Notes under the pieces: generated by a model
Told to the model about the DNA's origin: nothing
Database searches by the model: none
The model's input: the letters and a program-made list of their open reading frames with translations, nothing else
Origin: an uncultured Prevotellaceae bacterium
Lineage (GTDB): Bacteria > Bacteroidota > Bacteroidia > Bacteroidales > Muribaculaceae
Direction: 5' to 3'
Assembly (NCBI GenBank): GCA_900317835.1
Contig: ONIL01000019.1
Coordinates: forward strand, 865 to 54,049
DNA: 53,185 bases
In this document: positions 1-53,185 of the stretch, piece by piece
Layout: every line of letters starts with the position of its first letter
Position numbering within the stretch: the stretch's first letter is position 1
Translations under genes and position numbers: made by a program

Positions 1-779
1 TCCACCTGAAGCGTCTCAGCATGGCTGCTCAACACAACAGATTCGGGAGGAACAGGATGAGCCTTGACTGTAATCAAACAAGTGTCGCTCTTGTCCTGAC
101 AGATTGCAACAATCTGAGTCGTTCCAGGAGATAATGCCGTCACGTAACCATTAGGTGCCACATGAGCGACAGCTTCATTGGTACTCTTCCAGAAAATCTC
201 ACCGTTAGTAACATCCTCAGGATACACCTTGGCCGTCAGTTGGAGTCTATCACCTTCAAATAAAGTCTCGGAGTGGCTGCTCAACTCAACCGATTCGGGG
301 AAAACCTCCGATTCAATTACCGTAACCAAGCAACTGTCACTCTTTTCATTTTCTTGCTCTCCACATTTAGCATAAATCATGCATGTACCACGAGTAAAAG
401 CGGATACCAATCCGCTAGGCGATACATGTGCTACAGTAGAGTCGGAACTCATCCATCGGATAGTGCCTCTAGACACATCATCAGGGAACACCTTTGCCGT
501 TAATTGGAATCTTTCTCCAGATCGCAAAGTCACAGCGTGAGCGCTCAAAACCACAGAATCGGGGAGCACTTCTTCAACCTTAAAAGAGCCAGTTCCTGTA
601 GAGCCCGTTGTAATGGCCGCAAAACCATTAGTGGAACTAACATCTGACGCGTCGTCGGTCCCCTCGATGCCATCGAAGCTAATTCCAACCGACCCATCAT
701 GCGGCAAAGCCATTGCGCCAAGAGGCCACAATGATACCATCAGCATTACACATGCTGTCCTAAGTAATTGTTTAAACAT
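1..779 (-). CDS. Secreted protein with tandem BIG2-type Ig-like domains (partial)
   Basis: The reading frame starts at the ATG at 779 and stays open to the left edge of the window (259 codons seen), so the C-terminus is missing. The N-terminus (MFKQLLRTACVMLMVSLWPL, then GAMA) is a signal peptide. After a Gly/Ser/Thr-rich linker (about residues 30-70) come repeated domains starting near residues 73, 161 and 245. Each opens with a P-[DE]-S-V-x-LS motif, followed by LTAKV[FY]P[DE]DV, a Trp-Lys/Met-S-[ST] motif and a closing LVTV or LITV strand. This is the pattern of bacterial Ig-like group 2 (BIG2) domains, which are extracellular and often adhesive or structural. The ligand and full length cannot be told. 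Upstream lies a Bacteroidetes-type promoter. The domain assignment is from pattern only. Confidence 0.8.
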   Translation of the reverse strand, partial: MFKQLLRTACVMLMVSLWPLGAMALPHDGSVGISFDGIEGTDDASDVSSTNGFAAITTGSTGTGSFKVEEVLPDSVVLSAHAVTLRSGERFQLTAKVFPDDVSRGTIRWMSSDSTVAHVSPSGLVSAFTRGTCMIYAKCGEQENEKSDSCLVTVIESEVFPESVELSSHSETLFEGDRLQLTAKVYPEDVTNGEIFWKSTNEAVAHVAPNGYVTALSPGTTQIVAICQDKSDTCLITVKAHPVPPESVVLSSHAETLQV

Positions 780-1151
780 GATGATAACTCATTAAAAATA
801 ATTATCTTGCCCGTTTTATGCTTTATAAAAAGTCGAAGGTTTGGTTAAACATATAAAGCAACCCGCAAATATATAATAAAAATTAAAATACCACAATTAA
901 TTGTCAAAAAAACTCAAATAAACCGCCATAAAATTATTGCTTATCGGGAGTTTTTTTATTGAAAAGCATAACGCCCTCCATGTTAAACCCTGAACTTCAT
1001 CCTATTATTAGCCACTTACAGCACAAGCATATCTATTCGTCATCAGACCGTTATCTTTTATAAATATTACAAAAAGCAGGAGCGGCCCCTTGGGCACTCA
1101 TTGAGTTCAGCCAAAGAGCCACTCCAAAGCTATTGCAATGCGATTCAATCG
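780..1151. other. Intergenic region of 372 bases
   Basis: AT-rich spacer between the end of the M16 peptidase gene and the start of the BIG2 gene, both read leftward. It holds the probable BIG2 promoter (866-897) and an untranslated leader of about 80 bases. I see no convincing terminator for the peptidase gene and no coding sequence; the short open frames here have no recognisable features. Confidence 0.6.
866..897 (-). promoter_or_regulatory. Putative promoter of the BIG2 protein gene
   Basis: On the minus strand the -7 element TATATTTG (873 to 866) fits the Bacteroidetes consensus TAnnTTTG. An ATTG lies 20 bases upstream (897 to 894) as a weak -33 element. The predicted leader is about 80 bases. 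The -33 match is imperfect. Confidence 0.45.
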
Positions 1152-4055
1152 CTATTTTTTCTTAGGTTCCTTGGTTTTGTAAATATCATCCTTCTTGACC
1201 TTCTCGACAGTGCCATATCGAGCCAGATCCTTAAGATTAAGCTTCTTGACATCACCCACAATTACCAGCTGATAGGCTTGGTTTTTAATGTGCTGACGAT
1301 AAAATGCCGCCACATCGGCCTGGGTCAATTCGGGCAACAGTTGTGCTAAGATGGCACGCTCATCACTGGTGAAGCCCCGGCGTTCTTCAACAGCCACAAA
1401 TCTGGCTTTACCACGGAAGGAGGGATAAGAATTATTAATGTCATTGAGCAGGCTCTGGCGCGCTACTTCCAAGTTCTCGTTGTTCATTGGCATGTTGTTA
1501 ATCAGGGAGTCCAGCAACGTGATGGCTTGCATGGCCTTATCGCCCTGAGTGCCGACAATGGCCACGAAACCGCTGGGATTCACCGAGCGGGCCCGATTAG
1601 GCGAGATTGCCACACCCTGGGTAGCATAAGCCAAGGAACGGAATTCCCGCACTTGCTGGAACAACACCGACGACATGTCGCCACCAAAGTAGTTGCCCCA
1701 CAACTCGAGTAATGCCTTTTCACGGTCGCTGGTCACCGATTGCAAAGGACGATACAGGCCCACAAGAGTCTGACGTGACTTGGGCATGTCAAAAATCAAC
1801 ACCTTGCGCTCCTGGGAAGTCTCCAGCCTATTATCTTGGAGCGAATTATCTTGGGTGCCTGCCAACTGCGGCAATAGGGATGAAACGGCACTGGCCACCT
1901 GCTGCACTGGCAGTTTGCCTGTGTATTCGACATCACAACGGCAATTATACAGTTGCTTGAACGAGGCAATAAGGTCTTCGGCCTTAATTTTCTTCAACTC
2001 CTTGCTTGTCAATCGGGTCAAATAGGAAGAACGAGAGCCTCGCAGCACTTTGCTCATCATTGCAGCAAACACATCAGAATTCTCATCCCAGAAGGACTTC
2101 TCGGTGGGACCGGCAGCATCCTTGAGGTCATCCAGCTTCTCTTTATCGGCCTTCATTCGGTCCAGGAAATGCGACAACAGGTTAAGCGTTGGTTCAAGGT
2201 TTGCGTCCACACCTGTCAAGGTGATTAAAGTCTCCTGCTCGCCTGAAGTCATCTCCATCTTCGCGCCCAACTGCTGCATTGCTGCGCCAAATGACTTGAC
2301 ATCCAGCGAATCTGTCCCTAGCATGGCCACATAATCGGGCGCTGCCTCGAGCAATTTGTCATGCTGATGACCCTTATGGAAATTGATATGCAATGTAAAA
2401 ATGTCATTAATCGGATTCTCACTGGCATACATGTAATTGCCACTAGTGAGTCTCAACTTTTGGGCATCCTTATCAAAGTCGATGAGCCTGGGAGAGAAAT
2501 CCAGCATCGGCATCTGTTCGAGATATTTGGCGAATACCGACTTGTCGTTGGCATGCTCAGGCACAACTGGCGTGAACTCGGGCTTGGATACTTTCTCAGC
2601 AGGGCAACGTCCGTTCTTTTTGTGCAAGAGCATGTAATCGCTCGTGAAGTACTTGCGGGCCACACGGATGACATCATCACGACTGATCTTGCCAATGGCC
2701 TCTTGCAACTTCAAGTAATCATTCCAGGTTACGCCTGCCGCCATTGCCGCCACCATTAGTTCTGAACGCTTGGTTATGGTCTCGAGTGAGGTCTCGCTCT
2801 CGCGAGTCAGCATCTGCTTGATGGCCGTTATCTCATCATCTGAAAACTCACCATTGATGAGTTTGTCAATCTGACCCAGGCACAAATTCTCTGCCGTTTT
2901 AGCCTTGCACAAGAGTTTAGGAACCACCATCACCATGATTCCACCCGTCTGATTGAAGGCGATGTGCTGGCCCATCGCCAAAAACACGCGGTTCTTATTG
3001 CTCAGTTCATCAAGCAGACCCGTATTGTTATCGTTATTGAGCAATGCCATGGCCACCTTGAGCGCGGGAGCATCGGGGTCAAACTCGGTAGGAGCACGGA
3101 ACAAGAAGATACTCATCTTGATAATGGGCATCGGGAACAGGAATTTGTCCTCTACCTTACCATTGATAGTAGGATTGACTACCTGCTGACGCACAGGCTT
3201 GACGCCTCGTTCCAACCTGCCGAAGGTACGCTCCAGCAAGGGCATCAGGGCCGAAGGGTCTATGTCGCCCGACAGCACAAGGCCCATGTTAGAAGCCACA
3301 TAGTATTTCTTGTAGAACGCTTCCATGTCCGACAACTTGGGATTCTTCAAGCTCTCGGTACTGCCCACAATGGGATAGGCATAAGGAGTGCCTGCAAGGA
3401 ACTTGCTGGAAATCTGCTCCAGCATCATCGCCCCGGGATTGTCGGAATACATGTTTTTCTCCTCATAGACCGTCTCCAGCTCTCCCTGGAACAGACGGAA
3501 CACAGGGTGAATGAGGCGATGACTGTTGAGTTCACACCACTGCTCGACAAACTGCGGCGAGAATGTGTTATGGTAATAGGTGAAGTCATAGGACGTTCCC
3601 GCATTCAAGTCCGAGCCTCCATACTTTGAAGTCAAGCGGCTGAACTCATTGGGGATGGCATATTGCGAAGCCTTAATATTCAACTGATTAATTTCTTGTT
3701 GAATCGCTTTACGCTCCTTCTCGTCAGTTGTCAGTGCGAGCTCATCATACTTCATCAAGATGGAATCCAGATAAACCTTCTCGGCGGCATAATCGACAGT
3801 GCCCAATTCATCGGTACCCTTAAACATAATGTGCTCAAAGTAGTGGGCGATACCCGTATCCGGGCAATCGATCGCACCGGCATTGACCACAACGGCTCCG
3901 AAAACCTTGGGCTGGCTGTGGTCCACATTGAGCCACACCTTCATGCCATTACTCAACTCCACTTCTTGCACTTGCAGCGGCAAGGCTTGTGACAACGCCA
4001 GCAACGGCCAGCAAACACACAGGAAGGAAATCAACAGAATTCTTTTCATTTTCAT
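1152..4055 (-). CDS. M16 family zinc metallopeptidase (pitrilysin/insulinase-like), exported
   Basis: This is a 967-residue protein if it starts at the MKMKRILL methionine. The reading frame opens further up at 4100, but the extra 15 residues would precede a clear signal peptide (basic start, hydrophobic core, LALSQA). The inverted zinc motif HxxEH is present as HYFEH (residues 71-75), and the downstream ELETVYEE segment near 191-199 should supply the third zinc ligand. The length fits a two-lobed M16 enzyme with an active N-terminal and a degenerate C-terminal domain. Such enzymes degrade peptides in the periplasm of Bacteroidetes; the substrate is unknown. A second M16 gene of similar size lies at 24202-27021 but is a distant paralogue. 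The C-terminus is Lys-rich (KEPKKK). Confidence 0.88.
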   Translation of the reverse strand: MKMKRILLISFLCVCWPLLALSQALPLQVQEVELSNGMKVWLNVDHSQPKVFGAVVVNAGAIDCPDTGIAHYFEHIMFKGTDELGTVDYAAEKVYLDSILMKYDELALTTDEKERKAIQQEINQLNIKASQYAIPNEFSRLTSKYGGSDLNAGTSYDFTYYHNTFSPQFVEQWCELNSHRLIHPVFRLFQGELETVYEEKNMYSDNPGAMMLEQISSKFLAGTPYAYPIVGSTESLKNPKLSDMEAFYKKYYVASNMGLVLSGDIDPSALMPLLERTFGRLERGVKPVRQQVVNPTINGKVEDKFLFPMPIIKMSIFLFRAPTEFDPDAPALKVAMALLNNDNNTGLLDELSNKNRVFLAMGQHIAFNQTGGIMVMVVPKLLCKAKTAENLCLGQIDKLINGEFSDDEITAIKQMLTRESETSLETITKRSELMVAAMAAGVTWNDYLKLQEAIGKISRDDVIRVARKYFTSDYMLLHKKNGRCPAEKVSKPEFTPVVPEHANDKSVFAKYLEQMPMLDFSPRLIDFDKDAQKLRLTSGNYMYASENPINDIFTLHINFHKGHQHDKLLEAAPDYVAMLGTDSLDVKSFGAAMQQLGAKMEMTSGEQETLITLTGVDANLEPTLNLLSHFLDRMKADKEKLDDLKDAAGPTEKSFWDENSDVFAAMMSKVLRGSRSSYLTRLTSKELKKIKAEDLIASFKQLYNCRCDVEYTGKLPVQQVASAVSSLLPQLAGTQDNSLQDNRLETSQERKVLIFDMPKSRQTLVGLYRPLQSVTSDREKALLELWGNYFGGDMSSVLFQQVREFRSLAYATQGVAISPNRARSVNPSGFVAIVGTQGDKAMQAITLLDSLINNMPMNNENLEVARQSLLNDINNSYPSFRGKARFVAVEERRGFTSDERAILAQLLPELTQADVAAFYRQHIKNQAYQLVIVGDVKKLNLKDLARYGTVEKVKKDDIYKTKEPKKK

Positions 4056-4155
4056 TGCTTTACTTTCTCTATCGGAACCGGTGATGAAAAACCGGCCCAA
4101 GGGTTAACACATACTCAATTATACCCACAAAATAAGCGCAATTTAGACACATCAG

Positions 4156-4163
4156 CAAATTTA
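4156..4163 (-). promoter_or_regulatory. Putative -7 element of the M16 peptidase gene
   Basis: TAAATTTG on the minus strand matches TAnnTTTG and lies about 100 bases before the preferred start at 4055, just past the terminator of the parvulin gene. No good -33 element is seen at the usual distance. Confidence 0.4.
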
Positions 4164-4170
4164 TCCCGTT

Positions 4171-4215
4171 TTAAACAAAAACCAGAGCCCATGTACATGC
4201 ATTTCACATGGGCTC
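4171..4215 (-). terminator. Rho-independent terminator of the parvulin chaperone gene
   Basis: Perfect 10-bp inverted repeat GAGCCCATGT (4185-4194) with ACATGGGCTC (4206-4215) and an 11-base loop. On the minus strand it is followed by a T-rich run (TGGTTTTTGTTT). It lies 32 bases past the stop of the gene at 4247. Confidence 0.8.
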
Positions 4216-4246
4216 AGATGATGATTTGATGTCAAGCAAGCGATGT

Positions 4247-6166
4247 TTATTTCACTTTCTTGAGAACCTTTTTATTGATCTTGGCGGGATACTTCTGAGC
4301 GAGTTCCTCTTTCCAGCGCTGCTCCAGCACATCCTGATAATCGCTCGTTACAGCACCACGCACGTCGGACATCTCTTCGGGTTGGCTGATGATGCCGCCC
4401 TCAAGGATCATGCACTCGGGATAACCCTTGCGCTCAGGCTTGTCGCCCACATGGAATGCCAGGTAATCGGCCAGATTGTTCTCGCCCTGCTTGACAACCA
4501 TGCGCTCCATGCGGATGTCGTTACCATACTTCTGGTGCAATACCTCGGCAAGAGAATCGGCAGCCAGCGTCTTCATGTCTTGCTTCACCAAATTGAGCAC
4601 GCTGTCATTCTTGGCGCTCAGGATAATGCCCTTGAAGTGAGGCTCGTCCCAGGTGTACTTGCCACGGTTCTCGATAAAGTATTGCTCGAGACCGACCGTA
4701 TCCTTGGTTGCGGCCTTCCACACGCGACGGTTGCTGATCTCGAACAACAACATGCCATCACGATACTCATTGAGCAGGTTGCGGTATTCGGGATTGGTCT
4801 TCACCAACTCACGAGCGTTATAGTCAATAAGCGCCTTCTCGGCCACGGCTTCGACCTTTGAGAGAATAAATTCTTTAGCCTTCTGTACATCGGGAATCTT
4901 CACCGAACTGTTCAATTGGGGCAAAAGTTCCGTCAGCAATGATGACTTCTTGTCACCATAGTAGAACATCGGCATCTTTGAGCCCTTGATGTTTTTGGCA
5001 ATAAAGGCTGAATCAAGAGCACCATTCTCGATCAAGGCCTTTGTAATGTAGCTGTCCAGATCGGGATTCAAGCGGTAATTGCACTTTTGCTTGAGGTCAC
5101 TCAAGCGACGGTCACGAATCATGCCCGCACGCTCATCACGGTTGATTGCCATATCGATGGCAGCTCGCTGCTCCTCGAGGGTGGGCTGACCATGAGCCAC
5201 TTTCTTGATAATGTGATATCCAAACTGGGTAGCGAACGGCTCACTGATTTCGCCATCGGCAAGGCTGAAGGAGATATCCTCAAACGGCTGAACCATGCGA
5301 CCACGTCCAAACCAACCCAGGTCACCGCCACGACGTGCCGAGCCGTCCTGTGACTCCTTCTGGGCCAGTTCCTCAAAATTGGCTCCAGCCTTGAGCAAGG
5401 CATAGATAGAGTCGATCTTGGCTTTGCAGACAGCCTTCTGCTCATCGGTAGCATCCTTGGGGAAAAGTTTGAGAATATGCTTTGCATGAACGTCATTGCG
5501 CTCACGTGTGTTGTTCACACGCACCATGTGGATACCGAATTGGGTCTTGAACGGCATTGACACGGCTCCGACTGGCGTATTATACACCTCAGTTTCAAAA
5601 CCATAAGGGAACATGCCTGCACTGATGAAGCCATAGTGACCCATATTGCGAGACTTAGAGGGGTCGCTTGAGAAGCGTTCCACCAGGTCGGACCACGACT
5701 CACCCGCCAGGATGCAGTTGCGAATGCTGTCCATCCGGGCAATGTTAGCCTGAGTTTCATCATCATTAGCGCCCAACGGCAACATGAAGTGATCGATGTC
5801 TATTTCTTTCTTGCTGCGCTCGTAGGCCTCATTGACAAACTGCCAATGATAGGAAGTGTCCTCGGTCAAGTAAGGCGCCGCGAGATCCTTTTGATAACCT
5901 TCAAATTCGGTCTTGAACAACTGTGTCGTGTCGATACCTGCAGCCTCAGCATCGGCCACCTTCTGCTTGTAGAGCACGAAGCGGTCCACATACTGCTCAA
6001 GCGTCTCCTTTTCGACTTGTTGCTGGTTGTTCTTGTGATAAAGGTACTCAAACTCCGAGAGCTTGATGTCTTTGCCGTTAATGGTCATGAGAACAGGATC
6101 CCCTTTAGCAATAGCGAGGATCGCAGTACCCAACAGCAATGAAGAAATCAACAATTTTGCTTTCAT
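4247..6166 (-). CDS. Periplasmic peptidyl-prolyl isomerase with two parvulin (PpiC/SurA-type) domains
   Basis: This 639-residue protein has a signal peptide ([20 protein letters not shown]). An N-terminal helical chaperone region covers about residues 23-115. Two rotamase domains follow at about 121-220 and 225-323. The second carries the family pattern HAKHIL...[13 protein letters not shown]...F...[17 protein letters not shown] long C-terminal part (about 325-639) has no recognised domain. The architecture is that of SurA/PpiD-like chaperones, which guide outer-membrane proteins through the periplasm. The gene stands alone between its own terminator (4171-4215) and the recQ terminator (6278-6329). 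Substrates are not known. Confidence 0.9.
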
Positions 6167-6277
6167 CTTCTTAGTTGGTTTGAATTCTATATTTTACTTT
6201 TTTTCATTCTTATTTACTATATGTAACGCACGCACACGCGAAAAATTATATCTCTACCCACTTTTTTTCATCTTGAG

Positions 6278-6329
6278 GCCAAAACAACAAGTCCTGCGCT
6301 ACACCACAAGAGTGAAAGCACAGGACTTG
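6278..6329 (-). terminator. Rho-independent terminator of recQ
   Basis: Inverted repeat CAAGTCCTG (6288-6296) with CAGGACTTG (6321-6329), extendable to 13 bp with one mismatch, about 24 bases past the recQ stop. On the minus strand it is followed by TTGTTTTGG. Confidence 0.7.
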
Positions 6330-6352
6330 CTGGATGATATCACAGGGCAGTA

Positions 6353-8530
6353 TCAGTTGCCCATTTCGCTCAGGAACTTGATGCGCACGAGGCGGATTTC
6401 CTCCTCAGTGTAGTCTTCGCCCAACTCCTGCATGGCGGTCTCAATGTCATCGGTATCGCTCTCCTTGAAGTACTCAAAGATATCTTCCTCAATATCGTTG
6501 TCTATCGCTTCTTCAATAAAATAGGAGACGTTAATTTTAGTGCCACTATAGACGATGGCTTCAAGTTCATCAAGCAACTCATCAAAGTCGAGGTCCTTGC
6601 TCTCGGCCAGGGCATCAAGCGGCACCTTGCGGTCGATAGCAGTAATGATTTCCACCTTGAGTTTGCTCTTGTTGGCGACCGTGCGCACACGCATGTCCTC
6701 AGGACGCTCTATCTCATTCTCATCCACATATTTCTTGATGAGTTCGATAAAGTCTTTACCATATCGCTTGGCCTTGCCGGGACCAACGCCTGGAATGTTC
6801 TGCAACTCCTCAAGCGTGATGGGATAGGTCGTCGCCATGGCATCCAGCGACGGTTCCTGGAAGATCACATAGGTGGGCAATCCATGCTGTTTAGCGATCT
6901 TGCGACGAAGGTCCTTAAGGATGCTGAAGAGTTCGGCATCAACTGCGCCGCTGCCGCCTCCACGCAATTCCTCATCCAGCATCTCGGTGTACTCGTTGTC
7001 CTCGACAATCCAGAATTTCTCTCGGCTATTGAGGAAGTTCTTGCCCTCCTTGGTCACCTTGATAACGCCGTAATTCTCAATGTCTTTGGTCAGATAATCG
7101 GCAAACACTCCTTGGCGCAGCACGGCAAGCAGGAATTTCTCATCCCGTTCGTCGGCACAGCCAAACACGTCAAGCTCATCGTGCTTGTATCCCTGAATTT
7201 CGGGGGTCGCATCACCCATCATCACATGGGCGATATACTCGGGCTTGAAGCGCTCACGCAGGGCCAGAATGGTCTCGATAGCGGCCCTCAATTCCTCACC
7301 GGCCTCGACACGCTTCTTGGGCTTGAGGCAGTTGTCACAGTTGCCGCAATTCTCCTGTTCGTAGGTTTCACCGAAGTAGTGCAGCAACGAGCGGCGGCGG
7401 CACACCGACGACTCGGCATAGTCACGCGTCTCAAGCAACAGCTGCTTGCCGATTTCCTGCTCGGCAATGGGCTTGCCCTGCATGAACTTCTCGAGTTTAT
7501 CCAAATCCTTGCGAGAGTAGAACGTCACACATTTTCCTTCGCCGCCATCACGACCAGCACGCCCTGTCTCCTGGTAATAGCCCTCCAGACTCTTGGGAAT
7601 GTCATAGTGGATGACAAACCTCACATCAGGCTTGTCAATACCCATACCAAAGGCGATGGTAGCCACAATCACATCCACATCCTCACTCAGGAAGGCATCC
7701 TGATTGGCACTGCGCACGGCGCTCTCCATACCGGCATGGTAGGGCAACGCTTTGATATCGTTAAGCCTTAACACCTCGGCAAGTTCCTCAACCTTCTTGC
7801 GGCTCAAGCAGTAGATGATGCCCGATTTGCCCTCGTTGGCCTTGATGAACTTGATAATCTCACGGTCAACGTCCTTGCTCTTGGGACGCACCTCATAATA
7901 GAGGTTAGGTCGGTTGAACGATGACTTGAAGACGGCCGCCTCGGTCATGCCCAGGTTCTTCTGGATATCATGCTGCACCTTAGGCGTCGCTGTGGCAGTC
8001 AACGCAATGATGGGACGCTCGCCGATGCGGTTGATGATGGGGCGGATGTTACGGTACTCAGGCCTGAAATCATGTCCCCACTCCGAGATACAATGTGCCT
8101 CATCAACGGCATAGAATGAGATGGGCACATCCTTGAGGAAGGCCACATTCTCCTCCTTGGTCAACGACTCGGGGGCGACATACAGCAATTTGGTGCGGCC
8201 GCTGCGCACATCCTTTTTCACTTCCTCGATGGCCTGCTTAGTCAATGAGGAATTCATGAAGTGGGCAATTCCGTCCTCCTCGCTATAACTGCGCATGGCA
8301 TCGACCTGATTTTTCATCAATGCGATTAGTGGGGAAATGACGATGGCGGTACCTTCCATGAGACGAGCCGGCAACTGGTAGCACAAGGACTTGCCGCCAC
8401 CAGTAGGCATGAGCACAAAAGTGTCACGCTCGGCAAGCAGGTTCTCGATGATAGCCTCCTGATTGCCTTTGAACGTCTCGAAGCCGAAGTATTCCTTCAG
8501 CGCCGCCATCAACTTATTGTTTTTCGCCAT
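6353..8530 (-). CDS. recQ: ATP-dependent DNA helicase RecQ
   Basis: This 725-residue superfamily 2 helicase unwinds DNA 3' to 5' in recombination and replication-fork repair. Visible motifs are Walker A PTGGGKS (about 42-48), DEAH (143-146), ALTATAT (motif III) and the GYYQETGRAGRDG motif VI. The zinc-binding cysteines follow (CRRRSLLHYF, then CGNCDNC), with a winged-helix RQC region and an HRDC domain containing IPGVGPGKAKRYG. About 100 acidic residues follow the HRDC domain, making the protein longer than the roughly 610 residues of E. coli RecQ; this tail is common in Bacteroidetes RecQ. A promoter lies upstream at 8562-8593, and the gene has its own terminator. Confidence 0.95.
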   Translation of the reverse strand: MAKNNKLMAALKEYFGFETFKGNQEAIIENLLAERDTFVLMPTGGGKSLCYQLPARLMEGTAIVISPLIALMKNQVDAMRSYSEEDGIAHFMNSSLTKQAIEEVKKDVRSGRTKLLYVAPESLTKEENVAFLKDVPISFYAVDEAHCISEWGHDFRPEYRNIRPIINRIGERPIIALTATATPKVQHDIQKNLGMTEAAVFKSSFNRPNLYYEVRPKSKDVDREIIKFIKANEGKSGIIYCLSRKKVEELAEVLRLNDIKALPYHAGMESAVRSANQDAFLSEDVDVIVATIAFGMGIDKPDVRFVIHYDIPKSLEGYYQETGRAGRDGGEGKCVTFYSRKDLDKLEKFMQGKPIAEQEIGKQLLLETRDYAESSVCRRRSLLHYFGETYEQENCGNCDNCLKPKKRVEAGEELRAAIETILALRERFKPEYIAHVMMGDATPEIQGYKHDELDVFGCADERDEKFLLAVLRQGVFADYLTKDIENYGVIKVTKEGKNFLNSREKFWIVEDNEYTEMLDEELRGGGSGAVDAELFSILKDLRRKIAKQHGLPTYVIFQEPSLDAMATTYPITLEELQNIPGVGPGKAKRYGKDFIELIKKYVDENEIERPEDMRVRTVANKSKLKVEIITAIDRKVPLDALAESKDLDFDELLDELEAIVYSGTKINVSYFIEEAIDNDIEEDIFEYFKESDTDDIETAMQELGEDYTEEEIRLVRIKFLSEMGN

Positions 8531-8561
8531 AATTCAAGGTTAGGGTTTCATAATGATTTCA

Positions 8562-8593
8562 CAAATATACAATGATTTTGTGAACTGCACAAT
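8562..8593 (-). promoter_or_regulatory. Putative recQ promoter
   Basis: Minus-strand TATATTTG (8569 to 8562) matches TAnnTTTG, with ATTG 20 bases upstream (8593 to 8590). The leader to the recQ ATG is about 25 bases. Confidence 0.55.
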
Positions 8594-8670
8594 GATTTAA
8601 GAAAAAATATTCTTGACATCAATTATATTTCATAAGGTGCCAGCCTTTACAACAAGACTGGAAATATCGG

Positions 8671-9918
8671 CTACTCACTGGTAGCCAAGAGCTCATAATT
8701 TGACTTAGAGAGTTGACGCTCGGCAAAATCCCGGGTGAGCACATAGCGCTTCTCATTCATCGACGGTGCCTGATACATGACATCAATCATGATGGTCTCG
8801 AACAGGCTGCGCAATCCGCGTGCACCCAACTTGTACTCGATCGATTTGTCCACGACAAAGCCCAGCACATCGTCCTCGATGACGAGTTCCACACCATCCA
8901 TTTCGAGCAGTTTCTTGTACTGCCGCACGATGGCATTCTTGGGCTCGGTCAAGATGCGCAGCAACGCTTCACGATCCAACGGCTCAAGATTAGTCAGGAT
9001 AGGCAGGCGGCCTATGATCTCAGGGATCAGGCCATAGCTGCGCAGGTCCTGAGGGGCAATAAAGTGCAGCAACTTGTCACGGTCGGCCTTGCTCACATGG
9101 TTGCCTGCGCCAAAACCCACAACGTGGGTGTTGAGGCGCTGAGCGATCTTGCGCTCGATGCCTTCAAACGCACCGCCACAGATGAACAGGATATTCTTGG
9201 TATCCACTGCGATCATCTTCTGCTCAGGGTGCTTGCGTCCACCTTGAGGAGGCACGTTGACCACAGAGCCCTCGAGCAACTTGAGCAGTCCTTGTTGCAC
9301 ACCCTCGCCACTCACGTCACGCGTGATCGAGGGGTTATCTCCCTTGCGGGCAATCTTGTCGATCTCATCAATGAAGACGATGCCTCGCTCGGCCTCTGCC
9401 ACATTATAGTCACATGCCGCCAGCAGCCTCGTCAGCAGGCTCTCGATATCCTCACCCACGTAGCCGGCCTCGGTCAGCACCGTAGCATCGACAATGGCGA
9501 AGGGCACCTTCAGCATTCTCGCTATCGTCTTAGCCAACAGTGTTTTACCAGTTCCCGTAGGTCCCACAATAATGATATTGCTCTTCTCGATATCAATATC
9601 ATCGTCACGGCGCTGGTTCAAGCGCTTGTAGTGGTTATAGACGGCTACCGACAGATAACGCTTGGCGGTTTCCTGGCCGATGACGTATTGGTCCAGATAG
9701 GCTTTGATTTCGTCGGGCTTGGGCAGTGATTCCATGTCGAGGTCGGTCAGCCGGGACTTGGCCATCTGTTGCAGGTACTCATGCGACAGTTCCACTGCAC
9801 GCTCGGCACACTCGTTGCAGATGCAGCCGTTCATGCCAGGGAGCATGAGTTCCACCTCCCTGTCACTACGGCCGCAGAAGCTGCAATACAGTGTCTGGTT
9901 ATCTTTCTTTTTCGCCAT
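8671..9918 (-). CDS. clpX: ATP-dependent Clp protease ATP-binding subunit ClpX
   Basis: This 415-residue AAA+ unfoldase recognises tagged substrates and feeds them to ClpP. The N-terminal zinc-binding domain has C12/C15 and C34/C37. Walker A GPTGTGKT is at about 119-126, Walker B is [10 protein letters not shown], and sensor 2 lies in GARGLRS. The length is typical. It lies 9 bases downstream of clpP and is transcribed with tig and clpP from the promoter at 12288-12318, subject to the tandem terminators between tig and clpP. Confidence 0.97.
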
Positions 9919-9927
9919 GTCTCAACA

Positions 9928-10632
9928 TTATTCAGCGGGCTTCTCGGCAGGTTCCTCGGCGGGTTTCTCGCGTATGAGCACCTTGTCGATCATGCCATAC
10001 TCCATGGCCTCGGCAGCGGTCATCCAGTAGTCACGGTCGCTGTCGGCATACACCTTGTCATAGGGCTGGCCCGAGTGGTCGCTGATGATGGTATAAAGTT
10101 CCTGTTTAAGCTTGAGGATCTCGCGGGAAGTGATTTCGATGTCTGACGCCTGTCCGCTGATGCCGCCCATGGGCTGATGAATCATCACGCGGCTGTGCTT
10201 CAAGGCAAAACGCTTGTCTTTCTGGCCTGCGACGAGCAGCACGGCGGCCATCGAAGCGGCCATACCGGTGCAGATGGTCGAAACGTCGCTCTGGATAAAC
10301 TGCATCGTGTCATAGATGCCCAGGCCAGCATATACCGAGCCACCAGGGGAGTTGATGTAAAGCGAGATGTCCTTACCAGGATCCGAGCTGTCGAGATAGA
10401 GCAACTGGGCTTGGATGACATTGGCGGTGTAGTCGTCGACCTGGGTGCCCAGGAAGATGATGCGGTCCATCATCAGACGCGAGAACACGTCGAGTTGCGT
10501 GACGTTGAGCTTGCGTTCCTCCATGATGGTCGGGGAAATATAATTGTTAGAAACGCCAGCTGCGAACTGGTCAAGAGCCAGCCCGTTCATGCCCAGATGA
10601 TGCACTGCGAATTTTCTGAAATCGTTTTCCAT
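9928..10632 (-). CDS. clpP: ATP-dependent Clp protease proteolytic subunit ClpP
   Basis: This 234-residue serine peptidase forms the double-ring chamber that degrades ClpX-unfolded proteins. The catalytic triad is visible as S127 (GMAASMA), H152 (MIHQPMGG) and D201 (DSDRDYWM). It is longer than E. coli ClpP mainly because of an N-terminal extension of about 30 residues and a low-complexity tail with Pro-Ala-Glu-Glu repeats ([13 protein letters not shown]). The tail is encoded by near-repeats and may vary in length between strains. Order tig-clpP-clpX is the widespread proteostasis operon. Confidence 0.96.
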
Positions 10633-10755
10633 AAATGTAAAAATAACTAGGTGTTTAAAAATAATTTTTGTTCAAAGATACTATTTTTTTCTCAATCCCA
10701 TATCAGATTGAGCAACTTTTTTATCATCTGACAATAAAACTCCAGTCATAGTATG

Positions 10756-10783
10756 GCAAAAACCAAGCCAAACGGCCTGGCTT
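10756..10783 (-). terminator. Second hairpin of a tandem terminator after tig
   Basis: Short stem AAGCCA (10765-10770) with TGGCTT (10778-10783), followed on the minus strand by GGTTTTTGCC. It lies just downstream of the stronger hairpin at 10792-10836 and may act as a back-up. Confidence 0.5.
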
Positions 10784-10791
10784 ATTTACAT

Positions 10792-10836
10792 CCTAAAAAA
10801 AAGAAATGTGGGATAGAGTCACCCCTACCCCACATT
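10792..10836 (-). terminator. Rho-independent terminator of tig
   Basis: Stem AATGTGGGATAG (10805-10816) with CTACCCCACATT (10825-10836), one mismatch, followed on the minus strand by a run of eight T (TTCTTTTTTTTAGG). It lies between tig and clpP, so clpPX expression needs read-through or a further promoter. Confidence 0.82.
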
Positions 10837-10861
10837 ACATGACATATTATTTACCCAAAAC

Positions 10862-12238
10862 TTATTTCTTCTTCTCCTCGTCCTCGTAGAGCTTGCGGAA
10901 GTCCTCGACACTGATGGTCTTCTCGTTGACCTTGACAGCATCGCGCACAGCGGCATAGAACTTGTTGTCGATGGCATGCTCTTGAATCATGTCACGGGTG
11001 CGGTCGTCCTGCATGTAGCGCTCGGCCTGCTGGCGGATCAGATCCTCGGGAGCATTATAGATGCCATACTGTGACAGCTGCTGCTGTGCGAAAACAAAGG
11101 CGGCAGTGTCGATGTCCTCTTTCTCTACCTTGATGCCCAGTTCCTGTGCCAGGTGGTCCTTAACAAGCTGCCATCGCAACTGCTTGAACATGTCCTTGGC
11201 CTCCTCGTCGGTCACCTCGGTATTCTCCTTGTTGTCCTGCTCGCGGCGCAGCTTGAGGAAACGCTTCAGGAATTCCTCGGGCAATGGCAGTTCACCGGCC
11301 TTCTCGGTGAGGATGCGCTGGGCGTCAACGGTGAAGCGGTAGTTGCTCTCGGGCTGGTTGGCACGGGCAATCATTTCACGCATGGCCTCGCGGAATGCAG
11401 CCTCGTCCTTGACCTCGGTCTCAGTGCCCAGCACGCCCTTGAAGAACTCCTCGTTCATCTCGGCTTCCTGGTTCACCTTGATTTCCTCGATAGTCACGCG
11501 GAAGTCGCTCTTCACGTCGGCCTCGCTGCGGTCCACGTTGAGCATTGAAGCGAGTTCGGCAATGTTGCCGTTATTGGCCTTGTGGGGGTTGAACACGAAG
11601 GTGTCACCCACCTTGACGCCAACAAACTTGGCAGCCTCGTCCTCATCAACCATATAGCGCGGCGAGATCACGGTGCGTTCTACCCTGATGCCATCGGCCT
11701 TATCGTTGCCCTGCTCGTCAAGCTCGATCATCGAGCCACGCAGCATCGACTCCTTGTCGCTCACTTCACCATCAACGAGGGTGCCCAGGCGCTTGCGGTC
11801 ATGGGCAATAGCGTCGTCAACCATCTGGTCGGTCACCTCGATATTGTAGTAGGGCACATTGATGCGCTTGTTGAGTTTCAGCTCGACAACGGGAGCGAGA
11901 CCCAGGTCATACTTGAAGGCCATTTCCTCGTCCTTCATGATGTCAACCTTGGTATCCTCGTTGGGCAGGGGCTCACCCAGTACTTGCAGCTTGTTTTCAC
12001 GAATGTAGTCATACATGGCCTTGCCCACCTTGCGGTCAACCACGTCGGCAGTCACACTGGGGCCGTAAAACTTCATCAGCAAGTTCTTGGGTGCCTTACC
12101 CGGGCGGAAGCCCTTCAGCGGATGGCGCACACCCATGGCAGCCACTTCCTTGTTCACGTCGCTAGCGAAATCTTCTCTCTTGAGCTCAACGGTGAGCACG
12201 CCGTTCACCGCATCAATCTGTTCAAAACTTACGTTCAT
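10862..12238 (-). CDS. tig: Trigger factor, ribosome-associated chaperone
   Basis: This 458-residue protein starts at the MNVSFEQIDAVNG methionine; an in-frame upstream start at 12277 would add 13 residues that lie outside the family alignment. The ribosome-binding signature GFRPGKAP is present near residue 42. A degenerate FKBP-like middle domain and a long helical C-terminal arm region follow. Trigger factor binds nascent chains at the exit tunnel. Gene order with clpP and clpX is conserved across bacteria. The C-terminus is charged (YEDEEKKK). Confidence 0.93.
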   Translation of the reverse strand: MNVSFEQIDAVNGVLTVELKREDFASDVNKEVAAMGVRHPLKGFRPGKAPKNLLMKFYGPSVTADVVDRKVGKAMYDYIRENKLQVLGEPLPNEDTKVDIMKDEEMAFKYDLGLAPVVELKLNKRINVPYYNIEVTDQMVDDAIAHDRKRLGTLVDGEVSDKESMLRGSMIELDEQGNDKADGIRVERTVISPRYMVDEDEAAKFVGVKVGDTFVFNPHKANNGNIAELASMLNVDRSEADVKSDFRVTIEEIKVNQEAEMNEEFFKGVLGTETEVKDEAAFREAMREMIARANQPESNYRFTVDAQRILTEKAGELPLPEEFLKRFLKLRREQDNKENTEVTDEEAKDMFKQLRWQLVKDHLAQELGIKVEKEDIDTAAFVFAQQQLSQYGIYNAPEDLIRQQAERYMQDDRTRDMIQEHAIDNKFYAAVRDAVKVNEKTISVEDFRKLYEDEEKKK

Positions 12239-12287
12239 TACTTGTTCTGTATTGTATGATAAATGTTTAATTCTCAAAAAACGGCTG

Positions 12288-12318
12288 CAAAATTACTACA
12301 ATTAACACGATACACAAA
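12288..12318 (-). promoter_or_regulatory. Promoter of tig (tig-clpP-clpX)
   Basis: Minus-strand TTTG (12318 to 12315), a 19-base spacer, then TAATTTTG (12295 to 12288). This is a full match to the Bacteroidetes TTTG/TAnnTTTG form and lies about 50 bases before the tig ATG. Confidence 0.7.
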
Positions 12319-12412
12319 ATTTCACCGCCACTTTTTTGATTTCTTCATCCCATTCAGGCCCATTAATTATCTCTTGGCTGCAATTAATTCATGACCGATT
12401 CGGTATTTAACA

Positions 12413-12448
12413 TGAAAAAGAGAGGTGGCACCCTTAACAGGTGCCACT
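12413..12448 (-). terminator. Rho-independent terminator of the LRR protein gene
   Basis: Stem GGTGGCACC (12424-12432) with GGTGCCACT (12440-12448), including one G-U pair, followed on the minus strand by CTCTTTTTC. It lies about 45 bases past the LRR stop codon and upstream of the tig promoter. Confidence 0.75.
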
Positions 12449-12491
12449 CCTCGGTTTAAATAACAATCATATTGTTGTATCCAGCTTAGTG

Positions 12492-14645
12492 TTACAAGTT
12501 GCCACTCAGCAACAGGTCGATTAGAGCTGTCACGTCGCTGATGCCTACCGTCCCGTCGCCGTCCACGTCGGCTGCGGCATTACCTCCTGCATTCCCATTC
12601 AGCAGCAGATCGATCAGGTCAGTCACGTCGCCGATAGCCACTTTGCCATCACCATCCATATCGCCTGGCGTGCTTACCGGAATGATCTCCCAACCATCGT
12701 CAGTTTCTCGTAGCGGATCCCAATTTTTGGCTAAGGCAACAGCTACCTGGGCGGAGGTGATCACATTGTACTCACCAAGTTGTTGGATGATCCTCAATTC
12801 ACTATGAGAATTACTTGGGCGCGTGGGGAGGCTGTTGACAAGTGTCCACATTCCAGCACCTGAGATGTGATTCTTCTCAGCCCAGATATATTGAAGCTGT
12901 GTACATCCTTGCACATTAATCGATGTCAATTGACCATCGGCACAATTCAACTGTCTCAATAGAGGATTGTGTGACAGATCGAGAGTAGTTATTTGGGCAT
13001 TACTACAAATGAGTTCCTCCAGTTTGGGGTTATGACTAATGTCTATTGATGTCAATAGGTTAGATCCACATGCCAGTTCTACAAGTTTCGGGAAATTAGA
13101 AACATCCAGTGATGTCAACTTGTTTCCATGTAGATTTAAAACTTCCATTGCATTGCAACCTGACAGACTGAGTGTGCTGATTGCATTACTCATGCCAAAC
13201 AGGCGAGCAAGATTTGGGCAATTACTCATGTCAAGCGTTGCCAACGACTTATTACTGTAAACATCAGCATAATCCAGCGATTGATTACCCGACGCCCTCA
13301 AATAAACCAGGTTAGGCTTGTCACAAACATTGAGAAAGGTTATCTGATTGTTGCGGCAGTAGAGTCTCTCGATGTTGGTCATAACACTTACAGCAGACAA
13401 GTCGCTAATAGCACAGTCTTCGCAGTCCAGATAGGTTATTGCTTTGCAATCTCTCAGGCCGGTGACAGTTGCCAAGTTATAATTGTAGTAGCAACGCAGG
13501 TCGGTCAATGCTGTGCAACCGGTCACTTCGAGCGTGGTCAAGTCGCAACTGTAGCAGCTCAATGACTTCATCGACGTGTTGTTCCTGCAGTTGAGTATGG
13601 TAAGCTGGGGCTTGTAGGTAACCGACAGACTCACCAACTTAGTGTTGTAGCATTCAAGCCTTCGGAGTTTTGACAGGTTACCCAGGCTGAGCGAGGTGAT
13701 GTTTGTATTGTAGCAATAGAGCGTTTCCAGCTTGGTGCATTGTGACAAGTTGAGCGTAGTCAGCTTGGGTCCTGTGTATGAACTGGTGGGAGCGCAATCC
13801 AGATAGGTCAATTCGGTGTTGCTGTTCACGTCAAGCGAGGTGAGAGGGTTGTTGTAGCAACGTAATTCCTTGAGCGCGGTGAGCAACTCAACACCCTTCA
13901 TATTGCTGATATTCTCGTAGGACACATTGAGCGAGGTGAGTGCATTTATTTCGGCCTGGGTGATATAGCCATTAGGATAGAGGTTCAACATGTATTTGCG
14001 GAAGTTTTCGTCAGGGAAGTTGGTCGAGTTGATGTAAACAGCCGTTGTAATATTGCTGAATTCCTTCCAATAATTCGCATTTTTATAGGCATTCAGTGCG
14101 CTTGCCGGCACAATCAGCGTGGCATAGCTCAGTACGGTACTGGGGAATGTGCTACTGCTAATGGAGGGCGGCGTAGTAGCATTGCAAACAATTGTTCTCA
14201 GAGCCGAGCAACCATAAAAGGCAGAGGAACCTATTGACGTCATGCCACTGCCAATGACAACTTTTGACAGTGACGAGCAATTCTCAAAGGCCCAATTGGA
14301 TATCTTGGTAACATTGTCAGGGATGTTCAATTCCTGGAGTGAGGTACAGTTCCAAAACGAATCAAAACCAATAACCTTGACTTCGTCTCCAAAGGACACA
14401 CCAGTGAGGTTGGTACAGTTACGGAAAGCATACTCTCCAACCTCGGTCACGGGATAAAGCACGGGATGCAGAACTCCCGCTTCAGCTTCAGTTGGGATAT
14501 AAACAAATCCACTGTAACTGTTGTAATTCGAGTCATAATAGGTCAGCGAAACCTCTCCATCGTTCAAAAAGTTGAAATACAAGTGACAACTGTAATCCTC
14601 AAAATCGTAGGCGCTTACATTTAAAGTGCAAACTAAGGACATCAA
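12492..14645 (-). CDS. Secreted leucine-rich-repeat protein with C-terminal dockerin-like repeats; start disrupted
   Basis: The open frame gives about 717 residues. Residues about 45-195 are BspA-type LRR_5 repeats (AFRNCTNL, SFWNCTSL, AFENCSSL, AFYGCSAL). Residues about 230-620 are internalin-like repeats of L-x-x-L-x-C/N-x-N type. The end has two calcium-loop repeats, DMDGDGKVAIGDVTDLIDLL and DVDGDGTVGISDVTALIDLL, which resemble a type I dockerin. The only in-frame starts are TTG/ATG inside what should be the signal peptide. Two ATG codons at 14695-14690 have the expected spacing from the promoter but are out of frame by one base across the A5 run at 14683-14687. One extra A would give MMIKKKLLNLKGTALLALM and a normal signal peptide. 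A cell-surface role is likely; the ligand is unknown. Confidence 0.82.
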   Translation of the reverse strand: MMSLVCTLNVSAYDFEDYSCHLYFNFLNDGEVSLTYYDSNYNSYSGFVYIPTEAEAGVLHPVLYPVTEVGEYAFRNCTNLTGVSFGDEVKVIGFDSFWNCTSLQELNIPDNVTKISNWAFENCSSLSKVVIGSGMTSIGSSAFYGCSALRTIVCNATTPPSISSSTFPSTVLSYATLIVPASALNAYKNANYWKEFSNITTAVYINSTNFPDENFRKYMLNLYPNGYITQAEINALTSLNVSYENISNMKGVELLTALKELRCYNNPLTSLDVNSNTELTYLDCAPTSSYTGPKLTTLNLSQCTKLETLYCYNTNITSLSLGNLSKLRRLECYNTKLVSLSVTYKPQLTILNCRNNTSMKSLSCYSCDLTTLEVTGCTALTDLRCYYNYNLATVTGLRDCKAITYLDCEDCAISDLSAVSVMTNIERLYCRNNQITFLNVCDKPNLVYLRASGNQSLDYADVYSNKSLATLDMSNCPNLARLFGMSNAISTLSLSGCNAMEVLNLHGNKLTSLDVSNFPKLVELACGSNLLTSIDISHNPKLEELICSNAQITTLDLSHNPLLRQLNCADGQLTSINVQGCTQLQYIWAEKNHISGAGMWTLVNSLPTRPSNSHSELRIIQQLGEYNVITSAQVAVALAKNWDPLRETDDGWEIIPVSTPGDMDGDGKVAIGDVTDLIDLLLNGNAGGNAAADVDGDGTVGISDVTALIDLLLSGNL

Positions 14646-14792
14646 AGCCAGTAAGGCTGTTCCTTTTAAGTTTAGTAATTTCTTTTTATCATCATATTTA
14701 TTAAAGGGTTAATAATATCGGGTATTGTGGTAATGCTGTAAACTCGTGTGCACCCACCGGTATGGGGTAACCGTCCTGATAAACCAGCGCTA

Positions 14793-14824
14793 CAAAGATA
14801 ATCATGAATTATCGTACTTCCAAA
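14793..14824 (-). promoter_or_regulatory. Promoter of the LRR protein gene
   Basis: Minus-strand TTTG (14824 to 14821), a 20-base spacer, then TATCTTTG (14800 to 14793). The leader to the ATG pair at 14695 is about 90 bases. The intact promoter argues that the gene is meant to be expressed. Confidence 0.65.
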
Positions 14825-14852
14825 TGATACAACATGAAACACACACAACATG

Positions 14853-14883
14853 CAAAAACAGGGAGACCAACGGCCTCCCTGTT
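14853..14883 (-). terminator. Rho-independent terminator of the ECF sigma factor gene
   Basis: Perfect 9-bp stem AACAGGGAG (14857-14865) with CTCCCTGTT (14875-14883), followed on the minus strand by TGTTTTTGCA. It lies 22 bases past the sigma factor stop. Confidence 0.82.
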
Positions 14884-14904
14884 AAATCTTCAATAATGAT
14901 GGCA

Positions 14905-15495
14905 TCACATCGTCAGGACGATGTTGTGCTCCTCGGCCATGCGGCGCATGTTGAGGATGGCATAGCGCATGCGGCCCAGGGCTGTGTTGATGCTCACGCC
15001 AGTGGTGTCGGCGATCTCCTTGAAACTCATGTTTTTGTAATAGCGCATGACGAGCACCTCGCGCTGACTGTCGGGCAGTGCCCTGATCAGGCGCCTCACG
15101 TCGCTGTGTATCTGATGAACGACCAAGTCATCCTCCACTGTGCCATCTGCCAGTTCCTTGCGATTGAGGATGTTGACGTCCGAGTCATCAGTCGACTGCA
15201 GGCTCTCGGCCCGGGTCTGACGGAAGTAATCTATAATCAGGTTGTGGGCTATGCGCATGATCCAGGCGGGGAAATGCCCGTTCTCGACATACCGCCCCTG
15301 CCTGATTGTCATAATGGCCTTGACGAAGGTGTCCTGGAAAATATCATCGGCGAGTTCCTCGTTCTTTACCGAGTGATATATATACATGTAAAGGCGGTCT
15401 TTGTGACGCTCCAGGAGCTCATCAAAGGCCTCGTTCTTGCCATCGACATACAGCGAAATGAGTTGCTCATCGCTCTTGTCATCGTAGATCTTCAT
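14905..15495 (-). CDS. ECF-type RNA polymerase sigma factor (sigma-70 family)
   Basis: This 196-residue protein has sigma region 2 (about residues 22-90, with DIFQDTFVKAIMTI and the WIMRIAHNLIIDYFR segment) and region 4 (about 135-185, with LPDSQREVLVMRYYKNMSFKEIA and the helix-turn-helix TGVSINTALGRMRYA). There is no region 1.1 or region 3. It directs RNA polymerase to a stress or envelope regulon. No anti-sigma factor gene is adjacent: the upstream neighbour at 15695 is a small unknown protein about 200 bases away. It lacks obvious SusC/D partners, so it is more RpoE-like than polysaccharide-locus-like. The target genes are unknown. Confidence 0.9.
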   Translation of the reverse strand: MKIYDDKSDEQLISLYVDGKNEAFDELLERHKDRLYMYIYHSVKNEELADDIFQDTFVKAIMTIRQGRYVENGHFPAWIMRIAHNLIIDYFRQTRAESLQSTDDSDVNILNRKELADGTVEDDLVVHQIHSDVRRLIRALPDSQREVLVMRYYKNMSFKEIADTTGVSINTALGRMRYAILNMRRMAEEHNIVLTM

Positions 15496-15613
15496 TACTT
15501 ATATATATTGGTCAATAATGAGTAATGTTTGTCGATAGGCAGATATGTTTTAGTTACTATAATTCATTAAGTTTATACTCTCAAAAAGCAGAAATCATGC
15601 AGATTTCGGACTG

Positions 15614-15644
15614 CAAATATAGATAAAATCAAAAAAACAACAAT
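15614..15644 (-). promoter_or_regulatory. Putative promoter of the ECF sigma factor gene
   Basis: Minus-strand TATATTTG (15621 to 15614) fits TAnnTTTG, with ATTG 19 bases upstream (15644 to 15641). It lies in an AT-rich stretch and leaves a leader of about 110 bases. Confidence 0.5.
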
Positions 15645-15694
15645 TTTTTTTCAAAAAAAAGTGAATTTTTCGATTATTTTTTCACAATTTGCAG

Positions 15695-16021
15695 TCAATA
15701 ACGGCGCCTACGGCGGTTGCCGAACAACCCCGTGATCCAGCGCGTCAACTTGAAGCCCAGCAGCACATAGTCGGCCGTCTTGAGCTGGTGCACCGTATTG
15801 GGACTGAACATGAGGGCACGCACGCCGTTGGTGGCCACATTGTTCTTCGCGTTCTCGAGGCCATTCTCCAAGGTAACACGCCCCACCTCACGCCGCACGA
15901 GGGCCTTGCCACGAGCACGTTGCAGTTCCTCAAGGGTCATGCCCTTCCAGTCACGGGGCGCATCATGCACCACGACGGGCTGGTTGGTGGTCGTGGTGAC
16001 GGTATCAGCAGGGCTACTCAT
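15695..16021 (-). CDS. Small protein of unknown function in YtxH/holin-like cassette
   Basis: This 108-residue protein has no recognised domain. The N-terminus is polar with a Thr-rich stretch (DTVTTTTNQ). The middle is helical and charged (LEELQRARGKALVRREVGRV), and the end is strongly basic (GLFGNRRRRRY). It has no signal peptide or clear membrane helix; LKTADYVLLGFKLTRWITGLF may be a membrane-associating amphipathic helix. Its start overlaps the stop of the upstream holin-like gene by 8 bases, so the two are translationally coupled. It is the last gene of a four-gene cassette. The function is not known. Confidence 0.75.
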   Translation of the reverse strand: MSSPADTVTTTTNQPVVVHDAPRDWKGMTLEELQRARGKALVRREVGRVTLENGLENAKNNVATNGVRALMFSPNTVHQLKTADYVLLGFKLTRWITGLFGNRRRRRY

Positions 16022-16364
16022 TATCTTCAGGCTTTAAAAATAACTTGCTCACAAATCTCGCTACGGGATCGACAATGAGCTGCTTCTTGAAGGCGAACAC
16101 CACAAGCAGCAGCACCAGCAGTATGCCGACGGCAATCAGATGGGCGGCCCACATCGAGTCCAGGGCAACAGCCAGCGCACTGACGACCGCCGAAATCAGG
16201 TAATTCAACGCAAATGCGCCGATGATGATGACTACCGCCAGAAACGCTATCGACGACAACAGCACAGCCATCTTCTCGACAGCCGTGAGCTTGGTGTAGT
16301 CCCACTCCAGTTTGAAATACTTGCGGGCCTCGTTGAACAGTTTTTTGTAATCTATCTCGTCCAT
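16014..16364 (-). CDS. Holin-like (Phage_holin_3_6/holin-X type) membrane protein
   Basis: This 116-residue protein starts at MDEIDYKKLF (16364); the frame is open further upstream to 16415, but those residues have no family character. An amphipathic N-terminal part (about 1-30) precedes two long hydrophobic segments (about 32-60 and 70-92) and a basic/acidic tail. This is the shape of the chromosomal 'phage holin family' proteins common in Bacteroidetes, which are not proven holins. It lies between YtxH genes and the small protein at 15695, overlapping the latter by 8 bases. No other phage genes are nearby, so an envelope role is more likely than lysis. Confidence 0.75.
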   Translation of the reverse strand: MDEIDYKKLFNEARKYFKLEWDYTKLTAVEKMAVLLSSIAFLAVVIIIGAFALNYLISAVVSALAVALDSMWAAHLIAVGILLVLLLVVFAFKKQLIVDPVARFVSKLFLKPEDNE

Positions 16365-16387
16365 GTCAGTATCATGACACATGACCA

Positions 16388-16425
16388 ACGACGGGCAGTG
16401 CCACGCGGGTGACACTACCTGTCGT
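16388..16425 (-). repeat. Imperfect inverted repeat between ytxH-like and holin-like genes
   Basis: ACGACGGGCAGTG (16388-16400) can pair with CACTACCTGTCGT (16413-16425), with one wobble and one mismatch and a 12-base loop. There is no T run, so it is not a classical terminator. It may be an RNA processing or stability element inside the operon. Confidence 0.4.
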
Positions 16426-16442
16426 CACGACATGCTATTTTG

Positions 16443-16640
16443 TCAGTCCTCGATCTGGGCGCTGATCTGCTTCACCAGTTGCTCCACCTCGTCGTCACTG
16501 AAGTCGATGCCGTTTTTCTTCAACATCTCCTTGATGCGTGAGCGTAGGTCCGAACCCTTCTCGGGAGCAAACAGGATGGCTGCCGATGCACCGACAAGTG
16601 CACCACCCAGGAATGCATACAATAAACTTAATCCTTTCAT
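16443..16640 (-). CDS. YtxH domain-containing protein (second copy)
   Basis: This 65-residue protein has an N-terminal glycine/alanine-rich membrane segment (LYAFLGGALVGASAAILFAP) followed by the YtxH signature FAPEKGSDLRSRIK and a short charged helix. It is a paralogue of the 68-residue protein just upstream (16665-16871), sharing the G-A-x-x-G-x-LFAPEKG-[DS]-D-x-R-x-R-I core. YtxH proteins are small, membrane-linked and often stress-induced; the biochemical role is not known. It is 24 bases downstream of its paralogue. Confidence 0.85.
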   Translation of the reverse strand: MKGLSLLYAFLGGALVGASAAILFAPEKGSDLRSRIKEMLKKNGIDFSDDEVEQLVKQISAQIED

Positions 16641-16664
16641 TTCTTTATGTCCAATTATTAAAAG

Positions 16665-16871
16665 TTAGTCCATCTTGTCCTTAATCTCATCGGCGATGTC
16701 ATTCACCAGGTTGTCAAGCTTAGAGCCTTTAAGTTTCACACCCTGTTCACGCAGTGCATCAGCGATGCGTTGACGCGTGTCATCACCTTTCTCGGGGGCA
16801 AAAAGCAAACCCACTGCCGCGCCGGCGATTGCGCCGCCCACGACTGCCATTACGATGTTGATTGGTTTCAT
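16665..16871 (-). CDS. YtxH domain-containing protein (first copy)
   Basis: This 68-residue protein starts at MKPINIVMAVVGG (16871). An open frame continues upstream to 16928, but the promoter and the paralogue alignment favour this start. A glycine/alanine-rich membrane segment (residues 6-26) leads into LLFAPEKGDDTRQRIADALR and an acidic/basic tail. It is the first gene of the cassette YtxH, YtxH, holin-like, unknown. The operon promoter lies at 16971-17002, back to back with uvrA. Confidence 0.85.
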   Translation of the reverse strand: MKPINIVMAVVGGAIAGAAVGLLFAPEKGDDTRQRIADALREQGVKLKGSKLDNLVNDIADEIKDKMD

Positions 16872-16970
16872 ATTCTTAAAAAATAAATTATTAGTTAATA
16901 ATGTCTTAGTTATGGTTTCACACTGCAATAATCATGCCACTTGACATTAGTATGTATTGCTTGTAGTCCC

Positions 16971-17002
16971 CAAAATTAGGCAAACTTTTTGATTCGGGCA
17001 AA
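16971..17002 (-). promoter_or_regulatory. Promoter of the YtxH/holin-like cassette
   Basis: Minus-strand TTTG (17002 to 16999), a 20-base spacer, then TAATTTTG (16978 to 16971). Full match to the Bacteroidetes form; the leader is about 95 bases. Confidence 0.65.
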
Positions 17003-17031
17003 TATTCTAGAAATATTCTCAATAATTTTAG

Positions 17032-17039
17032 TAATTTTG
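17032..17039 (+). promoter_or_regulatory. Putative -7 element of uvrA
   Basis: TAATTTTG matches TAnnTTTG and lies 19 bases before the uvrA ATG, implying a very short leader. No clear TTTG is seen upstream at the usual spacing. The element is divergent from and close to the cassette promoter at 16971-17002. Confidence 0.5.
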
Positions 17040-17058
17040 CACCCCAATTCGCATCAAC

Positions 17059-19872
17059 ATGGCTAGTGGAGACATCATCATTAAGGGGGCTCGTGTCAAC
17101 AACCTCAAGAACGTTGACGTGGCAATTCCTCGCGGCAAGTTTGTCGTGATTACCGGCTTGTCGGGGTCGGGCAAATCCTCGCTGGCGTTTGACACGCTGT
17201 ATGCCGAGGGGCAGCGCCGCTACGTTGAGAGCCTGTCATCCTATGCCCGCCAGTTCATGGGGCGAATGAGCAAGCCCGACTGCGATTTCATCATGGGCCT
17301 TCCGCCCGCCATCGCGGTGGAGCAGCGCACGGTGACACGCAACTCGCGCAGCACCGTCGGCACCAGCACCGAGATATATGACTACCTGCGCCTGCTGTAT
17401 GCCCGCGTGGGCAAGACGTTCTCGCCCATTTCGGGCCAGATGGTCAAGAAGCACACCGCCAACGACGTCATAGAAACCATCAACTCCTACCCCGACGGCA
17501 CCCGCCTGGCACTGCTCACCGAGGTCATCGTACCCGAGGGTCGCGACCCGCGCACCCAACTCGACATCTTGGCCAAGGGGGGATACTCACGATTGATGAC
17601 CAAGGACGGGAAGTTTGTCGACATCTCACAGGCGATGTCGGCCGAGGGCGACTTTGACATTAGCAACTATCGCCTGCTCATCGACCGCTTGGCGGTCACC
17701 CACAACCATGACGACGAGATGCGCCTGCTGGATTCGCTTCAGACGGCATTCTACGAGGGCAAGGACGAGTGCATCGTGGCCGTGTGGCAACCCGATGGTT
17801 CAATGATCGAACACCGTTTCTCCAAGCGCTTTGAACTGGATGGAATGACATTCGAAGAGCCCACCGACCTGATGTTCAATTTCAACAACCCGCTGGGGGC
17901 TTGCCCGACTTGCGAGGGCTTCGGCAACGTCATCGGTATCGACGAACTCCTTGTTGTGCCCGACAGGAGCCGCTCAATCTATGATGATGCGGTCATGTGC
18001 TGGCGCGGACAGGTAATGAGCGAGTGGAAGAACGCTTTCATCCATGTTGCTGCCCACCACGGGTTCCCCATCCACAAGCCTTACCACGAACTCAACCAGC
18101 AGCAACTCGACCTGTTGTGGCACGGCACGGGCGACAGCGAGTGGAGCGGCATCGACGGCTTCTTTGAATGGGTTAAGAGCAAGTCCTACGCGATACAATT
18201 CCGCGTGTTGCTGGCGCGTTACCGCGGCAAGACGGTATGTCCCACCTGCCACGGCACCCGCCTCAAGCCCCAAGCCGGCTATGTTAAGGTGGGCGGTATC
18301 ACCATCAGCGAGATGGTGCGCATGCCCGTTAAGGACCTTGCCGCATGGTTCAAGCAATTGCAACTGGACGAGACCGATTCCATGGTTGCTGAGCGCCTGC
18401 TCACCGAGATTAACAGCCGGCTCGGGTACCTGTGTGACGTGGGCGTGGGCTACCTCACACTCGATCGACTGTCGGCAACGCTGTCAGGCGGCGAGAGCCA
18501 GCGCATCAACCTGGCGACCGCACTGGGCAGCTCGCTTGTCGGCTCGGTCTATATTCTTGACGAGCCCTCTATCGGTTTGCACCCGCGCGATACCCACCGC
18601 CTGATCCACGTGTTGCGCATGTTGCAGCAATTGGGCAACACCGTTGTCGTTGTCGAGCATGACGAGGACATCATCCGCAGTGCCGACTATCTCATCGACG
18701 TCGGCCCTGAGGCTGGCCGCAATGGTGGCCAAATCACCTATCAGGGCCCTGTAGACAAGCTTGACAATGCCGCCGACAGCTACACGGCCAAATATCTCAC
18801 TGGAGCCCTCTCGATCCCCGTTCCCAGGCACCGACGCACATGGAGCCAGTATATCGAGGTCAAGGGAGCGACCCACAACAATCTCAAGAACATCAATGTC
18901 AAGTTCCCCTTGGGAGTGATGACAGTGGTCACTGGCGTGAGCGGATCCGGAAAATCGACGTTGGTGGGCAAGATTCTCTACCCTGCCCTGGCACGCCAGT
19001 ATGACCAGACAGCCGACGCTCCCGGCAGCTACAGCGGCATTGGCGGTGACCTCAGCCGTTTGTCAGCCGTTGAATTCATCGACCAGGGTCCCATTGGCAA
19101 GAGCACCCGCAGCAATCCCGCTACCTACCTCAAGGCCTTTGACGAAATACGACAGCTTTTCGCCCAGCAGCAATTGTCCAAGCAGATGGGTTACAACGCC
19201 GGCTTCTTCTCCTTCAACTCCCCTGGAGGACGATGCGAGGAGTGCAAGGGTGAGGGCACTATTACTATCGAAATGCAGTTCATGGCCGACATCACATTGA
19301 CGTGTGAAGCCTGTCACGGCAAGCGCTTCAGCCGCAATGCACTGGATGTGACCTTCCGCGACCACACCATCAGCGACATTCTCGACATGACGGTCAACCA
19401 GGCCATCGAATTCTTCAGCGAGAGCAGCACTTATAACGAATACCGCATCGTTCGCCGCCTCAAGCCCCTGCAGGACGTCGGGCTGGGCTACATCAAGCTG
19501 GGCCAGTCGTCGTCAACGCTGTCGGGCGGCGAGAATCAACGCGTCAAGCTTGCCTATTATCTGAGTGGCGAGCGTCAGGGCAACACGATGTTCATCTTTG
19601 ACGAGCCGACGACGGGACTTCACTTCCACGACATCAACACGTTGATGAAATCGTTCGACCAACTCATCGGGAACGGCCACACTGTGGTCATCATCGAGCA
19701 CAACCTGGACGTCATCAAGTGCGCCGACCATATCATCGATTTGGGCCCCGAGGGCGGCGAGAACGGCGGAACGGTGGTCATTACCGGCACTCCTGAGCAG
19801 ATTGCACAGTGCAAGGAGAGTTACACGGGACGCTTCCTGGCGCCAAAACTCAGCACCGGCACCCGACCCTAG
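17059..19872 (+). CDS. uvrA: Excinuclease ABC subunit UvrA
   Basis: This 937-residue damage-recognition ATPase of nucleotide excision repair works with UvrB and UvrC. It has two ABC modules: Walker [10 protein letters not shown] (about 33-41) and GVSGSGKST (near 630), with signatures LSGGESQRI and LSGGENQRV. Zinc-binding motifs are seen as CPTCEG, CPTCHG and CEECKGEG...CEACHG. Length and order of domains are normal for UvrA. The partners uvrB and uvrC are not in the window. The AlkD-like gene follows after 20 bases and is probably co-transcribed. Confidence 0.97.
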
Positions 19873-19892
19873 TCAAACAACATGAAAAAGCG

Positions 19893-20465
19893 ATGAAGAA
19901 TCAAACCCAAAACGACGAGACCCTCAGGAACATACGCAAAGAGTTTTTTGCCTTTCGCAACGGCATCGTCGCCGACAAACTGAGGAATGCAGGCGACCCG
20001 CACACGGTCATCATGGGCTGCCTGCTCGTTGATGTCATGTCTATCGCTAATGGCATCAGTGAATCCATCACCGACCCACAGCGCTTGACCACCATTGCCC
20101 AGGAGTTGTGGGATGACACCAATTCCCGCGAGTGCCGCTTGGCCGCTCCCATGCTCTACCCGCCCGAACTGATGCCCCTGAACCGGGCCTCACAATGGTG
20201 CCAAAGCATTGAGACCACCGAAATCGCCGACAACCTGTGTCACAAGCTCTTGCGACACATCCCCGACGCCGATACGCTTTGGCGCCAACTCATTGCCGAC
20301 GAGCGCCCCCTCGTCAAGTACACAGGCTATCGACTGCTCCTTAACCTGATGACACTTGGGAAGGCACAAGCCACTCCCGCGTTGAAAGCAATAATCGAGA
20401 ATGAAGCAAGCCAAGCGCAGCCTGCCCTGGCCACGCTGATTCAAAGTATTCTCGAAGAGTTTTAA
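19893..20465 (+). CDS. AlkD-like HEAT-repeat protein (putative DNA alkylation repair)
   Basis: This 190-residue all-helical protein starts at MKNQTQNDE (19893). An ATG 11 bases earlier is out of frame and stops after four codons. The ELWDDTNSRECRLAAPMLY segment resembles the L-W-x-S-x-x-H-E-x-R-x-x-A region of AlkD DNA glycosylases, and later stretches look like HEAT repeats (LRHIPDADTLWRQLI, VKYTGYRLLLNLM). AlkD removes alkylated bases without base flipping. The position directly after uvrA fits a repair role. The match is weak and made by eye, so DNA glycosylase activity is inferred. It ends 3 bases before the convergent hemW stop. Confidence 0.55.
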   Translation: MKNQTQNDETLRNIRKEFFAFRNGIVADKLRNAGDPHTVIMGCLLVDVMSIANGISESITDPQRLTTIAQELWDDTNSRECRLAAPMLYPPELMPLNRASQWCQSIETTEIADNLCHKLLRHIPDADTLWRQLIADERPLVKYTGYRLLLNLMTLGKAQATPALKAIIENEASQAQPALATLIQSILEEF

Positions 20466-20468
20466 CTG

Positions 20469-21608
20469 TTATTCGTCCCACATGAGGTCGCGCATCACGC
20501 TATCGCTGAGCATGATGCCATCGGCCGTGAGCACATAGTGTGTTTCATCCTGCAGTTTGAGGTTACCCGCGTTAATGTGACGCTGCGCCTCGGTGGTAAA
20601 GTGTTGCCACGCCCGTTCGCCGAAGTCCTCACGCAGGCGGGCGACATCGACGCCGCGAGCCGTCCTTAATCCCAACATCACCCGTTCGTCATAACGCTCC
20701 CACAACGTCATCTCCTCAACTTCACAGGCTGGTTTTCCAGCCGAGATCTTGTCAATATACCCTTGCAGGTCATGAGGATTGCTGCGCCTGGTGATGCCAT
20801 CATAACTGTGAGCCGCCGCCCCAAGTCCCAGATAAGGAGTCTCATCCCAGTAAGATGAATTATGGCGGGAATAGTATCCCAGCAAAGCAAAATTTGATAT
20901 CTCATAGTGCCCAAAGCCAGCCATTGTAAGTTTCTCGACCAGAATGCGGTACATTTCAAGGCATTGCTCCTCGGGTACCTCCATGACCTCGCCTGCTTCC
21001 CGCTGGCGCCACAGGCGAGTACCTTCCTCATAAGTGAGGCCATAGGCCGAGATGTGCTTCGGTGCTAAGGCAATGGCCTGCTCAACTGTCCTTGTCCAGG
21101 AGTCCACGGTCTGGCCAGGCAAGCCATAAATGAGGTCAATACTGATATTGTCAATGCCCGCATCACGCAGGTTTCTTACCGCATCAACCACTTGACTGGC
21201 ATCATGGCGACGACCGATGTTGCGCAGGATATTGTCCTCAAAAGACTGCACACCCATGCTCACGCGGTTGACGCCCATCGCTGTAACTGCAGCACACCAC
21301 TCGGGAGTCACATCGTCAGGATTGGCTTCAATGGTGAATTCCTCTACCCCACGCAAGTCCAGAACTCCCCTCAAGCCGTCAACGAGTTTCGCCAACAACG
21401 GAATGGGCAATTGTGACGGCGTGCCGCCTCCCAGATACAGCGTGCTGACGGCCTCTCCCCGCAACTCAGTACAACGCATCTTCGCCTCGGCAATTAACGC
21501 ATCAACATAGGGCACGCCAGCATCGGCCATCTGCAACGTTGAGAAAAAATCGCAGTAACTGCAGCGGCTCGCGCAAAATGGGATATGGATATAAACACCT
21601 TCCATCAT
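20469..21608 (-). CDS. hemW: Radical SAM family heme chaperone HemW
   Basis: About 379 residues starting at the MMEGVYIHIPFC methionines. The frame is open to 21626, but the -7 element at 21624-21631 makes the downstream start more likely. The radical SAM cluster motif CxxxCxxC is C-ASR-C-SY-C (about residues 12-19), and the extra Phe-x-Ser (CDFFS) is typical of HemW. Further family marks are YLGGGTPS, EANPDD, RVSMGVQSF and HYEISNFA. HemW binds heme and hands it to respiratory proteins; it is often misnamed coproporphyrinogen III oxidase. It is convergent with the uvrA operon and divergent from the EF-G2-like gene. Confidence 0.93.
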   Translation of the reverse strand: MMEGVYIHIPFCASRCSYCDFFSTLQMADAGVPYVDALIAEAKMRCTELRGEAVSTLYLGGGTPSQLPIPLLAKLVDGLRGVLDLRGVEEFTIEANPDDVTPEWCAAVTAMGVNRVSMGVQSFEDNILRNIGRRHDASQVVDAVRNLRDAGIDNISIDLIYGLPGQTVDSWTRTVEQAIALAPKHISAYGLTYEEGTRLWRQREAGEVMEVPEEQCLEMYRILVEKLTMAGFGHYEISNFALLGYYSRHNSSYWDETPYLGLGAAAHSYDGITRRSNPHDLQGYIDKISAGKPACEVEEMTLWERYDERVMLGLRTARGVDVARLREDFGERAWQHFTTEAQRHINAGNLKLQDETHYVLTADGIMLSDSVMRDLMWDE

Positions 21609-21623
21609 CGTCGAAATGTGACG

Positions 21624-21631
21624 CAAAGGTA
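21624..21631 (-). promoter_or_regulatory. Putative -7 element of hemW
   Basis: Minus-strand TACCTTTG matches TAnnTTTG. It overlaps an upstream in-frame methionine at 21626, which therefore is unlikely to be the translated start. The -33 element is not clear. Confidence 0.45.
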
Positions 21632-21669
21632 ATCAATTTTCGGCTTGTTGATAATTTTCTCTTAATAAT

Positions 21670-21701
21670 GTTGTGATTCACAGCAAAAATTACTAATTTT
21701 G
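21670..21701 (+). promoter_or_regulatory. Promoter of the EF-G paralogue
   Basis: TTG at 21671-21673, 20 bases, then TAATTTTG (21694-21701). The leader to the ATG at 21766 is about 58 bases and AAC-rich. Confidence 0.68.
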
Positions 21702-21765
21702 CAGGCTGTTTAACGAACAGAACAACAATTCACTATATAACAACCATTTAACAACAAAATCACTA

Positions 21766-23925
21766 ATGAAGGTTTACAAAACAAACGAGATCAAGAACAT
21801 CGCTCTCGTCGGTGGCAAGGGCGCTGGTAAGACCACTCTCACCGAGTCTATCCTCCTTGAGGGCGGCACCATCAGCCGCAGGGGTTCTGTCGATGGTGGC
21901 AACACCGTGAGCGACAACTCCCCCGTTGAAAAAGAGTATGGTTACTCTGTGTCCTCTACCGTCTTCTATGCCGAGAAAAACGGCAAGAAGCTCAACTTCT
22001 TCGACTGTCCGGGTAGTGACGACTTCGTGGGCAACACGGTAACCGCCCTGAACGTGACCGACACTGCCGCTCTGGTGGTTGACGGCCGCAATGGCGTCGA
22101 GGTAGGCACCATGAACAATTTCCGCACCGTGGACCGCATCGGCAAGCCGCTGATGTTTGTCATCAACCGCCTCGAGGACGAGAAGTGCGACTTTGATAAC
22201 GTATATAACCAGCTGCGCGAGACCTACGGCAACAAGGTTGTTGCCCTGCAGTTCCCCGTGAATGCAGGCCCCGGCTTCAACAGCGTGGTTGACGTGCTGG
22301 CCATGAAGCAGTACACTTGGCCCAAGGATGGTGGCAAGGCTACCGCCAGCGACATTGACGGCGCACATGCCGACAAGGCCGAGGAGTATCGCATGGCACT
22401 GCTCGAGATGGCTGCCGAGAACGACGAGGAGCTCATGATGAAGTTCCTTGACGAGATGACCCTGACCGAGGAGGAGGCTATCAAGGGTATCCGCCTGGGT
22501 ATGGTTGACCGCAGCATCTTCCCCGTTGTTCTGGTAAGCGCCGAGAACAACATCGGTACTGACCGCATGCTCGAGATCATGAGCATCATCGTTCCCGACG
22601 TGACCGAGATGCCCGCTCCCAAGAATAACAACGGCGACGAGGTTCCCTTCAACGAAAACGGCCCCGTTAGCATTTACTTCTTCAAGACCTCGGTAGAGAC
22701 CCACATCGGTGAGGTTTCCTACTTCAAGGTAATGAGCGGCACGCTCAAGGCTGGTGCCGACCTGACCAACATGAACCGCGGCAGCAAGGAGCGCCTTGCC
22801 CAGATCAACGTGGTTTGTGGCCAGAACAAGACCCCGATCGACGAGATCCACGCTGGCGACATCGGCGCTGCCGTGAAGCTCAAGGACGTTCGCTGCGGCA
22901 ACACCCTCAATGAGAAGGGTTGCGAGCACGTGTTTGACTTCATCGAGTATCCCGCTCCCAAGTATCAGCGCGCCATCAAGGCCATGAACGAGAGCGAGAC
23001 CGAGAAGCTGGGTGCTGTCCTCAACCGCATGCACGAGGAGGATCCCACGCTGTTGATCGAGCAGAGCAAGGAGTTGCGCCAGACCATCGTTTCAGGTCAG
23101 GGCGAATTCCACCTGCGCACCCTCAAGTGGAACATCGAGAACAACGACAAGATCCAGATCGAGTATCAGGAGCCCCGCATCCCCTATCGCGAGACCATCA
23201 CCAAGGCCGCCCGTGCCGACTATCGTCACAAGAAGCAGTCAGGTGGTTCAGGTCAGTTCGGTGAGGTACACCTCATCATCGAGCCTTATCGCGAGGGCAT
23301 GCCCGAACCCGACACCTACAAGTTCGGCAACCAGGAGTACAAGATGAACATCAAGGACAAGCAGGAGATTCCCATGGAATGGGGCGGTATGCTGGTTGTC
23401 TATAACTGTATCGTCGGTGGTGCTATTGATGCACGCTTCATCCCCGCCATCGTCAAGGGTATCATGGACCGCATGGAGCAGGGCCCGTTGACCGGTAGCT
23501 ACGCTCGCGACGTGCGTGTCTGCATCTACGATGGTAAGATGCACCCGGTTGACAGTAACGAAATCTCGTTCCGTCTGGCTGCACGCAATGCCTTCTCGGC
23601 TGCCTTCCGTGATGCTAACCCCAAGGTTCTCGAGCCCGTCTATGACGTAGAGATCCTGTTGCCCGCCGACTGCATGGGTGGTGTACAGAGCGACCTGCAG
23701 GGCCGCCGCGGCATCATGATGGACATGTCGAGCGCCAACGGTCTGGAGCGCGTTAAGGCACGCATTCCCTTGAAGGAGATGTCGAGCTACAGCACCTCTC
23801 TGAGCTCTATCTCGGGTGGCCGCGCTTCGTTCAGCATGAAGTTCTCGAGCTACGAGCTCGTGCCCGCCGACGTGCAGGCTCAGCTGCTCAAGGAATACGA
23901 GGAGAGCAAGCAGGACGAGGATTAA
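21766..23925 (+). CDS. Elongation factor G paralogue, EF-G2 type, with degenerate GTPase motifs
   Basis: This 719-residue protein has the full EF-G domain order (G domain, domains II to V). The P-loop GGKGAGKTT is intact (16-24). The switch II motif DTPGHVDF is instead DCPGSDDF, so the catalytic His is replaced by S84. Switch I lacks the RGITI motif (EKEYGYSVSS instead), and the NKxD base-recognition motif reads NRLE (134-137). Family knowledge: Bacteroides thetaiotaomicron EF-G2 is a paralogue that supports translation without GTP hydrolysis, is made during carbon limitation and is needed for gut colonisation. By these residues the present protein is its likely counterpart. Canonical fusA is expected elsewhere. 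Strong promoter and terminator show it is a single-gene unit. Confidence 0.88.
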   Translation: MKVYKTNEIKNIALVGGKGAGKTTLTESILLEGGTISRRGSVDGGNTVSDNSPVEKEYGYSVSSTVFYAEKNGKKLNFFDCPGSDDFVGNTVTALNVTDTAALVVDGRNGVEVGTMNNFRTVDRIGKPLMFVINRLEDEKCDFDNVYNQLRETYGNKVVALQFPVNAGPGFNSVVDVLAMKQYTWPKDGGKATASDIDGAHADKAEEYRMALLEMAAENDEELMMKFLDEMTLTEEEAIKGIRLGMVDRSIFPVVLVSAENNIGTDRMLEIMSIIVPDVTEMPAPKNNNGDEVPFNENGPVSIYFFKTSVETHIGEVSYFKVMSGTLKAGADLTNMNRGSKERLAQINVVCGQNKTPIDEIHAGDIGAAVKLKDVRCGNTLNEKGCEHVFDFIEYPAPKYQRAIKAMNESETEKLGAVLNRMHEEDPTLLIEQSKELRQTIVSGQGEFHLRTLKWNIENNDKIQIEYQEPRIPYRETITKAARADYRHKKQSGGSGQFGEVHLIIEPYREGMPEPDTYKFGNQEYKMNIKDKQEIPMEWGGMLVVYNCIVGGAIDARFIPAIVKGIMDRMEQGPLTGSYARDVRVCIYDGKMHPVDSNEISFRLAARNAFSAAFRDANPKVLEPVYDVEILLPADCMGGVQSDLQGRRGIMMDMSSANGLERVKARIPLKEMSSYSTSLSSISGGRASFSMKFSSYELVPADVQAQLLKEYEESKQDED

Positions 23926-23948
23926 TCCCAGTCCCACACATTATATAT

Positions 23949-23984
23949 AATAAAAGGCACCTGCATGGGTGCCTTTTATTATTG
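23949..23984 (+). terminator. Rho-independent terminator of the EF-G paralogue
   Basis: Perfect 13-bp stem AATAAAAGGCACC (23949-23961) with GGTGCCTTTTATT (23968-23980), a 6-base loop, A-rich on the left and T-rich on the right. It lies 23 bases past the stop. Confidence 0.88.
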
Positions 23985-24102
23985 TGAATCATTTAGCCGT
24001 CGTTTTTTCGAAAAGTGTAAAAAAATTAGGCATTATCAGCAAAAAAAGCCCTGGATGCAGTTTTTTTCCAGAAAAGAATAAATAAATTCTCACAAGCCAT
24101 TG

Positions 24103-24110
24103 TATCTTTG
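24103..24110 (+). promoter_or_regulatory. Putative -7 element of the second M16 peptidase gene
   Basis: TATCTTTG matches TAnnTTTG, about 92 bases before the ATG. The upstream half is AT-rich without a clean TTTG. Confidence 0.5.
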
Positions 24111-24201
24111 TGAAAAGAAAGACCTCATTCTCAAAAACTCGGCACTACTGGTGGCATCAATAACTGATACATCATATTAACCACATAAAAACTATTGAAT
24201 C

Positions 24202-27021
24202 ATGAAAATGAAGAAAACCACTGTCCTCCTGCTGCTCATGCTAGTGGCATTCGGCACCAGTGCCCTCATGGCACAATCCCTGGGACCTGTTCCTGTAGAT
24301 CCCGATGTTCGAATCGGCAAACTCGACTGCGGATTGACCTACTACATCCGCCACAACAATTACCCTGAGCACCGGGTCGACTTTTATATTGCCCAGCGCG
24401 TCGGCTCCATCCAGGAAGAGGAAAGCCAGCGGGGCCTCGCCCATTTCCTCGAGCACATGGCCTTCAACGGCAGTGAACACTTCAACGGCGAGGGAAACAG
24501 TATCAACGACTTCATCCATGCCCAGGGAGCATCCGATCTGAACGCTTATACCAGTTTTGACGAAACGGTTTACAACATCAACGGCATTCCCAGCACACGC
24601 CAGAGTACCATCGACTCATGCCTGCTCGTTCTCAAGGACTGGAGCGGCGGACTACTGCTCACCGACGAGGAAATCGACAAGGAACGGGGTGTCATACACG
24701 AGGAGTGGCGATTGAGGCGAACGCCCGACATGCGCATGACTGAGCGCCAATTAGAAACCATTCACACGGGTTCGAAATATGGCCGCCGCATGCCCATCGG
24801 CCTGATGAGCGTGGTCGATAACTTTGAGTATCAAGAGCTGCGCGACTACTACCACAAGTGGTACAGGCCCGACAACCAAGCGCTGGTTGTCGTAGGTGAC
24901 GTGGATGTGGATTACATCGAGGCTAAAATCAAAGAGCTCTTCAAGGATTGCGTGCTTGACCCTAATGCCCCTCAAGTCGTTGAAGAGCCTATCGGTGACA
25001 ATGAGGACATCATCTTTGCCATCGATAAGGACAAGGAGCAACAAACTAATGACATACAGCTCTTTTTCAAGTGTGACGCAACGCCAAAGGAAGAGAAAAA
25101 TGATTTGAACTATTTGGTTCTTAGATATTGCAAAAGCATGGTCAGCGATATGGTCAATAGCCGCCTCTATGAGGTGGCACAAGAACCCGATTGTCCATTC
25201 TTGTCCCCAGAGGCAGCTTACACTAACTATGTGTACGCCAAAACCAAAGATGCCTTCGTGATTAGTGCTCAAGCCAAAGATGGCCAGACTGAGGCTGCTG
25301 CACAAGCGCTGATGACCGAAGCGCTGCGCATCAGCAAGCATGGTTTCACTGCCAGTGAATATGAGCGCGTCCGTGACGAGTACTTGAGCCGTTGGGAAAA
25401 GAGTTACAACAATCGTGATAAGCTGTCTAACGAGTACTATTGTAACCAGTATTGCCGCCATTTCTTGGACAACGAACCCATCCCGTCGCTTGAACAACGC
25501 TTCCACATCATATCAATGGTTGCCCCCTCTGTCAGCGTTGACATGATTAATCAAGCGTTGCAGGATTTCAACTTTGGTGAGACCGACAAGAATCTGCTTG
25601 TCGTCAGCTTCAACCCAGAGAAAGACGGGGCTGTTTATCCCACCGCCGAGAGTCTGACAGCCGCAATCGCCGCCGCCCGCACAAGCGACATCAAACCCTA
25701 TGTGGACAATACGAAAGACGAGCCACTGATGACCGAATTGCCCAAGAAAGGCAAAATTGTCAAGGAAACCACCAACGACCGCTTAGGCTACACCGAGCTA
25801 CTGTTGAACAACGGTGCACGTGTTGTTCTCAAGAAGACCGACTTCAAGCAAGACGAAATCAGGATGAACGCGTTCCAGCGCGGTGGCAAATCGCTCTACG
25901 GTGAAGAAGACCGGGTGAACCTGCAACTCATTTCCAACCTGTATTACTTTACCGGTCTCGGCAACTTCTCGAGCACAGAAATCACTAAAGCGCTTGCAGG
26001 CAAACAGGCGAGCGCGAATCTAAGCATCGGCGATTTCATCGATCAACTGAACGGCACGAGCTCTGTCAAGGACCTGGAGACCTTATTCCAACTCATCTAC
26101 CTCAATTTCACCGCACTGACCAAAGATGAGAAGAAATTCAATCAAACACTTACCATCTACGAGAGTCAACTCAAAGACAAAGATCTGGTGCCCCTGTCCA
26201 CACTGCTGGACACGGTCAACTGCGTCAGATACAATTACAGCTGGCGCAGCAAGCCCTTAGAAGTCGAGGATTTGAAGCAAGCCAACCTTGACCGTATCAT
26301 GGAAATCGCCAAGGAGCGCACGGCCAATGCCGCAGGTTACACCTTCATCTTCGTGGGGTCCTTTGACGATGACATCATCCGCCAATACATTGAGCAGTAC
26401 ATCGCCAGCCTTCCCGCCGAGAAGGGCAAGATATTCAATTGGAACAACACTACCAGCATGCCTCAAGGCCAAGTCGTCAAGCACTTCACCCACAAGATGG
26501 ATGTACCCCAATGCCATGAGGTGGTAGCCTGGCACTCACCGATGCCCTATAGCCAAGAGAATGAAATCAAGAGCTACATCCTGTCACATGTGCTCTACAA
26601 AGCGTTCTATCAGAAAATACGTGAAGATAACGGCGCCACCTATGCACCCATGACCGAAGGCTCACTCAAACGTGAAGGCGATTTCTGCTATGCCTACGTC
26701 TACGGTTATTGCCCTGTGAACCCCGAATACCGGGACATGGTACTGCAAATCATGAACGACGAGATGAAGAACGCATGCACCACAGTCGATGCCGCAAAGC
26801 TCAAGGAAGCCCAAGAATTCCTGTTGAAGAACTATGAGACACGACTCAAGGAGAATTGGCACTGGTTGAACAATATCTGGGAATACCTCATCTACGGAAC
26901 AGATGACACGGGATTTGAGGAGATTGTCAATGCCCAGACGCCTGAGACGATTGCCGCCTTTGCTCGCCAGCTCTACAATGCAGGCAACCGCATCGAGCTC
27001 GTCATGTCTCCCGAAGAATAG
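24202..27021 (+). CDS. M16 family zinc metallopeptidase, exported (second paralogue)
   Basis: This 939-residue protein has a signal peptide (MKMKKTTVLLLLMLVAFGTS, cut near LMAQ). The inverted zinc motif HFLEH is at residues 81-85, with the downstream ligand segment EIDKERGVIHEEW near residues 155-167. The ASDLNAYTSFDETVYNI segment is typical of the active lobe, and the C-terminal half is the inactive M16 lobe. It resembles PqqL-like M16B peptidases of Bacteroidetes, which act in the periplasm on peptides. It is clearly different in sequence from the M16 protein at 1152-4055. It stands alone between a promoter-like element and a terminator. Confidence 0.9.
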   Translation: MKMKKTTVLLLLMLVAFGTSALMAQSLGPVPVDPDVRIGKLDCGLTYYIRHNNYPEHRVDFYIAQRVGSIQEEESQRGLAHFLEHMAFNGSEHFNGEGNSINDFIHAQGASDLNAYTSFDETVYNINGIPSTRQSTIDSCLLVLKDWSGGLLLTDEEIDKERGVIHEEWRLRRTPDMRMTERQLETIHTGSKYGRRMPIGLMSVVDNFEYQELRDYYHKWYRPDNQALVVVGDVDVDYIEAKIKELFKDCVLDPNAPQVVEEPIGDNEDIIFAIDKDKEQQTNDIQLFFKCDATPKEEKNDLNYLVLRYCKSMVSDMVNSRLYEVAQEPDCPFLSPEAAYTNYVYAKTKDAFVISAQAKDGQTEAAAQALMTEALRISKHGFTASEYERVRDEYLSRWEKSYNNRDKLSNEYYCNQYCRHFLDNEPIPSLEQRFHIISMVAPSVSVDMINQALQDFNFGETDKNLLVVSFNPEKDGAVYPTAESLTAAIAAARTSDIKPYVDNTKDEPLMTELPKKGKIVKETTNDRLGYTELLLNNGARVVLKKTDFKQDEIRMNAFQRGGKSLYGEEDRVNLQLISNLYYFTGLGNFSSTEITKALAGKQASANLSIGDFIDQLNGTSSVKDLETLFQLIYLNFTALTKDEKKFNQTLTIYESQLKDKDLVPLSTLLDTVNCVRYNYSWRSKPLEVEDLKQANLDRIMEIAKERTANAAGYTFIFVGSFDDDIIRQYIEQYIASLPAEKGKIFNWNNTTSMPQGQVVKHFTHKMDVPQCHEVVAWHSPMPYSQENEIKSYILSHVLYKAFYQKIREDNGATYAPMTEGSLKREGDFCYAYVYGYCPVNPEYRDMVLQIMNDEMKNACTTVDAAKLKEAQEFLLKNYETRLKENWHWLNNIWEYLIYGTDDTGFEEIVNAQTPETIAAFARQLYNAGNRIELVMSPEE

Positions 27022-27058
27022 CCTGTCAGCACACACAAGCAACTGATTCCAATCACGC

Positions 27059-27096
27059 AATGGGCGACCTGCCAGCTAGGCCGCCCATTCTTTGTA
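27059..27096 (+). terminator. Rho-independent terminator of the second M16 gene
   Basis: Stem AATGGGCG (27059-27066) with CGCCCATT (27082-27089), followed by CTTTGT. It lies 38 bases past the stop. The T run is short. Confidence 0.6.
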
Positions 27097-27165
27097 CCTT
27101 GAAGTCGACCAAATGGCTGAAATTAACATTTCGGGTTGATTTTTTCAGCAAAAAGTGAAAGATTT

Positions 27166-27197
27166 CTTGGCATTTTCACAATATTGTGTTAATTTTG
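27166..27197 (+). promoter_or_regulatory. Promoter of rprX-rprY
   Basis: CTTG (27166-27169), 20 bases, then TAATTTTG (27190-27197), about 45 bases before the sensor kinase ATG. Confidence 0.6.
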
Positions 27198-27242
27198 CCG
27201 TTGATTGTTAAAATGAAGGTTTTAAATTAGCTTGTTTATCTC

Positions 27243-28757
27243 ATGAAGAGGTCAACTATATGGATATTAACGGTAGTTATGGCAATAGCCCTATTGGGAC
27301 TGCTTGCCATGCAGATCGTCTATCTCGAGAAGATGGTTGCCATGCGCAACAGCCAGTTCAGCGAGATTGTAATGCGCAGCCTCTACAGCGTCTCCACCAT
27401 GCTGGAGCAGAACGAGACCAAATACTTCCTAGACAAGGATCTGGCCGAGGCCGAGCAGACGTACTCGGGCATCAGTCAGAACAGTTTCAGCTTCAGTGAC
27501 CGTCACGAGGCGACGATTGACACGACATTTAGTACCGATGCGGCCACAAAACCGCGTCCCGCCAACATCAACACGCTCAAGGATTTGAACGTCAAGGACT
27601 TGAATGATTCCTACCAACGCAAGCAGGAAACGCTTAAAGGTCAATACCTGTACCAGAAGAGCCTTCTGAACGAGGTGATATTGACCATCCTGAACCAATC
27701 GAGCGACCGCCCTATCCAGGAGCGTGCCGACAGTGCTACAGTGGCCAGTTACCTGCGGTCGGAGTTGGAGTTCAACGGATTGACGCTGCCTTTTGAGTTC
27801 GCCGTCAAGAGCCGCAGTAATGGCGTGGTTTATAAGACCGACGGCTACGCGCCAGTATCGCAGCAGGACGTTTACAGCCAAGTGCTGTTCCCCAATGACC
27901 CCAAGAACAAGCAGAATACGCTCTGCGTGTTTTTCCCCAACAAGAGCGACTACATCTTCTCGTCGGTCAAGTTTCTTGTGCCCTCATTGGCTTTCACATT
28001 CCTGCTGCTGGGTGTGTTCCTGTACACCATCTCGGTGGCCTTCAAGCAGAAGAAACTCAGTGAGATCAAGAACGACTTCATCAACAACATGACGCACGAG
28101 TTCAAGACGCCTATCTCGTCCATATCGATTGCCGCCCAGATGTTGAACGACGACAGCGTGCGCAAGAGTCCTGAGATGCTCAAGCACGTCTCCAGTGTCA
28201 TCAACGACGAGACCAAGCGGTTGCGCTTCCAGGTCGAGAAGGTGCTGCAGCTGTCACTGTTCGACCGCAAGAACGCCACCATGCGTCTCGAGGAAGAGGA
28301 TGCCAATGCCAGCATCTACAGCGTCATCAACACTTTCAAGCTCAAAGTTGAAAAATATGGCGGCCACATCAACGCCAACCTCGATGCCGAGGACCCCATT
28401 ATCAACGTGGACCGCATGCATTTCACCAACGTGATCTTCAACCTGCTGGACAACGCCGTCAAGTACCGCCGTGAGGATGTGGCACCTGAACTTGAGGTGA
28501 CCACGATCAACCCCAACGAGGACCATATTCAGATCACCGTCGCCGACAACGGCATAGGCATGACACGTGAGGACTTGAAGAAGATTTTCGAGAAGTTCTA
28601 TCGCGTCTCTACCGGCAACCGCCACGATGTCAAGGGCTTCGGCCTTGGTTTGGCCTACGTGCATAAGATGATTGACCTCTTCGGCGGATCCATTCGCGCT
28701 GAGAGCGAACTCAATAAGGGATCGAAATTTATTATCACATTACCACTATACAAATAA
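27243..28757 (+). CDS. rprX: Two-component sensor histidine kinase, RprX-like
   Basis: This 504-residue kinase has an N-terminal membrane helix (about 6-28), a periplasmic sensor region (about 30-240) with no recognised domain, and a second helix (about 243-266). The HisKA phospho-acceptor H285 sits in NNMTHEFKTPISS. The HATPase domain has an N box (NVIFNLLDNAVKYR), DNGIGM and GFGLGLAYVHKM. The next gene, 12 bases downstream, is a 236-residue OmpR-type regulator very like RprY, so the pair is probably RprX/RprY, first described in Bacteroides fragilis. The signal sensed is not known from the sequence. Confidence 0.85.
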   Translation: MKRSTIWILTVVMAIALLGLLAMQIVYLEKMVAMRNSQFSEIVMRSLYSVSTMLEQNETKYFLDKDLAEAEQTYSGISQNSFSFSDRHEATIDTTFSTDAATKPRPANINTLKDLNVKDLNDSYQRKQETLKGQYLYQKSLLNEVILTILNQSSDRPIQERADSATVASYLRSELEFNGLTLPFEFAVKSRSNGVVYKTDGYAPVSQQDVYSQVLFPNDPKNKQNTLCVFFPNKSDYIFSSVKFLVPSLAFTFLLLGVFLYTISVAFKQKKLSEIKNDFINNMTHEFKTPISSISIAAQMLNDDSVRKSPEMLKHVSSVINDETKRLRFQVEKVLQLSLFDRKNATMRLEEEDANASIYSVINTFKLKVEKYGGHINANLDAEDPIINVDRMHFTNVIFNLLDNAVKYRREDVAPELEVTTINPNEDHIQITVADNGIGMTREDLKKIFEKFYRVSTGNRHDVKGFGLGLAYVHKMIDLFGGSIRAESELNKGSKFIITLPLYK

Positions 28758-28769
28758 AAAACGACAATT

Positions 28770-29480
28770 ATGGAAGACAAACTGAGAATTCTGTTATGCG
28801 AGGATGACGAGAATCTGGGAACCCTGACTCGTGAATACCTCGAGGACAAGGGCTACAAAGCCGAACTGTTTGCCGATGGAGAGGCCGGTTACAAGGCATT
28901 CCTCAAGGGCAAGTACGACATCTGCCTGCTCGACGTGATGATGCCCAAGAAAGACGGCTACCAGCTCGCACAGGAGATCCGCGCCGTCAACAGCGATGTG
29001 CCCATCATCTTCTTGACCGCCAAAGCCCTGAAGGAGGACATCCTCGAGGGCTTCAAGATCGGTGCCGATGACTACATCACCAAGCCCTTCTCGATGGAGG
29101 AGCTGGTGCTGCGCATCGAGGCCATCCTGCGTCGCGTCAAGGGCAAGAAGGGCAAGGAAGTGACCGTTTACAAGATCGGCAAGTTCACCTTCGACACCCA
29201 GCGTCAAGTGCTGTTCACAGACGACCGCAGCGACAACCTCACCACCAAGGAGAGTGAGCTGTTGAGCCTGCTGTGCGCCCACATGAACGAGATCCTGGAG
29301 CGTAATTTCGCCCTCAAGACCATCTGGATCGATGACAACTACTTCAACGCCCGCTCGATGGACGTTTACATCACCAAGTTGCGCAAGAAACTCAAAGAGG
29401 ATCCCACGATCGAGATCATCAACATCCACGGCAAGGGTTACAAGCTCATCGCTCCCGAGGTGGAAACCGACGACAAGTAA
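28770..29480 (+). CDS. rprY: Response regulator, OmpR family, RprY-like
   Basis: This 236-residue protein has a receiver domain with acidic pocket E11/D12/D13, phospho-acceptor D55 (LLDVMMPKKDG) and the conserved Lys in FLTAKAL. A winged-helix DNA-binding domain follows (about 130-230), with the recognition region FNARSMDVYITKLRKKLKED and the closing IINIHGKGYKLIAP. Length and sequence fit RprY of Bacteroidetes, a regulator with broad metabolic targets. It is co-transcribed with the kinase upstream and ends at the hairpin at 29511-29566. Confidence 0.87.
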   Translation: MEDKLRILLCEDDENLGTLTREYLEDKGYKAELFADGEAGYKAFLKGKYDICLLDVMMPKKDGYQLAQEIRAVNSDVPIIFLTAKALKEDILEGFKIGADDYITKPFSMEELVLRIEAILRRVKGKKGKEVTVYKIGKFTFDTQRQVLFTDDRSDNLTTKESELLSLLCAHMNEILERNFALKTIWIDDNYFNARSMDVYITKLRKKLKEDPTIEIINIHGKGYKLIAPEVETDDK

Positions 29481-29510
29481 CCGTTCGGTCTCTACTCTAG
29501 ACTTACTAAC

Positions 29511-29572
29511 CTCACGCTAGGACGCCAAGACGCTGAGATATTCGCGTCTGCGCGTCTTAGCGTGAGTTATTC
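29511..29572 (+). terminator. Long imperfect hairpin after rprY
   Basis: CTCACGCTA (29511-29519) pairs with TAGCGTGAG (29558-29566), and inner GACGC and AGACGC segments pair with GCGTC and GCGTCT. The result is a stem of about 20 pairs with small bulges. It is followed by TTATTCTTG. Probably the rprXY terminator; the T run is weak. Confidence 0.6.
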
Positions 29573-29629
29573 TTGTAGTCCTAAAATGCGTTAAATGTGA
29601 GCCAATTCCCGCTCATATCACAAGCCAAT

Positions 29630-29661
29630 CTTGCATCATATTGCCAAAAACTGTAACTTTG
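29630..29661 (+). promoter_or_regulatory. Promoter of the plsC-like gene
   Basis: CTTG (29630-29633), 20 bases, then TAACTTTG (29654-29661), about 30 bases before the ATG at 29692. This rules out an in-frame TTG at 29641 as the start. Confidence 0.62.
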
Positions 29662-29691
29662 CACCACCTACGGATTGTGACTGATATAACT

Positions 29692-30414
29692 ATGATTTAT
29701 ATTTACCGGATATACCAATGGTGCATCGTTTCACCCATCATGCTGGTCCTTAGCATCTTGACAGCACTCATCACCATCATCGGATGCCTGTTTAACCAAG
29801 ATTATTGGGGCTATTACCCAGCCAAGTGGTGGGCCAGGACGTGGTGCTGGCTGCACCTGGTGAGCGTCAAGGTCGAGGGACGTGAACTCATTGACCACGA
29901 GACCAGTTATGTCTTCGTAGCCAACCACCAAGGTGCATACGACATCTTCTCCATCTACGGCTTCCTGGGGCACAACTTCAAGTGGATGATGCGCAAGGGC
30001 ATCACCAACATACCGCTTATCGGCACAGCTTGCCGCATGGCCGGCCACATCTTGGTTGACACCCACTCCACCCAAGGACTGCGCGACACGATGGCGGCAG
30101 CCAAAAAGAAACTGCATGGCGGCATGTCGATTGTCGTATTCCCCGAAGGCAGGCGCACTGACACGGGCAAGATGGCCCCCTTCAAGAACGGGGCTTTCAA
30201 ACTTGCGCTCGAATTCGGCTTGCCCGTCGTCCCCATTACTATCAACGGCAGCTACCAGGTGATGCCCCGCAGCACCTTCAATGTTACCCCCGGCACCATT
30301 ACGCTCACCTTCCATGAGCCCATCCAGCACTCAGGCGGTAACGACATCGCACAGGTGAGCCACCAGTGCCGCGCCATCATCCAGCGCGACCTGCCTCTCG
30401 ACCAGCGCGACTAA
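29692..30414 (+). CDS. plsC: 1-acyl-sn-glycerol-3-phosphate acyltransferase (PlsC-like)
   Basis: This 240-residue membrane enzyme transfers an acyl chain to lysophosphatidic acid, the second acylation step of phospholipid synthesis. It starts at MIYIYRIYQW (29692), downstream of the promoter. An N-terminal membrane helix spans about residues 10-32. The catalytic HX4D motif is NHQGAYD (H79, D84), and the substrate-binding motifs FPEGRRT and VPITINGSY follow. It is a single-gene unit, convergent with the acyltransferase-3 gene at 30447. Related lyso-lipid acyltransferases of the same fold cannot be excluded. Confidence 0.88.
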   Translation: MIYIYRIYQWCIVSPIMLVLSILTALITIIGCLFNQDYWGYYPAKWWARTWCWLHLVSVKVEGRELIDHETSYVFVANHQGAYDIFSIYGFLGHNFKWMMRKGITNIPLIGTACRMAGHILVDTHSTQGLRDTMAAAKKKLHGGMSIVVFPEGRRTDTGKMAPFKNGAFKLALEFGLPVVPITINGSYQVMPRSTFNVTPGTITLTFHEPIQHSGGNDIAQVSHQCRAIIQRDLPLDQRD

Positions 30415-30446
30415 TTCCCAACAGCCGCACAAAGAAAAAACAAAAA

Positions 30447-31466
30447 TTACAGTTTGAGCAAGACCTTAAAACGCGAGTGTGTGATCAGATGAGAGATGTA
30501 AGCACACAAGATCGTTATAAATAATGCCAAGATGAAGACCACCAAAATGGGCAGATTCTCCATGTGAAGGATACCCTTAACGCAGTAAACCCTGATGAGA
30601 ACGACAAAGACCAAATGGAAGATATATACGCCCATGGAATTCGTTCCCACTAATTGAATCAAACTTGAGCATTTTATCGTTTCCTTTACATCCAGCAACA
30701 GGCCGAAGATACCGCTACTCAGCAACATCGCGCCCAGTGTGGGGCAAGAATAACTCACGCCTTCAAACAGGACTCCCGAATGTTGTGTCATCACGATTGT
30801 CTTGAATACATTCAATGCCACACCAGCAATAATCAGCACCACACACACTGTTTTGCTTAATCTGTGCTTCGACAGATATGCTCCCAAACGGGAATACACA
30901 AATCCATACATCGTGAAGAAGCCCGTAAGTCCCCAACTGGGGAAATGCTGTTCGGGCTTGACAAACAGGATAATATCCCACATGAAGTTGTTCAGGAAAG
31001 TCACAGTGAAAAGGGCGGCTACCAGCAAGTAAGTGCACCACTTGGGCAAGAACTGGAGCACGTAATTAATCACATAAATGATGGCCAATGAATAGAGGAA
31101 CCAATAGTGATTAAATAAATCCCAATAGGTGATTGGCAAGCCATGACGCAGCAGGGCACCTAACACCAGGCACTTCAGGATTAACGTCCAGAAGACGGCG
31201 ACACCAATCAGCCTGACTACCTTATCCAACGTTTTCTTGAAGGTCGTCTTTTTATTACTGGTCAATGCACCATTCACCATGAAAAACATGGGGACACTGG
31301 CAGTACAAAGCATCTGAACGATCTTGTTGAAATTAGGCACATAGAATTCACCCGGAACGAATGCGAAATCCAACATGAACAGATGATAAAAGACCACCAT
31401 GAACATGGCCAATGCCTTGATCACATCATAACCAAATATCCTTTGCTTATTTGATTCAAGACCCAT
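30447..31466 (-). CDS. Acyltransferase family 3 membrane protein
   Basis: This 339-residue protein has about ten hydrophobic segments. The N-terminal family pattern is RIFGYDVIKALAMFMVVFYH, containing the conserved His of the acyltransferase-3 family. Next come the VPMFFMVNGAL region and repeated aromatic-rich helices. Such enzymes O-acetylate surface polysaccharides or lipids in the cytoplasmic membrane. The base composition is more AT-rich than that of neighbouring genes, which may hint at transfer. The CpsB-like phosphatase gene lies 91 bases upstream in the same direction, so a role in polysaccharide decoration is plausible but not shown. Confidence 0.83.
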   Translation of the reverse strand: MGLESNKQRIFGYDVIKALAMFMVVFYHLFMLDFAFVPGEFYVPNFNKIVQMLCTASVPMFFMVNGALTSNKKTTFKKTLDKVVRLIGVAVFWTLILKCLVLGALLRHGLPITYWDLFNHYWFLYSLAIIYVINYVLQFLPKWCTYLLVAALFTVTFLNNFMWDIILFVKPEQHFPSWGLTGFFTMYGFVYSRLGAYLSKHRLSKTVCVVLIIAGVALNVFKTIVMTQHSGVLFEGVSYSCPTLGAMLLSSGIFGLLLDVKETIKCSSLIQLVGTNSMGVYIFHLVFVVLIRVYCVKGILHMENLPILVVFILALFITILCAYISHLITHSRFKVLLKL

Positions 31467-31557
31467 AGTAGAAGATATTCAAGTTAAGATTGACCAAGCT
31501 CTGTGAACTCTAACGGAACTACAACTTATTCTTAATTCAGAATTGATTTAAAGGATT

Positions 31558-32298
31558 CTAGCCAATCAGATCATTCTTGATCGTCGGCTCGATTTCCTGG
31601 CTAAGTTTTTTCCACTCCTTGGAGTTGAGATAGTCCATGATGATGTGGGCATGCTTGATGTTGTGCATGTCACTGCCCAGGTAATCTATCATGCCGTTAT
31701 GGGCAAACCACAGGGCGCTGTCACGCGCTTCCTCTCCGAAGTAGCCCGTGAACGACAGGATATTAACCTGAAAACGTGCACCTGCATTGTGCAGTTGCTC
31801 ATAGCGCTTGCGGCGACGTGAATAATAGGTGTAACGCTCGGGATGGGCCAAGATGGTCCTATAACCCTTAACCTGCATGTCAAACAACAGGTCGTCAAGA
31901 TTCATCAATTCCTGTTGAAACGAGTTCTCAAGCAGGACGTGGTTACCAGGCATCGGCAGTAGATGGTCGGCGGCATATTCTTTGTCGAAGAATTCGTCCA
32001 TGCGATACTCGGCACTGAGGTGCAAGTCTATATCCAGACCAGCATCAATCACGGCATCCTTGAGCTTGAGAAATGCGTCCATCAAGCTCTCACGGGTATT
32101 TTCAAAGGTAATAGCGGTCACGTGTGATGTGAGAATCACACGGTTAATACCCATCTGCTGCTCGGCACGCAACATCTCGAGCGATTGTTCAATCGACTGC
32201 GAGCCATGGTCAACGCCGGGCAGGATGTGGCAATGTATATCTGTATTATAGAACAGTTTAACCTGTTCTTTCTTGCTCTTGAAGAATTTTCCAAACAT
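31558..32298 (-). CDS. CpsB/CapC-type tyrosine-protein phosphatase (PHP fold)
   Basis: This 246-residue protein starts at MFGKFFKSKK (32298); the frame continues upstream to 32409, but those residues are not family-like and lie in AT-rich promoter sequence. Metal-binding motifs of the polymerase and histidinol phosphatase fold are DIHCHILPGVDHG (about 20-32), LTSHV, ILAHPERY and YLGSDMHN. Family members dephosphorylate the tyrosine kinase that controls capsule or exopolysaccharide chain length. The expected kinase and polysaccharide genes are not adjacent; only an acyltransferase-3 gene follows. The substrate is therefore open. Confidence 0.85.
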   Translation of the reverse strand: MFGKFFKSKKEQVKLFYNTDIHCHILPGVDHGSQSIEQSLEMLRAEQQMGINRVILTSHVTAITFENTRESLMDAFLKLKDAVIDAGLDIDLHLSAEYRMDEFFDKEYAADHLLPMPGNHVLLENSFQQELMNLDDLLFDMQVKGYRTILAHPERYTYYSRRRKRYEQLHNAGARFQVNILSFTGYFGEEARDSALWFAHNGMIDYLGSDMHNIKHAHIIMDYLNSKEWKKLSQEIEPTIKNDLIG

Positions 32299-32345
32299 AA
32301 TTGATTTTATTCCTATGGAAAATAGCACAAATCCAAATTGACTTG

Positions 32346-32353
32346 CAAAAATA
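32346..32353 (-). promoter_or_regulatory. Putative -7 element of the CpsB-like gene
   Basis: Minus-strand TATTTTTG fits TAnnTTTG, about 47 bases before the ATG at 32298. No -33 match at the normal distance. Confidence 0.35.
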
Positions 32354-32504
32354 CTCATTATTTTTGGTTTATACCCCCATATTAACGATTTTTTTCTTTT
32401 AAAAATCACCCATCGGCCAAATCCAACCAGCCAACCATTTCACTGATACCATTTACACATTGGTTTGTCTCAAGCCATCAAAAAAGAAAAAGTGGCGGCA
32501 ATTG

Positions 32505-32534
32505 TTTGCAGGTGCTGTTTTTATACTAACTTTG
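32505..32534 (+). promoter_or_regulatory. Promoter of dut and probably the downstream envelope genes
   Basis: TTTG (32505-32508), 18 bases, then TAACTTTG (32527-32534). Full consensus match; the start site should fall about 10 bases before the dut ATG at 32554. An ATG at 32547 is out of frame and stops after seven codons. Confidence 0.74.
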
Positions 32535-32553
32535 TGGCAAGAAAGAATGGATC

Positions 32554-32997
32554 ATGGACAAGATTAACGTGAAGATTGTGAACCGAGGGCCGCACGAGTT
32601 GCCACAATACTGCACGACACAAAGTGCGGGAATGGACCTGCGGGCCTGGCTCAATGAGCCGTTGACGCTTCAGCCGTTGCACCGCGCACTGGTGCACACA
32701 GGGGTCTATATCGCCCTGCCCGAGGGCTATGAATGCCAAATCAGACCGCGCAGTGGCTTGGCCTTGAAACGTGGCTTGACGGTGCTTAACACGCCTGGGA
32801 CCATCGATGCCGATTACCGCGGCGAGATAGGCGTCATCATCGTGAACTTGAGTAACGAGCAGCAAACCATTGAGAACGGCGAGCGCATCTGCCAGATGGT
32901 GGTTACACGTCACAGCACAGTCCAGTGGACGCTAGTTGACGACCTGGATGAAACCGAACGCGGTGCCGGCGGCTTTGGCCACACTGGAACGAAATAG
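32554..32997 (+). CDS. dut: Deoxyuridine 5'-triphosphate nucleotidohydrolase (dUTPase)
   Basis: This 147-residue trimeric enzyme hydrolyses dUTP to dUMP, keeping uracil out of DNA and supplying thymidylate synthesis. All five motifs are visible: [47 protein letters not shown] and [10 protein letters not shown]. The start at 32554 fits the family and the promoter. A TPR protein gene follows after 40 bases. Confidence 0.96.
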
Positions 32998-33037
32998 TCA
33001 GTAGTTTTTTAGTTAATAGTTGAGAGTTACACAGTTA

Positions 33038-34771
33038 ATGAAACGATTTCTTGTTATCATAGCCTTGACGCTGCTGGCACTAACGACCATTGCAGGCAAG
33101 AATGAGACTAAGGCCAAAAACAACGTCAGCCTCGCTGACCAGCGCAAGGCCGAATACATCTTCATAGAAGCACAGAACCAGAAGATGAAAGGCAACTTTG
33201 ACGCCTTTCACGACCTGTTGGTATATGCACACGAGATTGACCCGGGGAATACTGCCATATCATTCTATATGGGCATGTGCCTGTTAAAAATGAACAATAC
33301 CACTAAGGAACGCGCCGAACGGGCTTTGACATTGATGAAGGAGCACTTTGAAGCCCAGCCCGAAGACCTCTACGAGACAACCTTCTATAGCGACGCCAAT
33401 ATGCAGTTGGGGCACCCTGACGAGGCTCTGCGCGCCCTTAAAGTACTCAACGAGCACAATCCTAATCGGTTGGAGCTGCAAGTCCGCCTCGCCGAAGCCT
33501 ATTCCCAGTCGGGTGATTACGTCCAGAGCAACGCTACCTATGACAGTATCGCGACGCTCTTTGGCAGCTCTATCCAAATCACTTCCAGCAAGATAGACAA
33601 CTACATGGCGATGAATGACAGCACTGGAGCTCTGCGTGAAATGCGCGCCATGTTGGCCACAGCCCCCCAGAACGACACTTACAACATCGCCATGAGCAGT
33701 CTGTTCCAGCACTATGGCATGAATGACAGCGCACTTTATTACCTGGACCGTGCCCAGGAATATGCCCCCGACAACGGCTACATCTATCTGGCTCGCGCCG
33801 AATACTATAACATGGCCGGCGACAGCATCGGCTATGAACAGCAGATCTATAATGCACTCACCGCCGAGCAACTGGACGTGGATTCCAAGCTGGGTGTGCT
33901 GTTGGGCTATATCCGACAGCGACTTGCCGCCGAGGACACCACACAGCGCATCAACAACCTGTTCACGGTGCTCATCCAGCAGCACCCCCACGAGGCCAAG
34001 ATCCATCAACTCTATAGTGAGTATTTCTATACCAAGAAGGATTTCAAGGGCGCAATTGAGCAGCTTGGGTACAGCCTTGACGTTAATCCAACAGATGCTG
34101 ACGGCTGGCGCAATATGGTCATCCTCAACATGATGGATGACAACTATGCCGACGCGGTCAAGGCTTCGGAGAAAGCGCTGGAGTATAACCCGGACAACTT
34201 GGACCTGTACGGCTATGTTGCCGGATGCTATCATCAGATGGAGGAATACGACAAGGCCATCGAGACCTATCAAAAAATACTCACCTTGGTTGACTCAACC
34301 GATCTGGAACGGCAATCCGAGCTCATTACCGGCATGGGCGACACCTACAGCGAAATGGGCGATACGGCCAAGACCGTGGAGTGCTACGAGCGTGCGCTGG
34401 AGCTTGATCCGGTCAATTCGGGAGCGCTCAACAACTACGCCTACTATCTCGCACAGCGCGGCGAGGATTTGGACCGCGCTGAACGCATGGCTGCCATCGC
34501 TGTCAAGGACGACCCCGAGAATGCCAACTTCATCGACACTTACGCATGGGTCTATTTTGCGAAGAAGGACTATACCAAGGCCCTGCTCTATATCAAGAGT
34601 GCCGTCGAGAAGGACGAGAGCAACCACCTGCTGGAACACTACGGCGATATCCTGTGGTTCAACGACGAGAAAGATGCTGCCGTCGAGCAATGGACCAAGG
34701 CACTCGAGGAGGATCCTGACAACGAATTGTTGCAACGCAAAGTAAAAAACAAGACTTATTATGAAGAATAA
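33038..34771 (+). CDS. Exported tetratricopeptide-repeat protein
   Basis: This 577-residue protein starts at MKRFLVIIALTLLALTTIAG (a signal peptide); an in-frame TTG six codons earlier is less likely. The rest is a solenoid of about twelve TPR motifs (for example AVKASEKALEYNPDNLDLYG, DKAIETYQKILTLV, TVECYERALELDPVNSGALN). It is probably periplasmic and acts as a protein-binding scaffold. Its 3' end overlaps the DUF4292 gene by 11 bases, so the two are coupled. The set dut, TPR, DUF4292 recurs in Bacteroidetes, which suggests a shared envelope role, possibly in outer-membrane or lipoprotein biogenesis. Confidence 0.85.
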   Translation: MKRFLVIIALTLLALTTIAGKNETKAKNNVSLADQRKAEYIFIEAQNQKMKGNFDAFHDLLVYAHEIDPGNTAISFYMGMCLLKMNNTTKERAERALTLMKEHFEAQPEDLYETTFYSDANMQLGHPDEALRALKVLNEHNPNRLELQVRLAEAYSQSGDYVQSNATYDSIATLFGSSIQITSSKIDNYMAMNDSTGALREMRAMLATAPQNDTYNIAMSSLFQHYGMNDSALYYLDRAQEYAPDNGYIYLARAEYYNMAGDSIGYEQQIYNALTAEQLDVDSKLGVLLGYIRQRLAAEDTTQRINNLFTVLIQQHPHEAKIHQLYSEYFYTKKDFKGAIEQLGYSLDVNPTDADGWRNMVILNMMDDNYADAVKASEKALEYNPDNLDLYGYVAGCYHQMEEYDKAIETYQKILTLVDSTDLERQSELITGMGDTYSEMGDTAKTVECYERALELDPVNSGALNNYAYYLAQRGEDLDRAERMAAIAVKDDPENANFIDTYAWVYFAKKDYTKALLYIKSAVEKDESNHLLEHYGDILWFNDEKDAAVEQWTKALEEDPDNELLQRKVKNKTYYEE

Positions 34772-35591
34772 CATAACAAACTTTATTGTCATCGCCATGG
34801 CGATGATTTTGATGTCATGCGGCACCACCAGGAAGGCCGCCACAGTCACGCCCAACACACCATCAACAACAACTACTGCCGCTACTCCCATCGAAGCCGT
34901 TCTGGCCACCTTGGGGGACTGGCAAACCATGCAGACAGGTGGAAACATCTCGTTGAAGAGCAGCAGCAACTTCTCATCATCAGTCCAAGTGCGCATGTTG
35001 CGTGACCAGGCCATTTTCATCTCGTTGCGGCCCATGCTCGGCATCGAGGTGGGTAAACTGCTCATTACCGCCGATAGCCTCTATGCCGTGGATAAGATCC
35101 ACAAGCGCTTTATTGCCGAGAAAGTCTCACTACTCACTGCTGGCATTCCCGTCACCGTGAGCGATGTGCAGGATATCTTCCTGGGCCGCCCCTTCATCAT
35201 CGGCAAGGGCACACTCAACCAGTCGCTCCAGGAACAAGTCGAGGCCAGCAACGGCAGTAATGGGGTAACATTATCACCCACTGAGCATTACAAGGGCTAC
35301 AGTTACACCTTCTCCTTTGACAAATCCAATCGCATTGTCACACTCAATATCGTGCCTCAGGGCAGCACTACCGCAGCCTATCAGGTCAAGTACAACGACG
35401 TGAAGGCCACCAAGGCTGGCAACATTGCCCACAGCATTAATGTGAATGCCACTGTTGAGAAGAAGAAACTCGATCTGACACTCACCTACAAGAATATTGA
35501 CTGGAACGGCAATGTGAAAATAGATTATGGCATTCCCAACGGTTATTCCCGCATGAGTGCCGCCGACCTCTTCTCGCTCTTCTCCAACTGA
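34761..35591 (+). CDS. DUF4292 outer-membrane lipoprotein (LolB/LolA-like fold suspected)
   Basis: This 276-residue protein has a lipoprotein signal with lipobox LMSC (C20). A Thr/Ala-rich linker (about 28-48) leads to a beta-rich domain. Conserved-looking parts are ISLKSSSNFSSSVQVRMLRDQAIFISLRP, MLGIEVGKLLITADS and the DIDYG-like end (KIDYGIPNGYSRMSAADLF). DUF4292 proteins of Bacteroidetes are thought to resemble LolB and help place lipoproteins; this is inference from fold similarity. It overlaps the TPR gene by 11 bases. The receptor-like gene starts 71 bases after its stop. Confidence 0.8.
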   Translation: MKNNITNFIVIAMAMILMSCGTTRKAATVTPNTPSTTTTAATPIEAVLATLGDWQTMQTGGNISLKSSSNFSSSVQVRMLRDQAIFISLRPMLGIEVGKLLITADSLYAVDKIHKRFIAEKVSLLTAGIPVTVSDVQDIFLGRPFIIGKGTLNQSLQEQVEASNGSNGVTLSPTEHYKGYSYTFSFDKSNRIVTLNIVPQGSTTAAYQVKYNDVKATKAGNIAHSINVNATVEKKKLDLTLTYKNIDWNGNVKIDYGIPNGYSRMSAADLFSLFSN

Positions 35592-35661
35592 TACCCTAAG
35601 ACTTGTAACTGTAATAAATCGGTTTTTTCTGCGTTATGTTATAATAGAAGAGAGACTGATT

Positions 35662-38067
35662 ATGAATTGCCATTCCCGCATATTATCGTTATTGGTGTGC
35701 CTATTGTGCACCATTACAGTGTTTTCCCAAGTCAAGATTACGGGTAAAGTCATTGATGCAGCAGGCGAACCCATTGAATTTGCCACGGTTCGTCTGGTGG
35801 GTACTGCTGTGGGCACCAATACCGACACCAAGGGCCAGTATGAGTTAACCGTTCCCAAGGCCGACACCATCATGGTTGAATTCACCTGCCTGGGCTACTC
35901 GACCGTCACGCGCCAACTCATCAAATCCGAAGGGACTGTCACCATCAACCCCAAACTCTATGAGAAAACACTCGAGTTGGGCGAGGTGGAAATTACCGAA
36001 TACAAGAAACAGACCACCACAATGCAGGGCATCGATGTGGACATGCTTCGCCGCACGCCCGACGCCTCGGGCGGCAGTGTCGAGGCTGTGCTGACGACGA
36101 TAGCGGGCGTGAGTTCCAAGAACGAGATGAGTTCGCAGTACATGGTGCGCGGCGGCTCCTACGATGAGAACAGCGTCTATATCAACGGCATCGAGGTCTA
36201 CCGTCCACAGCTCATCAGTTCGGGACAGCAAGAGGGTATGAGTATCATCAACCCTGACATGGTGCGCAAGGTGGATTTCTCGACGGGTGGATTCAGCGCG
36301 GCCTATGGCGACCGCATGTCGTCGGTGCTCGACATCACCTACCGCGAGCCTCAGGCCTTTGAGGGCGCCCTTGCAGCCAGCATCCAGGGCGGCAGTCTGA
36401 TGCTGGGCCACAGCACCCGCCATTACTCGCAAATGCACGGCCTGCGTTACAAGCGCAACGCGTCGCTCATGGGATCACTTGAAAGCAAGGGCGAATATGA
36501 CCCGCAGTATCTTGATTATCAGGCCAGTTTTGTCTTCAAACCCACCGACAAGCTTCGCATTGCCCTGCTAGGCAACGTGAGCATCAACGATTACCGCTTC
36601 ACGCCCGTGAATCGCGAGACCAACTTCGGTACCAGCGACAAAGTAAAATCGTTCATGGTCTATTTTGACGGCTACGAGAAGGATAAGTTTCAGACCTACT
36701 TCGGTGCTGGTGCCGCCACATACTCCTTCAACGACAATGGCACTGACCTGACGTTGCAAGCCTCGGGCTTCCGCACCGACGAGTTAGTGGCTTATGACAT
36801 CCACGGCGAGTATTGGCTGCATGAGTCAGGAGAGGAGCAGAGTGAGGATCTGAGTGTGGAAAAGGGTGTGGGCAAGTACCATGAGCACGAGCGCACACGC
36901 CTGAAAATGAATGTGCTTGACCTCACGCTCAAGGGCAACATCGGCCTGAATAACAACAGCATCTCCTATGGCATCTCGATGCGCAAAGAGAAAATCTATG
37001 ACCGTTCCCGTCAGTGGCAATGGCGTGACAGTGCAGGCTATTCCTTGCCTCATATCCCTAATCAGGTCAACGTCATCTTCACCGAGACATCGAGCAACGA
37101 CCTGAACACCACCCGCATCGCCGGATGGCTGATGGACACCTGGCGCTTCACTTCGGGCGCCGGATACTGGTCGCTGAACGCGGGTGTCCGCTTATCTCAT
37201 TGGGATTTCAACGGCGAAACACTCATTTCGCCACGTGCCAGCATCGGTTTTGTCCCTGAGCGCAATGGCAATCTGTCACTCCGTTTGGCCGGTGGTGTGT
37301 ATTATCAAGCTCCCTTCTACAAGGAATACCGGCAACAGGTCATGGACTCGCTCAACAACCGCAACATCCTGCTCAACAAGGACATCAAGTCACAGCGCAG
37401 CATCCAGGTCATCCTGGGCGGCGACTACACCTTCAGGGCCCTTGACCGTCCCTTCAAGTTCACGGCCGAGGCCTACTATAAGAATCTGTCGAACCTGATT
37501 CCCTATGAGATTGACAACCTCAAGCTCGTCTATAGCGGCGTCAATGCCAGCAAGGGCTACATTGCCGGTGTGGACATGAAGCTGTTCGGACAGTTTGTCG
37601 AGGGCACCGACTCGTGGCTCAGTTTCTCGTTGATGAAGACCCAAGAAGACCTCAACGGTGTCAAGGTTCCGCGTCCCACCGACCAACGCTACAGCATCGC
37701 GTTATTTTTCACCGACTACTTCCCCAACATTCCGCGCTTGAAGTTCAGCCTCAAGGGCGTTGTCAGCGATGGTCTGCCCACCACGGCCCCTCACCTGACG
37801 CGTGCCGACTCCTACGTTCGCCAGCCCGCCTACAAGCGCGTTGACGTCGGATTGAGCTACGAGCTTGTCGGCAAGGACAACCGCCCGCTGAGCGGATTCT
37901 TCAGCCACTTCAAGGAAATCTGGCTCGGTTTGGATTGCTTCAACTTGATGGACATTTCCAACGTGAGCAGCTACTATTGGGTCACCCACATCAGCGGCAT
38001 CCAGTACGCCGTCCCCAACTACCTTACCCGCCGCCAGCTCAACGTGCGCCTTTCGGCCTCCTTCTGA
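35662..38067 (+). CDS. TonB-dependent receptor-like outer-membrane protein with CarboxypepD_reg domain
   Basis: This 801-residue protein starts at MNCHSRILSLLVCLL (35662), a signal peptide ending near VFSQ. A carboxypeptidase-regulatory-like beta domain spans about 23-105 (ITGKVIDAAGEPIEFATVRL). The plug domain, about 125-235, contains VRGGSYDENSVYINGIEVY and DFSTGGFSAAYGDRMSSVLD. A long beta-barrel ends in VRLSASF, an outer-membrane C-terminal signature. No SusD partner follows, so it is not a standard polysaccharide-uptake pair. The substrate is unknown. It probably belongs to the dut-TPR-DUF4292 transcription unit. Confidence 0.88.
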   Translation: MNCHSRILSLLVCLLCTITVFSQVKITGKVIDAAGEPIEFATVRLVGTAVGTNTDTKGQYELTVPKADTIMVEFTCLGYSTVTRQLIKSEGTVTINPKLYEKTLELGEVEITEYKKQTTTMQGIDVDMLRRTPDASGGSVEAVLTTIAGVSSKNEMSSQYMVRGGSYDENSVYINGIEVYRPQLISSGQQEGMSIINPDMVRKVDFSTGGFSAAYGDRMSSVLDITYREPQAFEGALAASIQGGSLMLGHSTRHYSQMHGLRYKRNASLMGSLESKGEYDPQYLDYQASFVFKPTDKLRIALLGNVSINDYRFTPVNRETNFGTSDKVKSFMVYFDGYEKDKFQTYFGAGAATYSFNDNGTDLTLQASGFRTDELVAYDIHGEYWLHESGEEQSEDLSVEKGVGKYHEHERTRLKMNVLDLTLKGNIGLNNNSISYGISMRKEKIYDRSRQWQWRDSAGYSLPHIPNQVNVIFTETSSNDLNTTRIAGWLMDTWRFTSGAGYWSLNAGVRLSHWDFNGETLISPRASIGFVPERNGNLSLRLAGGVYYQAPFYKEYRQQVMDSLNNRNILLNKDIKSQRSIQVILGGDYTFRALDRPFKFTAEAYYKNLSNLIPYEIDNLKLVYSGVNASKGYIAGVDMKLFGQFVEGTDSWLSFSLMKTQEDLNGVKVPRPTDQRYSIALFFTDYFPNIPRLKFSLKGVVSDGLPTTAPHLTRADSYVRQPAYKRVDVGLSYELVGKDNRPLSGFFSHFKEIWLGLDCFNLMDISNVSSYYWVTHISGIQYAVPNYLTRRQLNVRLSASF

Positions 38068-38124
38068 TTTCGGCAGCATCTTTAATTCCTCTCCATCAGG
38101 GCGATTCCATTTTCCATTGATGGA

Positions 38125-38156
38125 TTTGGAAATATGAAAGATTTGAGCTACATTTG
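38125..38156 (+). promoter_or_regulatory. Promoter of the lipoprotein at 38362
   Basis: TTTG (38125-38128), 20 bases, then TACATTTG (38149-38156). The leader to the ATG is about 200 bases, unusually long here. It contains a possible hairpin (GCGGTTTC near 38199 with GAAATCCGC near 38235) and a 12-codon open frame from 38183. Confidence 0.65.
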
Positions 38157-38361
38157 CAACGGAAACAGTATTTGTTTCCCCTTATGAAATACAGAAAAGC
38201 GGTTTCGGCTTTCACTCGGTGACTATTTCAATGAAATCCGCTGGAAGATAGACCGGACAAGTCCTACGCTTTTCTTGACAAATGACCGAAATACGCCAGA
38301 TTCGAGGACTATAGAGGCAATACCAATAGTTGCGCCCGACACAAACACAGGGATTGAAAGA

Positions 38362-38838
38362 ATGAAGGACAAATTACTTTATTTAGCATTAATTATTTCG
38401 TTGATGGCGATGCCGTTAGTGCTGACATCTTGTGGCGACGACCTCGACGAGCCTTCGGGTGATGGTGATGTCTCATTGCTCATGGGTGACACATGGCAAT
38501 TTGAAAAGGCCACTATCAATGTGTTGGGACAAAAAATCGAGATGTCTTACGATGACGTCCTCAAATACATGAAAGAGCAGGCTGGAACCGATAAGGTGGT
38601 CATTCTTGATGAGAAAATCAGGTTTACCGAGAATGAAATGTTTTTCGTAAACACTGGTGACCGAGTTGCCTATCATTATTACTCCAATGGCAAGTTCTGG
38701 TGTGAGGGAATGGACGACATTGTCGGCATGGTTATTAGCATGAGTATTCCCAGATTGACCAATAACGAACTGGTGTTCAGATATAAATTGAGTTTTTCGG
38801 GATTATCGATCTCTTCAGATTTCTATTATAAGAGATAA
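38362..38838 (+). CDS. Lipoprotein of unknown function, lipocalin-like
   Basis: This 158-residue protein has a lipoprotein signal with lipobox LTSC (C24), then a short acidic linker (GDDLDEPSGDGD). The domain that follows opens with a G-D-x-W-x-F-E pattern and ends in alternating beta strands (LVFRYKLSFSGLSISSDFYYKR). This is the look of small lipocalin-like lipoproteins of Bacteroidetes, but I cannot assign a family firmly. The frame is open upstream to 38275; the signal peptide marks the true start. It stands alone, with its own promoter and a strong inverted repeat downstream. It is AT-richer than its neighbours. Confidence 0.72.
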   Translation: MKDKLLYLALIISLMAMPLVLTSCGDDLDEPSGDGDVSLLMGDTWQFEKATINVLGQKIEMSYDDVLKYMKEQAGTDKVVILDEKIRFTENEMFFVNTGDRVAYHYYSNGKFWCEGMDDIVGMVISMSIPRLTNNELVFRYKLSFSGLSISSDFYYKR

Positions 38839-38859
38839 CATCCCGACTTCTAAACAGTG

Positions 38860-38905
38860 GACTGCTCCCCCGATAAACATTGTATGGTTTATCGGGGGAG
38901 CAGTC
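38860..38905 (+). terminator. Perfect 19-bp inverted repeat after the lipoprotein gene
   Basis: GACTGCTCCCCCGATAAAC (38860-38878) and its exact complement (38887-38905) with an 8-base loop. It lies 21 bases past the stop codon. There is no T run, so its role as a rho-independent terminator is uncertain; it could also protect the 3' end of the message. Confidence 0.6.
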
Positions 38906-39076
38906 GCTATAATTAGCCCAGGCTTGAAAACTTAAATGGTGAAAGAGAATGCCTTGACCTGTTTTCAACAAGAATCGCAGACGGCGGCCCTCCCTTTTTT
39001 ATGAACCATCGTCATGTTGAACACATAGGATAATTAAAAACTGATACCAATTGACCGAAACTTAAGAAAAAATGAT

Positions 39077-39084
39077 TACCTTTG
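39077..39084 (+). promoter_or_regulatory. Putative -7 element of the ROK kinase gene
   Basis: TACCTTTG matches TAnnTTTG, about 55 bases before the ATG. TTG at 39051-39053 is 23 bases upstream, longer than usual. Confidence 0.45.
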
Positions 39085-39138
39085 TGAGTTCAGAAAAGTA
39101 CATTTATTATCAACCAATAAAAAACAAAACCAAAAATC

Positions 39139-40107
39139 ATGGCAAAACCTTATGTTATCGGTATCGACATGGGCGGCACAAACACCGTCTTTGGTATCGT
39201 GGATGCTCGCGGCACTGTAATCGCCAGCGACTCCATCAAGACTGCTAAACACAGCGACTTCAATGACTACATCGACGAGCTGCACACCGAGCTTACCCGC
39301 ATCATCAAAGCAAATGACGCCGAGGGTAAGATCCAGGGCATTGGCATCGGCGCACCCAACGGCAACTACTACACGGGCTTGATCGACCAGGCTCCCAACC
39401 TGCCCTGGCCCACTCCCATCCCCCTGGCCGACATGGTGACCAAGAAATTCGGCATCCCCTGCCTGATCACCAACGACGCTAACGCTGCCGCCATCGGCGA
39501 GATGACCTACGGCGTGGCACGCGGCATGAAGGATTTCATCATGATCACGCTGGGCACTGGTGTGGGCAGCGGTATCGTGGTGAACGGCCAGATGGTTTAT
39601 GGCCACGACGGCTTTGCCGGTGAGCTGGGCCACGTGATCATGAAGCGCACCAATGGCCGCGTTTGCGGCTGTGGACGCACGGGCTGCCTGGAGGCTTACT
39701 GCTCGGCAACCGGCGTTGCCCGCACGGCACGTGAGTTCTTGGAATTGCGCAGTGACAAGTCAAAGCTGCGTGAATATGACATCGAGAAGATCACGAGCAA
39801 GGACGTGTATGACTGCGCCATCGCTGGTGACAAGCTGGCTAAGGAGATTTTTGAGTACACGGGCAACATCCTGGGCGAGGCTCTGGCCGACTTTGCCGCA
39901 TTCTCGAGCCCTGAGGCATTTGTGCTGTTTGGCGGTCTGACCAAGAGCGGTGACCTGATCATGAATCCTGTGAAAGAGGCCTTTGAACGCAACGTGCTAG
40001 GCATCTACAAGGGTAAGATTAAAATCCTCATCAGCGAACTCAAGGAGAGCGACGCAGCCGTGCTGGGTGCCAGCGCACTTGGCTGGGAGGTGAAGGATAA
40101 TGATTAA
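39139..40107 (+). CDS. ROK family sugar kinase (probable glucokinase)
   Basis: This 322-residue protein has the N-terminal ATP-binding motif GIDMGGTNTVFGIVD (about 8-22), the sugar-binding and catalytic region (ITNDANAAAIGEM), the second phosphate motif LGTGVGSGIVVNG, and the ROK zinc signature CGCGRTGCLEAYCS. ROK kinases phosphorylate glucose, fructose or N-acetyl amino sugars; glucokinase is the likeliest role because Bacteroidetes commonly use this type for glucose phosphorylation. The exact sugar cannot be read from the sequence. A lipoprotein gene follows after 12 bases. Confidence 0.87.
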   Translation: MAKPYVIGIDMGGTNTVFGIVDARGTVIASDSIKTAKHSDFNDYIDELHTELTRIIKANDAEGKIQGIGIGAPNGNYYTGLIDQAPNLPWPTPIPLADMVTKKFGIPCLITNDANAAAIGEMTYGVARGMKDFIMITLGTGVGSGIVVNGQMVYGHDGFAGELGHVIMKRTNGRVCGCGRTGCLEAYCSATGVARTAREFLELRSDKSKLREYDIEKITSKDVYDCAIAGDKLAKEIFEYTGNILGEALADFAAFSSPEAFVLFGGLTKSGDLIMNPVKEAFERNVLGIYKGKIKILISELKESDAAVLGASALGWEVKDND

Positions 40108-40119
40108 AGAAAGGCTATC

Positions 40120-40506
40120 ATGAAGAAGCTTTTATTTATCGCCATCACGGCACTCGTGTGCGGCGGGTGTCTGATATCTTGTAACGAGAAGCCCAAGAGT
40201 TACAAATTTGTGAAGATGCTCAAGGGCGGCAACCAAGACGTGGAGGAATTCACGGCAAAGAATGACACCGACGCGCTGAACCTCTATTTTGACCGCATGG
40301 AAAAGATCATCGTGGCCAACCTTGAGAAACCCGAGGAGGCAATTGAGGCGATGTACGTTATCTCGCCCGATGGAGACACGCTCAACACCAACGAGGAGCT
40401 GTTGAAGGTGGTCGTGAAGTCAATACCGACACAGCAGACACCCACACAGCAGATGCCGATGAAACCGTTGAAGCAGATGCCGATGAAGCCAATACCCAAC
40501 AAGTGA
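40120..40506 (+). CDS. Small lipoprotein of unknown function with Gln/Pro/Met-rich repeat tail
   Basis: This 128-residue protein has a lipoprotein signal (MKKLLFIAITALVCGGC, then LISC; C17 or C21 lipidated). A short mixed domain follows (about 25-100) with no recognised family. The tail is a low-complexity stretch of Thr-Gln-Gln and Pro-Met-Lys-Pro units. The tail DNA has a 16-base direct repeat (AGCAGATGCCGATGAA at 40448-40463 and 40472-40487), so its length may vary by slippage. It lies 12 bases after the ROK kinase gene, probably in the same transcript. The function is unknown. Confidence 0.7.
   Translation: MKKLLFIAITALVCGGCLISCNEKPKSYKFVKMLKGGNQDVEEFTAKNDTDALNLYFDRMEKIIVANLEKPEEAIEAMYVISPDGDTLNTNEELLKVVVKSIPTQQTPTQQMPMKPLKQMPMKPIPNK
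40448..40487 (+). repeat. 16-base direct repeat in the lipoprotein tail
   Basis: AGCAGATGCCGATGAA occurs at 40448-40463 and again at 40472-40487, offset by 24 bases. It is in frame, so gain or loss of a unit would change the tail by eight residues. Confidence 0.8.
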
Positions 40507-40540
40507 CAAGCGTCTCAAAGGCTTCATCAAAACACAACAA

Positions 40541-40573
40541 GAAACCCCGAGCCACTCAAGGCATCGGGGTTTC
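40541..40573. terminator. Bidirectional terminator between the ROK/lipoprotein unit and rplQ
   Basis: Perfect 10-bp stem GAAACCCCGA (40541-40550) with TCGGGGTTTC (40564-40573), 13-base loop. It is followed by CTGTATTTATT on the plus strand and TTGTTGTGTTTT on the minus strand. It sits between convergent genes, 34 bases from each stop. Confidence 0.75.
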
Positions 40574-40606
40574 CTGTATTTATTAACAATTGTGTTATTA
40601 CACTTG

Positions 40607-41080
40607 TTATTCTTCGGTCTTGGGAGCCTCCTCGGCTGCGGGAGCAGCAGTTTTCTTGCGGCTGCGGCGGGTCGTCTTCTTGACGGCGGCCTTCTCCTGG
40701 CCCTTGGCCTCGAGCATAGCCTCGTTAAAGTCAACGAGCTCGATGAAGCAAGTCTTGGCGTTGTCACCCAGACGGTTACCCAGCTTGAGAATGCGGGTGT
40801 ATCCACCGGGACGGTCAGCGATCTTAGCTGCAACGGTCGAGTAGAGTTCCTTAACGGCCTCCTTGTTCTGGAGGTGCTTGAAGACGAGGCGACGCGATGC
40901 GGTGGTGTCATCCTTAGCCCTGTTGATCAGGGGTTCGGCATACACGCGCAGGGCCTTAGCCTTTGCGAGGGTCGTGATGATGCGCTTGTGCATGATGAGC
41001 GAGATGGTCATGTTGGCCAACATGGCATCACGATGGGCGCTCTTACGGCTCAAATGGTTGAATTTCTTATTATGTCTCAT
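40607..41080 (-). CDS. rplQ: 50S ribosomal protein L17
   Basis: This 157-residue protein is the last gene of the alpha operon. The N-terminal core [20 protein letters not shown] and the [19 protein letters not shown] motif identify L17, which lies near the exit tunnel on the large subunit. The tail is Lys/Ala/Glu-rich (about residues 125-157), as in other Bacteroidetes. It lies 5 bases after rpoA. Confidence 0.96.
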
Positions 41081-41085
41081 CGTTT

Positions 41086-42078
41086 TTACTCTTTTTCTAA
41101 TTTGTATTTAGTGATATCCATGCCAAAGTGCAGATTGAGGGTGGCCAACAACTCCTCAAGCTCGCTGAGCGACTTCTTACCGAAGTTGCGGAACTTGAGC
41201 AGGTCGGTCTTGTTGAAGACCACAAGTTCTCCAAGCGTTTCCACCTCTGCCGACTTGAGGCAGTTGAGGGCACGAACTGAGAGGTCCATGTCAACAAGTT
41301 TGGTCTTGAGCAGCTGACGCATCTTGAGTACTTCCTCATCAAACTCCTCATTGCCGTTAACCTCGGTGTTATCGAGGACGATTTCACGGTCGGTGAAGAG
41401 CTGGAAGTGCTGGATCAGAATCTCGGCAGCGCCCTTGAGAGCGTCCTTAGGATGAATGGATCCATCGGTGGTGATCTCGATGACGAGCTTCTCGTAGTCG
41501 GTCTTCTGCTCGACACGGAAGTTCTCGACTGCCGTCTTCACGTTCAAGATGGGCGTGTAGATCGAGTCGATAGCGATCACGTCGATGGGGTCATTGGCGT
41601 TCTTATTCTCCTCGGCGGGCAAGTAACCCCTACCCTTGTTGATTGAGAGTTCAATCTGGAAACTGCAGGTGGGATCGATGTGGCAAATCTCGAGCTCGGG
41701 GTTGAGCACCTCGAATGCGCTGAGCACCTTGCCAATATCGCCGGCCTTGAAGACGCTCTGACCTGAAACCTTGACAACGGCCTTCTCGGTGTCGGTCTCG
41801 TCGACGATGCGTTTGAGGCGCACCTTCTTGAGGTTCAAGATGATGTTGGTGACATCTTCCTTGACCCCAGGAATGGTAGCGAACTCGTGCTGCACGCCGT
41901 CGATGCGGATGCTGCAAATCGCATAGCCTTCAAGTCCCGAGAGCAGGATGCGGCGCAGGGCGTTACCGATGGTCACACCGTAGCCGGGCTCCAGAGGTCG
42001 GAACTCAAACTTGCCGAACGAATTGTCGGCTTCCAACATTAAGACTTTGTCGGGTTTCTGAAATGCTAAAATAGCCAT
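41086..42078 (-). CDS. rpoA: DNA-directed RNA polymerase subunit alpha
   Basis: This 330-residue protein has an N-terminal dimerisation domain ([20 protein letters not shown]-like region near 30-50) that nucleates core assembly. A linker follows, then the C-terminal domain (about 250-320, with [16 protein letters not shown] and [13 protein letters not shown]) that contacts upstream DNA and regulators. It lies between rpsD and rplQ in the standard alpha operon order. The length is normal, with no sign of deletion. Confidence 0.97.
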
Positions 42079-42089
42079 GGATAAAAATT

Positions 42090-42698
42090 TTACTGTTTAG
42101 AATACAACTCGACGATCAACTGTTCCTTGATGTTCTCAGGGATGTCCTCACGAACGGGCATGTGCAGGAGCTTGCCGCCCTTCACACTGTCGTCCCATTC
42201 AATCCAGGGATACTTGCTGTGGTTGAAGCCAGCGAGAGCGTCCTGAATCACCTCGAGTGACTTGGACTTCTCACGAACTGCAACGACCTGTCCCTCGCTC
42301 ACCGAGTAAGAAGGAATGTTAACCACCTTGCCGTCAACGGTGATGTGACGGTGCAACACGAGCTGACGGGCTGCTGCGCGCGTGGGAGCGATACCCAAGC
42401 GGTAAACAACGTTGTCGAGCCTAGCCTCGAGCAGTTGCAGGAGCACCTCACCCGTGACACCCTTCATGCGGGAAGCCTTGTTGAAGAGGTTGCGGAACTG
42501 ACGTTCAAGCACGCCGTAGGTGTACTTAGCTTTTTGTTTTTCGCGAAGCTGCGTGCCATACTCCGACATTTTCCTGCGACGGTTGGCACCATGCTGGCCC
42601 GGGGGATAGTTCTTCTTGGCAAAGTACTTGTCTTCACCGAAGATGGGTTCACCCAGTTTGCGGGCAATTTTAGTTTTTGGACCGGTGTATCTAGCCAT
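42090..42698 (-). CDS. rpsD: 30S ribosomal protein S4
   Basis: This 202-residue primary 16S rRNA-binding protein nucleates small-subunit assembly. The N-terminal [20 protein letters not shown] and the S4 RNA-binding domain ([31 protein letters not shown]) are clear. It has no zinc-binding cysteines (the C- form). The 172-base spacer upstream to rpsK is long for this cluster and may hold a translational control site, since S4 is the feedback repressor of this operon in several bacteria. Confidence 0.97.
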
Positions 42699-42870
42699 AG
42701 TCTTTTTAAAAAATAATTAACATTGTGAATTGGAATCGCTTCAGTGCAGCCGCGATTGCAGAGAGGTCGTGTTAAAAATGCAATCCATTCACTGATAGAG
42801 ATTCGCGAAAAATTGTAGTTAATAAAACCTGTTAATACAGTGTTCTTGACGAGGGAAGCGCCTAACTCTC
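42699..42870 (-). promoter_or_regulatory. Long rpsD leader, possible regulatory RNA
   Basis: 172-base gap inside the alpha operon where other gaps are 5-20 bases. No TAnnTTTG element was found. A small stem can form (AATCGC 42734-42739 with GCGATT 42752-42757) 35 bases before the rpsD start. It may be an S4 autoregulation site; this is inferred only from position and size. Confidence 0.3.
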
Positions 42871-43260
42871 TTAGACCCTTCTTCTCTTGGGAGGACGGCA
42901 GCCGTTGTGGGGCAGCGGCGTGACGTCGATGATCTCGGTAACAGCGATACCAGCGCCATGGATGGTGCGGATAGCCGATTCGCGGCCATTACCCGGACCC
43001 TTCACATAGGCTTTCACCTTGCGCAAACCCAGGTCGTAAGCGACCTTGGCGCAATCTTCGGCAGCCATTTGAGCGGCATAGGGAGTGTTCTTCTTAGAAC
43101 CACGGAAACCCATCTTGCCAGCCGAGGACCATGAAATGACCTGTCCCTCACCGTTGGCGAGGCACACAATGATGTTGTTGAACGAAGAATGCACGTGCAG
43201 TTGGCCGATACCATCAACACGAACGACTCTCTTCTTAGCTGCGACTGTCTTTTTAGCCAT
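42871..43260 (-). CDS. rpsK: 30S ribosomal protein S11
   Basis: This 129-residue protein lies in the small-subunit platform and helps choose correct tRNA. Marks are [34 protein letters not shown] and [15 protein letters not shown]. It is complete. It lies 12 bases after rpsM; the long spacer to rpsD follows. Confidence 0.97.
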
Positions 43261-43272
43261 AATTCAATAATG

Positions 43273-43653
43273 TTATTTAGTAGCTTTCTTCTTGTTAGCA
43301 ACAGTTTTCTTGCGGCCCTTGCGGGTACGGGCATTGTTCTTGGTGCTCTGACCACGCACGGGGAGACCATTGCGGTGACGGATGCCACGATAGCAACCGA
43401 TGTCCATCAATCGCTTGATGTTCATCTGCACCTCGCTGCGCAGGTCACCTTCTACCTTATATTCGTTACCGATTACCTCACGCACTGCGGCTGCCTCGGC
43501 ATCGGTCCAATCCTTCACGCGGGTGTTCTCGTCCACACCTGCCTTCTTGAGGATCGTAGCGGCTGAGCTGCGCCCGATACCAAAGATGTAGGTCAAGGCG
43601 ATGACGCCGCGCTTGTTCTGGGGGATATCAACCCCGACAATTCTTACTGCCAT
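43273..43653 (-). CDS. rpsM: 30S ribosomal protein S13
   Basis: This 126-residue protein of the small-subunit head contacts the large subunit and P-site t[37 protein letters not shown] and [14 protein letters not shown](ST)KNNAR are typical. The Lys-rich C-terminus is normal. It lies between rpmJ and rpsK. Confidence 0.97.
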
Positions 43654-43691
43654 ATATTAAATCGAAATTTTTTGCAAAGTTAATACTTTTT

Positions 43692-43808
43692 TTATCCCTG
43701 ACGCTGTTTGAACTTGGGATTTTTTTTGTTAATCACATAAAGACGCCCTTTGCGACGTACAATCTTGCAGTCCTCGTTGCGCTTCTTGATAGATGCTCTA
43801 GTTTTCAT
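43692..43808 (-). CDS. rpmJ: 50S ribosomal protein L36
   Basis: This 38-residue protein is translated from the ATG at 43808. It begins [20 protein letters not shown] and ends [12 protein letters not shown]. Only one cysteine (C14) remains of the four zinc ligands, so it is the zinc-independent (C-) form found in Bacteroidetes. It lies between infA and rpsM as usual. Confidence 0.95.
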
Positions 43809-43826
43809 AATGATATCGTGATTTTG

Positions 43827-44045
43827 TTATTTATATCTGAATGAGATTCTTCCTTTGGACAAATCATAGGGGGACATCTCCACTCTCACCTTGTCACCAG
43901 GCAGGATTTTGATGTAATGCATACGCATCTTGCCGCTGATGTGAGCGGTGATCTGGTGTCCGTTCTCCAGTTCCACGCGGAACATGGCGTTGGACAAAGC
44001 CTCGACGATAGTACCGTCTAATTCTATTGCTGTCTGTTTTGCCAT
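43827..44045 (-). CDS. infA: Translation initiation factor IF-1
   Basis: This 72-residue OB-fold protein blocks the A site during initiation. [39 protein letters not shown] and the end GRISFRYK are standard. It lies between map and rpmJ, with 49 bases to map. Confidence 0.97.
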
Positions 44046-44094
44046 ATAAAATCTCTTGTTTAACGTCTTGAAGTCATTCAGTAATTATTTTCAA

Positions 44095-44859
44095 TCAGAT
44101 GAACCGTTCTCCCAGCACTTCCTTGATGGGCTCGAAAGAGGAGAGGATGTCGGCCTTGCCATGATGGATGGCAATCGAGTGCTCAAAGTGTGCACTGGGC
44201 TTGCGGTCGCGGGTTCGGGTCGTCCATCCGTCGCGCTCGGTGATGATATTCTTGCTGCCCATGTTGATCATGGGTTCAATAGCGATGGTCATGCCGTTAC
44301 GCAACAGGGGACCCGTGCCCCGACGCCCGAAGTTGGGCACCTCAGGATCCTCGTGGAGCTTGCGGCCCACCCCATGTCCACACATCTCACGCACGACGCC
44401 GTAGTTGCGGCGCTCGCAGTATTGCTGGATGGCATTGGAGATGTCGCCGATGCGGTTGCCGGGCACAGCGTGCTCGATGCCGACATAGAGCGACTCCTTG
44501 GTGGTTCGCAACAGCTGGAGGACTTCCTCGGCGACGTTACCGACACAGAAGGTGTAGGTGCTGTCGCCGTTGAACCCCTCGGGGGTGACGGCACCGCAGT
44601 CACACGACACGATGTCGCCATCCTCGAGAACGTAGTTCGACGGGATGCCGTGCACGCAGAGCGTGGCGGGAAAGCCATACAGCCCCTTGAAACCGGGCAC
44701 GCATCCTTGGGAATGTATATACTCTTCAGCGACTTGGTCAAGCTTGCGCGTGGTGACACCGGGGGCGACAATCTTAGCCACCTCGGCCAGTGCACCGGCA
44801 ACCACCAGGTTAGCCTTGCGCAGCAATTCGATTTCCTCGTCGGTCTTGAGATATATCAT
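44095..44859 (-). CDS. map: Methionine aminopeptidase type I, with a 7-residue deletion next to the active site
   Basis: This 254-residue dinuclear metalloenzyme removes the initiator Met. Metal and catalytic motifs are present: VHGIP (the conserved His), the SCDCG Asp, GDSTYTF Asp, GHGVGRKLHE His, AIEPM Glu and HFEHS Glu. But FPATLC runs straight into VHGIPS, while the family has about seven residues between (an S-V-N-E-x-V loop, among the most conserved in the enzyme). The junction is at 44655/44656 and stays in frame. Either the gene is damaged or the assembly lost 21 bases. It is otherwise in normal operon position between secY and infA. Confidence 0.9.
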   Translation of the reverse strand: MIYLKTDEEIELLRKANLVVAGALAEVAKIVAPGVTTRKLDQVAEEYIHSQGCVPGFKGLYGFPATLCVHGIPSNYVLEDGDIVSCDCGAVTPEGFNGDSTYTFCVGNVAEEVLQLLRTTKESLYVGIEHAVPGNRIGDISNAIQQYCERRNYGVVREMCGHGVGRKLHEDPEVPNFGRRGTGPLLRNGMTIAIEPMINMGSKNIITERDGWTTRTRDRKPSAHFEHSIAIHHGKADILSSFEPIKEVLGERFI

Positions 44860-44905
44860 AATGCGACTGAAAAACTTTTCAAAGACCTCTTAACGTCCTT
44901 TTCCA

Positions 44906-46240
44906 TTAACGGGAACGACCCTTGATTTTACCGGACTTCATCAGACCATCATAGTGGTGCATCATCAAGTGGGTCTCGATCTGCTGCAGGGTGTCAAGAA
45001 CGACACCGACAGTGATGAGCAGCGAGGTGCCACCGAAGAACTGCGCGAACTGCTGGTTGATGCCAAAGTAGCGGGCAAATGCCGGCAGGATGGCAACAAC
45101 ACCCAGGAAGAGTGAACCCGGCAGGGTGATACGCGACATGATGGAGTCAAGATACTCGGCGGTCTTCTTGCCAGGCTTGATGCCCGGGATGAAACCGCTG
45201 TTCTTCTTCATCTCTTCGGCCATCTGGGTGGGACGCACCGTGATGGCGGTGTAGAAGTAGGTGAAGGCAACAATCAGGATGAAGTAAACCACATTGTACC
45301 AGAAGCCGTTCATGTCACCGAAGGTGCGTGACAGCCATCCGCCAAAGCCCGAACCATCCTGGCTACCGAAGCCAGCGAGGGTGATGGGGATGAACATCAA
45401 GGCCTGAGCGAAGATGATAGGCATCACGTTAGCAGCATTCACCTTCAGGGGGATGTACTGGCGGGCGCCACCATACTGCTTGTTACCGACGATGCGCTTG
45501 GCATACTGCACGGGCACCTTGCGGGTTCCCTGGGTGAGCATGACAGCACCAGCGGTCACTGCAAACAGGATGACGATTTCAACCAGGAACATCACCAGAC
45601 CACCTTGAGCGGTGTTCAAGCGGCTGGTAAACTCTTGAACGATGGCACCAGGGAAGCGGGCAAGGATACCCACCAAGATGATGAGCGAAATACCATTACC
45701 GATACCCTTATCGGTGATCTTCTCACCGAGCCACATAATCAACATCGCACCCGCGGTAAGCACTATTGACAGATAGATCATCATCGGAGTGCTCATCTGA
45801 GCATGACCACCTGCAGCTCGCACTTGATACTGGAGGTTCAGCAGATAGGCGGGAGCCTGCACCAGGAGGATAGCTACCGTGAGGTAACGGGTGTACTGAT
45901 TGAGCTTCATGCGGCCGCTCTCACCCTCGCGCTGCATCTTCTGGAAGCTGGGTACTACCATACCCATCAACTGGATAACGATCGAGGCGGTGATATAGGG
46001 CATGATACCCAATGCGAAGATCGAGGCCTGGCCGAATGCACCACCCGAGAACATGTCGAGCAGCTGCATCAGACCACCACTAGTGAAGTTGCGCATGGCT
46101 TCGAGGTCGGCGGGGTTGATTCCCGGCAGCACCACATGGCATCCAAAGCGATAAATCACGATGAACAGGAATGTGGTGACGAGGCGCTGACGCAAGTCCT
46201 CAATCTTCCAGATGTTCTTTAATGTTTCAATAAGTTTCAT
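44906..46240 (-). CDS. secY: Preprotein translocase subunit SecY
   Basis: This 444-residue channel subunit of the Sec translocon has ten membrane helices. MKLIETLKNIWKIEDLRQRL, the plug region, GIGNGISLIILVGI, the PLKVNAANVMPIIFAQ segment and RPTQMAEEMKKNSGFIPGIKPG are characteristic. It is complete, with no deletion seen. It lies between rplO (7 bases upstream) and map. Confidence 0.97.
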   Translation of the reverse strand: MKLIETLKNIWKIEDLRQRLVTTFLFIVIYRFGCHVVLPGINPADLEAMRNFTSGGLMQLLDMFSGGAFGQASIFALGIMPYITASIVIQLMGMVVPSFQKMQREGESGRMKLNQYTRYLTVAILLVQAPAYLLNLQYQVRAAGGHAQMSTPMMIYLSIVLTAGAMLIMWLGEKITDKGIGNGISLIILVGILARFPGAIVQEFTSRLNTAQGGLVMFLVEIVILFAVTAGAVMLTQGTRKVPVQYAKRIVGNKQYGGARQYIPLKVNAANVMPIIFAQALMFIPITLAGFGSQDGSGFGGWLSRTFGDMNGFWYNVVYFILIVAFTYFYTAITVRPTQMAEEMKKNSGFIPGIKPGKKTAEYLDSIMSRITLPGSLFLGVVAILPAFARYFGINQQFAQFFGGTSLLITVGVVLDTLQQIETHLMMHHYDGLMKSGKIKGRSR

Positions 46241-46247
46241 CGTCGGG

Positions 46248-46694
46248 TTAGAGTTTTACGATTGAGCCACCGGCAGCGGTGATAATCTCCTCGGCCTTCT
46301 TGGAGAAGGCATGGGCTTCAACCTCAAGCTTGTGGCTGAGCTGACCCTGGCCCAAAATTTTAACAAGTTGGTTCTTACGTACCATACCAGCCTGCATGAG
46401 GTCGGCAACGGTAATTTTCTCGAGACTATTCTTCTCGGCAAGTGCATCAAGCACAGCAACGTTGATGGCCTTGTACTCCACGCGGTTGATGTTCTTGAAA
46501 CCACCCTTGGGGACACGGCGCTGGAGAGGCATCTGGCCGCCTTCAAAGCCGACCTTCTGCTTGTAACCCGAGCGTGACTTTGCACCCTTGTGGCCACGGG
46601 TTGACGTACCGCCCTTACCAGAGCCGGGACCGCGACCGATGCGAGTTTTCTTCTTATTTGAACCTACAGCAGGTTTTAAATCATGTAATTCCAT
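46248..46694 (-). CDS. rplO: 50S ribosomal protein L15
   Basis: This 148-residue protein has the Gly/Arg/Lys-rich N-terminal extension ([20 protein letters not shown]) that reaches into 23S rRNA. The folded C-terminal domain holds [20 protein letters not shown] and ends GGSIVKL. It is complete and lies between rpmD and secY. Confidence 0.97.
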
Positions 46695-46722
46695 AATGTT
46701 GTTTCTTTTTTAGTGTTAAGAA

Positions 46723-46905
46723 TTAATCAACATTGGTGACTTCCACCAGATGACGAACAGCGTTGACCATACCCAGTACCTGAGGAGTAGCCTCGAGGGT
46801 GACGGTGTGGTTCAGTTTCTTGAGACCCAGTGCGTCGAGGGTTCTCTTTTGACGAGCCGGACGATTGATGCGGCTTTTCACTTGTTTAATCTGTATCTTA
46901 GCCAT
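46723..46905 (-). CDS. rpmD: 50S ribosomal protein L30
   Basis: This 60-residue protein starts at MAKIQIKQVKSRINRP (46905); an in-frame ATG at 46971 overlaps rpsE and is not used. DALGLKKLNHTV and MVNAVRHLVEV are typical. It lies 16 bases after rpsE. Confidence 0.94.
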   Translation of the reverse strand: MAKIQIKQVKSRINRPARQKRTLDALGLKKLNHTVTLEATPQVLGMVNAVRHLVEVTNVD

Positions 46906-46921
46906 AACTAGTAAACAAATT

Positions 46922-47440
46922 TTAACCGTTAAACACCTTGTCCACAGTGATGCCACGATAGTGGGCCACAATAGCCGGACTGCGCATCTCGTCGAGAGCC
47001 TTGAGCGTGGCCTTCACCAGGTTGTGGGGGTTGCTCGAGCCCTTGGACTTACAAATAACATCGGTCACGCCGACGGTCTCAAAGACGGCACGCATTGCAC
47101 CACCAGCCTTCACACCGGTACCGGCGCTAGCGGGCTTCATGATGATGCGGGAGCCACCGTACTTGGCAACCACCTCGTGGGGAATGGTACCCTTGTGGAT
47201 GGGGACCTTGATCAGGTTCTTCTTTGCCACCTCGGTACCCTTGGAAATGGCCGTGGTAACCTCATTGGCCTTACCCAAGCCATAACCGATAACGCCATTG
47301 CCGTCGCCAACAACGACGATAGCAGCGAAGGTGAATGTGCGACCACCCTTGGTAACCTTGGTGGTGCGGTTGATAGCCACGAGACGCTCCTTGAGCTCGG
47401 CGTCGGCAGCGATCTTTACTCGATTATTCTTATTCAACAT
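46922..47440 (-). CDS. rpsE: 30S ribosomal protein S5
   Basis: This 172-residue protein is at the mRNA entry site and is needed for decoding accuracy. It has the double-stranded RNA-binding-like N-terminal domain ([20 protein letters not shown]), the [20 protein letters not shown] motif and [16 protein letters not shown]. It is complete. It lies 8 bases after the disrupted rplR. Confidence 0.97.
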
Positions 47441-47448
47441 AATGATTC

Positions 47449-47761
47449 TTAAAATTTAAGTCCGCCTTTGCGTGCGCCGTCGGCCAACGATTTAACTCTA
47501 CCATGGAACAGGAAGCCATTGCGGTCAAACACAACGGTGTTGATGCCAGCCTCGAGGGCCGGCGATTTCGCTCTTGTTACCCTCGGTGATTCCCTTAGAG
47601 GAAGCTGAGCAAAGGGTATTACCAGCAACGTCGTCGATGACTTGTGCATAGATCTGCTTGTTGCTGCGGAAGACACACAACCTGGGGCGCTCGGGAGTGC
47701 CACTGATGCGACCACGGATGCGGGCCTTGATCTTGTTTCTTCTATCTGATTTGGATATCAT
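47449..47761 (-). pseudogene. rplR: 50S ribosomal protein L18, split by a deletion and frameshift
   Basis: L18 carries 5S rRNA to the large subunit. Frame one (from the ATG at 47761) gives 67 normal residues: [20 protein letters not shown] onwards, with [19 protein letters not shown], to NKSEIA. Then the sequence jumps. Frame two gives 36 residues ([15 protein letters not shown] onwards) to the normal end ARKGGLKF at 47449. The joining base is a single unpaired G at 47560. About 11 residues of the conserved helix between the halves are missing, so both a deletion and a frameshift occurred. As read, the product would be a 78-residue truncated protein. Since L18 is essential, either the assembly is wrong here or another copy exists. 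Confidence 0.88.
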
Positions 47762-47781
47762 ATCGTTTCCTTTCTACTTAA

Positions 47782-48336
47782 TTACTTGGCAGCTGCCGTT
47801 TTACCAGACTTACGACGAATAACTTCGCCAACAAACTTAACACCTTTACCCTTGTAAGGCTCGGGCTTGCGGAAGGAGCGGATCTTGGCACAGATTTGTC
47901 CCAGGAGCTGCTTGTCGCACGATTCGAGGGTGATGAGCGGGTTCTTGTTGCGCTCGGTCTTTGCATCGACTGTCACCTCGGGCGGCATCTTCAAGTAGAT
48001 GGCGTGTGAGTAACCGAGGGCCAGCTCCAGAACTTGACCGTTGCTGGTAGCGCGGTAACCGACGCCGACAATTTCCAATTCTTTCTTGAAACCCTGGCTA
48101 ACGCCGACCACCATGTTGTTGATCAGGGCGCGGTACAGGCCGTGCTGTGCACGTGACTCACGCTCGTCGTTGGGGCGGGTGACCATGATCTCATTGTTCT
48201 CGACCTCCACCTTGATGTTGGGGTTCAGGGTCTGCTTGAGCTCGCCCTTGGGGCCCTTGACGGTGAGGATGTTGTCCTTTTGTTCAACAGTTACGCCAGC
48301 GGGGATGGCGATGTGCAATTTACCAATTCTTGACAT
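47782..48336 (-). CDS. rplF: 50S ribosomal protein L6
   Basis: This 184-residue protein sits near the factor-binding site of the large subunit. It has two repeated domains: MSRIGKLHIAIPAGVTVEQK at the start, LIRAL-like NNMVVGVSQGFKKELEI in the middle, and SFRKPEPYKGKGVKFVGEVI near the end. It is complete and lies 15 bases after rpsH. Confidence 0.97.
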   Translation of the reverse strand: MSRIGKLHIAIPAGVTVEQKDNILTVKGPKGELKQTLNPNIKVEVENNEIMVTRPNDERESRAQHGLYRALINNMVVGVSQGFKKELEIVGVGYRATSNGQVLELALGYSHAIYLKMPPEVTVDAKTERNKNPLITLESCDKQLLGQICAKIRSFRKPEPYKGKGVKFVGEVIRRKSGKTAAAK

Positions 48337-48351
48337 AGCTTATCTCCTCCA

Positions 48352-48753
48352 TTAATAAACGTAACACAAAACTTCGCCACCGATCTTCTGGTTCTTGGCT
48401 TCCTTGTTGGTCATGACACCCTTGGAAGTCGAGATGATGGCAATACCTAAACCATTGAGCACGCGGGGCATGTCCTTGTAGCCAGTGTACTGGCGCAGGC
48501 CGGGCCTTGACACGCGGGTGAGGCACTTGATGGCGCTAACGTGGTCCACGTTGTCATACTTGAGCGCGATCTTGATGGTGCCACGGGGAGAGTTCTCCTC
48601 CTCAATGAACTTGTAGTTCAGGATGTAACCCTGATCAAAGAGGATCTTGGTGATCTCCTTTTTGAGCTTGGAAGAAGGGATTTCAACGACACGGTGCTGT
48701 GCCTTGATCGCATTCCTCAATCTAGTCAGATAATCTGCAATAGGATCTGTCAT
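48352..48753 (-). CDS. rpsH: 30S ribosomal protein S8
   Basis: This 133-residue protein binds 16S rRNA helix 21; in other bacteria it also represses the spc operon. MTDPIADYLTRLRNAIKA at the start and the C-terminal GIAIISTSKGVMTNKEA and GGEVLCYVY are standard. Complete. Confidence 0.97.
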   Translation of the reverse strand: MTDPIADYLTRLRNAIKAQHRVVEIPSSKLKKEITKILFDQGYILNYKFIEEENSPRGTIKIALKYDNVDHVSAIKCLTRVSRPGLRQYTGYKDMPRVLNGLGIAIISTSKGVMTNKEAKNQKIGGEVLCYVY

Positions 48754-48836
48754 TATTGTAACTTGTTTTAAATTGATTCGACCTTGTCGAACAATATTTA
48801 ATACTTAATGTTATTTAATTGAAATAGTGGTTGAAA

Positions 48837-49106
48837 TCACCAGCTGGCCTTGCGCACGCCGGGGATGAGACCGTTAGAGGCCATCTCGCGGAAGTTGATG
48901 CGGGAGATGCCGAACTGGCGCATGTAGCCCTTGGGACGGCCTGACATCTTGCAGATGTTGTGCAGGCGAACGGGAGAAGCGTTGCGGGGCAGCTTCTGCA
49001 GTGCCTCATAGTCACCGTCCTTCTTGAGCTGGGCGCGCTTGGCTGCATACTTGGCGACGAGGCGCTCACGCTTTGCCTGGCGGGCTTTCATTGATTCTTT
49101 TGCCAT
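48837..49106 (-). CDS. rpsN: 30S ribosomal protein S14
   Basis: This 89-residue protein of the small-subunit head is the zinc-free form (no CxxC pairs). [30 protein letters not shown] and [20 protein letters not shown] are typical. An 83-base spacer separates it from rpsH. Confidence 0.97.
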
Positions 49107-49120
49107 AATTTAACTCTCAA

Positions 49121-49663
49121 TTATTTGTTGTTAAACGGGATTCCAAACTCCTTGAGCAGTGCGTAGCCTTCCTCATCGGTCTTGGCAGTGGTGACGAAGG
49201 TGATGTTCATACCGGTCATCTTGGTCACGTTGTCGATGTTGATCTCGGGGAAGATGATCTGCTCAGTGACGCCGACGGTGTAGTTGCCGCGGCCATCGAG
49301 CTTACCATTGACACCCTTGAAGTCGCGGATGCGCGGCAGGGCGATGCGGATGAAACGCTCCATGAACTCATACATGCGGTCACGACGCAGGGTAACGCGG
49401 ACGCCGATGGGCATCTTCTTGCGCACCTTGAAGTTGGAGATATCCTTCTTCGAGAGCGTCTGCACAGCCTTCTGGCCAGTGATTGCGGTGAGCTCGTTGA
49501 TTGCGGTCTCAATGATCTTCTTGTCCTGGGTAGCATCGCCCAGACCCTCGTTGAGGACGATCTTGACCAGACGCGGAATCTGCATGGGCGTGCTGTAATT
49601 GAATTGCTTCATCAAAGCGGGAGCAATCTTCTCCTCATATTGTTTCTTCAGCGTGGTACTCAT
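49121..49663 (-). CDS. rplE: 50S ribosomal protein L5
   Basis: This 180-residue protein binds 5S rRNA together with L18 and contacts P-site t[38 protein letters not shown] and the FPEINID and [13 protein letters not shown] segments are typical. Complete. It overlaps the stop of rplX by one base. Confidence 0.97.
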
Positions 49664-49992
49664 TACTTGATCTCCTCTCCAGATTTTTTAGAATAACGAA
49701 CTTTCTTGCCGTTCTCGTCCATCCTGAATCCCACGCGGGTGGGCTTGGGGTCGCGGCCGCTCTTGGGGTCAACGACTGCCAGGTTGCTCAGGTGGATGGG
49801 GGCTTCCTTCTTGATGATGCCGCCCTGGGGGGCATTGGCATTGGGCTTCGTGCTCTTGGACACGATGTTGACACCCTCGACGATGGCCTTGCCCTGCTCG
49901 GGCAGTACGTTCAGCACGCGACCGGTCTTACCCTTGTCGTCACCTGCCAGAACATAGACGGTGTCACCCTTCTTGATTTTTAACGTAGCCAT
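49663..49992 (-). CDS. rplX: 50S ribosomal protein L24
   Basis: This 109-residue assembly-initiator protein contains the KOW motif ([20 protein letters not shown]) and [18 protein letters not shown]. Complete. Its stop overlaps the rplE start. Confidence 0.96.
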
Positions 49993-50021
49993 ATATAGTT
50001 TATTGCTATTTTAAAGATTGA

Positions 50022-50387
50022 TTAAAGAACCTCGGGAGCGAGCGAAACGATCTTCATGTTGGTGGCGCGCAGCTCGCGGGCTACGGGGCCGAAGATGCGC
50101 GTTCCGCGCAACTCACCGGTATTAGTGAGCAATACACAGGCATTGTCGTCGAAGCGGATGTAGGAACCGTCCTGGCGACGGATTTCCTTGCTGGTGCGGA
50201 CAACGACAGCCTTGGAAACGGTACCCTTCTTCACCTCTGAAGCGGGGATAGCCTTCTTGACGGTGACCACGATGATGTCACCCACCGAAGCGTAGCGACG
50301 GCCTGAACCTCCAAGCACCTTAATGCAGAGGACTTCCTTGGCACCGCTATTGTCGGCAACTGTCAATCTACTTTCAGTCTGTATCAT
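50022..50387 (-). CDS. rplN: 50S ribosomal protein L14
   Basis: This 121-residue protein forms an inter-subunit bridge. [20 protein letters not shown] and [11 protein letters not shown] are diagnostic. Complete. It lies 9 bases after the shortened rpsQ. Confidence 0.97.
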
Positions 50388-50396
50388 AATAAATAA

Positions 50397-50546
50397 TTAC
50401 TTCGCTTTTTCGATGATTTCAACTAATCTCCACCTCTTGGTCTTGCTCAACGGGCGGGTCTCCATCAGGCGAACGGTGTCGCCGACGTTGCACTCGTTGT
50501 TCACAACCCCAATTCTTTCTTTTCTTAAATTACGTTTTTCTTCCAT
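50397..50546 (-). CDS. rpsQ: 30S ribosomal protein S17 with an internal in-frame deletion
   Basis: Only 49 residues, from the ATG at 50546. The start [15 protein letters not shown] and the end [20 protein letters not shown]...EKAK match S17, whose Bacteroidetes form has about 85 residues. Roughly 36 residues are missing between GVV and NNECN (junction near 50501/50502). The missing part covers strands 2 and 3 of the OB fold, including the KHP-Y-x-K rRNA-binding loop. The frame is kept, but the product could not fold as S17. It lies between rpmC and rplN as expected. Confidence 0.88.
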
Positions 50547-50566
50547 TGTCGTGATGATTGTTGGGA

Positions 50567-50764
50567 TTATTTGTTCTTGAGTTCACGAGCGCGGATTTCA
50601 GTCTTGATGCGCGCGATCAACTTCCTGTCAAGCGTGATCTTGGCCGGATTATCGAGCGGGGAAATCGTGTGCTGGATCTTCTCCTGAACATACTCCTTCT
50701 GGACCTGGTCGAGGCGATCCTGCAATTCCTTATCGGTTAATTCCTTGATATTTTCCTTTTTCAT
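50567..50764 (-). CDS. rpmC: 50S ribosomal protein L29
   Basis: This 65-residue two-helix protein sits at the exit tunnel. [20 protein letters not shown] and the end [14 protein letters not shown] are typical. Complete. It lies 14 bases after rplP. Confidence 0.95.
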
Positions 50765-50778
50765 AATCTGGTCAAATA

Positions 50779-51210
50779 TTAAACGAGTTGAGTGGGATCA
50801 TAGTCGCGACGAACGACAAACTTAGTGGCCACGGGGAGCTTCTGGGCGGCGAGGCGCAGGGCTTCCTTGGCGATATCATAGCTCACACCGTCAACCTCGA
50901 TGAGGATGCGACCGGGATGAACAGGAGCGACATAACCGGCAACATCACCTTTACCTTTACCCATGCGGACATCGGCAGGCTTGCGGGTGTAGGGCTTGTC
51001 GGGGAAAATGCGCAGCCAGATCTGACCCTGGCGCTGCATGTAACGGGTCACAGCGACACGAGCAGCCTCGATTTGGCGAGCGGTGATCCACTTGCTCTCC
51101 AGAGTCTTGATTCCGAAGGAACCAAAGGCGAGCTGGTTACCACGCTTGCTGTACTGGCGAGGATGCCCATCACTGGGACGGCGGTATCTTAATCTCTTAG
51201 GTTGTAACAT
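50779..51210 (-). CDS. rplP: 50S ribosomal protein L16
   Basis: This 143-residue protein organises the tRNA-binding site of the large subunit. [20 protein letters not shown], the [20 protein letters not shown] region, [18 protein letters not shown] and [16 protein letters not shown] are diagnostic. Complete. It lies between rpsC and rpmC. Confidence 0.97.
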
Positions 51211-51262
51211 TTTTAAATTCGTTTTTTATAGTCACACTTCAGCTTACTGGTTGTGACTGGGT

Positions 51263-52009
51263 TTAACGATTGTTGTTTCTCTTGCCACCGCGGAAACCAC
51301 GACGCTCGCCGCGCTCTCCACCACGACCACCGCCACCGCGGCGCTCGCCAGCATTGTTGGCAAAGTTAGGAGCAAGGTCGCGCTTGCCGTAAACCTCACC
51401 GCGGCAGATCCAAACCTTGACACCGATGACACCGACCTTGGTGTGGGCGGGCACGAGTGCATAGTCGATATCGGCGCGCAGGGTGTGCAGCGGCGTGCGG
51501 CCTTCCTTGAACATCTCGCTGCGGCGCATCTCGGCACCGTTCAAGCGACCCTTGACCTGGATCTTGATGCCCTCGGCACCCATGCGCATGGTGCTGGCGA
51601 TAGCCATCTTCACGGCACGGCGATAGGCAATCTTACCCTCGATCTGGTGAGCCACGTTGGCAGCGACGAGCTGTGCATCGAGCTCGGGGCGCTTAACCTC
51701 GTGGATGTTGATCTGAACGTCCTTGTTGGTGAGCTTGATGAGCTCCTGCTTGAGGGCCTCAACGTCGGCACCCTGCTTGCCGATAATGATACCGGGGCGG
51801 GCGGTGCAGATGGTGATGGTGACAAGCTTGAGCGTGCGCTCGATGACGATGCGTGCTACACTAGCCTTGGCAAGACGCTCGTTGAGATACTTGCGGATCT
51901 TGTCATCCTCTACCAGGGTATCTCCATATTTGCGGCCACCGTACCAGTTGGAATCCCAACCGCGGATGATGCCCAAACGATTACTGATTGGATTAACTTT
52001 CTGTCCCAT
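51263..52009 (-). CDS. rpsC: 30S ribosomal protein S3
   Basis: This 248-residue protein lies at the mRNA entry channel and has helicase-like function. [20 protein letters not shown], the KH motif [15 protein letters not shown], and the [20 protein letters not shown] region are clear. The C-terminal tail (about 222-248) is an Arg/Gly-rich stretch, as in other Bacteroidetes. Complete. Confidence 0.97.
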
Positions 52010-52014
52010 TTTCG

Positions 52015-52422
52015 TTATGCGTCTTTTTCTTTGTTAATAGTGTCCACGTAGATGGTCACGTGGTTAGAACGTTTGCGGATGCGATAGCCGCGACCCTGGG
52101 GGGCCGGACGAAGGCGCTTGAGCATCGGGGCTGCATCGACCATGATGGTCTTGACATAGAGCTCACCGCTCTCGGCCTTCTTGCCATTCTTCTGTTCCCA
52201 GTTGCTGATGGCTGACTTGAGGAGCTTCTCAACGTCGCTGGCAGCCTGCTTGTTGGAGAAGTGCAGGAGACCAAGTGCCTTGAAGACTTCCACGCCGCGA
52301 ACCATGTCGGCGACGAGGCGCATCTTGCGAGGCGAGCTGGGAATGTTGCGCAACTTTGCGAAGGACTCGCTGCGGCGGGCTTCCTTCTTCAAGTTAGCTG
52401 ATTCTCTTTTTCTTTTACCCAT
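52015..52422 (-). CDS. rplV: 50S ribosomal protein L22
   Basis: This 135-residue protein has a beta-hairpin lining the exit tunnel. The [22 protein letters not shown] and [20 protein letters not shown] motifs are standard. Complete. It lies 5 bases before the rpsC start. Confidence 0.97.
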
Positions 52423-52472
52423 TGTATTTAATTCTTTTTTGTTCTAGAAAACGTTAAATAATCCCGGGCCCA

Positions 52473-52742
52473 TTATTTCTTGTTGTTGCCGCTGTGACCA
52501 CGGAAGGTGCGCGTCGGGGCGAACTCGCCCAGCTTGTGACCGACCATGTTCTCGGTAACATACACGGGAATAAACTTGTTGCCATTGTGAACGGCGAAAG
52601 TGTGTCCCACGAACTCGGGAGCGATCATCGATGCGCGCGACCAGGTCTTGATCACACTCTTCTTGCCACTCTCATTCATGGCGTCAACCTTCTTCTCCAG
52701 CTTCACACTGATGTAAGGGCCTTTTTTAAGTGAACGACTCAT
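52473..52742 (-). CDS. rpsS: 30S ribosomal protein S19
   Basis: This 89-residue small-subunit head protein begins [20 protein letters not shown]. It carries [22 protein letters not shown] and ends [18 protein letters not shown]. Complete. It lies 21 bases after the original stop of rplB. Confidence 0.97.
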
Positions 52743-52763
52743 AATTAATCGAATTTAATCAAA

Positions 52764-53185
52764 TTACTTCTTTCTTCTTTCAATGATGTACTTCGAAGAC
52801 TGCTTCTTCGGCGCACGGGTCTTCAAGCCCACCACCCATGGGGTGATCAACGGGGTTCATCACGACACCACGGTTGTGGGGGCGGCGACCCAGCCAGCGT
52901 GAGCGGCCGGCCTTACCGGACTGCTCCAGAGCGTGGTCACTGTTACCAACCACACCTACGGTAGCCTTGCAGGCTGCAAGGACCTTGCGTGTCTCACCCG
53001 AAGGTAATTTGATGATTGCGTAGCTGCCCTCGCGGCTGGTGAGCTGGGCGAAGGTGCCGGCTGCGCGTGCCATAGCGGCACCCTGGCCGGGACGCAACTC
53101 GATGTTGTGAATTAAAGTACCAACAGGAATCTTGCTCAGTGGAAGCGCGTTTCCCACTTCGGGGGCCACGTTCTCACCGCTCTCG
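52764..53185 (-). pseudogene. rplB: 50S ribosomal protein L2, partial at the right edge and frameshifted by an internal deletion
   Basis: The right edge cuts the 5' part. The visible frame is L2 ([48 protein letters not shown]). After MGG the frame shifts: as read, the protein ends with an unrelated tail at 52780. The original end, [20 protein letters not shown], is found in another frame and reaches its normal stop at 52764. About 18 residues (the E-G-R-x-S-G-G-x-P region that reaches toward the peptidyl-transferase centre) and two further bases are missing at the junction near 52830. L2 is essential, so this needs read-level checking. Confidence 0.88.

What the first reader, a model, noticed from the sequence alone, without database searches (positions are those of the whole stretch)
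44095..53185. Four separate internal deletions within one ribosomal protein cluster
Within 9 kb, map, rplR, rpsQ and rplB each lack a short internal piece (about 7, 11, 36 and 18 codons), two with frameshifts. The other 22 genes of the cluster look full length, and the damage falls in highly conserved segments. Natural decay of four essential genes with all neighbours intact would be very unusual. It suggests local collapse or mis-joining in the assembly, perhaps helped by related strains sharing conserved sequence. If reads confirm it, the cell must have intact copies elsewhere or a very odd ribosome.
Basis: partly seen in the sequence, partly recalled or inferred. Interest (0 to 1): 0.75.

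Follow-up and report, generated by a model that had tools for sequence, protein, structure and literature searches.

The report
Assembly errors in ribosomal protein genes
Four essential genes in this gut-bacterium genome each appear to miss a short piece, but the evidence points to the computer assembly having joined fragments badly rather than to an odd cell, so the finding is ordinary apart from being a data-quality warning.

Summary
In detail: against intact relatives, map lacks 21 nt, rplR 29, rpsQ 111 and rplB 56; rplR and rplB lose frame. No second copy of the regions was found in the genome. Contigs of this genome end in exact 99-nt overlaps (4 pairs among 52 ends); a 17-N gap beside the window separates two copies of the same 99 nt; an exact 29-nt tandem copy shifts another gene's frame. 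So overlapping contig ends seem to have been joined by estimated distance, giving Ns, duplications or deletions. Among 80 named relatives, similar breaks occur in 10 of 23 RUG rumen MAGs, against 8 of 53 others raw and 0 of 53 after dropping recurrent variants and N gaps, a rule set after seeing the list. RUG sets mix idba_ud and MEGAHIT assemblies; local errors are suspected to be prominent with IDBA-UD (PMC7111523 passages). Loss lengths ignore reading frame (5 of 19 in frame). No reads could be examined. Not a biological feature.

The parts
44095..44859 (-). map (methionine aminopeptidase); 21 nt missing at 44655, in frame
   Evidence: G009 = L080 has its own 44-nt loss that includes this place
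47449..47761 (-). rplR (L18); 29 nt missing at 47559, frameshift
50397..50546 (-). rpsQ (S17); 111 nt missing between 50502 and 50503, in frame
   Evidence: no shared bases at the junction
52780..53185 (-). rplB (L2), 3' part; 56 nt missing at 52828-52830, frameshift; the 5' part lies on contig C12
   Evidence: 2 shared bases at the junction; L081 has a larger loss that includes this place
53087..53185 (.). last 99 nt of contig C14, identical to the first 99 nt of contig C12
1..99 (.). first 99 nt of the window, an exact repeat of the 99 nt on the far side of the 17-N gap at C14:848-864

Best explanation
The four losses are local assembly errors. A de Bruijn-graph assembler ended contigs at branch points, so that neighbouring contigs shared exactly 99 nt. 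The scaffolding step then joined them by a distance estimated from read pairs without checking the sequence. Too large an estimate leaves Ns between two copies of the overlap; a slightly wrong one leaves an exact short tandem copy; too small an estimate trims past the overlap and deletes real sequence at a near-blunt junction. Shown: the 99-nt overlaps, the N gap with duplicated flanks, one exact tandem copy in a gene, near-blunt junctions at the sites that could be resolved, indifference to reading frame, and concentration in MAGs of one project. Inferred: that a distance error of the scaffolder made each of the four losses, and that the assembler was idba_ud.
For: Contig ends share exactly 99 nt in 4 pairs among 52 ends of 31 contigs compared (one contig N-only); two further pairs share 84 and 43. 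Of 2 short N gaps in about 526 kb sampled, 1 is flanked by an exact 99-nt duplication. An exact 29-nt tandem copy at C4:9724 shifts a reading frame that resumes after it. Gene-breaking events: 10 of 23 RUG loci (18 of 526 genes) against 8 of 53 other loci raw (p 0.016) and 0 of 53 after dropping recurrent variants and N-gap loci (p 1.2e-6). Loss lengths of 14-115 nt, 5 of 19 in frame against 1/3 if blind. No second copy of the four regions. The RUG papers name idba_ud without a stated largest k; their MEGAHIT co-assemblies stopped at k 87, too short for a 99-nt overlap. [quoted passage not shown]
Against: No reads were available, so support at the junctions is untested. The project and assembler of this genome itself are unknown; only relatives are named. 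Deletion sites are not consistently the most conserved nucleotides, so why joins cluster here is unexplained. Two of the four losses lie inside losses of other RUG MAGs: non-random places, which shared branch points or real hot spots could both give. All 4 other MAGs that I judged IDBA-like by name are unbroken. The RUG sets also hold MEGAHIT co-assembly bins, and which RUG came from which was not known to me. PMC7111523 prints the end overlap for IDBA-UD as n, the largest k, whereas 99 would be n-1 for the default of 100 that I recall. One of the 2 N gaps has no flanking overlap. Short exact tandem units of 12-24 nt also occur in relatives.
Confidence: 0.95

Rival explanations
1. Graph collapse between co-occurring strains or repeats: the assembler skipped a piece because the two sides share a long k-mer.
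For: rplB and rpsQ each have a flanking 99-mer at or above the 96th percentile of cross-species identity; two losses lie where other RUG MAGs also lose sequence.
Against: Junctions share 0 bases in rpsQ and 2 in rplB with three relatives, and 0 in map with the one relative that resolved it, so no repeated k-mer explains those skips; rplR was not resolved. map and rplR sites are of low to middling identity.
Confidence: 0.1
2. Real deletions in the living cell, tolerated because intact copies exist outside the assembly.
For: The genome is 96.37% complete, so a small part is missing; two of four losses are in frame.
Against: No second copy of the four regions; the two other peptidase M24 genes lie in longer frames of 595 and 471 aa; like breaks concentrate in one assembly project; lengths ignore frame.
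Confidence: 0.02
3. A real recoding system, such as translational bypassing or trans-splicing, makes these genes work.
For: Only that the genes are essential by established knowledge.
Against: Sequence is absent, not interrupted, and no source for it was found in the genome; the relatives compared, G009 apart, have plain genes as far as their contigs reach.
Confidence: 0.005

Closest known systems
Local assembly errors of scaffolded short-read metagenomes (IDBA-UD and others; PMC7111523, passages seen)
   Same: Wrong local sequence within scaffolds; Ns inserted although the flanks overlap; contigs ending in perfect overlaps of fixed length at or next to the largest k.
   Different: The passages seen do not describe short blunt deletions as such, nor their frequency in ribosomal protein genes of one MAG set.
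Frameshifted 'pseudogenes' caused by sequencing or assembly (PMC11017572; search listing and start of abstract only)
   Same: Apparently broken bacterial genes that are technical.
   Different: Here the cause proposed is a contig join and the losses sized are 14-115 nt.

Membership tests
Scaffolding/local assembly error of a de Bruijn-graph assembler | Contig ends of the same genome share perfect overlaps of one fixed length | tested here: met
   99 nt in 4 pairs among 52 ends; two other pairs at 84 and 43
Scaffolding/local assembly error of a de Bruijn-graph assembler | Joins made without using the overlap (Ns or duplicate sequence despite overlap) | tested here: met
   N gap C14:848-864 between two copies of the same 99 nt; exact 29-nt tandem copy at C4:9724. 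The other short N gap has no overlap
Scaffolding/local assembly error of a de Bruijn-graph assembler | Events follow assembly project and ignore reading frame | tested here: met
   10 of 23 RUG against 8 of 53 raw and 0 of 53 after exclusions chosen afterwards; 5 of 19 lengths in frame. Lineage was not controlled for by a tree
Scaffolding/local assembly error of a de Bruijn-graph assembler | No single read supports the erroneous sequence | not testable with these tools
   No reads available
IDBA-UD assembly | The genome of the window was assembled with idba_ud | not testable with these tools
   G000 is unnamed; G009 equals RUG12777 by contig number and length, and the RUG papers name idba_ud and MEGAHIT
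Pseudogene decay of the lineage | The same losses, with the same ends, in independent assemblies | tested here: not met
   No event in the 80 named loci has the place and ends of the window's four; the map and rplB losses lie inside larger losses of L080 and L081 with other ends. No second genome of the window's own species was seen

The most novel reading that the evidence does not exclude
One or more of the losses is real and the cell tolerates shortened L18, S17, L2 or methionine aminopeptidase, with full copies in DNA that the assembly lacks; the overlap of two losses with losses in other RUG MAGs would then mark true deletion hot spots.
Probability: 0.01. Interest if true: 0.9.

Novelty: not a real feature. 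Interest (0 to 1): 0.1.

Why it matters
As biology it does not. As data quality it does: in this sample 10 of 23 RUG-set loci carry at least one broken ribosomal-cluster gene. These records stand for species in the collection searched, and marker-gene trees, pseudogene counts and protein databases draw on such genes. The combined signature (fixed-length contig-end overlaps, N gaps with duplicated flanks, short near-blunt losses) is cheap to screen for.

Tried and rejected
Second copies in the genome: none for the four regions (one search also gave a 54-nt match at 79% elsewhere, taken as noise). A family search for the map fold found two other peptidase M24 genes in longer frames (595 and 471 aa), not a second map by length. 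The idea that deletion sites are the most conserved nucleotides gave a mixed result and was dropped as an argument. A 7-aa gap in rplQ against G024 lies in a variable tail: G024 has +21 nt there, and three other relatives have +9 at or near it. Recurrent differences (rplN insertion at 109 in 3 loci; rplX deletion at 76 in 2; one rpsN insertion, L120, where other loci also have insertions) were taken as natural, and two non-RUG loci whose break touches an N gap (L107, L128) were set aside. Locus L088 counts through rpsK, near the fetched edge, since its rpsH loss touches Ns; without it 9 of 23. The script for shared bases at junctions did not resolve rplR, and resolved map against only 1 of 3 relatives. 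The grouping into RUG, IDBA-like and other was made by me from record titles (hRUG888 and Tb.RUG.166 went to other by their contig names). Paper searches gave listings; passages, no whole text, were seen of PMC6785717, PMC5830445, PMC7111523 and PMC5502489.

Full report
The window is bases 865-54049 of contig C14 (54,049 bases) of a 65-contig, 3.07-Mb genome that is 96.37% complete. Its nearest named relatives are uncultured MAGs labelled Bacteroidales, Muribaculaceae, Prevotellaceae or Porphyromonadaceae, mostly from rumen and other gut samples, three of them named Candidatus Sodaliphilus.

Observation. Aligned with relatives, the cluster lacks 21 nt in map, 29 nt in rplR, 111 nt in rpsQ and 56 nt in rplB. 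A gene-by-gene comparison with 13 relatives, G024 being the query, found breaks in G009 only (map, rplC, rplX); elsewhere variable loops and contig ends. By one rule, 4 of 24 genes tested in the window are broken. The genome holds no other copy of the four regions; two other peptidase M24 genes lie in longer frames.

Anatomy of the assembly. The last 99 nt of C14 equal the first 99 nt of C12, inside rplB, where the gene continues. Among 52 ends of 31 contigs compared (one contig N-only), four pairs share exactly 99 nt, one 84 and one 43. Just before the window lies a gap of 17 Ns, and the 99 nt on its two sides are identical, so two contigs that overlapped were set apart. I take these Ns as an assembly gap because of that duplication. 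The other short N gap in about 526 kb sampled has no such overlap. C4:9724 holds an exact 29-nt tandem copy; the reading frame there is shifted and resumes after it. As a control, loci of five relatives were scanned: all N gaps seen (17 rows, 16 distinct) were in G021 and none had overlapping flanks; exact tandem units of 12-24 nt occurred in all five, so short tandem copies alone are weak evidence.

Mechanism. One fault would explain all three kinds of error: contigs overlapping by 99 nt joined by an estimated distance. I recall, without having checked code, that IDBA's scaffolder trims by a negative distance without testing the overlap, and that its default largest k is 100. A too-negative distance deletes sequence beyond the overlap with no homology at the join. 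Junctions share 0 bases in rpsQ and 2 in rplB with all three relatives tried, and 0 in map with the one of three that resolved it; rplR was not resolved. That speaks against collapse through repeated k-mers.

Comparison across assemblies. Of 80 named loci, I grouped 23 as RUG, 4 as other IDBA-like names and 53 as other. Breaks by one rule: 10 of 23 RUG loci with 18 broken genes of 526; 0 of 4; and 8 of 53 with 8 genes of 1124 (Fisher p 0.016). Of those 8, three share one rplN insertion, two share one rplX deletion, one (L120) is an rpsN insertion where other loci also have insertions, and two touch N gaps. Dropping these, a choice made after seeing the list, leaves 10 of 23 against 0 of 53 (p 1.2e-6). 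The 19 sized losses (4 window, 15 RUG) run from 14 to 115 nt with 5 in frame, not different from one third, as expected of errors blind to coding. Relatedness among loci was not corrected for.

Recurrent places. Laid on one intact reference, the window's map loss lies inside that of L080 (= G009), and its rplB loss inside that of L081; rpsH is hit in four RUG loci, three of them overlapping. The ends differ each time. Shared branch points of the assembly graph would give this, but I have not shown that; nucleotide conservation at the sites is mixed.

Literature. The 2019 RUG paper used idba_ud 1.1.3 on single samples and MEGAHIT with k up to 87 on co-assemblies (passages of PMC6785717); the 2018 paper did likewise (passages of PMC5830445). 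A 99-nt overlap is too long for k 87, which favours idba_ud if this genome is of that project, which is not established. [quoted passage not shown] It prints n for IDBA-UD and n-1 for metaSPAdes, which does not match 99 with a maximum of 100; I leave that open. PMC5502489 (passages) reports many misassemblies for IDBA-UD.

Limits. G000 is unnamed, so its assembler is inferred. No reads could be examined, and no second genome of the same species was seen. Verdict: a confirmed observation, caused with high probability by assembly joins; not a biological feature.

Noticed in passing
L061 (G000 C4) 9724-9781: An exact 29-nt tandem copy shifts the reading frame of a gene, which resumes after it; by my reading of the translation the gene resembles an alpha-galactosidase (recalled, no family search).
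   Followed up: partly
L078, L080, L081, L083, L088, L091, L093, L094, L109, L122: Ten RUG rumen MAG loci carry internal losses or frame breaks in one or more of rplB, rplC, rplN, rplX, rpsC, rpsH, rpsK, rpsS and map.
   Followed up: yes
L080 (RUG12777) 11037 and L081 (RUG13812) 2759: A 44-nt loss in map and a 97-nt loss in rplB include the places of the window's map and rplB losses but have different ends.
   Followed up: yes
L078, L088, L094, L109 rpsH: rpsH is hit in four RUG loci, three of them at overlapping places, a possible recurrent break point.
   Followed up: partly
L047 1-900 (C14 start): Contig C14 begins in an array of similar repeats of a few hundred bases, and the 17-N gap lies in it (by eye).
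   Followed up: no
L137 rplO: A stop inside the rplO match in a buffalo rumen MAG (RGIG8108) that is not of the RUG set; the rule did not count stops.
   Followed up: no
L082 and L085 rplW: Two MAGs of different projects share a 22-aa insertion near residue 22 of L23, probably natural variation.
   Followed up: no
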